Shown here: piece by piece, positions 1 through 45,870 of the stretch | How positions within the stretch are numbered: the first letter of the stretch is position 1 | Layout: every line of letters starts with the position of its first letter | DNA from: Candidatus Saccharimonadota bacterium | Lineage (GTDB): Bacteria; Patescibacteriota; Saccharimonadia; Saccharimonadales; Saccharimonadaceae | Length of the DNA: 45,870 nt | Assembly: GCA_017510705.1 (NCBI GenBank) | Contig: JAFWMO010000004.1 | Coordinates: 1 to 45,870, forward strand | Direction: 5' to 3' | Notes under the pieces: model-generated | Told to the model about the DNA's origin: nothing | Seen by the model: only the letters and a program-made list of their open reading frames with translations | The model's database searches: none | Translations under genes and position numbers: made by a program

Positions 1-6
1 AAAGTG

Positions 7-15
7 TGATATAAT
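7..15 (+). promoter_or_regulatory. Extended -10 promoter of pnp
   Basis: TGA-TATAAT, with the hexamer at 10-15. It should start a transcript near base 22, leaving a leader of about 80 bases before the pnp ATG at 101. Any -35 element would lie outside the window. Confidence 0.6.
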
Positions 16-34
16 AGATGTAACATTAAAAAAC

Positions 35-82
35 GGGAAGACGGCAGATACGAGATAGGGGACTCATATCTGATGTTTTCCC
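35..82 (+). promoter_or_regulatory. Long leader hairpin before pnp, probable autoregulatory element
   Basis: Bases 35-54 pair with 63-82 in 18 of 20 positions (two are G-U pairs; mismatches at 44/73 and 51/66), closing an 8-base loop at 55-62. The hairpin ends just before the Shine-Dalgarno AAAGGA at 87-91 and the ATG at 101. In E. coli the pnp leader folds into a long stem that RNase III cuts and PNPase then degrades, shutting down its own synthesis. Position and length fit the same logic here, but that role is inferred. Confidence 0.65.
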
Positions 83-100
83 AAGAAAGGAATATTTTTC

Positions 101-2275
101 ATGGATATTATAAATCCAAATGGCAAAAAGACTCTCCGCGTAGAAACGGATTGGCTAGGCCGTAAACTTACTCTTGAGGTAAACAGAGTAGGTTTTCGTA
201 CCACTTCTTCTGTGCTTGTAACCTATGGCGACACCGTAGTACTAGGTTCAGTAGTAGTTGGCACCAAACCAGTAGTGCAAGATTTCTTCCCACTATCTAT
301 TGATTACGAAGAAAAATTCTATGCTGCTGGCAAAATCAGTGGCTCTAAATTTATCAAGCGTGAAGGCAAGCCAGCTGACGAAGCGGTGCTTGTGGGCCGC
401 CTTATCGATCGTCCAATTCGTCCACTCTTTCCAAAGGGTTATCGCCAAGAGGTGCAGGTAGTTTGTACTGTATTATCTATGGACCCAGAATTCCGTCCAG
501 ACTGTGTAGCTATGCTTGCTGCATCGGCCGCTCTTATGAACGCTGGTGTGCCATTTGATGGTCCAGTGGCTGGTATCCGTATCGGTAGAATCGGCGGTGA
601 GTTTAAGGGCTTCTTATCCGCAGAAGAACGCGAGGGGTCTCCAATGGATCTCGTGGTTGCCTGTAAAGATGGCAAGATTATGATGGTGGAAGCTGGCATG
701 AAAGAAGTTCCAGAAGAAACTATTATCGAGGCGATGCATTGGGCAGTAGAGAACGTAAAGCCTGCCCTAGATTTGCAACGCGAGCTTGCAAAACAGGTAA
801 ATGCTCCAGCACAGGAATATGAACTCGTGCTTCCGGATGAAGCGATTCTGAAAGAAGTTGAAGAATGGACTAGCGGTAAGTTTGGTTCGAAGATTCGCGG
901 GAACGTGATGGAACGCGCACATCTTCTAGATGATATCAAATACGCAATGCATGATGAGTTTGCGCTTTCTAAAGGTCAAGGTGAAACTGACAACGAGAAA
1001 GTTGCATGGTACGACGAAAATCTTCGTGATGTGTATGACCAAGCATTTGAGCTAGCCGTTCACAAAGAAGTTCGCCGCGGTATCGTAGGAGAAGGCGTGC
1101 GCCCAGATGGCCGCAAACTAGATGAAGTTCGTCCTTTGTCTTCGCAAGTTGGGATTTTGCCACGTGTTCATGGTTCATCTCTATTTACCCGTGGCGTGAC
1201 CCAGGCTATGAATATCGTAACTTTAGCACCACTTTCCTATGCACAAGATGTAGATACTATGGAAATTACCAACGGTAAGCGTCGCTATATGCATCATTAC
1301 AACGCTCCATCTTACACCGTAGGTGAGCCAGGTCGTATTGGTTCTCCAGGACGTCGTGAGATTGGCCATGGTTACCTAGCTGAGCGTGCACTTCTACCTG
1401 TGCTTCCGTCCGAAGAAGATTTCCCATACGCAATTCGTAGCGTTACTGAAATCATGTCTCAAAATGGTTCTACTTCTATGGCTGCTACCTGTTCATCTTG
1501 TATGGCGCTTATGGATGCTGGCGTGCCTTTGAAACGCCCAGTATCTGGTGTAGCTATGGGCCTAATGGTGGATGTGCCAAAGGGTACTCCAATTGAAGCT
1601 AAAGATATTGATAAGGCATATGTACTTACTGACCTGATGGATGCAGAAGACTTTGCTGGCGATATGGACTTTAAGGTAACTGGTACCACAGAGGGTGTAA
1701 CCGCTCTTCAGATGGATATGAAAGTACATGGTCTTCCGGTAGAGATTATGGAAAAAGCTTTGAAACAATCCCACGAAGGCCGTATGTTTATCCTGAAACA
1801 TATCCTAGAAGTGATTCCTGGCCCACGTGATCATATTTCTAAATATGCTCCACAAATTGAGAAGCTCATGATTAATCCAGACAAAATCGGTGCTGTGATT
1901 GGTAAAGGTGGCGAGATGATTAACAAGATTACCACCGAGACTGGCGCCGAGGTAAATATTGAGGATAATGGTCTTGTGACTATTGCGGGTACTGATCCAG
2001 AAAAAATCGCCAAGGCTGTGGAATGGATTAAGGGACTCACCGAAGAGCCAGAAGTAGGTAAGATTTACAATGGTACTGTAGTAACAATCAAGGACTTTGG
2101 TGCATTTGTAAATATTATGCCTGGTATTGATGGCATGCTTCATATCTCACAAATTTCCGATAAGCGCCTTAAGAAGGTAGAGGAAGTGCTTCATGTAGGT
2201 GACAAGGTGCGCGTAAGACTAGTCGCGATTGATGATAAAGGCAGGCTGTCACTATCTATGCTCGGCGTAGATTAA
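101..2275 (+). CDS. pnp: Polyribonucleotide nucleotidyltransferase (PNPase)
   Basis: Phosphorolytic 3'-5' exoribonuclease that releases nucleoside diphosphates from RNA; in bacteria it acts as a homotrimer in mRNA decay. The 724 residues match the usual family length. Two RNase PH-like domains are visible: the first opens with the VETDWLGRKLTLEVNR region, and the second carries the GSPGRREIGHGYLAERAL and DLMDAEDFAGDMDFKVTGT segments, the latter near residues 508-530 with the metal-binding acidic residues. A KH domain with the GKGG loop lies near residue 600, and an S1 RNA-binding domain covers about 645-722. The start follows AAAGGA with good spacing. The gene stands alone between its own promoter and terminator, preceded by a long leader hairpin. 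Confidence 0.97.
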   Translation: MDIINPNGKKTLRVETDWLGRKLTLEVNRVGFRTTSSVLVTYGDTVVLGSVVVGTKPVVQDFFPLSIDYEEKFYAAGKISGSKFIKREGKPADEAVLVGRLIDRPIRPLFPKGYRQEVQVVCTVLSMDPEFRPDCVAMLAASAALMNAGVPFDGPVAGIRIGRIGGEFKGFLSAEEREGSPMDLVVACKDGKIMMVEAGMKEVPEETIIEAMHWAVENVKPALDLQRELAKQVNAPAQEYELVLPDEAILKEVEEWTSGKFGSKIRGNVMERAHLLDDIKYAMHDEFALSKGQGETDNEKVAWYDENLRDVYDQAFELAVHKEVRRGIVGEGVRPDGRKLDEVRPLSSQVGILPRVHGSSLFTRGVTQAMNIVTLAPLSYAQDVDTMEITNGKRRYMHHYNAPSYTVGEPGRIGSPGRREIGHGYLAERALLPVLPSEEDFPYAIRSVTEIMSQNGSTSMAATCSSCMALMDAGVPLKRPVSGVAMGLMVDVPKGTPIEAKDIDKAYVLTDLMDAEDFAGDMDFKVTGTTEGVTALQMDMKVHGLPVEIMEKALKQSHEGRMFILKHILEVIPGPRDHISKYAPQIEKLMINPDKIGAVIGKGGEMINKITTETGAEVNIEDNGLVTIAGTDPEKIAKAVEWIKGLTEEPEVGKIYNGTVVTIKDFGAFVNIMPGIDGMLHISQISDKRLKKVEEVLHVGDKVRVRLVAIDDKGRLSLSMLGVD

Positions 2276-2287
2276 TGATACTGCTTG

Positions 2288-2317
2288 AAAAAATCTCCCA
2301 AAATGGGAGATTTTTTT
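2288..2317 (+). terminator. Rho-independent terminator after pnp
   Basis: ATCTCCCA pairs with TGGGAGAT across a 3-base AAA loop, flanked by an A run and followed by seven T. The A/T flanks would also allow termination on the minus strand. Confidence 0.85.
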
Positions 2318-2318
2318 G

Positions 2319-2346
2319 TTGACAAATTTTAGCATTAGTGTATTAT
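2319..2346 (+). promoter_or_regulatory. Sigma-70-type promoter of the 947-residue surface protein
   Basis: A perfect -35 TTGACA at 2319-2324 sits 16 bases before TATTAT at 2341-2346. It begins inside the T tract of the pnp terminator. A Shine-Dalgarno AAAGG follows at 2355-2359, so this gene has a normal leader, unlike most single genes in the window. Confidence 0.65.
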
Positions 2347-2371
2347 AAAAGTATAAAGGTCATAAACAAAA

Positions 2372-5215
2372 ATGAAACATACAAAAAAGATTGTTAGAAG
2401 TGCTGTTTTAGCATCGGTCGGGTTGGCAGCAGTGGCGGGAACCATTAAGTTGACTACTGGCGGTTTGGCATCGGCGGCTTACCAAAAATACGATTATGAT
2501 GCTTGGATTTTTTATGATCCTGTAAACGGCGGGAGTAGTTGTAACGAAATAAATTACTGGACACCATTTAATACCAATACTACTTGCTATAGGTGGTTTT
2601 TGGTGGGTGAAGATAATACGAGCAATCCAAATTTGAAGTTGATTTTGGACCATGATCTTGGGAAGGTGGCATATGCGAACGCGAGTAGTGTACTTGCTGA
2701 GAGTGTTAGCAACTGGGATGATTATCATGGTAATACACCGAGATTGATTACTGAGGATGAAATTATGGCCGCAATGGGGCTGGGGCTCAATCGAGACGAT
2801 TGTAGTACTGAGGTGCCGTGCGTGGATAAGCCCAATACGGATCAACGCTTTTCTGTGCGAAAAAATATAAGCGGCACCAACTTGTATAATATGCGATTAA
2901 TGACAAACACCAAATATTATGTAAATGGAACGTTGCATGATAATGTTGGTTTTTGGTCACAGACTACATATGATAATGACAGCGTTTGTCCAAATAGCTA
3001 TTCTGTCTATGCCGTTGATGAGGGTGTTAATACGCTTACCTGTAATGATACGCCTAGAGGCGTGAGGCCGATTATTGAAGTAGGCAAAAGCAAGCTGAAT
3101 ACGGCTTCGGCGCTTGTTGATATCACAAGTAATGTCTTTGGGGCTGCTGAATACAAGTATTGGTTTGAATATGATGGCAGTAGAAATATATATGCCAATC
3201 TCCAGGGTTTTACGGTGACGAATGATAAATTAGTGTTTTATTCACCAGACAGCCGAAACGAGAGTGATCCTGGTAAGTTGTTTGGGTATGGTGGATCTGG
3301 GTTTGGTACTGCTGTGGATGGAACTCCAATGAACGTGAGTATGGGGCATGGTAATGACATGACTTATAATACGAATACTGATGAAATTTTGATTACTGGA
3401 CCAAGTAGTGATAGCAAAGTGGGAGTTTTTGATAATGACACGCTTGCGAGCAAGGGAGAAATTACGGTTGCCGGCGGCAATACTGTAAGTTCTATTGGAT
3501 ATGATAATTTCAATAATAAATATGTGGGTAGCACAAGATATGGTATTTCGGAATTGGGCCAGAATTTTAATATGATAAATTCGTTTGTGGCACCGCAAGA
3601 CGCAAGTGGGCAGGGTATGGAGTATCACAATGGATATGTCTATTCGGCGTCGGTGAACTTTAGCGATCCGTGCCCAAATTACTACCAGCTCTATTGTAGC
3701 AACGTAGAAAATTATGGCGGCGTGATTAATGTTTATGATATGAGATTAAATTCTGACGGTACGCCTGTGAAAACTTACGGAAAGAGAGTAAAAAGATTTT
3801 TAGCTAATGGATTGAACAGGGGCGAGATTGAATCGATTTCCTTTAGAAATGGTGACGCATGGATTGGATATGCGACGAAAAATTTTGATTCTAATTATCA
3901 ATATAAATTCTATCGTTTGAATGATGATTTGTTGGAAATTCCACTAGCAACAAGCGTATCTTTTGATGATACTACTACCAGTACTACGGTAAGAATTACT
4001 GCCGATGCACAAATTTATGATACGTTACCAGGGTATACATTATCTTCTGATGGCTACACTTTAACAAAGACCGTTGGCACTCCGACTGTTTCGGACGACA
4101 TTACGATTTGCGATATATATATGAACTGTGGCAGTGTGCAATATTCACATACAAATAGTAGCATGGTGGAAAAGACTTTCACGCTCACTTTTGATGCCAA
4201 TGGCGGTAGTTATAGCACTAGTACTTTGCAATGTGCAACCTATGGTACTTCTTGCAATGTAACTATTCCAAATACTGCTCCAACTCGTGGCGGCTTTACT
4301 TTCCTTGGTTGGGCAGATAGTGCGAGCGCTATGGAACCTACACATGGGACTAGCGTAACACTTTCTAGTGACAAAACTATTTATGCAGTATGGCAAGAAG
4401 ATATAGCTCCACCGATTATTATGTTTACACTTTACTTTGACCTTAATGGTGGGGTTGGCGAGATAGAAGATCAGCAGTGCGATACTGCAACTGGTTCTTG
4501 TACGGTTTATATTCCGAATACTACTGCCCCAACTCGCGATAATTATACTTTCTTAGGTTGGGCAGAGAGCAGTAGTGCTACGGCAGCGACAGCTTATCCT
4601 GGGCAAGGAATAACATTAACTGACAATAAAACTCTCTATGCAGTATGGCAAGAAAATGTAATCCCACCTGAGCCGGGTCCTGATCCGGAACCTACACCAC
4701 CAGAGGGCACTGGTGAGATCAATTGGGTACAGGGTCAGACATACGAAAAAGGTGACGGTGAAAATCTAATATTTAGAATAGATTATCCAGTGGACAAATT
4801 TGTATCACTAAAAATAGACGATACTTTGGTGGATACGGAAGATTACACTGCGATAGCTGGTAGTACGGTGATATCGATTAATCATACTTTTGTGGATACG
4901 CTTGCGACCGGTGAGCATACAATAGCTGCGAATTATACTGCTGATACTACTGTGACTACTACTTTTAGCGTGACGGAAAAAGTAGTTCCGCCTGAGCCGG
5001 GTCCTGATCCAGATCCTGATCCAGAGCCAACTCCTACTCCAGAGCCAGATGATCCAAGTGGCGATATAATTGTGCCAGATACAGGTAGATTTACAGATGG
5101 TGATGGTGATGCTATGGCAATGGTTGCGGTTGCGACTTTCGCAGTATTGGCAGGTACCGGCGTTGTATTATACAGGGTGCAACGCAAAAAAGAACACTTC
5201 GTGTTTGATAAATAG
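2372..5215 (+). CDS. Large surface protein with InlB-type repeats and a sortase-like C-terminal signal
   Basis: 947 residues, exported. The N-terminus is basic and then hydrophobic (residues 5-36, ending GGLASAA). Residues about 40-245 contain a lectin-like block with FWSQTTYDND and a closing GVRPIIEV. The middle (about 265-530) is rich in short beta motifs and could be a propeller, but I cannot name a family. Two InlB/Listeria-Bacteroides repeats follow (TLTFDANGG...FLGWADS...IYAVWQE and a second copy). A Pro/Glu/Asp-rich spacer leads to VPDTG, a hydrophobic helix and a basic tail (RVQRKKEH), the layout of an LPXTG-type sortase substrate. No sortase gene lies nearby. Role in adhesion or attachment to a host cell is inferred. 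Confidence 0.8.
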   Translation: MKHTKKIVRSAVLASVGLAAVAGTIKLTTGGLASAAYQKYDYDAWIFYDPVNGGSSCNEINYWTPFNTNTTCYRWFLVGEDNTSNPNLKLILDHDLGKVAYANASSVLAESVSNWDDYHGNTPRLITEDEIMAAMGLGLNRDDCSTEVPCVDKPNTDQRFSVRKNISGTNLYNMRLMTNTKYYVNGTLHDNVGFWSQTTYDNDSVCPNSYSVYAVDEGVNTLTCNDTPRGVRPIIEVGKSKLNTASALVDITSNVFGAAEYKYWFEYDGSRNIYANLQGFTVTNDKLVFYSPDSRNESDPGKLFGYGGSGFGTAVDGTPMNVSMGHGNDMTYNTNTDEILITGPSSDSKVGVFDNDTLASKGEITVAGGNTVSSIGYDNFNNKYVGSTRYGISELGQNFNMINSFVAPQDASGQGMEYHNGYVYSASVNFSDPCPNYYQLYCSNVENYGGVINVYDMRLNSDGTPVKTYGKRVKRFLANGLNRGEIESISFRNGDAWIGYATKNFDSNYQYKFYRLNDDLLEIPLATSVSFDDTTTSTTVRITADAQIYDTLPGYTLSSDGYTLTKTVGTPTVSDDITICDIYMNCGSVQYSHTNSSMVEKTFTLTFDANGGSYSTSTLQCATYGTSCNVTIPNTAPTRGGFTFLGWADSASAMEPTHGTSVTLSSDKTIYAVWQEDIAPPIIMFTLYFDLNGGVGEIEDQQCDTATGSCTVYIPNTTAPTRDNYTFLGWAESSSATAATAYPGQGITLTDNKTLYAVWQENVIPPEPGPDPEPTPPEGTGEINWVQGQTYEKGDGENLIFRIDYPVDKFVSLKIDDTLVDTEDYTAIAGSTVISINHTFVDTLATGEHTIAANYTADTTVTTTFSVTEKVVPPEPGPDPDPDPEPTPTPEPDDPSGDIIVPDTGRFTDGDGDAMAMVAVATFAVLAGTGVVLYRVQRKKEHFVFDK

Positions 5216-5224
5216 TGTGTTTTG

Positions 5225-5238
5225 TGGCATAATATAAT
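5225..5238 (+). promoter_or_regulatory. Promoter of lepA N-terminal ORF
   Basis: Two overlapping -10 candidates: TGG-CATAAT (5225-5233) and TATAAT (5233-5238). The ATG is at 5243 with no Shine-Dalgarno, so the mRNA is probably leaderless or nearly so. Confidence 0.5.
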
Positions 5239-5242
5239 ATAT

Positions 5243-5791
5243 ATGGATAAAATACGGAATTTTTGCATCATTGCGCATATCGACCACGGTAAGTCTACTT
5301 TGGCAGATAGGATGATGGAGCTAACTGGCACAGTCGCGAAGCGCGATATGAAATCGCAGCTACTGGATTCCATGGAGCTAGAGCGCGAAAAGGGGATTAC
5401 GATTAAACTTACTCCGGTGACTATGCAATGGAAGGGTTATACTTTGAACTTGATTGATACGCCGGGGCACGTGGACTTTAGCTATGAAGTATCCAGAAGT
5501 TTGCAGGCGGTGGAGTCGGCGGTGTTGGTGGTGGATGCGACGCAGGGGATTCAGGCGCAGACGCTGGCTAACGTTTATCTTGCGCTTGAACAGGATTTGG
5601 TAATTGTTCCAGTGATTAATAAAGTGGATCTTCCGGCGGCGGATGTGGAAGGCGTATCGGCGCAGATTGTAAATTTGCTTGGCTGTAAGCCGGAAGACAT
5701 CATTGGCGTTTCCGCCAAAACTGGGCTAAATGTGGAACAAGTTTTAGATAAGATTGTAGAAGCTGGACCGGCCCCTAGAAAAGTGGTATAA
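5243..5791 (+). CDS. lepA: Elongation factor 4 (LepA), N-terminal GTPase part only
   Basis: 182 residues equal to the G domain of LepA/EF-4, the ribosome-associated GTPase. All five GTPase boxes are present: [23 protein letters not shown] and SAK. The [12 protein letters not shown] stretch is LepA-like. The ORF stops (TAA at 5789-5791) at AGPAPRKVV, where ordinary LepA proteins continue through a short linker into domain II. The rest is encoded from 6459 in another frame, after an unrelated phosphatase gene. The start is the ATG at 5243; a TTG at 5222 would add eight residues that lie inside the promoter. The stop codon is itself part of a TATAAT box. Whether this half binds the C-terminal half as a working split factor is unknown. 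Confidence 0.9.
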
Positions 5792-5792
5792 T
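5784..5792 (+). promoter_or_regulatory. Extended -10 promoter of the inserted phosphatase gene
   Basis: TGG-TATAAT overlapping the last codons and the TAA stop of the lepA N-terminal ORF. Predicted start near 5799, giving a leader of about 43 bases with a strong Shine-Dalgarno. Confidence 0.55.
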
Positions 5793-5795
5793 ATA
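5784..5795 (+). repeat. 12-bp direct repeat, left copy, flanking the phosphatase cassette
   Basis: TGGTATAATATA occurs here and again at 6444-6455, one copy on each side of the gene that separates the two lepA parts. Both copies are also promoter -10 regions, so similarity could reflect promoter constraint rather than a target duplication. Confidence 0.6.
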
Positions 5796-5841
5796 TACAG
5801 TTCTTGAGTGGGAGAAAGTAGTTTAGGAAGGGGGTGAGTTT

Positions 5842-6408
5842 ATGTCACTGAATTTATATTTTGTGCGGCATGGACAAAGTGTAGCGAATCTATCCAAAAG
5901 GTTTTACGATGATGCCAAAGCCGAGCTTACAATGTTTGGCAAGGGGCAGGCAATGGATGTAGGTGTAAAACTTAAAGAAATGAATGTGGGATTTACGGCA
6001 ATTTATAGTTCGCCGTATCTTCGGGCAATGGATACATGCGCTATCGCACTTGAAAGTGCTGAAATTAAAGAACGTAAGGTAATTTACGACGACAGATTAG
6101 TTGAGCGACAGTTCAATGGTTTGTTTGGAAAAACTATCACGCATGAACAATACGTAGAACTCTTTGATTATGAATCGAGTCTATCTGAACAAATGGGCGT
6201 TGAAACGCTAGATCATTTGGAAAGTAGGGCAAGGAATTTCATAGATGAGCTATGTGTGAAATATGCGGTTGGTAACATTCTTGTGTTTTCGCATGGAATA
6301 TTTGGGTTAGCTGTATATACAGTTTTGAATGGTCGACCAAATTCGGCTAGCATGTATGACTTAAGGCTACTCAAAAACTGCGAAATAAAAGTTTTTAAAC
6401 TAAAGTGA
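5842..6408 (+). CDS. Histidine phosphatase superfamily protein inserted between the lepA halves
   Basis: 188 residues of the phosphoglycerate-mutase-like (branch 1) histidine phosphatase family. The N-terminal FVRHGQS motif (about residues 7-13) holds the phospho-accepting His and Arg; YSSPYLRAMDT is the second Arg motif; VERQFNGLFG carries the acid/Glu region; FSHG near residue 150 supplies the second His. The substrate cannot be told from sequence. It has its own promoter in the end of lepA-N, a strong Shine-Dalgarno (GGAAGGGGGTGAG just before the ATG) and its own terminator, so it is a self-contained cassette. Its neighbours on both sides lack a Shine-Dalgarno, which sets it apart and hints at a separate origin. 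Confidence 0.85.
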   Translation: MSLNLYFVRHGQSVANLSKRFYDDAKAELTMFGKGQAMDVGVKLKEMNVGFTAIYSSPYLRAMDTCAIALESAEIKERKVIYDDRLVERQFNGLFGKTITHEQYVELFDYESSLSEQMGVETLDHLESRARNFIDELCVKYAVGNILVFSHGIFGLAVYTVLNGRPNSASMYDLRLLKNCEIKVFKLK

Positions 6409-6411
6409 CAC

Positions 6412-6441
6412 TAGGGTCTGGCGTAGCGCTAGGCCCTTTTT
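6412..6441 (+). terminator. Terminator of the phosphatase cassette
   Basis: An 11-bp stem, AGGGTCTGGCG with CGCTAGGCCCT (two G-U pairs), 3-base loop, followed by a T run. It isolates the phosphatase transcript from the downstream lepA part. Confidence 0.8.
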
Positions 6442-6443
6442 CA

Positions 6444-6452
6444 TGGTATAAT
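6444..6452 (+). promoter_or_regulatory. Extended -10 promoter of the lepA C-terminal ORF
   Basis: TGG-TATAAT with exactly 6 bases to the ATG at 6459 and no Shine-Dalgarno, so the predicted transcript begins at or next to the start codon. Confidence 0.65.
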
Positions 6453-6455
6453 ATA
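6444..6455 (+). repeat. 12-bp direct repeat, right copy
   Basis: Second copy of TGGTATAATATA (see 5784-5795). If the DNA between the two copies were removed, the lepA parts would still be two ORFs in different frames, 15 bases apart, so the insertion alone does not explain the split. Confidence 0.6.
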
Positions 6456-6458
6456 GAT

Positions 6459-7682
6459 ATGTCTACAAGGGCGTTGATATTTGATTCGTATTTTGATGAT
6501 TATCGTGGCGTAGTACTTTACGTCCGGATTTTTGATGGGGAAATTCCAAAAAATTCTGAGATTTTGATGATGGCGGCAGAGACAAAGGGCTTGGCGCTGG
6601 AAGTAGGAATTTTGACGCCAAAAATGAGCCCGCGTGAGAAGCTAAGTGAGGGCGAAATTGGCTACATCGTGACAAACCTTAAGACTACGCGCGAGGCAAA
6701 AGTCGGCGATACGGTAACGCTTTCTAAAGCGTCAGCGGAGCATGCTCTTCCTGGCTATAAAAACGTCTTGCCGTTTGTGTATGCGGGTTTTTTCCCGGTG
6801 TCTAACGACCAGTATAAAGATTTGAAAGAAGCGATTGAAAAGTTGGCGTTGTCTGATTCGGCGCTACGGTTTGAGCCGGAGAACTCTCCGGTTTTGGGAT
6901 TTGGACTTCGCATCGGATTTCTCGGACTTCTCCATATGGACATTATCCGCGAAAGACTTGAGCGTGAGTTTAATCTAGATTTGATTGTCACCAATCCATC
7001 CACAAATTATGAAGTCGTGATGAACAATGGGGAAGTGATAGAAATTAAGTCGGCGGCGGATTTGCCGGATGCTTCGGAAATCAAAGAAATTCGCGAGCCG
7101 TGGGTGAAGGGCGAGATTATTGTGCCAAAACCGATGATTGGGAACGTGCTAAATTTGATTAATGAGAAACGTGGGCACCAAACAAACCTATCATATATTG
7201 AAGATCGTGCGGTGATTGATTTTGAAGCGCCAATGGCAAACTTACTTACTGATTTTTATGACCAACTAAAGTCTGCGACGAGCGGGTATGCTTCGTTTAA
7301 CTATGAACTTAATGGTTACCGGGCAGAGGATTTAGTGAGAGTAGATTTTCTTGTGGCGGGGAACAAAATGGATGCGCTTTCTGTAATGGCGCACCGGAGT
7401 GAAGCAGATGGGATTGGCCGTGAGGTGACAAAAAAGTTAAAAGAAGTGATTCCGCGCCAAAATTACGAAGTGGCACTCCAGGCTGCGATTGGTGCTAGAA
7501 TTATTGCGCGCGAGACGATTGGTGCGTATCGCAAAGACGTAACGGTAAAAATCCACACAGGCGACCGTGATCGCAAGGCTAAACTTCTAGAAAAGCAGAA
7601 ACGTGGCAAGGCTCGCATGAAGAGATTTGGTAAAATTGATATTCCAAGTGAAGCATTTACTGTGATGCTGAAGCGAGATTAG
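6459..7682 (+). CDS. lepA: Elongation factor 4 (LepA), domains II to C-terminal domain
   Basis: 407 residues covering everything in LepA after the GTPase domain. It opens STRALIFDSYFDDYRGVV, the normal first strand of domain II. HALPGYKNVLPFVYAGFFP, GLRIGFLGLLHMDIIRERLERE and IREPWVKGEIIVPKPMIGNV follow, then the LepA-specific C-terminal domain (GDRDRKAKLLEKQKRGKARM...KIDIPSEAF). Together with the N-terminal ORF it gives 589 residues, close to the usual 600, so only a few linker residues are missing. The ATG at 6459 fits the promoter; an upstream GTG at 6405 would read through the terminator. Expression as a separate protein seems likely because coding capacity is fully preserved. Confidence 0.92.
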   Translation: MSTRALIFDSYFDDYRGVVLYVRIFDGEIPKNSEILMMAAETKGLALEVGILTPKMSPREKLSEGEIGYIVTNLKTTREAKVGDTVTLSKASAEHALPGYKNVLPFVYAGFFPVSNDQYKDLKEAIEKLALSDSALRFEPENSPVLGFGLRIGFLGLLHMDIIRERLEREFNLDLIVTNPSTNYEVVMNNGEVIEIKSAADLPDASEIKEIREPWVKGEIIVPKPMIGNVLNLINEKRGHQTNLSYIEDRAVIDFEAPMANLLTDFYDQLKSATSGYASFNYELNGYRAEDLVRVDFLVAGNKMDALSVMAHRSEADGIGREVTKKLKEVIPRQNYEVALQAAIGARIIARETIGAYRKDVTVKIHTGDRDRKAKLLEKQKRGKARMKRFGKIDIPSEAFTVMLKRD

Positions 7683-7691
7683 TGTTATAAT
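7683..7691 (+). promoter_or_regulatory. Extended -10 promoter, near-leaderless
   Basis: TGT-TATAAT directly after the lepA stop codon; 7 bases to the ATG at 7699 and no Shine-Dalgarno. Confidence 0.6.
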
Positions 7692-7698
7692 TATATTC

Positions 7699-8196
7699 AT
7701 GAAGAAAGTTTTTGTAGCAATTGTAGTGTTGGTACTAAGTATGGCAAGTGCGAATGTTTTTGCGATTGATACAAAAAAACAAAATCTTATAATTAGCAAA
7801 TGCGACCAAATTAAGGAAGACCTTGTAACTTTGCAGCATAATGATGCAAGGACGAGGGTGTATTTGGGTAGGTACTACGAAACAATCTTAAATAAATTTA
7901 TTGTGCCACTGAATTTGAGATTGGTGGAAAATAATACTTCTAATGCTGGGCTGATTGAAAATCAAAGTAATTTTAGCACGGTAAGGGGGAAATTTGTAGA
8001 AGATTTCATTAGTTATCAAAAAGGTTTGGAAGAATTGGTGGCGATGGATTGCAAAAATGAGCCAGGGCAGTTTTACGAAAAACTTGTGACCGTGCGAGCA
8101 AAAAGAGCTACAGCAAATAAAAATGTTTTGAAATTGAGGGAGCTAGCAGGTAAACAAGTGGAGCTAGTAACTACACTAACGGAGAAGATAAAATGA
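7699..8196 (+). CDS. Small exported protein of unknown function
   Basis: 165 residues. The first 22 residues (MKKVFVAIVVLVLSMASANVFA) form a clear signal peptide with an A-x-A type cleavage site. The mature part is charged, mostly helical in appearance, with two cysteines (in SKCDQIKED and AMDCKNEP) and a C-terminal Lys/Leu-rich helix. I recognise no family. It overlaps the next ORF by four bases (ATGA), which suggests translational coupling and a shared job at the cell envelope. Confidence 0.7.
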   Translation: MKKVFVAIVVLVLSMASANVFAIDTKKQNLIISKCDQIKEDLVTLQHNDARTRVYLGRYYETILNKFIVPLNLRLVENNTSNAGLIENQSNFSTVRGKFVEDFISYQKGLEELVAMDCKNEPGQFYEKLVTVRAKRATANKNVLKLRELAGKQVELVTTLTEKIK

Positions 8197-8525
8197 CAGT
8201 AGGCGGTAGAAATCTTTTGATACTTGGAGTGATGTCAATTGTAATTGCAGCTGGGACGGCGGGTGTGTCGTTGGCAGTGTATCATAATACCGGTGATATT
8301 TATTTGGACCGTTCGCGACCTGGGTATTTGCCGGATGAGGACGAAATTGAAGACGAGGAGGACGACAAAGAAGAGGAAGATTATGAATTTTCGGCAAGCG
8401 GAAAGATAACAAAAGAGATTATGAAAGAATATTTGGAAAAATTGAAATTTGAGATTGAAGATATTGATGCGTATGAAGATACGTTTGAAGCAGAAAGTTT
8501 GAGTGACGAGAAATTAGGGATCTAA
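8193..8525 (+). CDS. Small single-pass membrane protein with an acidic tail
   Basis: 110 residues: a short basic start, one membrane helix at about 6-30 (LLILGVMSIVIAAGTAGVSL), then a Pro-containing stretch and a strongly acidic run (DEDEIEDEEDDKEEEDYEF) near 48-68, followed by a Lys/Glu helix. The N-terminus probably stays inside with the acidic tail outside. The start overlaps the previous stop and GGAG precedes it. No family recognised. Confidence 0.6.
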   Translation: MTVGGRNLLILGVMSIVIAAGTAGVSLAVYHNTGDIYLDRSRPGYLPDEDEIEDEEDDKEEEDYEFSASGKITKEIMKEYLEKLKFEIEDIDAYEDTFEAESLSDEKLGI

Positions 8526-8531
8526 AAAAAA

Positions 8532-8607
8532 TGGTCTGGGTGACCTGACTTGAACAGGCGACCTCAGCGTCCCGAACGCTGCGCGCTACCAACTGCGCCA
8601 CACCCAG
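8532..8607 (-). tRNA. tRNA-Pro (anticodon CGG)
   Basis: Full cloverleaf on the minus strand: acceptor CTGGGTG/CACCCAG, D-stem GCGC/GCGC, anticodon stem CAGCG/CGCTG with loop TTCGGGA, T-loop TTCAAGT, discriminator A and an encoded CCA. An eight-base T run follows on the minus strand and probably ends transcription. It lies 10 bp downstream of a second tRNA-Pro and is likely co-transcribed with it. Confidence 0.95.
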
Positions 8608-8617
8608 ATAAAAAATG

Positions 8618-8693
8618 TGGTCTGGGTGACAGGACTTGAACCTGCGACCTCGACTTCCCAAAAGTCGCGCGCTACCAACTGTGCTACACCCAG
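8618..8693 (-). tRNA. tRNA-Pro (anticodon TGG)
   Basis: Cloverleaf on the minus strand with the same acceptor stem as its neighbour, anticodon stem CGACT/AGTCG with loop TTTGGGA, T-loop TTCAAGT and encoded CCA. The D-stem reads GCAC against GCGC, leaving one A-C mismatch that is absent from the CGG copy. First gene of the pair. Confidence 0.94.
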
Positions 8694-8704
8694 ACGGTAT
8701 CTAT

Positions 8705-8713
8705 ATTATATCA
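8705..8713 (-). promoter_or_regulatory. Extended -10 promoter of the tRNA-Pro pair
   Basis: TGA-TATAAT on the minus strand; 11 bases separate the box from the first tRNA base. It is divergent from the ftsH promoter. Confidence 0.6.
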
Positions 8714-8729
8714 TACTTTGAGAAAATTA

Positions 8730-8738
8730 TGATAAAAT
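8730..8738 (+). promoter_or_regulatory. Extended -10 promoter of ftsH
   Basis: TGA-TAAAAT, followed by AAGGAG at 8747-8752 and a GTG start at 8761. Confidence 0.5.
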
Positions 8739-8760
8739 AGGAAGATAAGGAGAAATAAAA

Positions 8761-10689
8761 GTGGCAGATAATACACCGAAAAGGCCTGCGCCGCGCGCTG
8801 GGAATAATAATTCAAAATCTAATGCAATCAGAAGTGTGCTTTTTACTGTCGTGATGATTTGTATCGCGATGCTTTTTGTAGTTAATTTTAATAATACTGG
8901 CGCAAAGAAGACTGAAGTGCCAATTTCGGATGTAATAAGGCGTGCGAACGACCCGAATGGTAATATTGCTAAGATTACTGTGACTGGTAATAATTTGGAT
9001 ATTACTTTGAAAGACAAAAAAGAGCCAACTGAAACTTCTAGAAAAGATGGTTCCGGTACGCTTTATGATCAAGGTCTTATGAATTATTGCGATGGGCTAG
9101 AAGCAGAGGAACTTGGCGAGTGCGAAAAGAATTATCCAGTGATTGAATACAAAGAAGACGTGAATATGACTGGCATTATCTTGGATATTGCTCTTACGGT
9201 GCTGCCAATTATTGCAATCGTAATTTTCTTCTCTTGGATGATGCGACAAGCTTCGGCGGCCAATAATCAATCAATGAGTTTTGGTAAAGCTAGAGCAAAA
9301 CTTTATGGTCCCGACAAGAAGAAGGTAACATTTAAAGATGTAGCTGGTAACGAGGCGGCTAAACAAGATTTGACAGAAATTGTAGATTTTCTAAAAAGCC
9401 CAAAGAAATATGAAAAACTTGGCGCGAAGATCCCGCGTGGCGTGCTACTCGCGGGTGATCCTGGTACCGGCAAAACTTTAATGGCTAGGGCTGTAGCGGG
9501 TGAAGCTAATGTGCCGTTTTTCTCAATTTCTGGTTCGGAATTTGCGGAGATGTTTGTAGGCGTAGGTGCAAGTCGTGTACGTGATCTTTTTTCCAAGGCA
9601 AAGAAAAATGCGCCTTCTATTATCTTTATTGATGAGATTGATGCGGTGGCACACAAACGTGATGCGCGTGGTGGTGCAGGACGTGAAGACGAGCAGACGC
9701 TTAACCAAATTCTTGTGGAAATGGATGGATTTGATAACGACAGTGGTGTGATTGTAATGGCAGCTACAAACCGTGTAGATATGCTTGACAAGGCGCTACT
9801 TCGCCCAGGCCGTTTTGACCGTCATGTGAATGTGACTTTGCCAGAGAGAAAAGACCGTTTGGAAATTCTTAAAGTTCATTTTAAGGGCAAGCCGGTAGAA
9901 GAAAATGTAGATCTAGAAGCTTTGGCCAAAAAGACTGCAGGTTCTTCTGGTGCGGACCTTGCCAACATTGCAAACGAGGCGGCGATTACGGCAGCACGTG
10001 AAGGGCACAAAGCAATTTCAAATAGTGACGTAACGGAAGCATTTGAACGTGTAGCGATTGGTCCAGAAAGAAAGTCTAAAGTAATGAATGAAAAAGAGCG
10101 TAAAATTACGGCTTATCATGAGGCTGGGCATGCAATTGTAGGGCATGTGTTGCCGGATAGTGATCCAGTGCATAAAGTTACGATTATTCCACGTGGTGCG
10201 ACTGGTGGTGTAACTTGGTTTCTTCCGCCAGAAGACAGAAGCTATAAGAATATTTATGAATTAAAAGATATTTTGGCGCGAGCTATGGGTGGACGCGTAG
10301 CGGAAAAGTTGGTATTTGGCAAAGATGCGGTGACGACTGGCGCGTCGAGTGACCTTAAAAATGTGGCAGGACTGGCAAAATCTATGATTGTGGAAGAAGG
10401 TATGGGTGAAGGCACGAGAAATTTGGTATTTCCAAGTGAAGCAACTGGATATTATACTATCACTACTGAAAAACCATATTCTGAAAAAACTGCGGAACTG
10501 ATTGATGCAGAAGTTAAGAAACTTTCTGATGAAGCAGCAAAGCGTGCAGAAGAAGTTTTGAAGGCAAACAAGACTTTGCTTGATAAATTGGCAGAGGAAC
10601 TTTTGGCACATGAAACTTTGGAAGAAGCGGAACTAGCACCAATTTTGAAAGGTGCAAAGATGCCGGAAACAGCCAAACTTTATAAATAA
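8761..10689 (+). CDS. ftsH: ATP-dependent zinc metalloprotease FtsH
   Basis: 642 residues, the normal size for this membrane-bound AAA+ protease, which pulls damaged membrane proteins and some regulators out of the bilayer and degrades them. Two membrane helices are visible (about 21-42 and 138-158) around a small external domain. The AAA module carries Walker A GDPGTGKT near 231-238, Walker [11 protein letters not shown] and the second-region ATNRVDMLD...RPGRFDR. The zinc site HEAGH lies near 453-457. The start is GTG with a good AAGGAG 8 bases upstream. The aminopeptidase gene follows 13 bases later, so the two are probably one transcript linking proteolysis with peptide trimming. Confidence 0.97.
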
Positions 10690-10702
10690 AAATGGAGGAA
10701 AA

Positions 10703-13039
10703 ATGGAGCGGTTTTTAGATTATTTTGAACCAGAAAAATATATTCTTAATTTATTAGTGGAGAAGGAAAAGAAAAAACATTCTGGAAATGTAGTGATTTT
10801 TGGCGAGGCAAAGGAAGAAAAAATTAAATTTCATGCGGTAGATTTTGAAATTAAAAAGGTACTAGTGGATGGCGCGAATGTAGAATATAAATATGATGGG
10901 AATATAATTGAAGTTGACGTTTGTGAAGGAAAGCATGAAATAGAAATAGAGTTTAGTCGGCATTTAAATGAAAATATGCAGGGTGCGTATATTTCTACCT
11001 ATGAATATAAAGGTAAAAAAGAAATTATTGTGGCGACACAATTTGAAAGTCATTATGCTAGGGAAGCGTTTCCGTGTATTGACGAGCCGGCGGCAAAAGC
11101 GGTGTTTGAAGTAAATATTTCGCTCCCAAAAGATGCAGACGATTTGATTTTGACTAATACTGCGCTGGGCGAGCCGACACCGAGAATGAGTACTTATCTA
11201 CTTGCGTGGGTGATTGGAAAGTTTCATGGCAAGACGATAAAAAATGCGCATGGCATTGAAATTACGACTTACGTAGCAATGAATCAAGACGCGGATGCGG
11301 TGGATTTTGCAAACGATGTGGCGGCAAAATCATTAGAATTTTATGATGATAATTTTGGCGTGGCATATCCTTTGAAAAAATTAGACCAAGTGGCTTTGCC
11401 AGATTTTGAAGCGGGCGCAATGGAAAACTGGGGGATAGTGACATATCGTGAATCAATGTTAATCGCCGGAAAAGATGCAACTTTGGCTACGAAAAAAGGT
11501 GTAGCGCTAACGGTGGCACATGAGCTTTCGCATCAATGGTTTGGAGATTTGGTGACAATGCAGTGGTGGGATGATTTGTGGCTAAACGAATCATTTGCAA
11601 GCGTAATGGAATATTTTGCAGTGGACAGCGCATACCCAGAATTTAAGATTTTTGAAGGGTTCTTTACTGGTGATGCACTTGCGGCGCTTAGGCGCGACTG
11701 TCTTTCTGGTGTGCAATCGGTGCATCAGGATGTGAAAAATCCAGAAGAAATTGCGACGCTTTTTGATCCGGCGATTGTGTATGCAAAAGGCGCTAGACTA
11801 ATGCTGATGGTGATTCGTGCTATGGGCTGGGAGAATTTTTGCAAGGGTATTCAGGATTATTTCGAGAAGTATAAATATCAAAATACGATTGGTGATAATT
11901 TGTGGGATGCGCTAGATAATTATGCGGATTTTGATGTGAAAAAAATGATGCATGCATTTATTGACAAGCCGGGATATCCAGTAATTACGGATGGAAAGCA
12001 GAAAAGGTTTTTGCTAGACGGGCCAATGAAAGATGAGAGTTGGCCGATTCCAGAAATTACGGAAGATATGTCTTCGCATTATATTTTGAATTTGACTGAT
12101 GCTGAGTTTGAAGAAAGGCTAGCGCGTTTTGATGAATTAAATTTGGAAGAAAAATTACGGCTTCTCATAGACCGTGATCTATTATCTAAAACTTCGCTAG
12201 TTTCGGCGGCGTCTTTGCTACCATTACTTCTCAAATTTAAAAATGAAAATTCGGCGGCAGTGTGGAATATTATTGTGACGATTTTTGGGACATTAAAGAT
12301 TTTCTTTGAATACGGCACGGAGGAGGAGAAGAAATTTAAAAAGTTTGTGCTGGAGCTAGTGGATGCCAAACTAAATGAAATTGGAATTAAGACGCGTGAT
12401 AATGATGACGAAAATACAGTGAGACTAAGAGCAAATCTTCTGGCACTAGATTTTTATGCGGAAGATCTGCCAAGAATTAAGGAACTAGCTGGAATGTATA
12501 ATGAAAATTATAGCGAGATGGATGCAGAGATACGGAGTGATATTTTGGACGCAAAGATTTATTTGGAACCTGAGCTAGTGGATAAATACATTAATGATTA
12601 TGCTAAGATTTCTGATCCGGAGATCAAATTTGATCTTTTGTTTGCGGCGACTTTGTCAAAAGATGAAAAAGTGATTTCTAAAATGGTGGAGCTTCTTAGT
12701 CAGCCAGAAATTGTGAAACCGCAAGACCATTTTCATTTGTTTATTTATGAATACCGGAACCCGGCGGCGAAGGAAAAGGCGTGGGACTGGCTAATTCATA
12801 ATTGGGATTATGTGAAGAAAATTGCGGGGGATAAATCGTTAGAGGATTATCCGAGATATACTGCGACGTCAATTAAGACCAAAGAAGATTTTGATAAGTA
12901 TCTAGAATTTTTTGAACCTATGGCGGGCGACCCAGCGCTTGCGCGTGCGATTGAAGTAGGAAAAAACGAGATTCGTGCAAGACTAGAATTAATCAAAGCG
13001 GATAAAAAAGAGGTCTATAAGACCCTTGGTGCCCACTGA
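10703..13039 (+). CDS. M1-family aminopeptidase
   Basis: 778-residue zinc aminopeptidase that removes N-terminal residues from peptides. The substrate-binding GAMEN motif lies near residue 238, and the zinc motif HELSHQWFGDLVT near 272 with the third ligand Glu in WLNESFA near 292. A long helical C-terminal half follows, as in PepN/ERAP-type enzymes. The start chosen is the ATG after GGAGG, 13 bases downstream of ftsH; a longer frame from 10652 would overlap ftsH without support. The last residues (LGAH) and the stop are encoded inside the first copy of the 63-bp tRNA-derived repeat, so the original C-terminus has been replaced or trimmed. Confidence 0.92.
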   Translation: MERFLDYFEPEKYILNLLVEKEKKKHSGNVVIFGEAKEEKIKFHAVDFEIKKVLVDGANVEYKYDGNIIEVDVCEGKHEIEIEFSRHLNENMQGAYISTYEYKGKKEIIVATQFESHYAREAFPCIDEPAAKAVFEVNISLPKDADDLILTNTALGEPTPRMSTYLLAWVIGKFHGKTIKNAHGIEITTYVAMNQDADAVDFANDVAAKSLEFYDDNFGVAYPLKKLDQVALPDFEAGAMENWGIVTYRESMLIAGKDATLATKKGVALTVAHELSHQWFGDLVTMQWWDDLWLNESFASVMEYFAVDSAYPEFKIFEGFFTGDALAALRRDCLSGVQSVHQDVKNPEEIATLFDPAIVYAKGARLMLMVIRAMGWENFCKGIQDYFEKYKYQNTIGDNLWDALDNYADFDVKKMMHAFIDKPGYPVITDGKQKRFLLDGPMKDESWPIPEITEDMSSHYILNLTDAEFEERLARFDELNLEEKLRLLIDRDLLSKTSLVSAASLLPLLLKFKNENSAAVWNIIVTIFGTLKIFFEYGTEEEKKFKKFVLELVDAKLNEIGIKTRDNDDENTVRLRANLLALDFYAEDLPRIKELAGMYNENYSEMDAEIRSDILDAKIYLEPELVDKYINDYAKISDPEIKFDLLFAATLSKDEKVISKMVELLSQPEIVKPQDHFHLFIYEYRNPAAKEKAWDWLIHNWDYVKKIAGDKSLEDYPRYTATSIKTKEDFDKYLEFFEPMAGDPALARAIEVGKNEIRARLELIKADKKEVYKTLGAH

Positions 13040-13172
13040 GAGATTTGCTCGCGTAGCGCAAATCTCGAAAGATAGGCTACTGGAGCCATTGGTGCCCACT
13101 GAGAGATTTGCTCGCGTAGCGCAAATCTCGAAAGATAGGCTACTGGAGCCATTGGTGCCCACTGAGAGATTT
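13027..13172 (-). repeat. 63-bp tandem repeat derived from the tRNA-Leu 3' end
   Basis: Two full identical units (13027-13089 and 13090-13152) precede a partial third copy that is the real tRNA-Leu 3' end (from 13153, about 20 bases). Each unit, read on the minus strand, holds the tRNA's T-loop/acceptor 3' half ending in CCA, preceded by a perfect 9-bp inverted repeat (GAGATTTGC/GCAAATCTC), plus an unrelated linker. The outermost copy lies inside the 3' end of the aminopeptidase gene. Confidence 0.9.
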
Positions 13173-13239
13173 GAACTCTCACGTCCGTGAAGACACTAGC
13201 ACCTGAAGCTAGCGCGTCTACCAGTTCCGCCAAGCGGGC
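13153..13239 (-). tRNA. tRNA-Leu (anticodon CAG)
   Basis: 87-base class II tRNA on the minus strand: acceptor GCCCGCT/AGTGGGC, anticodon stem CTAGC/GCTAG with loop TTCAGGT, a variable arm (GTCTTCACGGAC), T-loop TTCAAAT and encoded CCA. Its promoter lies 8 bases upstream. The 3' end continues into the 63-bp tandem repeats instead of a terminator. Confidence 0.95.
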
Positions 13240-13247
13240 ATAGAATG

Positions 13248-13256
13248 ATTATAACA
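13248..13256 (-). promoter_or_regulatory. Extended -10 promoter of tRNA-Leu
   Basis: TGT-TATAAT on the minus strand, 8 bases before the tRNA 5' end. Confidence 0.6.
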
Positions 13257-13273
13257 TAAGATGGGCAGGAAAT

Positions 13274-13308
13274 AAAAAAGCCCCGGGGATGGCGGCATAG
13301 CCCGAGGC
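13274..13308 (-). terminator. Terminator of the candidate RNA
   Basis: On the minus strand GCCTCGGG pairs with CCCCGGGC-type sequence in all 8 positions (one U-G pair), then six T. Read on the plus strand the same stem has a C-A mismatch, so the structure favours minus-strand transcription. Confidence 0.7.
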
Positions 13309-13520
13309 GTTTTTATAGATGGCGAAAAAGTGGATTTTGGCGAAAAAGCTAAATCTGAAAGAACTATTTTTATGAGCTTGTAAAATAAATATTTTAAGAA
13401 AGGAGGGATTCAAACAGAATTTAGTTGCCGCTTTCGCTGGTCATCCGGATAATGTCTAAGTTACTCTCTCCATACAGGAGAGCTAAAACAGCTCCCCCTA
13501 TAAATCAGGGGGATAGCTAT
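13274..13520 (-). ncRNA. Candidate structured noncoding RNA of unknown family
   Basis: The 355-base gap between tRNA-Leu and pgi holds no convincing ORF but has a complete minus-strand transcription unit: promoter at 13527-13535, then hairpins CCCCC/GGGGG, CTCTCC/GGAGAG and a GAAA-capped stem (CCAGC-GAAA-GCGG), a 10-base string CCTCCTTTCT equal to the 16S rRNA 3' tail, two copies of CTTTTTCGCC, and a terminator. I compared it by eye with tmRNA, SRP RNA and RNase P RNA signatures and found none of them. Size about 245 bases. Regulatory RNA is the best guess. Confidence 0.45.
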
Positions 13521-13526
13521 GTCTTT

Positions 13527-13535
13527 ATTATATCA
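13527..13535 (-). promoter_or_regulatory. Extended -10 promoter of the candidate RNA
   Basis: TGA-TATAAT on the minus strand, the same form as the tRNA promoters here; predicted start near 13520. Confidence 0.55.
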
Positions 13536-13577
13536 TACTTTTGCTAAAAATGCAATAGTTTTCTCTAAAATCCCTTA

Positions 13578-13586
13578 TGTTATAAT
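13578..13586 (+). promoter_or_regulatory. Extended -10 promoter of pgi
   Basis: TGT-TATAAT with 8 bases to the ATG at 13595 and no Shine-Dalgarno. Confidence 0.6.
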
Positions 13587-13594
13587 GGAAATAT

Positions 13595-14734
13595 ATGATT
13601 ACACTAAATTTTGACCCAGAGGTGGATAATGGTAAAATAGCTCAGATTCTCGCGGATATCAGAGAAGACCCGATGGGCGGATGGGTGAATTTGCCACAGA
13701 ATATCAATATTGACGAAGTTATGCGCATCAAAGAGGTGGCGCGCAAAATTACAGAGGAAGCGGAGTGTCTAGTGTGTATTGGTATTGGTGGGTCTTATCT
13801 GGGGCACCGGGCAATTATAGAGGCGCTTTCGCCAAAATCCGAAGTAGATATTATATATGCTGGTAATTCCTTAAGTAAACGGGAGCTAGACAGGGCGTTA
13901 ACAGATGTGGGGGATCGTGATTTTTCGTTACTGGTGATATCTAAATCTGGTACAACTTTAGAGCCAAAGGTAGCTTTTGAGGCGTTTAAGAGGAAATTAT
14001 ACGAAAAATATGGTGAACAGGCGGCCTCTAGGATATATGCAACAACAGATGCGAATAAGGGAGAGCTACACGACGAGGCAGTGGCAAATGGATATGCAAG
14101 ATTTGTGGTGCCAGATAATGTGGGTGGAAGATACTCGGTATTGTCGGCGGTAGGGCTGTTGCCGCTTGCGGTGGCAGGGGTAGATATAGACAAGCTCCTA
14201 GAAGGTGCGGCAGAGATGGCAGGAGAAAAAGGTGTGGAAATGTCCGCAAAATATGCTTGGATGAGATACGTATTATTTAGCAGAAATTATGATACAGAGG
14301 TGTTTTCAAGTTTTGAGCCTAGTACGGCATATTTTAATGAGTGGCTAAAACAACTTTTTGGAGAGAGCGAGGGGAAAAATAGGCAAGGTGTGTTCCCTGC
14401 ATCTTTGATTTACTCAACAGATCTACATTCCATGGGGCAATTTATGCAAGATGGGCGTAGGAATTTGTGGGAGACAATTATTGATTATCCTACGGATGAG
14501 ATGAATCGCAAGGTGGTAAATGCGGTGCGAGTGGCTCATACGCAAGGCGGGATTCCGGTGTTAAATATTGGTGTGCCGAGTTTCGACGAAAAAGGTTTTG
14601 GAGAACTAGTTTATTTCTTTGAGATGGCGTGCGCGATTTCGGCAAAACTAATGGGCGTGAACCCATTTGACCAGCCGGGCGTAGAAGCTTATAAAAAATT
14701 ACTTCGTGATGATGGTGCCGGCCTTGCCAGCTAA
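13595..14734 (+). CDS. pgi: Glucose-6-phosphate isomerase
   Basis: Converts glucose 6-phosphate and fructose 6-phosphate in glycolysis. The 379 residues are shorter than the 440-550 usual for the family, with the N-terminus cut short, but the SIS-type sugar-phosphate folds are complete: GIGGSYLGHRA near 62-72, SKSGTT, GGRYSVLSAVGLLP, and QPGVEAYK near the C-terminus. The start follows a close -10 box, so translation is probably leaderless. The 3' end overlaps the convergent carbamate kinase gene by 36 bp. Confidence 0.93.
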   Translation: MITLNFDPEVDNGKIAQILADIREDPMGGWVNLPQNINIDEVMRIKEVARKITEEAECLVCIGIGGSYLGHRAIIEALSPKSEVDIIYAGNSLSKRELDRALTDVGDRDFSLLVISKSGTTLEPKVAFEAFKRKLYEKYGEQAASRIYATTDANKGELHDEAVANGYARFVVPDNVGGRYSVLSAVGLLPLAVAGVDIDKLLEGAAEMAGEKGVEMSAKYAWMRYVLFSRNYDTEVFSSFEPSTAYFNEWLKQLFGESEGKNRQGVFPASLIYSTDLHSMGQFMQDGRRNLWETIIDYPTDEMNRKVVNAVRVAHTQGGIPVLNIGVPSFDEKGFGELVYFFEMACAISAKLMGVNPFDQPGVEAYKKLLRDDGAGLAS

Positions 14735-15640
14735 AGCTTCTTCTAAGTGATTAATGTCGGTGATGATACCGATGCCGCCTTTTTTAGCAAAATTAATGGC
14801 GGCTTCAACTTTTGGAAGCATAGAGCCAGATTTGAAATAACCGTATTTTGCGAGATTTTTGATTTCTTCTGCGGAAATTTTTTCAATTTTTTGTTGGTTT
14901 TCTAGGCCATAATTAATATAGACATTTGGGACGGCAGTACAGGAAATGAAAATATCAGCTTTTGTGAGCTCGGCGAGTTTTTCGGCAGCATAATCTTTGT
15001 CTATGACGGCGTCAATTCCCTTGAGGCGTTTTAGAATTTTGGTGCGATAGACCGGGATGCCACCCCCACCAGCAGCAATAACAATAATTCCTTCTTCGAC
15101 GAGCTCGGTGATAGCTTTTTTCTCTACAATGTCGATTGGTTTTGGTGAGGCAACGACACGGCGCCAACCACGGCCAGCGTCTTCTTTGACTGTCCAACCT
15201 TTTTCGCGGGCGAGAGACTTTGCTTCTTTTTCGGTATAGAATTGGCCGATTGGCTTGGTAGGATTTTTGAAGGCTGGATCGGCGCGGTCTACTACAATTT
15301 GAGATACTATGGTGACAACTTTGTGGCGTTTGCCTTCCATGATAAATGCGTTGTTGATGGCTTGGGTGAGCCAGTAACCAATTTGGCCTTGGCTCATGGC
15401 GACAGCTGTCTCGAGTGGCATAGCAGGAGCCTTGTCTGATGCGGCAGTTTCTTCATGAATAAGAATATTACCGACTTGGGGACCATTGCCGTGTGCCAAA
15501 ATAATTTCGTATTTGTCGGCGAGATTTGCAACGGCACGACCTACGGACATAGCAATGGATTTTTGGGCTTCGGCCGACGCTTCGCCATTTTTTTGGAGAG
15601 CATTTCCTCCGAGTGCTAGAACAATTCTTTTCTTGACCAT
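14699..15640 (-). CDS. arcC/aguC: Carbamate kinase
   Basis: 313 residues. It transfers the phosphate of carbamoyl phosphate to ADP, giving ATP, CO2 and ammonia; this is the energy-yielding last step of arginine or agmatine fermentation. The amino-acid-kinase fold shows LALGGNALQ at the N-terminus, AHGNGPQVGN, and AAGGGGIPV. I start at 15640 because it lies 6 bases after a TATAAT; an ATG at 15646 would begin right after the -10 box. It runs opposite to putrescine carbamoyltransferase, with which it shares a tight divergent promoter. The agmatine enzymes next door identify its pathway. Confidence 0.94.
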   Translation of the reverse strand: MVKKRIVLALGGNALQKNGEASAEAQKSIAMSVGRAVANLADKYEIILAHGNGPQVGNILIHEETAASDKAPAMPLETAVAMSQGQIGYWLTQAINNAFIMEGKRHKVVTIVSQIVVDRADPAFKNPTKPIGQFYTEKEAKSLAREKGWTVKEDAGRGWRRVVASPKPIDIVEKKAITELVEEGIIVIAAGGGGIPVYRTKILKRLKGIDAVIDKDYAAEKLAELTKADIFISCTAVPNVYINYGLENQQKIEKISAEEIKNLAKYGYFKSGSMLPKVEAAINFAKKGGIGIITDINHLEEALAGKAGTIITK

Positions 15641-15646
15641 AAGCAT

Positions 15647-15661
15647 ATTATAGCATATAAT
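15647..15661. promoter_or_regulatory. Back-to-back divergent promoter of the agmatine module
   Basis: Minus-strand TATAAT (15652-15647) and plus-strand TATAAT (15656-15661) are 3 bp apart. Each is followed by exactly 6 bases and an ATG (15640 minus, 15668 plus). Two polymerases could not sit here together, so the two transcripts should compete. Confidence 0.7.
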
Positions 15662-15667
15662 GAAATT

Positions 15668-16684
15668 ATGGATGGGTATACACTAACACACAAAACACCA
15701 ACACGCAAAGATTTTCTTGATACAGCAGATTTTGATCAGTCTGAAATAATGGATATTATAAATACGGCACGTACTGTGCGTAGTTTTATCAAAGGCGGTG
15801 GGTATCTTAATTCTCTCTTTCACAAAAATTTGGCAATGCTTTTTGAACAGAAATCTACTCGCACGCGGGTCTCTTTTGAAGTGGCGATGGAACAACTCGG
15901 CGGGCATGCGTTAAATCTTGCGCCGGGTGCGATTCAGCTTGGCCAACATGAAACGATTGAAGACACCGCGGTGGTGCTTGGTAGAATGTGCGATATGATA
16001 ATGTCGCGTGTAGATAGACATGAGTCAATTGAAGCGTTGGCAAAATATGCGCAAGTGCCGGTACTAAATGGTATGAGTGAAAAGGTTCACCCGACACAGG
16101 GTGTTGGTGATATGATTACGATTTTGGATCATTTTCCGGCTGGGAAGAATCCTAGTGATGTAAAAGTGATTTTTGTGGGTGATGCTACGCAGGTTTGTAA
16201 TACGCTTTGTGATATGACAACGAAGATGGGCATGAATTTTGTGCATTATGGTCCAGCGAATCATAAAATTGAGGATTATTGGCTGGAAGTTGGGCGCAAA
16301 AATAATGAAAAATATGGTGGGACTTGTATATGGAGTGATAATGCGGAGGTCCTTAAGGGTGCCGACTTTATTTATACTGATGTCTGGTATGGGCTTTATG
16401 ACAAAGAGACACCAAAAGAAGTTTATATGGCGGATTTTTACCCGAAGTATCAAGTGAATGATGAAATGATGGCTGCTACTGGAAATCCAAATTGTAAATT
16501 TATGCATTGTTTGCCGGCAAATCGCAATGAGGAAGTGACGGATTCGGTACTAGATAGCCCAAATTCTATTGCGTGGGATGAAGCAGAGAATCGTCTGACT
16601 GCGCAACGTGGGCTTGTTTTGTATTTTGGCGGTGTAGCGCAAGTTACGCTAGATTATATTAAAAGGCAAAAGGAGGTAAGATAA
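15668..16684 (+). CDS. ptcA: Putrescine carbamoyltransferase
   Basis: 338 residues of the aspartate/ornithine carbamoyltransferase fold. It phosphorolyses N-carbamoylputrescine to putrescine and carbamoyl phosphate. Seen: STRTR carbamoyl-phosphate motif at about 63-67, HPTQ near 141, HCLP near 280. The DVWYGLYD segment near 238 is the loop of putrescine enzymes; ornithine enzymes have a different DVW-S-G-type loop there. LAPGAIQLGQHETIEDTA is also typical of the putrescine branch. First gene of a three-gene operon; its TAA overlaps the ATG of the antiporter (TAATG), with a strong AAAGGAGG inside its 3' end. Confidence 0.93.
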   Translation: MDGYTLTHKTPTRKDFLDTADFDQSEIMDIINTARTVRSFIKGGGYLNSLFHKNLAMLFEQKSTRTRVSFEVAMEQLGGHALNLAPGAIQLGQHETIEDTAVVLGRMCDMIMSRVDRHESIEALAKYAQVPVLNGMSEKVHPTQGVGDMITILDHFPAGKNPSDVKVIFVGDATQVCNTLCDMTTKMGMNFVHYGPANHKIEDYWLEVGRKNNEKYGGTCIWSDNAEVLKGADFIYTDVWYGLYDKETPKEVYMADFYPKYQVNDEMMAATGNPNCKFMHCLPANRNEEVTDSVLDSPNSIAWDEAENRLTAQRGLVLYFGGVAQVTLDYIKRQKEVR

Positions 16685-18180
16685 TGCCAAAGAAAAAATA
16701 TAAGTTCAGGCTGCTTTCTGCGGTTTTCGCGACAGTCTGTATTATTCTCGTGGGCGATGCGGTGGCACCGACAGCGGCTATCGGGAACCAAATGTATCTA
16801 TGGTGGGCTATCATGCTCATTGGTTTCTTTGTGCCATATGCTCTTATTTCGGCAGAGCTTGGTACACAATATCCGTCCGAGGGTGGTATGTATACCTGGA
16901 TCAAGAAGGCTTTTGGCAAAAAATGGGCTGCCAGAGTAGCTTGGTTTTACTGGGTAAACTTCCCACTATGGATTGCTTCTCTAGCAGATCTCATCACTAC
17001 GATGATTATGCAGATGTTTGGTATTGAGATGGAAATGTGGATGGTGCTTTCGATCCAACTTTTCTATATCGCGCTTGTAACCATTCTTGGCATGCTTCGT
17101 ATTTCTCAGTCTGACTGGGTATCAAATATTGGTGCTGTGATCAAGATGATTTTACTTGGTGCGATCGGCTTTTTGGGTCTTTATGTTCTATTTACAAAAG
17201 GTACAGCAAATCCAATAGAGGGTTGGCAAGATTTTGTACCATTAGCATCGGCTGATGGTGGTATTGATTGGGCTGGTCTTGGTTTTGTGTCACTTATTAT
17301 ATTTAATATGCTTGGTTTTGAGGTGGTTGGTACGTTTTATGATGATATGGATAAACCAAAGAAACAAATTCCAAAAGCAATCGTACTTGGTGGTATCTTG
17401 ATTGCAATTTTCTATATCTTCCCATCATTTGGTATGGGTGTGGGTACACCATTTTCAGAAATTGAAACCAATACTGGTTTCCTAGATTCCTATAATGTTC
17501 TCATGGCGAACGCTGGGATCGGCGAAGCGGCAATCCAGGCTATTACGATTGTAGTAGGTGGGTTGTTTATATTAACACTTATTTCTAATATTTCTTCCTG
17601 GACATTTGGTGTGTATTCTGTGACTGCATACGCTGCAGAAGATGGTGCATTTCCAAAGTCTTGGGCAAAAAGAAATAAAGATGGTGCACCTTATGTAGTA
17701 AGTATTTGGACTGGTATAATTTCAGCAATATTGTCGGTACTAGGTATCTTTATTGGATATGTATTGCCGGAAATGGGCGTAGATGAAGCGTTCCTAGAAG
17801 GGTTTTCAAACATGTTCTGGGCATTCTTCTCGCTTTCATTGGTGTGTCTACTATTTTCGTATATCCCAATGTTTGCGGCGTTTATCAAGCTCCACAAACA
17901 AGGTCAACAGGTTAAGAATGGTTACTGGATAAAAGTCGGTCCGGTACTTAGATGGCTGATGGGCATTGTGCCACTTCTACTTCTCTTTGTAGCGCTATTC
18001 TTTACCTTGGTGCTTTACCCAGATGATTTGGCTTTGACTTGGGAAGAAAACAATGTGCTGATTGTATCAACTATAATATGTATTGTAGTTGGAGAATTGA
18101 TGGTTGCAAATATGAGTAGGAAAGATCGCCAGAAAAAAATGGCGCGTAAACAAAAAGCAGCTTTAAAGGCAGGTAAATAA
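16684..18180 (+). CDS. aguD: Amino acid/polyamine antiporter, likely agmatine-putrescine exchanger
   Basis: 498 residues, an APC-superfamily permease with about 12 hydrophobic segments; the early GDAVAPTAAIGNQ and SAELGTQYPSEGGMYTW segments match the family's helix 1 and helix 2-3 region. Substrate is inferred from position: it lies between putrescine carbamoyltransferase and agmatine deiminase with one-base overlaps at both ends, as in known agmatine operons where the exchanger brings in agmatine and expels putrescine. An arginine-ornithine type exchanger is the alternative, but no arginine deiminase is present here. Confidence 0.87.
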   Translation: MPKKKYKFRLLSAVFATVCIILVGDAVAPTAAIGNQMYLWWAIMLIGFFVPYALISAELGTQYPSEGGMYTWIKKAFGKKWAARVAWFYWVNFPLWIASLADLITTMIMQMFGIEMEMWMVLSIQLFYIALVTILGMLRISQSDWVSNIGAVIKMILLGAIGFLGLYVLFTKGTANPIEGWQDFVPLASADGGIDWAGLGFVSLIIFNMLGFEVVGTFYDDMDKPKKQIPKAIVLGGILIAIFYIFPSFGMGVGTPFSEIETNTGFLDSYNVLMANAGIGEAAIQAITIVVGGLFILTLISNISSWTFGVYSVTAYAAEDGAFPKSWAKRNKDGAPYVVSIWTGIISAILSVLGIFIGYVLPEMGVDEAFLEGFSNMFWAFFSLSLVCLLFSYIPMFAAFIKLHKQGQQVKNGYWIKVGPVLRWLMGIVPLLLLFVALFFTLVLYPDDLALTWEENNVLIVSTIICIVVGELMVANMSRKDRQKKMARKQKAALKAGK

Positions 18181-19274
18181 TGAAGTTAAATTCTACACCA
18201 AAACAAGATGGGTTTTATATGCCGTCGGAGCTTGCTCCACATAAGTGTACGTATTTACTTTGGCCGGAGCGTCCAGACAACTGGCGCTCTGGCGCCAAGC
18301 CAGCACAGAAAGCCTTTCGTCAAGTGGTGGAGGCTATTGCAAAGCATGAGCCAGTAGTGCTCGGCGTGAATCAATCACAATATTCGCACGTGCTTGGCAT
18401 GAATATGAAAAATGTACGCGTGGTAGAGATTAGCAACAATGATTCGTGGATTCGTGATACTGGTGCGACAATGGTTGTGAATGGTCAAGGCCAGGTGCGC
18501 GCAGTAGATTGGGGATTTAATGGATATGGTGGGCTAGTGGATGGTATTTATTTCCCTTGGGATCTTGATGAAATGATTGCATCAAAAATGGCCGCAATTG
18601 AGGGAGTTGATAGATATCGTCCGGATGATTTTGTGCTTGAAGGTGGTTCTATCCATTCTGATGGCGAAGGTACGCTTCTAGTAACAGAAGAAACTTTGTT
18701 GGCCGAAGGTAGAAATCCAGGAAAAAGCAAAGAAGAAATTGAGCATTTGCTAAAGGAATATACTGGCGCAGAGAAAGTGCTCTGGCTTCCTTATGGTGTC
18801 TATAAGGATGAGGATACAAACGGCCATGTAGATAATATTTGTCAATTTGTGGCTCCTGGCAAGGTTGTGTTGGCGTGGGAGGATAATCCAGAAGATCCTC
18901 AGCACGAGCGTTCAAAAGCTGATTTTGAGTATCTCATTAATGAGACTGATGCACGTGGTAGACATTTTGAGATATACAAGATTCATGTGCCAAACCCGAT
19001 TACTATCACAAAAGAAGAGTCGGAAGGCGTGGACGTGGTAGAGGGAACGTTCCCTCGTAATGAGGGCGATAGATTGCCGGCGTCGTATATTAATTATTAT
19101 AATTGTAACGGCGCGATTATATTACCAGTATTTAATGACCCTCATGATTATGATGCTGTGTTTACTCTAAAAAGACTATTCCCGGATCGCGTGATTGAGC
19201 CGATTTACGCAAGAGAAATTTTGTTGGGTGGTGGAAATATTCACTGTATTACGCAACAAGTTCCGAAAGCGTGA
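18180..19274 (+). CDS. aguA: Agmatine deiminase
   Basis: 364 residues, the usual length. It hydrolyses agmatine to N-carbamoylputrescine and ammonia. The catalytic parts of the guanidine-modifying fold are visible: NDSWIRDTG near 90-98, EGGSIHSDGEGT near 152, the His in DTNGHVDN near 218, and the nucleophile Cys in GGGNIHCITQQ near 356. The WIRDTG and GGGNIHC context is that of agmatine deiminase, not arginine deiminase. The ATG overlaps the antiporter stop. The TGA stop at 19272-19274 is also the TGn of the next promoter. Confidence 0.95.
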   Translation: MKLNSTPKQDGFYMPSELAPHKCTYLLWPERPDNWRSGAKPAQKAFRQVVEAIAKHEPVVLGVNQSQYSHVLGMNMKNVRVVEISNNDSWIRDTGATMVVNGQGQVRAVDWGFNGYGGLVDGIYFPWDLDEMIASKMAAIEGVDRYRPDDFVLEGGSIHSDGEGTLLVTEETLLAEGRNPGKSKEEIEHLLKEYTGAEKVLWLPYGVYKDEDTNGHVDNICQFVAPGKVVLAWEDNPEDPQHERSKADFEYLINETDARGRHFEIYKIHVPNPITITKEESEGVDVVEGTFPRNEGDRLPASYINYYNCNGAIILPVFNDPHDYDAVFTLKRLFPDRVIEPIYAREILLGGGNIHCITQQVPKA

Positions 19275-19280
19275 TATAAT
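19272..19280 (+). promoter_or_regulatory. Extended -10 promoter of gpmI
   Basis: TGA-TATAAT whose TGA is the aguA stop codon; 6 bases to the ATG at 19287, no Shine-Dalgarno. Confidence 0.65.
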
Positions 19281-19286
19281 AAGCTT

Positions 19287-20864
19287 ATGGATAGACTACA
19301 GTTTGATGGGCCTGTGGTGCTCGCAGTTCTTGATGGGGTGGGGCTTGCCCCGGATGCGCCGGGCAACGCAGTGAGTAAGGCTAGGACGCCGTTTCTTGGC
19401 AAGGCTGTAAAAGATTATTTGCATGTGGCTCTTAATGCTTCCGGCGAAGCGGTAGGGTTGACTTCAGGACAAATGGGGAATTCTGAAGTAGGACACAACA
19501 CAATGGGGGCTGGGCGCGCAATCAAGCAAGGAATTGCAAGAATTGATGAGGCGTTTGCTACAGGTGAAGTGTTTGAATCTGAAGCTTGGAAAAAAGCAGT
19601 TTCTACAGATGGGACTTTGCACTTTGCTGGGATTTTTTCTGATGGTGGGGTGCATAGTCATATTGATCATTTGAAAAAAATGATAGAGCGGGCTTATGTG
19701 GAAGGTGTGAAAAAGATGCGTGTTCATGCAATATTTGATGGACGTGATGTGCCGCCACAGTCTGAACCAAAGTATATTCGTGAACTTGAAGATTATGTGG
19801 CAAGATTTATTGAAGCGGATATAAAAATTGCTTCTGGTGGTGGTAGAATGACTACGGTTGCGGATAGATATATGAGTGATTGGGATGTGGTAGCACGAGG
19901 TTGGGATATGATGGTGAATGGAGAGGCTGATTACTATTTTAAGTCTGCGGAAGAAGCAATTAATATACTTCGCAGAATTAATCCAGAAGTACAGGACCAA
20001 TATTTGCCAGCTTTTGTGATAGTAGATGCGGATGAGAGGCCAATTGGGAAAGTTGAAAAAGGCGATAGTCTAATATATTTTGATTTTCGTGCAGATAGAG
20101 CTATAGAGATTGCGATGGCATTTACATATTGGGATTTTCCGTATTTCAACCGTGGAAATTACACACCAAATGATGTGTATTTTGTGGGGATGACAGAATA
20201 TAATTCCGATACGCATGTACCAGAACACCGTTTGGTGGAGCCGGTAAAAATTGACGAAACCCTGAACCAATTTTTGGGTGAGTGCGGCATATCGGATTTG
20301 GCCGTGAGTGAGACTGTGAAATTTGGTCATATTACATATTACTTTAATGGAAATAGTTATGAAAAGGCAAATGGCGAGGAATTTATAGAAATAAAGTCTT
20401 ATACCGAGCCATTTGAAACGCGTCCTTGGATGAAGTGCGCGGAGATTACGGATGATGTGCTAAAAAATCTTGATAAATATAAATTTGTAAGAATTAATTA
20501 TCCTGGTGGTGATATGGTGGGGCATACGGCAGATGTTCCGGCAACTGTGGTAGCAATGGAGTCAATAGATATTAGTCTCAAGCGAATTGCAGCAGAAATA
20601 GATAGATTGGGCGGAATAATGGTGATCGTAGCAGACCACGGCAACGCCGAAGAATTGTTGGATGAAAACGGCAATAAAAAGACCGCTCATACCACTAATC
20701 TGGTCCCATGTATATTCTATGATAATACTAAGAATCGTAATAAATATGCGCTTTCTAATATAGAAAATCCTGGGCTTGCTAATATTGCGGCCACAATGGC
20801 GGTGCTTCTTGGGCAAAATGATTATCCAGAAACTTGGAATAAATCTTTGATTACTGTGTTATAA
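19287..20864 (+). CDS. gpmI: 2,3-bisphosphoglycerate-independent phosphoglycerate mutase
   Basis: 525 residues, the normal size. Metal-dependent enzyme of the alkaline phosphatase superfamily that interconverts 3- and 2-phosphoglycerate in lower glycolysis. VVLAVLDGVGL gives the first metal-binding Asp; the Ser nucleophile lies in GNSEVGHNTMG near residue 66; the inserted phosphotransferase domain has HIDHL, IFDGRDVPP and DRYMSDWD; the second metal site is VADHGNAEE near 448. It follows the agmatine operon but has its own leaderless promoter. A separate histidine-phosphatase gene at 5842 is unlikely to be the cell's mutase because this enzyme is present. Confidence 0.96.
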   Translation: MDRLQFDGPVVLAVLDGVGLAPDAPGNAVSKARTPFLGKAVKDYLHVALNASGEAVGLTSGQMGNSEVGHNTMGAGRAIKQGIARIDEAFATGEVFESEAWKKAVSTDGTLHFAGIFSDGGVHSHIDHLKKMIERAYVEGVKKMRVHAIFDGRDVPPQSEPKYIRELEDYVARFIEADIKIASGGGRMTTVADRYMSDWDVVARGWDMMVNGEADYYFKSAEEAINILRRINPEVQDQYLPAFVIVDADERPIGKVEKGDSLIYFDFRADRAIEIAMAFTYWDFPYFNRGNYTPNDVYFVGMTEYNSDTHVPEHRLVEPVKIDETLNQFLGECGISDLAVSETVKFGHITYYFNGNSYEKANGEEFIEIKSYTEPFETRPWMKCAEITDDVLKNLDKYKFVRINYPGGDMVGHTADVPATVVAMESIDISLKRIAAEIDRLGGIMVIVADHGNAEELLDENGNKKTAHTTNLVPCIFYDNTKNRNKYALSNIENPGLANIAATMAVLLGQNDYPETWNKSLITVL

Positions 20865-20865
20865 T
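20860..20865 (+). promoter_or_regulatory. -10 box of galU overlapping the gpmI stop
   Basis: TATAAT contains the gpmI TAA stop (20862-20864); TG lies just upstream. Nine bases separate it from the ATG at 20875. Confidence 0.55.
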
Positions 20866-20874
20866 TTTGGTATT

Positions 20875-21699
20875 ATGATCAAGAAAGCTATTATTCCGGT
20901 AGCGGGGTGGGGCACTAGGCGCTTACCGATCACTAAAATTATAGAAAAATCAATGCTTCCTGTGGGCAATAGGCCACTGGTGGATTATTCTGTGCAAGAT
21001 TTGATTAAGGCTGGTGTAAAAGACATTTATATGGTGATATCTAATGTGGAGCCTTGCCAAGTACAAGAGTTTTATAAAGATAATTTAGCGCTTAATCAAT
21101 ATTTGATTGATCGTGGTAAGGAAGATAGGCTAAAGCTTGCTAAAACTTTGCCAGATGACGTAACGATTCATTATACAGTACAAGATCCAGCTGATAAATA
21201 TGGTACGGCGGTGCCGATTGCAATGGTGGTAAAGGAATACAACATAAATGAGCCAGTACTAGTATTTATGGGTGATGATTTTATTTGGAACCCGGGCGGG
21301 GAGACGGCGGCGGAGGCACTTATAAAAGCGGCCGAAAATGGCGAATCTGCAATTCTTGGTGTAGAGATTCCGAAAGAGAATGTAGAAAAATATGGAGTAT
21401 TAGCAGTAGAGAATGGGAAATTGACTGGTGTAGTAGAGAAACCAACGCCAGAAGAAGCACCATCTAATCTTATAAACGTTTCAAAGTATATTATGTCGCC
21501 AGAATTATTGAAAAGGATCGTAAAATATGTAGATGAAAATGATTTTGGGCCAATGGACCAAGAATATATGGTGACAGATCCAATTGATGAATATATTAAG
21601 GATGGTGGTGTAATGCGGGTGGCTACGGCAAAAGGTGAGTATCTAGATGGCGGCTCGGTAGAGGGATGGATTCACGCAAATAACGTAGTATGCGGCTAG
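20875..21699 (+). CDS. galU: UTP-glucose-1-phosphate uridylyltransferase
   Basis: 274 residues. Makes UDP-glucose from UTP and glucose 1-phosphate for surface glycans. The nucleotidyltransferase signature is at the N-terminus (IIPVAGWGTRRLPITKIIEKSMLPV), with VQDPADKYGTAVPI and GVVEKPTPEEAPSNL further on; GALU enzymes usually have AGLGTR where this one has AGWGTR. The TAG stop overlaps the stop of the convergent ligase gene on the palindrome CTAG. Confidence 0.92.
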   Translation: MIKKAIIPVAGWGTRRLPITKIIEKSMLPVGNRPLVDYSVQDLIKAGVKDIYMVISNVEPCQVQEFYKDNLALNQYLIDRGKEDRLKLAKTLPDDVTIHYTVQDPADKYGTAVPIAMVVKEYNINEPVLVFMGDDFIWNPGGETAAEALIKAAENGESAILGVEIPKENVEKYGVLAVENGKLTGVVEKPTPEEAPSNLINVSKYIMSPELLKRIVKYVDENDFGPMDQEYMVTDPIDEYIKDGGVMRVATAKGEYLDGGSVEGWIHANNVVCG

Positions 21700-23396
21700 C
21701 CGCGTGCTAGTGTTTCTAATTTGCGAAAGTCAATTTTGTTTGCACGAGTCAAAGGCATTTCGTCTAAGAAAATAACTTTGTGCGGGATTTCGTAAGATTT
21801 GAGAGTGATGCGACGGCGTCCGAGGCTGAATGGTTCGGACGCTGTTTTGATGATGGCTTTGCGCGTTTCGGCATTTTTTGGCACGCCATCATTTAATACG
21901 ACATACGCATAGGAGGCGAGTTTGAGTTTTTTGTCTGGGCCTTTTACTACATAACATTGTTTTACGAGGTCGGATTTTGATACGGCAGTGCGAACAACTT
22001 CGTAATAAACTTTGGCTGGGAGATTATTAATAAAGAAGGTGGCGCGACCGACGAGATTGACATAGCCTGTCTCGGTAACATAGGCAAGATCGCCAGTCTT
22101 GATGAAACGTTTGCCATCTATGACTGTGATTTTTTCTTCGGTGAGTTCTGGGCGGTTGTAATATCTAGTTAGGGTGTGTTTGCCGGCGACATAGAGCATG
22201 CCGGTTTTGCCGAAGCCGAGTTCTTCTCCGGTTTCTGAATCTACTACCATTACGTGTACGCCGGCTGGTATTTTGCCAACGGAATCTGGGTTGTAGGATA
22301 CGGTGCCAACTGCAGTGGAGATTAGACCAAGGGCTTCACCGACTCCGTAACCGTTGCTAATTTTGACGTTTTTAGCGCCACGAGATTTAAAGAAATCTAG
22401 AGCTGCGAGCGAGGCGGATTTTTCTAGGCGTTCACCACCAGATGCAAACATTCTGAGTTTAGAGATATCTGTTTCTGGTTTTAGGGTGGGCATAGCGGCA
22501 AGAAGCGTAGGTACGCCAAAGATGGTGTTGGAGTTTTTGCCAATATAGTAATCTAAGTTGTCGTCTGAGATGTCTGGAGTGAGGATGACTTTGTCGCCAC
22601 CAAGAATTGGCGCAAGGGTAGAAACTACGAAACCGTATGGGCAATCAAATTTTACGTAATCCATCCATGTATGAAACTTTTTACTCCACATACGGACGTT
22701 GGATGCAACTTTGGAATAGATGGCGGATGCAATAATGTTTTCGTTGGTAAAGACCATTGGTTTTGGTCCGGAAGTAGAACCGGAAGTGAAGGAAATTAAG
22801 GCTTCGCGTTTGGCGGCAAAAGTGTGACGCGGTACATGGCCACGGTGATTTTTGGCAATGGTAGATAACTTTTTCTTACCGAGCCACATGTGGTCTAGAA
22901 CGGAGGCTTTAATAGTTTCAGTTTGTTCATCATCTGGGTCGCCGTTGTCTACGAAATAACCATCTATATTGATAACATTTTTTAGAGATTTGGCATTATG
23001 TTTGATGTCTTTGATGCGCTTGTCACTATATTTGTATGTAATTAGTAATGAAGAATTAAACTCTTCTAGATAATGGAGTAAAGTATCGCGGGCGGTTTTT
23101 TCGTCTAAGAAACTCACTATGGCGCCAAGGCGATTGGCGGCGAGGAAGATTGCGATGTTTTCATACATACTGCGGCTAGTGGCGACTAGGATGATATCTC
23201 CGGGTTTAACGCCAAGTTCCAAAAATACTTTAGCAAGATTGCGACGGTCTTGGGAGAGTTCGCGTCTGGTATAATTAAATTCTTTTTGGTTTACGACAGT
23301 ATGGTTTAGGTGCTGAAAGCTAGAAAGGCTATACAAAGCCGAAATACTAAGTGGTGGGACTAACGGGTCGCGTTTCTGATTCTTGATTTTTAACAT
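21696..23396 (-). CDS. AMP-forming acyl/aryl ligase (ANL superfamily), substrate unknown
   Basis: 566 residues. Enzymes of this superfamily activate a carboxylate with ATP to an acyl-adenylate, usually passing it to CoA or a carrier protein. The P-loop FTSGSTSGPKP is near 202-212, the adenylate motif FIKTGDLAY near 430, and the catalytic Lys in TRANKIDFR near 550. The usual YGxTE motif is replaced by NGYGVGEALG, where an Asn-Gly-Tyr-Gly precedes a Gly-Glu, so the motif is kept only loosely. No carrier protein or condensing enzyme lies next to it. It has its own promoter (23420-23428) and a GAGGT Shine-Dalgarno. Fatty-acid activation is possible; the substrate cannot be read from sequence. Confidence 0.82.
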   Translation of the reverse strand: MLKIKNQKRDPLVPPLSISALYSLSSFQHLNHTVVNQKEFNYTRRELSQDRRNLAKVFLELGVKPGDIILVATSRSMYENIAIFLAANRLGAIVSFLDEKTARDTLLHYLEEFNSSLLITYKYSDKRIKDIKHNAKSLKNVINIDGYFVDNGDPDDEQTETIKASVLDHMWLGKKKLSTIAKNHRGHVPRHTFAAKREALISFTSGSTSGPKPMVFTNENIIASAIYSKVASNVRMWSKKFHTWMDYVKFDCPYGFVVSTLAPILGGDKVILTPDISDDNLDYYIGKNSNTIFGVPTLLAAMPTLKPETDISKLRMFASGGERLEKSASLAALDFFKSRGAKNVKISNGYGVGEALGLISTAVGTVSYNPDSVGKIPAGVHVMVVDSETGEELGFGKTGMLYVAGKHTLTRYYNRPELTEEKITVIDGKRFIKTGDLAYVTETGYVNLVGRATFFINNLPAKVYYEVVRTAVSKSDLVKQCYVVKGPDKKLKLASYAYVVLNDGVPKNAETRKAIIKTASEPFSLGRRRITLKSYEIPHKVIFLDEMPLTRANKIDFRKLETLARG

Positions 23397-23419
23397 ATTA
23401 CCTCGCTTTTAATAAATAA

Positions 23420-23454
23420 ATTATAGCATAAAAAATATAAAGGTATGTTATAAT
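23420..23454. promoter_or_regulatory. Divergent extended -10 promoters for the ligase and the membrane protein
   Basis: Minus strand TGC-TATAAT (23428-23420) and plus strand TGT-TATAAT (23446-23454). Here the boxes are apart and both genes have a Shine-Dalgarno, in contrast to the back-to-back leaderless pairs. Confidence 0.55.
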
Positions 23455-23481
23455 AGTAAGCATAAGAAGAAAGGTCATAAA

Positions 23482-24288
23482 ATGAATCCAAATCAAAATA
23501 CGATGCCAGGTAGTGCACCAGCTATGAGCGGTGTACCTGGGGTGGGTGGAGCGATGCCTTCACAACCTGCACAGCCAGTGCAGCCTGTAAAACCAATTGA
23601 ACCAGTGGTGCCAGAAGAGCCAAATGTAATGGATATGGCTCCAGCTAAGCCTAAGAAGAAATCTAATGGCATGTTGATCGGTATGATTTTGCTTGCGCTT
23701 GTCGCAGCGGGTGGTGTTGGATTTGGCGTGTATGCAATGATGGATGGCAACACAAAAGTTGATAGCCTAAATAAGCAAATTAAAAGCCTTAAAGATCAGA
23801 ATGCGGAACTTTTGGAAAAGCTATCTGAGGCTGAAGGCAATGGTGGCAGTAGCGCTGATGATGGAGAGGACGAAACTGCGCCTAGTACCGAGATACCACA
23901 AAGCGTATCGATTGATGATTGGGGGATCACAGTAAATATGCCAGCTAGCCTGAAGCAACTATCGTACATATTGGATGCTAATGGTAATGAGCTTTGCGTA
24001 AGCGGTTATATTGATAATGGTAGTGGGACAGTACCAAGCTTTGCTGGTACACCAGGCGAAACCGGTACGGCATATGTATGCGTGCACCGTGGTACTGGTG
24101 ATCACCAGGATGGTGCCACAAGCTATAGCGTAGCGTCGGCAGACTTTCAACTAGGCGATTATTACTATTGGGTAAAAGGTCCTCAAGCTGTAGCTACTAC
24201 GATTGAGAGTGAAATTGAATGGGAAAATGATACTATCCAAGCATTTCTTACCGCACTCAAAAATGTAAATAATTATTCAATTAATTAA
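23482..24288 (+). CDS. Single-pass membrane protein with Pro-rich cytoplasmic tail and coiled coil
   Basis: 268 residues. The first 55 are rich in Pro, Met, Gly and Gln/Val with PVQPVKPIEPV-type repeats and should remain in the cytoplasm. A membrane helix follows (about 58-80, GMLIGMILLALVAAGGVGFGVYAM), then a short coiled coil (LNKQIKSLKDQNAELLEKL), an acidic linker, and a compact external domain with two cysteines (NELCVSG and TAYVCVH). The domain is not one I recognise. The Shine-Dalgarno AAGAAAGG precedes the ATG. A protein at 39134-40087 has the same overall plan without evident sequence similarity. Confidence 0.7.
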   Translation: MNPNQNTMPGSAPAMSGVPGVGGAMPSQPAQPVQPVKPIEPVVPEEPNVMDMAPAKPKKKSNGMLIGMILLALVAAGGVGFGVYAMMDGNTKVDSLNKQIKSLKDQNAELLEKLSEAEGNGGSSADDGEDETAPSTEIPQSVSIDDWGITVNMPASLKQLSYILDANGNELCVSGYIDNGSGTVPSFAGTPGETGTAYVCVHRGTGDHQDGATSYSVASADFQLGDYYYWVKGPQAVATTIESEIEWENDTIQAFLTALKNVNNYSIN

Positions 24289-24311
24289 TTTTACAGATAA
24301 AAATTTGTGAA

Positions 24312-24338
24312 TTAGCACTCTTGCATAAAGAGTGCTAA
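24312..24338 (+). promoter_or_regulatory. CIRCE operator (HrcA binding site)
   Basis: TTAGCACTC, 9 bases, GAGTGCTAA: a perfect match to the CIRCE inverted repeat bound by the heat-shock repressor HrcA. It ends 3 bases before the extended -10 of clpC and so covers the -35 region. No hrcA, groESL or dnaK is in the window. Confidence 0.95.
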
Positions 24339-24340
24339 TT

Positions 24341-24349
24341 TGTTACAAT
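24341..24349 (+). promoter_or_regulatory. Extended -10 promoter of clpC
   Basis: TGT-TACAAT, then GGGGGT (6 bases) and the ATG at 24356. Same GGGGGT-ATG junction as radA and nearly the same as rnhB. Confidence 0.65.
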
Positions 24350-24355
24350 GGGGGT

Positions 24356-26824
24356 ATGCAGGAAGAATTTAGTGAAATAATGAATCATTTGTCTGAAAAT
24401 GCGCGTTTTGCGTTGCAAAAATCAGACTATTTTGCAAAAAGATACAACAATGGCTATATGAGTACGGAGCATTTGCTACTTGGTATACTTAGCATGGACA
24501 CTTCTACTGGTGCCAAAATGATGCGCGAGCAGGGCGTGGTGCTAGAAGATGTAGAAAAAAGGATGAATACACCAGCAGTGGAGGTGCCGGGCAGTGATAT
24601 GGCAATGATGTCGCTTTCGGAAGCGGTGGTTTTGACGCTCCGCATGGCACAAAATTATGTGCGTGAGCAGGGACTTTCGGTGATCGGTACAGAGCATATA
24701 TTATATGCAATTATGAGTCAGCCAAATTCTAGGGCAGCATTGATTTTGCAGGAGCTGGGAGTTGATTTGGACGCTGCAATGGATGAGATTGAAGATTTGG
24801 TGGAAGAGCAAACAAAAGATGAGAAAAAGAAAGCCGAAAAAGCTAAATATGTAAAAAATTCTGGGCTTAAATTTTTGAAACGTTATGGTAAGGACCTTAC
24901 AGAAGAGGCTAAAGTCGGCAAGCTAGATACCGTAATTGGTCGTGAAAATGAAATTGAACGTGTGGTGACGGTGCTTTCGCGTCGTACAAAGTCTAATCCG
25001 ATATTGATAGGTGAGGCCGGTGTAGGTAAAACTGCAATTGTGGAAGGCCTTGCAACTAGGATTGTAAAAAATGAAGTGCCAGGATGCCTGATCGGCAAGC
25101 ATATTTATCAAGTAGATCTTTCTAGTGTGGTGGCAGGTACAAAATTCCGCGGTGAATTTGAAGAACGTATCAAAGGAATTATTGATGAAGCAACTGGTGA
25201 TGATTCTATACTATTATTTATTGATGAAATTCATTTGCTTTGTGGTGCTGGTTCTTCTGAAGGTTCGATGGACGCGGCAAATATTTTGAAGCCGGCTCTT
25301 GCGCGTAATTCTATAAATTTGATTGGCGCAACGACTTTAGACGAATATCGCAAAACGATTGAAAAAGATAAAGCACTGTCTAGACGATTCCAGACTGTAA
25401 TGGTGGAAGAACCGTCTGCCGCAGTAACACTTAGGATTTTGAAGGGGATCAAAAAACATTATGAGAGTCATCATGGAGTAGTGATCCCGGATGAGATTTT
25501 GGAAACTGCAATTGTAATGAGTAAAAGATATATCAATGATAGATTTATGCCGGACAAGGTAATTGATATTATTGATGAGGCAAGCGCAATTTGTAAAGTG
25601 GCGGCGGATAAAAATGGTGGTGGCAAATATAAAAAGATGAAGATTGAAAAATCTAATTTGGAAGAAAAGATTGCTGATGCGGCGGAAAAAGAAAATTACG
25701 AAAAGGCGGCAGAATATAAAACTGAGCTTGCAAAACTAGAACAGGAAATTAAAAAACTTGAAAAATCTGGTGTAAAAGAAACTGAAAACCCAAAGCTCAC
25801 GGAAGAAAATTTGGCTACGGCAGTGTCGCTAAAGACTGGTATTCCAGTATCCAAAGTGCATGGGAGTGAAATGAAGATGTTGATGGGCTTAGAAGATCAA
25901 CTGAAAGAATCTGTGATTGGCCAGGATGAGGCAGTGAAGGTTGTGGCAAAGGCGATTCGTAGAGGTCGTAGTGGCATCGCAGACTCTAGACGCCCGATTG
26001 GCTCTTTCCTATTTATGGGGCCAACCGGTGTGGGCAAAACTGAGCTTGCTCGCGTGATTGCGCGTGAAGTGTTTGGTGGTGAAAATGCGCTTATTAAGAT
26101 TGACATGTCTGAGTTTGGCGAGAAGCACAATGTGTCCAGGCTCGTAGGCGCACCGGCCGGATATATTGGCTATGATGACGGTGGTAAGCTTACAGAGGCT
26201 GTGCGCCGCAAGCCATATTCGGTGGTGCTGTTTGATGAGATTGAAAAAGCGCATCCGGATGTGTTTAATATGTTGCTTCAGATTTTGGAAGATGGAGTTT
26301 TGACGGACGGCCAGGGGAATAAAATTAAATTTAACAATACGATTGTAATCCTCACATCCAATCTTGGTTCGGCGGATATGTTTCGCGAGAGCGAGCTTGG
26401 TTTTTCTGCTAAAACCGCAAAGGACAAAAAGGCTCTAGAGCAAGAATATGAAGAAAATAAAGAATACGCGATGAAGGCACTCAGAAAGGTGATGCGCCCA
26501 GAACTGATTAATCGTCTTGACAATATTCTAGTATTCCACGCGCTTACTCGCAAAAATGTGGAGAGGATTTTTGATAATTTGATTGATGACCTCAGAAAGC
26601 GCCTCGCCACAAAGGGGATTGGCATCAAGATTGATGACAAAGCGAAGGATTATTTGATTGAAACAGGATATGACCCGAAGAATGGCGCAAGACCGCTTCG
26701 CCGCAAGATTGAAGATGAGGTAGAGTCGCTGCTTTCTGAAGAAATTATCTCTGAGAATTTGAAAAAAGGAGATATCCCAACTTTGAAACTCGTAAATAAG
26801 AAATTAAAATTAGTAAAGGAGTAA
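24356..26824 (+). CDS. clpC: ATP-dependent Clp protease ATPase subunit, ClpC type
   Basis: 822 residues, a two-ring AAA+ unfoldase that feeds proteins to ClpP. The Clp N-domain double repeat covers about 10-145. AAA1 has GEAGVGKT near 219-226; the middle insert is short and UVR-like ([19 protein letters not shown] near 440-460), as in ClpC and unlike the long ClpB coiled coil; AAA2 has GPTGVGKT near 555-562. LGF near residue 680 fits the ClpP-docking loop. The start is the ATG after the -10 box. clpP follows directly, and CIRCE puts the pair under heat-shock control. Confidence 0.93.
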
Positions 26825-26825
26825 T

Positions 26826-27410
26826 ATGGCAAAGAATTATTTAGTGCCAACGGTAGTAGAAGAAACAAATAGAGGTGAGCGGGCGTATGATATTTATTCG
26901 CGTCTTTTAAACGATCGTATTGTGTTTCTCGGTGAGGACGTAAACGCGCATACGGCAAATCTTGTAGTGGCGCAACTATTATACCTAGCACACGAAGATC
27001 CAAAGAAACCAATTAAACTATATATTAATTCTCCAGGCGGTTCGGTATATGACGGCCTTGCGATTATTGATACTATGAATTACATTGAACCGGATGTAGA
27101 GACGATTGGTATTGGTCTTCAGGCGAGTATGGGTGCAATGCTTCTTTCGTCTGGTGCGAAAGGTAAAAGGTATTGTTTGCCGAATGCTAGGATTATGATT
27201 CATCAGCCATCTTCTGGTACAGAAGGCAAGATTACAGATCAGGAAATTATGCTTCGCGAAGGTGTGTTTTTGAAAAAGCGTCTCGCTGAGATTTTCGCCA
27301 AGAATACTGGGAAAACTTTGGCGCAAGTAGAGAAGGACATGGATCGCGATAATTGGATGAGTGCTGAAGAAGCGAAAAAGTACGGAATTATTGATGAAAT
27401 AATTAAATAA
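26826..27410 (+). CDS. clpP: ATP-dependent Clp protease proteolytic subunit
   Basis: 194 residues, the normal size. Serine protease that forms a 14-subunit barrel. The catalytic Ser lies in ASMGAM near residue 100, His in MIHQPSSG near 126, and Asp in [11 protein letters not shown] near 172. [13 protein letters not shown] forms the oxyanion/handle region. Its ATG is one base past the clpC stop, with AAAGGAG inside the end of clpC, so it is translated from the same CIRCE-controlled message. The direct link to clpC supports a ClpCP machine. Confidence 0.96.
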
Positions 27411-27414
27411 ACAC

Positions 27415-27442
27415 TTGCTTTTTGTGACGCATCATATATAAT
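27415..27442 (+). promoter_or_regulatory. Promoter of the 876-residue surface protein
   Basis: TTGCTT at 27415-27420, 16 bases, TATAAT at 27437-27442 (a second TATAAT overlaps at 27442-27447). Transcript start would fall near 27449, at the first base of the following inverted repeat. Confidence 0.5.
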
Positions 27443-27447
27443 ATAAT

Positions 27448-27474
27448 GTATGTAATAGGTCATACATTACATAC
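27448..27474 (+). promoter_or_regulatory. Inverted repeat at the 5' end of the surface-protein message
   Basis: GTATGTAAT and ATTACATAC, perfect 9-bp arms around a 9-base spacer. Placed at the predicted transcription start, it can be either a protein operator or a 5'-terminal RNA hairpin. About 25 bases separate it from the ATG at 27500. Confidence 0.55.
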
Positions 27475-27499
27475 AATAAAAACAAACAGGTGTGTCTAA

Positions 27500-30130
27500 A
27501 TGTTAAATTATTTTGATGGGACTATTCGCAGGTCCAAGAAACAGCTAGACTACATCCGGCATGTACGGAGGTTCAGATTTTTGGCCTCTGTTTCTTTGTT
27601 TGCACTTTCCTTAATATGTATGACCATCTTAAACCCAATAGTTATAAAAGAAGAGAAAACCGAAGCAACTTCGCAGACTAGCGAAACGACTTTGGCGTTA
27701 TCTTCATCTAACATCGTGGCAGACGTAAAAGACGGAGCTTTTCCGGACGGTAGGTTTTTCTCTGCTTCGGCGAATGTAACGATAACAACTACGAACTATA
27801 CTGGGTATGTATTTAGTATTCGTGCTAAAAATGATAATGAAAATTATTCTAAGTTGATGGCTGGAGAGGAAAGTCTGACGTCCATTGAGGCAGCGGTGGA
27901 TGCGGATGATTTTAACACGGACAGCAGCTATAATGGTTTTTGGGGATATAGGCCGAGCAAATTGGACTCTGCAGCAAATGAGGACTTTTTGCCGGCACCG
28001 ACATTTGCGGGCTCGGTATTAGATGATGTAGGCGAGGCTAGCACAGAAACCTATAAATTGGAGCTAGGGACTAGGATTAATAATGAGGTAAAGCCGGGGT
28101 CGTATAGTAATACTTTTGTGCTGAGTGTAGTGGCAAATATGGCGGGGTATCAGATTACTTATGACAAGAATACGACTGATGCAGTGCTAGGTATGCCAAC
28201 TAGCCAATCTGGCAATACGGCGGATGCGACTATTACACTAAGGGATGCTACGCCGACCAGGACGGGACATACGTTCCTGGGTTGGTGTGATGCGGCGACG
28301 GTTGGAAATCCGGTAGTGGCGGATGCATGCGACAGAGGCATGTATGATCCGGGTGATAATTTTGGTATTGATCAAACTACAAATAATGTAGTAACAATGT
28401 ATGCGATGTGGAGCACAGACTCTGGCTCTGTTGACTTTACCTGTAATTCTGATGCAACATCCATAGACAACGCAGTTTGTATGCAGGATATAAATAGTGC
28501 AGTAAGAAGCTCTATGGTTTCTGGAGTGCAATATAAGTTGGCGGATTCTCGTGACAATAAGACATATTTTGTTTCTAAATTGGCAGACAACAGAATCTGG
28601 CTTCTAGATAATCTAGCCTTAGATCTAACAGCACAAAACGCAAGTACCAATATCACTGCTGCTAATACTAATGCTTCTGCAGAAGCACTAACTGCACTAT
28701 TTACTGGAGTACAAGGTGGTGGTGCTAACGAGAACCTAGCAAGAGCTGCAGTATCTAGCGACTGGCAAAGTGATAGTTATACTGAACCATTGATTGATAC
28801 TAGCGACAGCGATAAAACCGTAAAAGAAGCATACGAAGAAGATGAGTATCATAGTGGTGAGACATATGAGGGCATAGACGCAAATTGGAAGATAGGCAAC
28901 TATTATAACTATTGTGCTGCAAGTGCTGGTAGTTATTGTTACGAAGAAAGTTCTTCCCCAGAAGGCACTAACGCTACTGAAGACATCTGCCCAGCTGGGT
29001 GGAGGATGCCAACTAGTGGTTATGATGAAGAAATTGATGAAGATATTGGTGAATACGCTACTCTCTACAGTGCTTACCAAAATGAAAGTGACCAATACAC
29101 TGCCTTCCGCACTGCTTTAAGGGTTCCCTTCTCGGGCAACTTCGGTAATGGTTCGGCCGTTGGTCAGGGAAGTTACGGCAGCTTTTGGTCCTCTACGAGG
29201 TTCGATGGGGACGACATGCATGACTTCAATATAGGTGGAGAATATGTAAGCCCGAGCAGCAGCGACTATCGCGACGGCGGTATCCCTGTGCGCTGTGTAG
29301 CAAATATTTATTATATGCAGGATGTGGATGCGACGAAACTTAATACGCTAATGCCGAATGTGGGTGATAGTAGTGTGTTGTATGACAAACGCGATGGAGC
29401 AGAGTATATTGTAGGGAAGTTGGCAGATGGTAAATATTGGATGCTAGACAACTTGGCATTGGACCTCACTGCAGAAAATGCGAGTACTGCTATTACCGCT
29501 GTTAATACTAATGCTTCTGCCGATTCGCTTAGTGCATTGTTTAATGGAGTACAAGATGGTGGCGGAAATGGTAATCTAGCTCGTACTATAGTATCCGCAA
29601 ACTGGAGTAGCAATAGCTATACCGATCCGCTTATTGATGTAACCAACAAAGATGATACTATGGCTGAAGCCGTTGGTGGTGCTTATGAAGAAATGGATGC
29701 AGATTGGCCTGTAGGTATATACTATAACTATTGTGCTGCAAGTGCTGGTAGTTATTGCTACGAAGAAAGCTCTTCTCCAGAAGGCACTAACGCCACTGAA
29801 GACATCTGCCCAGCTGGGTGGAAGATGCCTGCTAGTGGTTATGATGATGAAACTGGTGAAGATATTGGTGAATATGCTACTCTATATAGCTCCTATCAAA
29901 ATGAAAGTAACCAATATGCTGCTTTTCGTACCGCATTAAGAATTCCTCTTTCGGGCGTCTTCGATAGCGGTTCGGTTTACAGCCAGGGCACGTATGGTAC
30001 CTTCTGGTCTTCTACGAGGTACTATGAATACAGCATGTACGACCTCTACGTAGATACTGAAAATGTGGTTCCGAGTACCAACGAGCGCATTGGTGGTAGT
30101 TCTGTACGTTGTTTGTTTAACCAACCTTGA
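27500..30130 (+). CDS. Surface protein with InlB-type repeat and two FISUMP lectin-like modules
   Basis: 876 residues. A basic start and one hydrophobic helix (about 29-51) anchor or export it. An InlB/Listeria-Bacteroides-type repeat lies near 215-300 (ITYDKNTTD...HTFLGWCD...YAMWS). Two tandem modules follow (about 315-602 and 603-874), each with MQD...KLAD...WLLDNLALDLT, YYNYCAASAGSYCYEESSS, DICPAGW+MP and a terminal FWSSTR...VRC. These match the FISUMP/C-type-lectin fold. The module bodies are nearly identical in DNA, while the last about 60 codons differ strongly and use many NNC/NNT codons, as in variable regions of diversity-generating retroelements. No reverse transcriptase is in the window. 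Confidence 0.82.
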   Translation: MLNYFDGTIRRSKKQLDYIRHVRRFRFLASVSLFALSLICMTILNPIVIKEEKTEATSQTSETTLALSSSNIVADVKDGAFPDGRFFSASANVTITTTNYTGYVFSIRAKNDNENYSKLMAGEESLTSIEAAVDADDFNTDSSYNGFWGYRPSKLDSAANEDFLPAPTFAGSVLDDVGEASTETYKLELGTRINNEVKPGSYSNTFVLSVVANMAGYQITYDKNTTDAVLGMPTSQSGNTADATITLRDATPTRTGHTFLGWCDAATVGNPVVADACDRGMYDPGDNFGIDQTTNNVVTMYAMWSTDSGSVDFTCNSDATSIDNAVCMQDINSAVRSSMVSGVQYKLADSRDNKTYFVSKLADNRIWLLDNLALDLTAQNASTNITAANTNASAEALTALFTGVQGGGANENLARAAVSSDWQSDSYTEPLIDTSDSDKTVKEAYEEDEYHSGETYEGIDANWKIGNYYNYCAASAGSYCYEESSSPEGTNATEDICPAGWRMPTSGYDEEIDEDIGEYATLYSAYQNESDQYTAFRTALRVPFSGNFGNGSAVGQGSYGSFWSSTRFDGDDMHDFNIGGEYVSPSSSDYRDGGIPVRCVANIYYMQDVDATKLNTLMPNVGDSSVLYDKRDGAEYIVGKLADGKYWMLDNLALDLTAENASTAITAVNTNASADSLSALFNGVQDGGGNGNLARTIVSANWSSNSYTDPLIDVTNKDDTMAEAVGGAYEEMDADWPVGIYYNYCAASAGSYCYEESSSPEGTNATEDICPAGWKMPASGYDDETGEDIGEYATLYSSYQNESNQYAAFRTALRIPLSGVFDSGSVYSQGTYGTFWSSTRYYEYSMYDLYVDTENVVPSTNERIGGSSVRCLFNQP

Positions 30131-30148
30131 TTTTTGGCTAAAAATTAT

Positions 30149-30154
30149 TATACT
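30149..30154 (+). promoter_or_regulatory. -10 box of the fibro-slime protein
   Basis: TATACT with 6 bases to the ATG at 30161 and no Shine-Dalgarno. Confidence 0.45.
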
Positions 30155-30160
30155 TAAAAT

Positions 30161-31267
30161 ATGAGCAAGAAAAAGAATCTAATTATTACTGGCATAGCAA
30201 CGGCTGGTGTGGTGGCTGCAATTGCTTTCACGATGGCGGGGCTATCAAATACCGTAGGTGAACTTTCTACGGAGATTAGCAAAACCAAAGTTGATGCGAT
30301 TTTGGCAAATGCGGATATTAGCGATGATACTACTGTAGCGGTGCCGATTTTGTATTTTGATCAGACGGAAGATGCATGCGTGAATATTTATGAATCGTAT
30401 AACAGTGAGGCGCTAAATGCGAGACAATTTGAATGGACAAAATGTGGCTATTATAATAAGAATTTAGAACAAGGAATGGTAGATACAGAACTTAGTGCAG
30501 AATATTTGCCAGTAGCTAATGACGGCGAAATGTTGCCAAACCGCGGTATAGGTGGCGATAACTTTTACCGTTGGTTCCATGCCATGGAGGGTAAAAGCAA
30601 GAGTGCACCAAGTGTGTTAAATATGGCATATAATGAAAAAACTGCAAGTTTTGAGTATGAAAGCGAGAACTTTTATCCGCTAGATAATACAGACGAGCAT
30701 AACCATCTATTTACTTTTAGCTTGGGTGTGCCGTTTCAGCTGAGAAAAAGTGGTGATGAGAAGTTTGAAATTACTGCAGATGATGATACTTTTGTGTTTG
30801 TAAATAATAAATTGGTGCTAGATATGGGCGGTGTCCATGACGCAATGTATGGTGTAGTACAAATTGCAGAAAATGGTGAACTCTATACTGCTATAGGTGA
30901 ACAGGATTTGGCATATTCTGGTGTAACGTTAGATAGCGGCGACAGTGCGATAGTAAGGATTTTTCATGCAGATAGAGACAGCAGTGAATCGGTATTCAAA
31001 CTTAAGTTTGACAATATGGTGCTAAATATGACGAATGCGACGCTCGCAAAAAATAGTGATGGTGTGATGGTAGCATATGATCCGTCTGATCCTTCGTATG
31101 TGGCGCCACTAGGCGAGAGTATGACGTTTACTCCAAATAGGAGCCGTGCAATGCTTGCAGCATCAGTAGCAATGGCTTCGGTGTTGGGCGTACTTGCGGT
31201 GGTACTTATAATTATTATTTCCGTGGCGTACCGATATTCGCGCCGCGACCGTAATCCGGAAGAATAA
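30161..31267 (+). CDS. Membrane-anchored fibro-slime/PA14-type surface protein
   Basis: 368 residues. An N-terminal hydrophobic helix (about 7-28) and a C-terminal one (about 330-356) followed by a basic tail (YRYSRRDRNPEE) bracket an external domain. That domain holds FEITADDDTFVFVNNKLVLDMGGVHDAMYGVV (about 204-235), the core signature of the fibro-slime family, a relative of PA14 carbohydrate-binding domains in which the acidic DDD loop binds calcium or glycan. It follows the FISUMP-module protein and probably serves the same surface. The 3' end overlaps the convergent tsaB gene by 53 bp. Confidence 0.8.
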   Translation: MSKKKNLIITGIATAGVVAAIAFTMAGLSNTVGELSTEISKTKVDAILANADISDDTTVAVPILYFDQTEDACVNIYESYNSEALNARQFEWTKCGYYNKNLEQGMVDTELSAEYLPVANDGEMLPNRGIGGDNFYRWFHAMEGKSKSAPSVLNMAYNEKTASFEYESENFYPLDNTDEHNHLFTFSLGVPFQLRKSGDEKFEITADDDTFVFVNNKLVLDMGGVHDAMYGVVQIAENGELYTAIGEQDLAYSGVTLDSGDSAIVRIFHADRDSSESVFKLKFDNMVLNMTNATLAKNSDGVMVAYDPSDPSYVAPLGESMTFTPNRSRAMLAASVAMASVLGVLAVVLIIIISVAYRYSRRDRNPEE

Positions 31268-31547
31268 TTTTTACCTTTTTACCATGATGATCGTAAAGTG
31301 GGATGTTTAATTCTGATGCCAAAGTATTTGCTACTGTGGCGCCAATGCGAAGACCAGTGAAAGAGCCTGGTCCGCTCATGAAAGTTATTTCGGAAATGTC
31401 ACGCCAATCTGCGTTGTTTTCTTGTAATTTTTCGTGGATAAAACTTAATAGTTTTTCGGCTAGATCGTGGCCGGATTCCCATTCGTAGGTTTTGTCGTTT
31501 AATTTTAAAATAGTTGTGGGGGTACTGGTGTCTAAATATAATTTCAT
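31215..31547 (-). CDS. tsaB: TsaB, short form
   Basis: Partner of TsaD in making the threonylcarbamoyl-adenosine (t6A) modification at tRNA position 37. MKLYLDTSTPTTILKL and the signature SGPGSFTGLRIG (about residues 58-69) identify it. It is only 110 residues, about half of the usual 220-230, so the second lobe of the ASKHA fold is missing and the frame ends in the overlap with the fibro-slime gene. The retained N-lobe is the part that contacts TsaD in known complexes, so it may still work. A GAGGT Shine-Dalgarno precedes the ATG, which overlaps the tsaE stop. Confidence 0.82.
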   Translation of the reverse strand: MKLYLDTSTPTTILKLNDKTYEWESGHDLAEKLLSFIHEKLQENNADWRDISEITFMSGPGSFTGLRIGATVANTLASELNIPLYDHHGKKVKIILPDYGRGANIGTPRK

Positions 31548-31951
31548 AGTTTTACCTCGCGTGTTCCATCATCATTGTAACTAATTTCAATTTTAACGTG
31601 ATTTTTTGGCAATAAATTCGTGACAGAATCAGCCCACTCTACGACCACGATATTATTTGGGTTGTTTAGATTTTCTTCTAAATCTTCTGCCATGAGGCCA
31701 GGATCTTTTAGGCGATAAAAGTCGTAGTGAACTAAAGTTTTGCCACCGGGCAGAGCATAAGTTTTGGAGATGGTGAAGCTTGGGCTAGTGATGGGTTCTT
31801 TAATACCAAGGCCTTCGGCGAGGCCACGAACAAAGGTGGTTTTGCCAGCGCCAACATCACCAATTAATTCTATAAGTAAAGGCATTGCAGTTATTGCTCT
31901 GCCGTATTCTTTACCGAATTTTAGCATTTCTTGCTCTGAAGTGATTTTCAT
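31544..31951 (-). CDS. tsaE: TsaE, ATPase of the t6A complex
   Basis: 135 residues, normal size. ATPase that stimulates turnover of the TsaB-TsaD tRNA t6A synthase. Walker A GDVGAGKTTF near 31-40, TSPSFTISKTY (switch region), HYDFYRLKD and VVEWAD all match the family. It heads a two-gene operon with tsaB (4-base overlap). The ATG lies 6 bases after an extended -10 box that overlaps the opposite murC promoter. Confidence 0.94.
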   Translation of the reverse strand: MKITSEQEMLKFGKEYGRAITAMPLLIELIGDVGAGKTTFVRGLAEGLGIKEPITSPSFTISKTYALPGGKTLVHYDFYRLKDPGLMAEDLEENLNNPNNIVVVEWADSVTNLLPKNHVKIEISYNDDGTREVKL

Positions 31952-31953
31952 TG

Positions 31954-31966
31954 TATAATTATATCA
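31954..31966. promoter_or_regulatory. Overlapping bidirectional leaderless promoter, tsaE/murC
   Basis: Plus-strand TATAAT (31954-31959) and minus-strand TATAAT (31963-31958, with TGA upstream) share two base pairs within one TATAATTATA string. Each is followed by 6 bases and an ATG (31966 plus, 31951 minus). Confidence 0.7.
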
Positions 31967-33177
31967 TGAATATCTATATTTCTGGAATATCTGGTACTGG
32001 AATGGGGCCGCTAGCATTGATGGCGAAAGCCGCGGGGCATAATGTATGCGGATCAGATCTCAATAAAGGTGCGATTTTGCCGGAGCTAAAAAGGGCTAAT
32101 ATTGAAGTAAAGATTGGCCCGCAAGATGGCGGATTTTTGAAAGAAAAGATAAAAGATGGGGTAGATTGGTTTGTGCATACTTCTGCACTTCCAGAGGATC
32201 ATGTCGAGCTAAAAATTGCGCGTGAGGCTGGAATTAAAATCACAAAACGTGATGAACTGACGGCGTTCATCGTAAAAGAATTGGGATTAAAGATGGTGGC
32301 AGTGGCTGGCACGCATGGCAAGACTACTACTACGGCAATGATTGTCTTTGCGGCGCTTAAGCTTGGGCTTCCGGTGGCATATATTGTGGGGACTACACTT
32401 GGATTTGCTCCGAGCGGAGCGTATCATGTGGATGATAAGTTTTTTGTGTATGAGGCAGATGAATACGATAGGAATTTTCTAAAGTTTAGCCCGTGGCTTT
32501 CGGTGATTACGTCGGTGTCTTATGATCACCCAGATATTTATAAAACGCGCGAAGAGTATGCTAAGGCTTTTTGTCAATTTAAATTACAAAGTGAGAATGT
32601 AATTGAAAAATCTGATATTAGCGAGTTTACGCTAGCTGGCGAGGCAAGAAGAAAAGATGCGGCTTTGGCGGCGGCAGCAATTCATGAAATGGCGCCAGAA
32701 AAAGATATAGATATAATTGTAGATATTTTGAATGATTTTCCTGGCGTAGGCAGAAGATTTGAAAGATTAGCGGATGGTATATATACAGATTATGCACATC
32801 ATCCAGAAGAAATTGCGGCGACAATGAGCGTGGCACAGGATGAAGCGGAAAAGCAGGGCAAAAATGGTATCGTGGTAGTGTATCAGCCACATCAAAATAC
32901 GCGCCAGCACGAAGTGATGGATGGATATTTTGATGCTTTTGTGGGGGCGGAAAAGATTTTTTGGTTGCCGACATATCTTACGCGCGAAAACCCAGATTTA
33001 CCAGTGCTTACACCATATGATTTGATAGAAAAATTATCTAATGCAGATCGGGCGGAACCAGCCGAAATGAGCGATGAACTTTATGAGCAAATGTTGAAGT
33101 ATCGCGATGCGGGGTATTTGGTGCTTCTTCTTACGGCTGGCCCGGCAGATAATTGGCTGCGTGAAAAATTAGTATAA
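31966..33177 (+). CDS. murC: UDP-N-acetylmuramate-L-alanine ligase (MurC)
   Basis: 403 residues, a little shorter than the usual 430-460. Adds the first amino acid, L-Ala, to UDP-MurNAc in peptidoglycan synthesis, using ATP. N-terminal Rossmann GISGTGMGPLA replaces the more common GIGGxGMS; the ATP loop is AGTHGKTTTTAM near 115; VYEADEYDRNFL, the SYDHPDIY segment, FPGVGRRFE and YAHHPEEI are the Mur-ligase landmarks. Mpl (murein peptide ligase) is the closest alternative because of the shared core, but length and the role expected at a single ligase locus favour MurC. The start is set by the promoter; a TTG 15 bases upstream lies in the -10 region. Confidence 0.87.
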   Translation: MNIYISGISGTGMGPLALMAKAAGHNVCGSDLNKGAILPELKRANIEVKIGPQDGGFLKEKIKDGVDWFVHTSALPEDHVELKIAREAGIKITKRDELTAFIVKELGLKMVAVAGTHGKTTTTAMIVFAALKLGLPVAYIVGTTLGFAPSGAYHVDDKFFVYEADEYDRNFLKFSPWLSVITSVSYDHPDIYKTREEYAKAFCQFKLQSENVIEKSDISEFTLAGEARRKDAALAAAAIHEMAPEKDIDIIVDILNDFPGVGRRFERLADGIYTDYAHHPEEIAATMSVAQDEAEKQGKNGIVVVYQPHQNTRQHEVMDGYFDAFVGAEKIFWLPTYLTRENPDLPVLTPYDLIEKLSNADRAEPAEMSDELYEQMLKYRDAGYLVLLLTAGPADNWLREKLV

Positions 33178-33202
33178 AAAATTGCCATTTTCTTAGTGTT
33201 TA

Positions 33203-33211
33203 TGTTAAAAT
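33203..33211 (+). promoter_or_regulatory. Extended -10 promoter, leaderless
   Basis: TGT-TAAAAT, 6 bases, ATG at 33218. Confidence 0.5.
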
Positions 33212-33217
33212 AAGGTT

Positions 33218-33745
33218 ATGGTTTCTGATGCGAGAAGAAGAAAAGGCAACAGTAATGCTTTTTGGTTTGTGTTTTTGGGTGTTTTGTCGGTAGCAATTGT
33301 AGTTTTGACAGCAGTGATTATAATAAAAACCGTAAATAAAAATAATACATCGGAACAGGCGCCAGAATATGAGGCAACATCAGAGCAGATAGAGCGTACG
33401 GAAACTTTGCAGGAAATTCGCGAAAGAGTAGCCAGTGCGGATAGCTGGGAAGAATACATAGACAAGAAAATTTCTGAATACGAGGGCAAAGATGAGGAAA
33501 TAGAAGTAAAAAATATCAAAGTTTATCGTTTGGTGTTTGAGGGGAGGATTGCGGAGGCTTTGGAAATTTTGGATGCGATAGATGTAGATAACTTGAGCGA
33601 ATATAATAAAATACAGTATTATCTAGCGATGGCAGAAGTAAGTAGAAGCTCTGGTGATACGGTGGGCGAAGAAAGATATATGAAGTTGATGGAAGAAGTG
33701 CGGGATAATTATTACGCAAGTTCGGAGGGAGCCGGTGGTGAATAA
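33218..33745 (+). CDS. Small membrane protein with helical-repeat-like external part
   Basis: 175 residues: basic N-terminus (RRRKGN), a membrane helix at about 14-37, then a charged helical region. The C-terminal half (AEALEILDAIDVDNLSEYNKIQYYLAMAEVSRSSGD) looks like one or two TPR-type helical hairpins. The last bases overlap the start of the large secreted protein by 11 bp, so it may help export, anchor or assemble that protein. No specific family recognised. Confidence 0.65.
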   Translation: MVSDARRRKGNSNAFWFVFLGVLSVAIVVLTAVIIIKTVNKNNTSEQAPEYEATSEQIERTETLQEIRERVASADSWEEYIDKKISEYEGKDEEIEVKNIKVYRLVFEGRIAEALEILDAIDVDNLSEYNKIQYYLAMAEVSRSSGDTVGEERYMKLMEEVRDNYYASSEGAGGE

Positions 33746-36722
33746 AAAAATTGTTGGTATAGTGGCTGGTATGGTGTTAACGGTGATGATGACGATTTTT
33801 GTGACGCCGGCAGTGGATGTGTTTGCGGATATGTCGGCTGGTGGCGGTACTGGTACGAGTGGTGCCGGTGCTGGAAGTGGTTGTAATTATGAATATAGCA
33901 CATGTTATGGTGCAACGTGGCGATGGTATCCATGGCCGGCTGGGGCGACTTCAGTAACGATACCTGGCGGCAGCCGGGATTACGTACAGAGTTTTACGAT
34001 TTCTGGTACTGATGCACAAGTATGTGCAAAAGCTGGTGGGTATTATAGATACGGTATGGTAAAGACTAACGGTGAGCAATATGGTGGTTTGCCAATTAGT
34101 GGTAATAGTAGTAATACATTTAATTCCTCAATGCTGGGTGGCGGGATGCATTATCGTGGGCCAGGCGAAGCGAATGGTGGTGTGGATTGGAATACGGTGG
34201 CAGCAGCATACAATGCAGCAGCAGCAGCAAACCATTTTACGAGGCCAGGGCTCGTGGCTGGTAGTAATTTGATGTGGTTTTGTTCATCACAGAGCGGTGG
34301 TGGCGGTGGGGGTGGTGGTACTAATCTTACTGCGTCATGTGACGATTGGAAACCAGCAAGCTACAATTCTAATGTGACGTCTATTATTACAAAAGTAAAG
34401 AATTTGGCTAAGCCAGAGGGGTATAGCAATGAAACTTGGGCGGGGCCAGGACAGACGGTACAATGGCTACATTGCTATTATCCAGGCGTACAAAAAATGG
34501 CAAGTGCGACAGTAACAAAAAATAATAAGAAGCCGGGGACGTGGACGTGTGATACATTAATACCAAATCAATATGCTAAACCGCCAGCCGTAAAGAGTAT
34601 TTTTAATTCAGAGAATGTTGCGTTCTCCAGTGTTACGACATTCCAGAATTTCTTTACGGTGAAAGGTGGTAGCAACAACGGTAGCTTTAGCAGAAGTTTT
34701 ACTGGTGGGAGCTATGGCGTGGGCGTATCTAATGTGCAATCACGTACAGATAATTACAGTATAGGTGGCGGCAACGTAAAAGATACATTGTGGGAAAATG
34801 CAACTACTGGATATCCGACGAGTGTGTCTAGGTCTGTAAGTAGTAAAAATACTATAAGTTGGGATTGTACTTATTACAAATGGGAGGTAGTAGAAAAAAA
34901 TTATGTTTCGAATGCTAGTGTATGTGGAGCGGCGCATGCTACACCATATGATTGTAGATGTGATACGGTAGTTGATGAAGACAATTCATATTGTAAAGGA
35001 GGATATCAGCCGCCAGCTACTAAATGCAATTGTAAACACCCGCCTGGGTCACCTTCTGGTACTAAGGTGTGCGACATGTGTGAGCATGATTACGTTTGTA
35101 CAGATTATCATACCGCATATAAAGAGGTGTGCGATACGTGTTATCATGAAATACCGTGTGCAACTCCTGTTGATAGGTATGGATGGGTGAAGAAGACTTC
35201 GCACAGTAATAATGGTAATGAGTTTGTCTCTTGGAGCGTAAATAATTCTACGGCATCTTCTGATAAGGCATACGTAAAAACACCAATAAACTACGCGATT
35301 TCATCGAGCATTAATATCGGAAATACTATTCCGTATTCTGGTGAGCAAGCTTCGGTGGGTGATGCAAAAATCTACAATAATAGTAAATGGAACAGTGCGA
35401 CTATGTCTTCCTATGCTACGAGCGCAAGTAATGTCTGGTATAGACTTGTCACATACACGTCAAGTTATGATGAAACGAATAGTGGTTGGACGGCAACTGG
35501 TAATGTCTGTTCTGGAAAATCAAATTGTACGCAAAGTGAATATACTGAAATTAAACAGGCAATTGGTGCAAATTCATCGTATTCAATTACTGGCAAGTAT
35601 GGTAGTGTTAACGTACCAGATATTTCGGCCGGAAATTATATTTGTGTAGCTTTGGCATATTGGCCAACTAGTAGCGGCAGTGATACGAACATGGGGAACT
35701 ATAATGGTGATGGACAATGGGGTGTATCTAATCCAAGCTGTAAGGTAATTGCTAAGAAACCGAATTTCCAAGTATGGGGTGGTGGTGTGTATTCGGCCGG
35801 GGCTATTAGCCTAAATGCAGCATATAAGACAAATTTGGCTGGCGTATCTGGGCGTGGATATAGTGTATCTGGTAAAAGTAATACTACCGTGTTTGGCTCT
35901 TGGGTAGAACAAGCCGTGAGTGGCGCCAAGACGATTGCGGAGCTAGCATCAGGATCTTCTATCACGAATGGTAGCTTTGAGGGTAATGGCTATACGACTG
36001 GGTATTGTACATATCGTACGCCACTTAGTTTTGCGAACTATTCGACGGCCAATTTGGGGATTTGTCCAAACCAACAAAAGACCGGTAACATGGGTGCAGC
36101 TGCGAATGTAATGGATCGCAAGGGTATGGTGGAGACATTAGCTAAGGGCGGAGTTAATACTACAGCAAGCACAATAAACATAAATAATAGTAGCCAATAT
36201 GTAGAGACTACGTCGAGCAATGGCAAGAAAACACGTTATACATATGGTTCGGCTGGATTTACACTTAGCGGCGCTACTGTAGCTTCTGGTGTAACACATG
36301 TGGTGCGATCGGACGGTGATATTACGATTTCTGGCAATATCGATTATCAAGATGCGGCGTATTTTGCTCTTGAACAAATCCCGAAATTAGTAATATATGC
36401 AAAGAACATTTATATTAATTGTAGCGTAAAGCGCGTAGATGCAGTGCTGTTAGCGGAGAATGATATTAATACTTGTAGCAATAGTGGTGATATAAATGCA
36501 CAAGCAAATTCCAACCAATTAAAGATAAGAGGTGCGATTGTAGCAAATAAATTGAAGTTAAATCGTACTTATGGCGCTACTACCGGTACGAACTCCAAGA
36601 TACCAGCAGAGATTATAGATTATGATACTTCTTTGATTTTGTGGGCGGCGTTGGAGATGGATGTATCTGATACCTACACTCTAAACGTTACTTATCAGCG
36701 CGAATTAGCACCAAGATATTAG
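33735..36722 (+). CDS. Very large Cys-rich secreted protein, family not recognised
   Basis: 995 residues. A signal peptide-like start (KKIVGIVAGMVLTVMMTIFVTPAVDVFA) leads into low-complexity Gly/Ser stretches, aromatic-rich beta-like regions and a cluster of about 15 cysteines near 405-475 (CRCD, CNCKHPPG, CDMCEHDYVC, CDTCYHEIPC), suggesting disulfide-linked or metal-bound knots. The C-terminal part (about 835-960) is rich in short beta repeats (DGDITISGNIDYQDAAYF...IYAKNIYINCSVKRVDAVLLAENDI) and could be a right-handed beta solenoid. There is no C-terminal membrane helix or sortase motif. The start is GTG, or another GTG one codon later, after AGGGAG. Confidence 0.75.
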   Translation: MVNKKIVGIVAGMVLTVMMTIFVTPAVDVFADMSAGGGTGTSGAGAGSGCNYEYSTCYGATWRWYPWPAGATSVTIPGGSRDYVQSFTISGTDAQVCAKAGGYYRYGMVKTNGEQYGGLPISGNSSNTFNSSMLGGGMHYRGPGEANGGVDWNTVAAAYNAAAAANHFTRPGLVAGSNLMWFCSSQSGGGGGGGGTNLTASCDDWKPASYNSNVTSIITKVKNLAKPEGYSNETWAGPGQTVQWLHCYYPGVQKMASATVTKNNKKPGTWTCDTLIPNQYAKPPAVKSIFNSENVAFSSVTTFQNFFTVKGGSNNGSFSRSFTGGSYGVGVSNVQSRTDNYSIGGGNVKDTLWENATTGYPTSVSRSVSSKNTISWDCTYYKWEVVEKNYVSNASVCGAAHATPYDCRCDTVVDEDNSYCKGGYQPPATKCNCKHPPGSPSGTKVCDMCEHDYVCTDYHTAYKEVCDTCYHEIPCATPVDRYGWVKKTSHSNNGNEFVSWSVNNSTASSDKAYVKTPINYAISSSINIGNTIPYSGEQASVGDAKIYNNSKWNSATMSSYATSASNVWYRLVTYTSSYDETNSGWTATGNVCSGKSNCTQSEYTEIKQAIGANSSYSITGKYGSVNVPDISAGNYICVALAYWPTSSGSDTNMGNYNGDGQWGVSNPSCKVIAKKPNFQVWGGGVYSAGAISLNAAYKTNLAGVSGRGYSVSGKSNTTVFGSWVEQAVSGAKTIAELASGSSITNGSFEGNGYTTGYCTYRTPLSFANYSTANLGICPNQQKTGNMGAAANVMDRKGMVETLAKGGVNTTASTININNSSQYVETTSSNGKKTRYTYGSAGFTLSGATVASGVTHVVRSDGDITISGNIDYQDAAYFALEQIPKLVIYAKNIYINCSVKRVDAVLLAENDINTCSNSGDINAQANSNQLKIRGAIVANKLKLNRTYGATTGTNSKIPAEIIDYDTSLILWAALEMDVSDTYTLNVTYQRELAPRY

Positions 36723-36724
36723 TG

Positions 36725-36733
36725 TGTTATAAT
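36725..36733 (+). promoter_or_regulatory. Extended -10 promoter of radA
   Basis: TGT-TATAAT, GGGGGT (6 bases), ATG at 36740. The box begins 3 bases after the stop of the upstream gene. Confidence 0.65.
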
Positions 36734-36739
36734 GGGGGT

Positions 36740-38095
36740 ATGAAAAGTAGAGTCCAATTTGTATGCCAACAATGTGGCGCTAATTATAGCAAGTGGGTGG
36801 GGCAGTGCAACAATTGTGGTGAATGGAATTCCTTGGTGGAGCAAGTAGTAGAGAATGCTTCTGATAAAAAATCTGCACTAGAAAAAGGTAAGCTTTCTGG
36901 CAAAACATTGGAATTTGTAAAATTAAACTCTGTAGTGCCATCTGACGAAAAAGCTAGATTGACTACGGAATTTGAAGATCTAAATACTGTGCTGGGCGGC
37001 GGGATTTTGGAAGGATCTGTGTCGCTTCTCACTGGACAACCTGGGATTGGAAAATCTACGCTTTTGATGCAAATATGTGCTGAGGTAGCAAAAAGTCGCG
37101 ATGTATTATATATATCTGGCGAGGAGAGTGCTGGGCAAGTGAGGTTGCGTGCCCAGAGGCTTGGTGCAAACAGCGAGAGGCTAAATTTTGCGGCGAGTAC
37201 TTCTGGTAATGATATTGCAAAAACTATTGAAAGCGGTGAATTTGATCTTGTGATAGTGGATTCTATTCAAACTTTGGCAATGGATGAGATATCTAGTGCG
37301 CCTGGTACTGTGTCGCAAGTGACAAATTGTGGCAACTTGATGATACGGGCGGCAAAAAGTTCAAATACGGCAGTAGTGATAGTGGGTCATGTGACCAAAG
37401 AAGGTACTCTAGCTGGGCCGAAAGTACTAGAGCACTTAGTAGACGTAGTGCTTAATTTTGAGGGTGATAGATACGGTGGGTTTAAGATGGTGCGAGCAAT
37501 CAAAAATCGTTTTGGTTCTACCAACGAAGTAGCAATTTTTGAAATGGCGGAGACTGGATTAGTGGAAGTGCAAAATCCCTCAGCGGCGCTTCTTGCAGAG
37601 CGTACGAATACTGATGGTTCGGTGATACTTGCAACGCTAGAAGGTAATCGTCCAATTTTGGTGGAAATACAGGCATTAGTAACGCCATCTAATTATGGCT
37701 ATCCAAAGCGTACGGCGAGTGGTTTTGATCTTAATCGCATGAACCTTTTGATTGCTGTGCTAGAGCGCCGGACAAAATTAAAACTTTCGGATAAAGATAT
37801 TTTTGTGAATGTGGTTGGTGGTATGAGAATAAATGATTCGGCGGCAGATTTGGCAGTGTGTATGGCGATTGCTTCGGCAGTGGCCGGTAGACAACTTGAT
37901 GAAAAATATGTAGTGTTTGGTGAGGTGGGACTAGGTGGCGAGATTCGTTCGGCATTTCGTCCGGCGCAAAGAATTGCTGAAGCTAAAAAACTTGGGTTTC
38001 TTAATGCGATTGGCCCGAGGACAGTACATGATCCTTTTGTGTTGCCGGCAAAAGATCTTAGAGAGACGCTTAATTCTTTTTTAAAGCAAGCTTGA
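36740..38095 (+). CDS. radA: DNA repair protein RadA (Sms)
   Basis: 451 residues, normal size. RecA-related, DnaB-like branch-migration helicase that processes recombination intermediates and aids natural transformation. The N-terminal zinc finger CQQCGANYSKWVGQCNNCGEW (two CxxC pairs) is followed by Walker A GQPGIGKST near 100, the RadA-specific KNRFG motif near 254, and a C-terminal Lon-like domain (VGGMRINDSAADLAVCMAIASA). The ATG fits the promoter; a GTG at 36722 would start inside the previous stop. It converges on ruvA with a 26-bp overlap, putting recombination genes tail to tail. Confidence 0.96.
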   Translation: MKSRVQFVCQQCGANYSKWVGQCNNCGEWNSLVEQVVENASDKKSALEKGKLSGKTLEFVKLNSVVPSDEKARLTTEFEDLNTVLGGGILEGSVSLLTGQPGIGKSTLLMQICAEVAKSRDVLYISGEESAGQVRLRAQRLGANSERLNFAASTSGNDIAKTIESGEFDLVIVDSIQTLAMDEISSAPGTVSQVTNCGNLMIRAAKSSNTAVVIVGHVTKEGTLAGPKVLEHLVDVVLNFEGDRYGGFKMVRAIKNRFGSTNEVAIFEMAETGLVEVQNPSAALLAERTNTDGSVILATLEGNRPILVEIQALVTPSNYGYPKRTASGFDLNRMNLLIAVLERRTKLKLSDKDIFVNVVGGMRINDSAADLAVCMAIASAVAGRQLDEKYVVFGEVGLGGEIRSAFRPAQRIAEAKKLGFLNAIGPRTVHDPFVLPAKDLRETLNSFLKQA

Positions 38096-38648
38096 TGCGA
38101 TCTTCTACCGGGAGTGAAGGATCGATTTTTTCTAGTGCCAAAGTGGCTTCTTTTAGAGGGAAGCCAAGGGCAATAAGTGCATCTAGAGCTTCGTCTGATT
38201 TTTCTACAGCTGGAGCAAAAGTGGTTTCGGTAGCACCATAATGTGATGGAATGCCGACTTTGTCGCGAAGATCTACAATTACGCGTTCGGCGGATTTTTT
38301 ACCAACGCCAGAAGCTTTGGAGATAAAGGCCGAATCAGCATTAGCGATAGCGTTGCGAACCTCTTCGGCCTCGGCGAGAGAGAGGATAGCGGTGCCGGCT
38401 TTTGGGCCAACTCCTTGAACGGAAATCAAAAGTTCAAATAGTTTTTTGGCGGCAAGGGAAGAAAACCCATAAAGTTCCTCGGCGTTTTCTCGGATACTGT
38501 GGTAGGTAAAGAATTTGCGAGTTTCGCCTAGACTTACTGATTCAAAGTCTGGAGTAGGGATGGTGATTTCGTAGCCAACGCCATGAACATCTACAATAAT
38601 GGCGTTGCCAAATTTTTCTACAATTTGTCCTTCTATGTGTGCAATCAT
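38070..38648 (-). CDS. ruvA: Holliday junction helicase subunit RuvA
   Basis: 192 residues, normal size. RuvA tetramers grip Holliday junctions and load RuvB. Seen: OB-fold start MIAHIEGQIVEKFGNAIIVDVHGVGYEI, two helix-hairpin-helix motifs (SVQGVGPKAGTAIL and SKASGVGKKSAERVIVDL), and the C-terminal three-helix RuvB-contact domain. It follows ruvC by 7 bases and has its own close -10 box. No ruvB is in the window. Confidence 0.96.
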   Translation of the reverse strand: MIAHIEGQIVEKFGNAIIVDVHGVGYEITIPTPDFESVSLGETRKFFTYHSIRENAEELYGFSSLAAKKLFELLISVQGVGPKAGTAILSLAEAEEVRNAIANADSAFISKASGVGKKSAERVIVDLRDKVGIPSHYGATETTFAPAVEKSDEALDALIALGFPLKEATLALEKIDPSLPVEDRIKLALKKN

Positions 38649-38654
38649 AATATT

Positions 38655-38663
38655 ATTATACCA
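38655..38663 (-). promoter_or_regulatory. Extended -10 promoter of ruvA within the ruvC stop
   Basis: TGG-TATAAT on the minus strand contains the TAA stop of ruvC (38658-38656); 6 bases to the ruvA ATG at 38648. Confidence 0.6.
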
Positions 38664-39132
38664 TTGTCATGAGTGAGTGCGTAATTGCAGCTGCTAGAGC
38701 GTCAGCAGCATCATCTGGACGAGGCTTTTTCTCGAGATTTAGATGGAGACGAACCATTTCTTGCATTTGTGGTTTCTTGGCGCTGCCATAGCCAGTGAGA
38801 GTTTTTTTGATTTCGTTTGGTGTGTATTCGTAGATTGGTATATCTCGCTGAGATGCAGTAAGAAGTACTAAGCCACGAGCTTCGGCTACGGCAATACCGG
38901 TGGTGATGTTTTTGCTGAAAAATAATTTTTCTATAGATACTACGTCTGGTTTGGTTGATTTAAAAACTTCTTGCAAAGAATCATACAATTCTTTTAGCCT
39001 GCCTGGTAATGGTGCATTCATGGTGGTGGTAATGACACCAAAATCGAGAGCTCTCGCAGAGGCGCGAGAGCTCGTTTCGATAAGGCCGAAGCCAGTGATA
39101 CCAATACCAGGATCGATACCAAGGATTTTCAT
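38656..39132 (-). CDS. ruvC: Holliday junction endonuclease RuvC
   Basis: 158 residues, normal size. Cuts Holliday junctions; metal-dependent RNase H fold. The acidic active site is visible: Asp7 in LGIDPG, Glu in VSIEKLFF near 68, and the DDAADALA pair near 138. A short segment near residues 20-30 (SSRASARA) is encoded by a 10-bp perfect GC-rich palindrome with a 6-base loop. One base separates its ATG from the stop of the upstream membrane-protein gene, with no clear Shine-Dalgarno. Confidence 0.95.
   Translation of the reverse strand: MKILGIDPGIGITGFGLIETSSRASARALDFGVITTTMNAPLPGRLKELYDSLQEVFKSTKPDVVSIEKLFFSKNITTGIAVAEARGLVLLTASQRDIPIYEYTPNEIKKTLTGYGSAKKPQMQEMVRLHLNLEKKPRPDDAADALAAAITHSLMTMV
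39048..39073 (-). repeat. Palindromic element inside ruvC
   Basis: GAGCTCTCGC and GCGAGAGCTC, a perfect 10-bp inverted repeat with a 6-base loop, in the coding region, read in frame as Ser/Arg/Ala residues. It is far more GC-rich than the gene around it. Confidence 0.75.
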
Positions 39133-39133
39133 G

Positions 39134-40087
39134 TTATTTCATTAATTCTTTGATGATGCGTTCGTAGTCGCCGCTTTCAATAGCGTCTTTGGCTTCGCCA
39201 GCAACCTTTAGTTCCAAAGCGTCGTAGACTTCATTGAAGTTTTTGTAAACTGCAGATGAGTTGTCTTCGAAGTTTAGAGGGACGATGGTGGTGATGTCTG
39301 GTTGGTTTTCTTCCATCCAATCGTCGAAAGCGTTGTATTTGGTGCGGTAGGCACTGTAAGAATCGTCTTTGTAGGATTTTTTGATTTCAAGGGCTTTGGT
39401 GAGCCAAGTTTCGGCGTAAGTCTTGAGCTGCTCTACGCCGGTGTCGGTAGCATAGCCAGCAACAGTCTTGAAATCTTCTTCAGTAGAAGATGAATAGCTG
39501 AGGTCGTCTGCTTCGTAAATAAACTTGTGCCATTTTTTGTAGGTTTCTAGCTTTGAATCTAGGTTTTCATCTACGCTAGCGATAGACTTTGAAAATTCGG
39601 AGTTGAATTTTTCGAAGAGTGGCTTGATTTCTTCTGTCTTTACGGCGCCAGTTTCGCTGAGTTTTTTGACATTAGCGATCATCTCTGGGTTTAATGATTC
39701 TTTACAATCTGTTACGTACTCATCATAGTAAGATGGTGAAGACCATGTAGAATCTACATAGTAGGTAACGTCTTCGCAGTTGTCGAAATCATAGTAGAAG
39801 CTACGGATTTGTGGCTTCAAAGTTTCGGCAATCTCGAAAGATTCTTTATAATTAACTTGATTTAGTACGATAGGTAAAACAATTGCGCAGGTAATGCCAC
39901 CGACCAATAGAATGCCACCGATAATGGACCAAGTAATAATGGCGCCTTTGTGAGATTTTTTCTCGGCTTTTTTCTCGGTTTTCTCTGCTGGTTTCTCTGT
40001 TGGTTTTTCGGCTGGTTTTTTCTCAACCTTTTTTTCTTCCACTTTTTTCTCTGTTTTTTTGGCGGTAGGTTTCTTTTCCTCGCTCAT
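39134..40087 (-). CDS. Single-pass membrane protein with Lys/Glu/Pro-rich cytoplasmic tail
   Basis: 317 residues. The first 45 are repeats of K, E, P and A (EKKVEEKKVEKKPAEKPTEK type) and should be cytoplasmic. A membrane helix (about 51-74, IITWSIIGGILLVGGITCAIVLP) is followed by a mostly helical external domain with a single pair of cysteines (FDNCEDVTYY and VTDCKESL). Function unknown. It heads the unit with ruvC and ruvA; AAAGGAA precedes its ATG. Confidence 0.7.
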   Translation of the reverse strand: MSEEKKPTAKKTEKKVEEKKVEKKPAEKPTEKPAEKTEKKAEKKSHKGAIITWSIIGGILLVGGITCAIVLPIVLNQVNYKESFEIAETLKPQIRSFYYDFDNCEDVTYYVDSTWSSPSYYDEYVTDCKESLNPEMIANVKKLSETGAVKTEEIKPLFEKFNSEFSKSIASVDENLDSKLETYKKWHKFIYEADDLSYSSSTEEDFKTVAGYATDTGVEQLKTYAETWLTKALEIKKSYKDDSYSAYRTKYNAFDDWMEENQPDITTIVPLNFEDNSSAVYKNFNEVYDALELKVAGEAKDAIESGDYERIIKELMK

Positions 40088-40154
40088 AAGAAATTCCTTT
40101 TATGATTTAATATATACTATATATAATATAATCTTTTACCCCGAAAGAAAAGGG

Positions 40155-40183
40155 TTGAAATTTTGCGGTAAGTGTGGTAAAAT
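40155..40183 (+). promoter_or_regulatory. Sigma-70-type promoter of rplS
   Basis: TTGAAA at 40155-40160, 17-base spacer, TGG-TAAAAT ending at 40183. The leader has AAAGG before the ATG at 40216. Confidence 0.6.
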
Positions 40184-40215
40184 AACGGGTAATTGTCTAA
40201 TAATAAAGGTAAAAT

Positions 40216-40659
40216 ATGAGTTTTTCTATTCTAAAGCAAATTGGTGACGCACAGAAGAAAAAAGCTGTGGTGGACGTGCGTTCTGGTGATACCGTAAAAG
40301 TCACACAAAAAATTAAGGAAGGCGAGAAGTTTCGCTTGCAGACGTTTGAAGGCGTTGTTATTCGTGTAGATCGCAAAGAATCTCACACTGCTCGTATCGT
40401 GGTGCGCAAGGTTACTTCTGGTGTAGGTGTAGAGAAGAGCTATCTTATCCACTCCCCACTAGTAGAGAAGATTGAGATTACCAAGCGCTCTAAGGTTCGT
40501 CGTAATAATCTTGGGTACTTGCGTGCTCGTTCTGGTAAATCTGCACGTCTAGCTGCTAAAGATTTTGATCGCGCAGCAGTAAATGATGTGAAAGTTGTAG
40601 AGGAACCAGTAGAAGAAGTTGAAGTCGTAGAGACTCCTGCAGAAGAAAAAGCTGAATAA
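40216..40659 (+). CDS. rplS: Ribosomal protein bL19
   Basis: Large-subunit protein at the 30S-50S interface. Seen: SGDTVKV, EGEKFRLQTFEGVVI, FTVRK-like VVRKVTSGVGVEKSYLIHSPLVEKIEI and RRNNLGYLR. It is 147 residues, against about 115 in most bacteria; the extra part is an acidic C-terminal tail rich in Val and Glu (VEEPVEEVEVVETPAEEKAE). Good Shine-Dalgarno, own promoter and terminator. Confidence 0.95.
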   Translation: MSFSILKQIGDAQKKKAVVDVRSGDTVKVTQKIKEGEKFRLQTFEGVVIRVDRKESHTARIVVRKVTSGVGVEKSYLIHSPLVEKIEITKRSKVRRNNLGYLRARSGKSARLAAKDFDRAAVNDVKVVEEPVEEVEVVETPAEEKAE

Positions 40660-40670
40660 ATTTAGTTTTA

Positions 40671-40700
40671 AAAAGAGCCTGGCAAGTCCAGGCTTTTTTG
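40671..40700 (+). terminator. Rho-independent terminator after rplS
   Basis: AGCCTGG pairs with CCAGGCT over a 5-base loop, followed by TTTTTT. The extended -10 of the next gene begins in its T tract. Confidence 0.85.
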
Positions 40701-40707
40701 ATATAAT
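40699..40707 (+). promoter_or_regulatory. Extended -10 promoter of the beta-helix protein
   Basis: TGA-TATAAT. Six bases downstream lies ATG 40714, not the ATG of the main gene (40733). Confidence 0.6.
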
Positions 40708-40713
40708 AAGCTT

Positions 40714-40743
40714 ATGGTAATGAGGATTTTTTATGGAAAATGA
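40714..40743 (+). CDS. Possible leaderless 9-codon upstream ORF
   Basis: MVMRIFYGK, starting at the predicted transcript 5' end and ending 11 bases inside the main gene. It contains the TGAGGA Shine-Dalgarno of that gene, so translation of the small frame could affect it. Weak evidence: no homologue is known to me. Confidence 0.25.
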   Translation: MVMRIFYGK

Positions 40744-41962
40744 AAAAAGAGAAAGATCGCATATCAAAATAGTGGTTATTGTGTTTTTTGTGGCATTATT
40801 TTGTGCGATTGGCGCTGTGTTGGCATTGAATTGGAATAATTGGTTTGGCGGTAGTGGCAAACCGCAAATGAGCCTTAGTGATGTAGCATCCGGTACATAC
40901 ATTGTGAATATCAATGATGAGTCTCATACTTACAACGCAAAATATATTATTGATGGCGTGGAAGTGAAAGTTCCGGCTGGTGAGTATGTGTCTGACCAAA
41001 AAGACGAAGTGGTGTTTCTTGTGGTAAATGGTGGATCTTTGATTGTGGACGGAGCTACTTTAAAAAAGAATGGTGACGAATTCTATGCGGACGAAGAGAA
41101 GTATAGTGTTTTTGGCGAAAATTCGCTCGTGGTTGTGGCTGGTAAGGATTCTAGTGCTAGCTTTTCAAATGCGGATATTAGTATAAATGCTAGTGGTGCT
41201 AATGCTTTTATGGCGTTTGATGGTGGACATATTGATACTGAAAACAACAAGATTAGTATTAGCAATGGCTATTCGTCTGGTTTTGTGGCTGGTAAATCTG
41301 GCGAAATTATCGTAAAGAATAATTCAATCAGTATAAAAGAAAAAGAGGGGGGTGCTAGCATTGTTGGGTCAAAAGCGTTTGCCGCAGTTGATGCGTCTAG
41401 TAAAATTGACGTCAGTGGCGGTTCTGTTGAGAGTTATGCGAACTTTATTGCTCCAGCCATATATGCGGGTGGTGAGGTAATAATAAATGGCTCGTTGATC
41501 TCGGTGGAAAGTTCTCCATTGGCAATGCTGGGTGGTTCTGGCAGAATTGTCTTAAACGGCGGTGAATATACTACAAAATCTCCTGTTGAGTATGCGATTT
41601 CTCAGGATGCCAATTATCCATTTAATTATAGCAAAGGCTTTGGCCAGATGTTTTCGGCTTCGGTGATTTTTATGGGCGGGACGCCGAGTTTTGTATCTAA
41701 TAATGCGAAATTAACTCAAGAATCGTATTCTATGCCTTCTAGTGAAAGTGATTCAAAATGGCTAGCGGCATATTTCGTAGCGGATAATGCCAAGGCAAAT
41801 ATCGAGCTAAACGATACCACAGTTATGATGAACGATAGTTCAAGTTTGAAATTTGTTGGTGCTGTAAATAGTGGCGCTATTAACATAAGTGCGCCAGATT
41901 TAAAGATCAATCGAGCTAAGGATTACTCAGCGGACGATAGTTCTAGTGTAACTGGGCTTTAG
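40733..41962 (+). CDS. Membrane-anchored surface protein with predicted beta-helix
   Basis: 409 residues: charged N-terminus, membrane helix at about 11-33 (IVVIVFFVALFCAIGAVLAL), then an external domain of many short repeating strands with alternating small and Asn/Ser residues (SFSNADISINASG, DTENNKISISNG, KSGEIIVKNNSISI, GGEVIINGSLISVES). This is the pattern of right-handed parallel beta-helices such as pectate-lyase-like proteins. No catalytic residues are recognised, so binding or scaffold is more likely than enzyme. TGAGGA precedes the ATG. Confidence 0.72.
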   Translation: MENEKRERSHIKIVVIVFFVALFCAIGAVLALNWNNWFGGSGKPQMSLSDVASGTYIVNINDESHTYNAKYIIDGVEVKVPAGEYVSDQKDEVVFLVVNGGSLIVDGATLKKNGDEFYADEEKYSVFGENSLVVVAGKDSSASFSNADISINASGANAFMAFDGGHIDTENNKISISNGYSSGFVAGKSGEIIVKNNSISIKEKEGGASIVGSKAFAAVDASSKIDVSGGSVESYANFIAPAIYAGGEVIINGSLISVESSPLAMLGGSGRIVLNGGEYTTKSPVEYAISQDANYPFNYSKGFGQMFSASVIFMGGTPSFVSNNAKLTQESYSMPSSESDSKWLAAYFVADNAKANIELNDTTVMMNDSSSLKFVGAVNSGAINISAPDLKINRAKDYSADDSSSVTGL

Positions 41963-41964
41963 TT

Positions 41965-41973
41965 TGCTATAAT
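41965..41973 (+). promoter_or_regulatory. Extended -10 promoter of rnhB-yraN
   Basis: TGC-TATAAT, then GGGGGGT (7 bases) and the ATG at 41981; no other ribosome site. Confidence 0.65.
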
Positions 41974-41980
41974 GGGGGGT

Positions 41981-42937
41981 ATGGCAATACTTGGGATTGA
42001 CGAAGTAGGACGCGGGCCTTTGGCTGGGCCACTGGTGGTGGGGGCGGTGATTTTGCCGGATGACAAGCCTGAGTGGGTAAAAGAGCTTCGCGATTCCAAA
42101 AAACTTTCTGCTAAAAAACGCGAAAAATTATCGGAAATAATTTGGGCGGAAGTGCCGGCGGCGCTAGGTTGGGTTTCGCCAAAAGAGCTAGACGAGCTAG
42201 GAATTAGTGCGGCTCTTAGGCTTGCGACGACGCGTGCCGTGAAATCTATTCAGACACTTCACGCGCCATTTTCACAGATAGTGATTGATGGAAAAGTGAA
42301 TTTTCTCAGCTTGACAAAATTGGCAAAATATGTCAGTACTATGGTAAAAGCTGATGATCTTATAAAAGAAGTTTCGGCAGCGTCGATTATCGCAAAAGTG
42401 GCAAGGGATAAATATATGTGCGAGGTTGCAGAAACTTATCCTGGATATGGTTTTGAAAAGAATGTAGGGTATGGCACAGCAGCGCACATGAAAGCAATTA
42501 ACGGAAACGGGGTTTGCCCAGAGCACCGCAAAAGTTTTGAGCCAATTAAAAGCATGGTGGGGTTCTCGCGCGCGGAGGTTGTGCGAAAAAACACGAGTTT
42601 TACGGGTGCACTCGGAGAAGAAGCAGTGGCTAATCATTTGATGTCTTGTGGGCATACGATCATTGCGCGGAATTTTAAAACGTATTTTTATGAAATTGAC
42701 ATTGTGTCTGTTCAAGGCGACAAGATTTATTTTACGGAAGTGAAATATCGTAAGAATAATTCACGTGGTGGTGGGCTAGTTGCGATTGATAAGAAAAAGT
42801 TGCAACAAATGCGTTACGGGGCAGAGTGCTTTTTAAAATATCATAGTCGGGAATTTGGGCAGTTTGATCCATTGCTTGCGGCGGCGGATGTAGCGGGCGA
42901 GGATTTTGAAGTAAAAGATTGGTTTACGCTAGATTAG
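41981..42937 (+). CDS. rnhB: Ribonuclease HII fused to a YraN/UPF0102 endonuclease-like domain
   Basis: 318 residues. Residues 1-200 are RNase HII, which removes ribonucleotides and RNA-DNA hybrids: GIDEVGRGPLAGPLVVGAV (first acidic pair), DSKKLS, AASIIAKVARD, and YGTAAHMKAINGNGVCPEHRKSF. From about 205 the sequence is YraN-like (TGALGEEAVANHL...ARNFKTYFYEIDIVSVQGDKIYFTEVKYR), with the Glu-Asp-Glu-Lys pattern of this nuclease-like fold. In many bacteria the two genes are neighbours; here they are one ORF. The stop overlaps ychF by 4 bases. Confidence 0.93.
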   Translation: MAILGIDEVGRGPLAGPLVVGAVILPDDKPEWVKELRDSKKLSAKKREKLSEIIWAEVPAALGWVSPKELDELGISAALRLATTRAVKSIQTLHAPFSQIVIDGKVNFLSLTKLAKYVSTMVKADDLIKEVSAASIIAKVARDKYMCEVAETYPGYGFEKNVGYGTAAHMKAINGNGVCPEHRKSFEPIKSMVGFSRAEVVRKNTSFTGALGEEAVANHLMSCGHTIIARNFKTYFYEIDIVSVQGDKIYFTEVKYRKNNSRGGGLVAIDKKKLQQMRYGAECFLKYHSREFGQFDPLLAAADVAGEDFEVKDWFTLD

Positions 42938-43923
42938 ACGTTGAATTTAAATTCTACAACGTCACCGTCTTGCATGATATAGGTCTTGCCTTCGGTGCGG
43001 AGCTTGCCAGCGGCCTTGACGGCTTGTTCGGAGCCGAGTTCTTGTAAATCTTTGAAATTGCAAATACTTGCCGCGATAAAGCCACGTTCAAAATCGGTAT
43101 GGATGGTGCCGGCAGCCTGTGGTGCGGTAGAACCTTTTTTGATGGTCCAGGCGCGACATTCTTTTTTGCCGGCAGTAAGGAAAGATTGAAGACCGAGCGT
43201 ATCGTAGGCGGCTTTGATGAGCTCGCCCAAGGCGTCGTCTTTTACACCGTAGGATTCGAGGAATTCTTTGCGTTCGTTTCTGTCCATGCCAGACATTTCT
43301 TCTTCAAGCTTGGCATTTACAAAGATAGCTTCGGCTGGCGCTACGAGGGCTTTTAGTTTGGCTTGGAGGTCTTGGTCGGTAAGACCTTGCTCGTCGACAT
43401 TAAACATATAGATGACTGGTTTGTCGGTAAGATATGGGATGTTTTCGTCGGCAGGGTCTTTTTTGCGCTTTGCCTCAACTTTGGCTTTGGTTTCTTCGTC
43501 TGCGAGTTGCAATTCTAGATTTATGATATCAATGTCATCTTTTGCTTGAGCTACAATGTCTTCTTCGATTTTGTTGTCGGCGCGGACGATGTCGTTATTC
43601 ACGAAAGCACGGACTACATGACAAATTGCTTGGCACTCGCGAATGTGAGCGAGAAATTTATTACCAAGCCCCTCGCCTTTGGATGCACCAGCTACAAGGC
43701 CGGCGATATCTACAAATTCCACAGTGGCTGGTACGACTTTGTCGGTTTCGTACATTTTTGCGAGAACGTCTAGGCGTTCATCTGGAACTGGGACGATACC
43801 TACATTCGGCTCGATGGTGGCAAAAGGATAGTTGGCGGCAAGCGCGCCAGCATTGGTAAGTGCGTTAAATAATGTGGATTTACCGACGTTTGGTAATCCA
43901 ACGATTCCGATCTTTAGATTCAT
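42934..43923 (-). CDS. ychF: Ribosome-associated GTPase/ATPase YchF (OLA1 family)
   Basis: 329 residues; most homologues have about 360, so loops are shortened. P-loop GLPNVGKST at 8-16; ANYPFATIEPNVGIVPVPDERLD is typical. The guanine-recognition motif is NVDE instead of NKxD, the substitution associated with ATP preference in YchF. The C-terminal TGS domain (TIKKGSTAPQAAGTIHTDFERGFIAA) is complete. Start at 43923, 7 bases after a TATAAT. Confidence 0.95.
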   Translation of the reverse strand: MNLKIGIVGLPNVGKSTLFNALTNAGALAANYPFATIEPNVGIVPVPDERLDVLAKMYETDKVVPATVEFVDIAGLVAGASKGEGLGNKFLAHIRECQAICHVVRAFVNNDIVRADNKIEEDIVAQAKDDIDIINLELQLADEETKAKVEAKRKKDPADENIPYLTDKPVIYMFNVDEQGLTDQDLQAKLKALVAPAEAIFVNAKLEEEMSGMDRNERKEFLESYGVKDDALGELIKAAYDTLGLQSFLTAGKKECRAWTIKKGSTAPQAAGTIHTDFERGFIAASICNFKDLQELGSEQAVKAAGKLRTEGKTYIMQDGDVVEFKFNV

Positions 43924-43930
43924 ATCTGTT

Positions 43931-43968
43931 ATTATAGCATATTTTGCCTTGTTTGATTGTGCTATAAT
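43931..43968. promoter_or_regulatory. Divergent extended -10 promoters, ychF and membrane protein
   Basis: Minus-strand TGC-TATAAT (43939-43931) with 7 bases to the ychF ATG; plus-strand TGC-TATAAT (43960-43968) with 6 bases to the ATG at 43975. Confidence 0.65.
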
Positions 43969-43974
43969 AGAGTT

Positions 43975-44865
43975 ATGAGAAAATTCTTTGATAAAATCTT
44001 TGGTGGGTTAAAAATGAGTTGGCTCACAGTAATAATAATGGCAGTGGCGCTTGGTATCTGGACGGCACTGATGGCAATGCTGGTGCCGGATGGAAATTCG
44101 TTTCATGATATTGTGGTGACGCCAGAATGGTGGGTACTGCCAGCAATTATTATAATTGTGAATTGCAAGAAACCGCTTGACGCGGCACTCAAGGTTTTTG
44201 TGTTTTTCTTGATTTCGCAGCCGTTAGTGTATCTAATTCAAGTGCCGTTTAATTCGATGGGGTGGGGGTTGTTTGGATACTACCCATATTGGTTTAAGAT
44301 TACGCTTGCGACTTTGCCGGCTGGGTTTATTGGGTGGTATATGAAAAAAGATAAGTGGTATTCTGGCGTAATTCTGTCTTTCATGACGGTGCTTCTGGTG
44401 TATACGGGCGTAGGCTACATCAGCCATTGGGGGGAGAATTTTCCGAACCATTTGATTTCTGTGATTTATTGTTTTGGAATTATTCCGGTATTTATATTTG
44501 GACTATTTAAGAAGTGGCAGCCGCAAGTGGTAACGGCAATAATTACAGTGGCGGTGATGATGGTGTGCGCATTCATTGTAAAGCCATTTGGTAGGAGCAA
44601 GTTTGAAACGTATAACAATACATTTGTTTCTGAAAATGGTATTACTCTGGTTGGTGAGCCATTTGTGTCGACTTGGAGCGCAGATAGTGCAACTGGTAAT
44701 GTGGAAATAGTATCCGAGCTAGATGGTGTTTATATGTTTAAGCTTGAGGGGGAACACGGAGCGAATTATTATTTTGAGATTACTGATGAAGCAGGGAATG
44801 AATATGGGTTTACGTATAGCTGGGATGATGGTTCGCAATCTGTGGTTGTGAAGCGTGCAGAATAA
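43975..44865 (+). CDS. Multi-pass membrane protein with external beta domain, function unknown
   Basis: 296 residues. Six or seven hydrophobic segments fill residues about 15-200 (for example SWLTVIIMAVALGIWTALMAML, WWVLPAIIIIVNC, VTAIITVAVMMVCAFIV). The remaining 90 residues form a soluble beta-rich domain (TLVGEPFVSTWSADSATGNVEIVSELDGVYMFKLEGEHGANYYFEITDEAG), resembling an Ig-like fold. No enzyme motif is evident. The ATG fits the promoter; an in-frame upstream start at 43957 would lie in the promoter. Confidence 0.65.
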   Translation: MRKFFDKIFGGLKMSWLTVIIMAVALGIWTALMAMLVPDGNSFHDIVVTPEWWVLPAIIIIVNCKKPLDAALKVFVFFLISQPLVYLIQVPFNSMGWGLFGYYPYWFKITLATLPAGFIGWYMKKDKWYSGVILSFMTVLLVYTGVGYISHWGENFPNHLISVIYCFGIIPVFIFGLFKKWQPQVVTAIITVAVMMVCAFIVKPFGRSKFETYNNTFVSENGITLVGEPFVSTWSADSATGNVEIVSELDGVYMFKLEGEHGANYYFEITDEAGNEYGFTYSWDDGSQSVVVKRAE

Positions 44866-44880
44866 AGTAGTGCATTTTTG

Positions 44881-44889
44881 TGCTATAAT
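44881..44889 (+). promoter_or_regulatory. Extended -10 promoter of the nuclease gene
   Basis: TGC-TATAAT, 6 bases, ATG at 44896. Confidence 0.65.
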
Positions 44890-44895
44890 TTTGAC

Positions 44896-45630
44896 ATGAA
44901 GTTTAGGACACGGAGGTTGCTAGTGGTAATTGCGGCGTTGATGGGCGCGGCAAGTTGGCTGGTGCTAAACCCGGCAAGCTACGAAGCGATTTTCACGCGT
45001 GTGGATGACAGCAACGCCGCTAGCGATTATGATGCTGAAGCTGTGACAGTGCCAGATAGTAGCAGTGTGCGGGCGGCTGACGTGCTAGAAAAACTAGAAG
45101 TAAAAGGGCGGGCGCCAAAAACTGGGTATGCTAGGACGGAATTTTATAATAATTGGCCAACGGTGGATGGGTGTAATCTGAGGCAGAGAATTATCAAGCG
45201 TGAATTTGGCGATAGCGCAGTGCTAAATGGTTGCGATGTGATAAGTGGAGAATTTGATGAGCCGTATACGGGTGAACATAAGGTTTTTAAGGAAAAAGCT
45301 GAGATTTCTAAAGATGTGCAAATAGATCACGTGGTGGCGCTTTCGGATGCATGGCAAAAAGGCGCGCAGTATATGGATGCTGATACGAGGTATGCTATGG
45401 CAACGGACCCGCTAAATTTATTGGCAGTAGATGCGAGTGCAAATGAGAAAAAATCTGATGGTGATGCAGCAACGTGGCTGCCATCCAATAAAAAATTTCG
45501 TTGCCAGTATGTGGCACGACAAGTTTCGGTGAAATACAAGTATGGGCTGTGGGTAACTTCAGCAGAAAAAGAAGCGATTTTGCGCGTGCTTTCTAATTGT
45601 CCAAATGAGTCAGCGGTGGGAGTGGAGTGA
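44896..45630 (+). CDS. Exported HNH endonuclease (DUF1524/GmrSD C-terminal type)
   Basis: 244 residues: short basic start and hydrophobic segment (about 6-25, RLLVVIAALMGAASWLVL) that exports or anchors it. The nuclease core includes YNNWPTVDGCNLRQRII (with Cys), the catalytic QIDHVVALSDAW near 143 (Asp-His), and NLLAVDASANEKKSDGDAATWLP, the HNH Asn/Lys region. Cys pairs suggest an extracytoplasmic protein. Secreted HNH nucleases of this type degrade outside DNA; feeding on host DNA or preparing DNA for uptake are possible roles, not shown by the sequence. Confidence 0.87.
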   Translation: MKFRTRRLLVVIAALMGAASWLVLNPASYEAIFTRVDDSNAASDYDAEAVTVPDSSSVRAADVLEKLEVKGRAPKTGYARTEFYNNWPTVDGCNLRQRIIKREFGDSAVLNGCDVISGEFDEPYTGEHKVFKEKAEISKDVQIDHVVALSDAWQKGAQYMDADTRYAMATDPLNLLAVDASANEKKSDGDAATWLPSNKKFRCQYVARQVSVKYKYGLWVTSAEKEAILRVLSNCPNESAVGVE

Positions 45631-45705
45631 ACATCGCTGGGTGGGCGGTTCTTTCGGGCATACATTTCCCGCCCGGTTGAAGTATAAAGGAGCAACAAAT
45701 AGTCC
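45631..45705. other. Short gap after the nuclease gene
   Basis: Contains an inverted repeat (GGGCGG with CCGCCC, about 45643-45676) without a T run, and a Shine-Dalgarno-like AAGGAG. Nothing else recognised. Confidence 0.4.
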
Positions 45706-45870
45706 TTGGTCTCTGCCTTGGAAGATAAATATCCCAATACCGAAGATAAAGGTTTTGTCTATAGTCCACTATTCTTCGTCCGCGGAGGCCGCATCAGCAG
45801 TCGCACTTTGTACTACGCAGGTTACTATGGCTTCTATTGGTCTAGTACTGTGCAGTCCGCTATCTACGCC
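45706..45870 (+). CDS. Partial FISUMP/C-type-lectin frame with a variable-region-like end
   Basis: Open frame from TTG 45706 (after the TAG at 45700-45702) to the window edge. It encodes YPNTEDKGFVYSPLFFVRGG, then RISSRTLYYAGYYGFYWSST, homologous in pattern to the FISUMP module ends at 29150-29290 and 29960-30110. Codons at the differing positions are almost all NNC/NNT (CGC, AGC, AGT, TAC, TAT, TTC, TCC, GCT, ATC). AAGGAG lies 13 bases upstream. The N-terminal part of the module is missing, so it may be a separate short target, a remnant, or the start of a retroelement locus. Confidence 0.4.
   Translation, partial: MVSALEDKYPNTEDKGFVYSPLFFVRGGRISSRTLYYAGYYGFYWSSTVQSAIYA

Follow-up and report, generated by a model that had tools for sequence, protein, structure and literature searches.

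tRNA-linked repeats (TLRs) have been known in Escherichia coli since 1978 and are still without an accepted general function. To our knowledge, and as far as a thin literature search goes, they have been described mainly from enterobacteria; that search found nothing on tRNA repeats in Saccharibacteria. A TLR is defined by 18–19 bp at its 3' end that exactly repeat the end of the tRNA or rRNA gene upstream of it, and E. coli carries 22 copies at ten loci (PMC8144298, where Egan and Landy 1978 and Rudd 1999 are cited as the sources). The same paper gives no known function, except that members in rRNA operons bind Hfq and CsrA; the RrA, RrB and RrF sRNAs, which are TLRs located after the 5S gene in E. 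coli rRNA operons, have been found experimentally to be transcribed and processed (PMC8144298). Copy numbers of rtT and of tRNA-Gly repeats vary among Salmonella serovars (PMC2658671), and RtT contains a tandem-GA motif (PMC7657543).

Our own listing of E. coli K-12 covers nine stretches, in which arg, lys, tyr and proK tRNAs are followed by TLR copies at spacers of 80–160 nt (a few of the spacers span a neighbouring tRNA, and the match at alaW is its unmasked neighbour alaX). Behind tyrV stand three 178-bp repeats, each of which closes with the tRNA-Tyr end; RttR as annotated (1287066–1287236) has its 3' end exactly at the copied CCA.

The locus described here lies in a 45,870-nucleotide stretch of DNA (the window) from contig JAFWMO010000004.1 of a saccharibacterial draft genome of 657,694 bases in 19 contigs (GCA_017510705.1). 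A tRNA-Leu gene on the minus strand is followed by a tandem array built on its own 3' end, which faces an aminopeptidase gene on the plus strand. In window coordinates, the features are:

13153–13239, minus strand: tRNA-Leu(CAG) with encoded CCA (ARAGORN; Rfam RF00005, 51.7 bits)
13153–13173, minus strand: the copied segment, the last 21 nt of tRNA-Leu from C56 to A76
13090–13152, minus strand: proximal unit of 63 bp, composed of a degenerate terminator hairpin GGCTCCAGTAGCC, then the hairpin, then the copy of the tRNA-Leu 3' end up to CCA (TRF)
13103–13129, minus strand: hairpin of the proximal unit, GAGATTTG-CGC-TAC-GCG-AG-CAAATCTC (from the sequence and from covariation across units)
13090–13110, minus strand: copy 1 of tRNA-Leu C56–A76, 21/21 identical
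13027–13089, minus strand: distal unit of 63 bp, same sequence as the proximal unit (TRF and repeat search)
13040–13066, minus strand: hairpin of the distal unit, same as the proximal one (from the sequence, and folded)
13027–13047, minus strand: copy 2 of tRNA-Leu C56–A76, 21/21 identical
13001–13025, minus strand: intrinsic terminator-like site, GGGTCTTATAGACCT followed by CTTTTTT, with its stem at 13025–13011
10652–13039, plus strand: M1-type aminopeptidase ORF, convergent with the array (named from the call of the first-pass annotation and from its sequence)

TRF reports a period of 63 bp with 2.3 copies and 100% matches at 13026–13173, the fractional 0.3 copy being the last 21–22 nt of tRNA-Leu itself. 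The first unit begins 1 nt past the CCA of tRNA-Leu, with a spacer of 42 nt. The minus-strand sequence of the unit is ATGGCTCCAGTAGCCTATCTTTC-GAGATTTG-CGC-TAC-GCG-AG-CAAATCTCTCAGTGGGCACCA, twice in tandem. Both units contain a 9-bp inverted repeat (GAGATTTGC/GCAAATCTC) with a 9-nt loop, stem and loop being those of the MFE structure. The outer arm of this hairpin is the inverse complement of the copied tRNA-Leu end, and the hairpin takes the place of the T-arm. The 27-nt hairpin occurs at these two sites only in the window (allowing up to three mismatches; 0.00 sites expected by chance), and the MFE of a single unit is ordinary (z = −1.6). The first-pass annotation, which had been made from the sequence without database searches, had described two perfect and homogeneous 63-bp units built on the tRNA-Leu end, each with a 9-bp inverted repeat in place of the T-arm, and on all of these points our analysis agrees with it.

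The outer CCA is immediately followed by the terminator-like site, which falls in the last part of the aminopeptidase ORF. CTCCAGTAG was rejected as a motif of the element, since it is the loop of a terminator that was duplicated with the unit, and the pattern CACCAN{3,25}CTCCAGTAG was rejected as well, giving mostly chance matches in coding sequence, though it exposed genome G012, in which same-plan units stand at tRNA-Met and at tRNA-Arg. The AGTTGG that follows the T-run seems to be part of the duplicated terminator tail (L232). A GNA triloop on the tRNA-antisense strand may have a role at the DNA level, which we considered and found inseparable from a role as RNA.

The last three codons of the aminopeptidase (GGT GCC CAC) and its stop codon TGA come from the distal copy, as had been proposed. 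The accompanying claim that the repeat had overrun the neighbouring gene is right in that these codons lie within the copy, but the overrun is mild. The aminopeptidases of relatives align to about residue 788–794 of 795 and, since they end near the same point, only about three residues are affected and the gene is barely changed. Judged by eye from their translations, the neighbouring ORFs are FtsH-like, aminopeptidase, glucose-6-phosphate isomerase-like, carbamate kinase-like, and ornithine carbamoyltransferase-like. In the closest relative (G070, 79% protein identity), the ornithine carbamoyltransferase-like gene directly follows the aminopeptidase (L053, contig C18), tRNA-Leu and two of the window's genes being absent between them.

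A tRNA's own 3' end recurs downstream of 42/120 tRNA genes in three genomes of the genus, and upstream of 0/120; shuffled sequences also gave 0/120. A copy was counted if it matched at least 15 of the tRNA's own last 20 nt within 350 bp, with other tRNAs masked. When the same test was applied to three further genera of this family, 4/97 tRNAs had a copy (Fisher P = 9e-9). The window's genome has such copies at 13/41 tRNAs; the first-pass annotation missed a known class of repeat that stands at about a third of this genome's tRNAs. An extended survey of four genomes yielded 62 copy-bearing units beside 165 tRNAs. Copy lengths peak at 21–22 nt (starting at C56) and at 18–19 nt (starting at about position 58), and a third group measures 25–29 nt.

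We built a covariance model (R1) from 15 short hairpin units. R1 matches the window at 13090–13137 (43.4 bits) and 13027–13074, the window sequence being part of its training set, and has matches in 69/170 genomes of the genus. Absence of the unit from all related strains, which had been named as grounds for abandoning the original reading, is therefore in general not what is seen, although a search of relatives gave no match to the exact 63-mer of the window. In a 380-genome sample of the phylum, R1 hit four genomes of the genus and gave one weak match (E = 0.009) with no tRNA nearby, hence no convincing match outside the genus. Nearly all R1 matches examined lie just 3' of an annotated tRNA; a few of them were training members. 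All but one of the tRNA-adjacent matches examined end in an 18–20/20 copy of that tRNA; those without a detected tRNA comprise one false match, an orphan array, and two loci at contig starts where the tail of a tRNA is visible. A GTDB pattern scan for one hairpin variant found four rumen or gut MAGs with a copied tRNA end after each unit. The named relatives that share the hairpin come from the ruminant gut and comprise Candidatus Saccharibacteria MAGs together with a single uncultured rumen MAG. Within 341 kb of sampled sequence, the loop motifs of highest specificity were found exclusively behind tRNAs, ACCTTCGGTG at 6/6 sites and GCGTCCCAAGGGGC at 4/4.

Exact tandem pairs also occur elsewhere, for instance at tRNA-Leu(GAG) in G100, tRNA-Arg in G153 and tRNA-Gln in G189. 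In the relative G118, the unit behind tRNA-Leu(CAG) (L042) has the same plan but a diverged sequence, and it copies the end of G118's own tRNA, which differs from that of the window. Because the same architecture, exact tandem pairs included, is present in many independent assemblies, such arrays are in general unlikely to be assembly artefacts; this argument applies to the arrays as a class rather than to the exact copy number at the window locus. Units are present at the orthologous tRNAs of some species and absent at those of others, and this patchy distribution counts against an essential function.

The survey turned up several further arrangements. Locus L250 (G167:C36, about 1063–1240) holds two tandem units with a tRNA-Arg(CCT)-type end and no tRNA detected by ARAGORN; this may be an orphan array or else what lies on the other side of an insertion into tRNA-Arg. 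Long multi-hairpin units stand behind tRNA-Gln and tRNA-His in other genera of the family (L317 in G391 and L293 in G493); their bodies resemble each other, represent a further type (AACTGCCAGYGRCAGTT...TCAATCGTGAA...GGGGTCGCG) and have no Rfam match. Near-perfect palindromes of ~130 nt directly follow the CCA of tRNA-Ala(CGC), tRNA-Ala(GGC) and tRNA-Ser(GCT) in G118 (L176, L179 and L185), with a degenerate tRNA-end copy after each. Finally, G119:C10 and G160:C5, from two draft genomes assigned to different species, carry tRNAs and a repeat unit at identical coordinates, which suggests that one contig was binned twice, and this pair was dropped from close comparison.

The 15 short units, drawn from different tRNAs and species, share a common fold consisting of a 7-bp outer stem, a bulge of 1–2 nt and a 3-bp inner stem capped by a small loop, in which the outer stem is the start of the copy paired with its inverse complement. 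The expected pairs are formed in 96% of cases, compared with 82.5% after shuffling, with 23 double-change cells versus 7.2 and a covariation score of 0.465 versus 0.205, in a set that was chosen for having the hairpin. Structures slid by 1–3 columns were 24–45% paired. The arm fits its own copy better than the copies of other tRNAs (mean stem of 4.95 nt versus 2.47, and 2.39 after shuffling). At the orthologous tRNA-Leu(TAG) genes, the acceptor-region substitutions of G070 relative to G000 recur in the G070 copy. The terminators duplicated with the units of tRNA-Leu(TAG) and tRNA-Ser(CGA) in G000 have diverged while the tRNA copy is unchanged. Some copies are out of step with their gene, as at tRNA-Arg(CCT) and tRNA-Gln(TTG) of G000, whose copies retain an end known in other species. 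These comparisons show that, from locus to locus and from species to species, arms and copy match whichever tRNA they stand behind. A unit directly behind tRNA-Gln(CTG) in G188 (L237, C5:64647–64697) bears a tRNA-Gln(TTG)-type 3' end and may be a unit that stands at the wrong tRNA.

The array is likely a pair of TLRs in minimal form that was probably copied in cis by recombination, is probably co-transcribed with tRNA-Leu and may be processed at CCA. Unequal crossing-over or slippage between the 21–22-bp repeats, that is, the tRNA end and its copies, would create tandem copies and homogenise them; slippage had rightly been listed among the candidate origins, as had tRNA-like ends that act in 3' processing. 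Recombination between repeated tRNA ends would explain the perfect identity of the units, changes in copy number and the fact that copies follow their own tRNA. No integrating element is needed.

What we say of transcription, processing and function of the window's units we infer from the sequence. tRNA-Leu and both units would form one transcript that passes the degenerate first terminator and stops just 3' of the outer CCA, at the terminator inside the convergent aminopeptidase gene. The transcript probably crosses both units, given the degeneracy of the first terminator and the presence of a terminator-like site right where the outer copy ends. By analogy with E. coli RttR, tRNA-type 3' processing at each copied CCA could then free a short hairpin RNA. 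Most type-A units elsewhere are preceded by a proper terminator, which makes their transcription doubtful.

An alternative is that the units are small non-autonomous mobile hairpins that insert in trans at tRNA T-loops and regenerate the tRNA 3' end, with unequal exchange merely amplifying them afterwards. Several body types occur at many tRNAs and are stacked at tRNA-Gln (G012 and G079) and tRNA-Tyr (G118), the ACCTTCGGTG motif keeps strictly to tRNAs in the sampled 341 kb, and presence varies among species, all of which would be expected of such elements, as would the mismatched unit of G188. On the other hand, the copy is the upstream tRNA's own in every tRNA-adjacent match examined but one, and the arm is tailored to each tRNA, whereas an inserted element would not carry such an arm. 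A Y1 (IS200/IS605-type) transposase was considered as the mobiliser and rejected, being absent or below the cut-off in 14 genomes. We regard targeted insertion as rather unlikely, though a first unit may be inserted in trans, on the slender evidence of that one G188 unit.

A purely mutational origin, in which fold-back duplications arise at the palindromic T-arm when replication slips or switches template, with no selection or function, fits the perfect tandem copies, the palindromic arms and the patchy distribution. Quasi-palindrome correction can maintain complementary arms, and could do so here. We nevertheless consider this origin improbable, given the concentration of the units at high density in one genus (42/120 tRNAs versus 4/97, and no convincing R1 match outside it in the phylum sample) and the like bodies at different tRNAs and RtT-like sequence in common with E. 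coli, neither of which is expected from independent accidents. The ends of tRNA genes are classic integrase targets, with attachment sites typically extending from the T-loop to the 3' end, as the copy does, but attachment-site duplication by an integrating element, as the first-pass annotation had also suggested, is hardly credible: no element or integrase is found between or beside them, 42-nt spacers with a conserved hairpin and arms complementary to the copy recur at dozens of tRNAs, and scans of phage sequences and IMG/VR gave no match to the unit, the phage matches listed being to the tRNA itself only.

The array can be placed among the described repeats. By position and sequence it is a TLR: it lies directly downstream of a tRNA gene, its 3' end is identical over 21/21 positions including CCA where 18–19 bp are required, and it has two tandem copies where E. 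coli loci have 1–5. It differs in its host, a member of the Patescibacteria/Saccharibacteria in which roughly a third of tRNAs bear a copy, and in where the copy begins (C56, giving 21 nt, versus position 58/59 in E. coli, giving 18–19 nt). With its single hairpin and 63 bp, the window unit is smaller than the TLRs examined in E. coli, and represents a known class in a much shorter form. The bodies of the E. coli tyrT and lys TLRs are likewise closed by a stem of an inverted T-stem segment and the copy. RrA, RrB and RrF bind Hfq and CsrA, and a CsrA-type function cannot be read across to the window's units.

Longer units in genomes of the same genus (spacers of about 157–180 nt) form multi-helix junctions closed by the copied T-stem; the long unit of tRNA-Val in G000 has a fold z of −6.7. 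The Rfam family RtT (RF00391) aligns to two other units of the window's genome, those of tRNA-Arg(GCG) and tRNA-Ser(TGA), over model positions 1–130 and up to the copied tRNA end, with 35.9 and 31.6 bits (E = 1.3e-5 and 8.8e-5, against 4227 families); both scores are below the gathering score of 45 bits, so that these matches point to a relation rather than to membership. These two units and RtT have in common the inverted T-arm, GGTTCGA and the GAGCGAAGCGA motif (tandem-GA hairpin), while an inverted T-arm and a direct half T-arm, together with the motif GGAGCGAAGCGACG, recur in both the E. coli tyrV repeats and the saccharibacterial units. The window's own units have no RtT match even at E = 5, and their link to RtT is one of architecture and of sharing a genome with RtT-like units.

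The TLR class is thus not confined to enterobacteria. The forms in this genus are graded from a 63-bp hairpin to RtT-like four-way junctions, which defines a minimal conserved core, and the many independent copies offer material for a test of whether the repeats are maintained by selection, recombination or mobility. Tentatively, TLRs may be a phylum-crossing class of self-perpetuating tRNA-tail hairpins, of which the units of the genus studied here are the minimal form and E. coli RtT an elaborated branch. If so, the constant parts of a TLR would be the copied tRNA 3' end and the tailored complementary arm alone, and the RtT branch would have reached, or diverged from, the same ancestor as the units of this genus.
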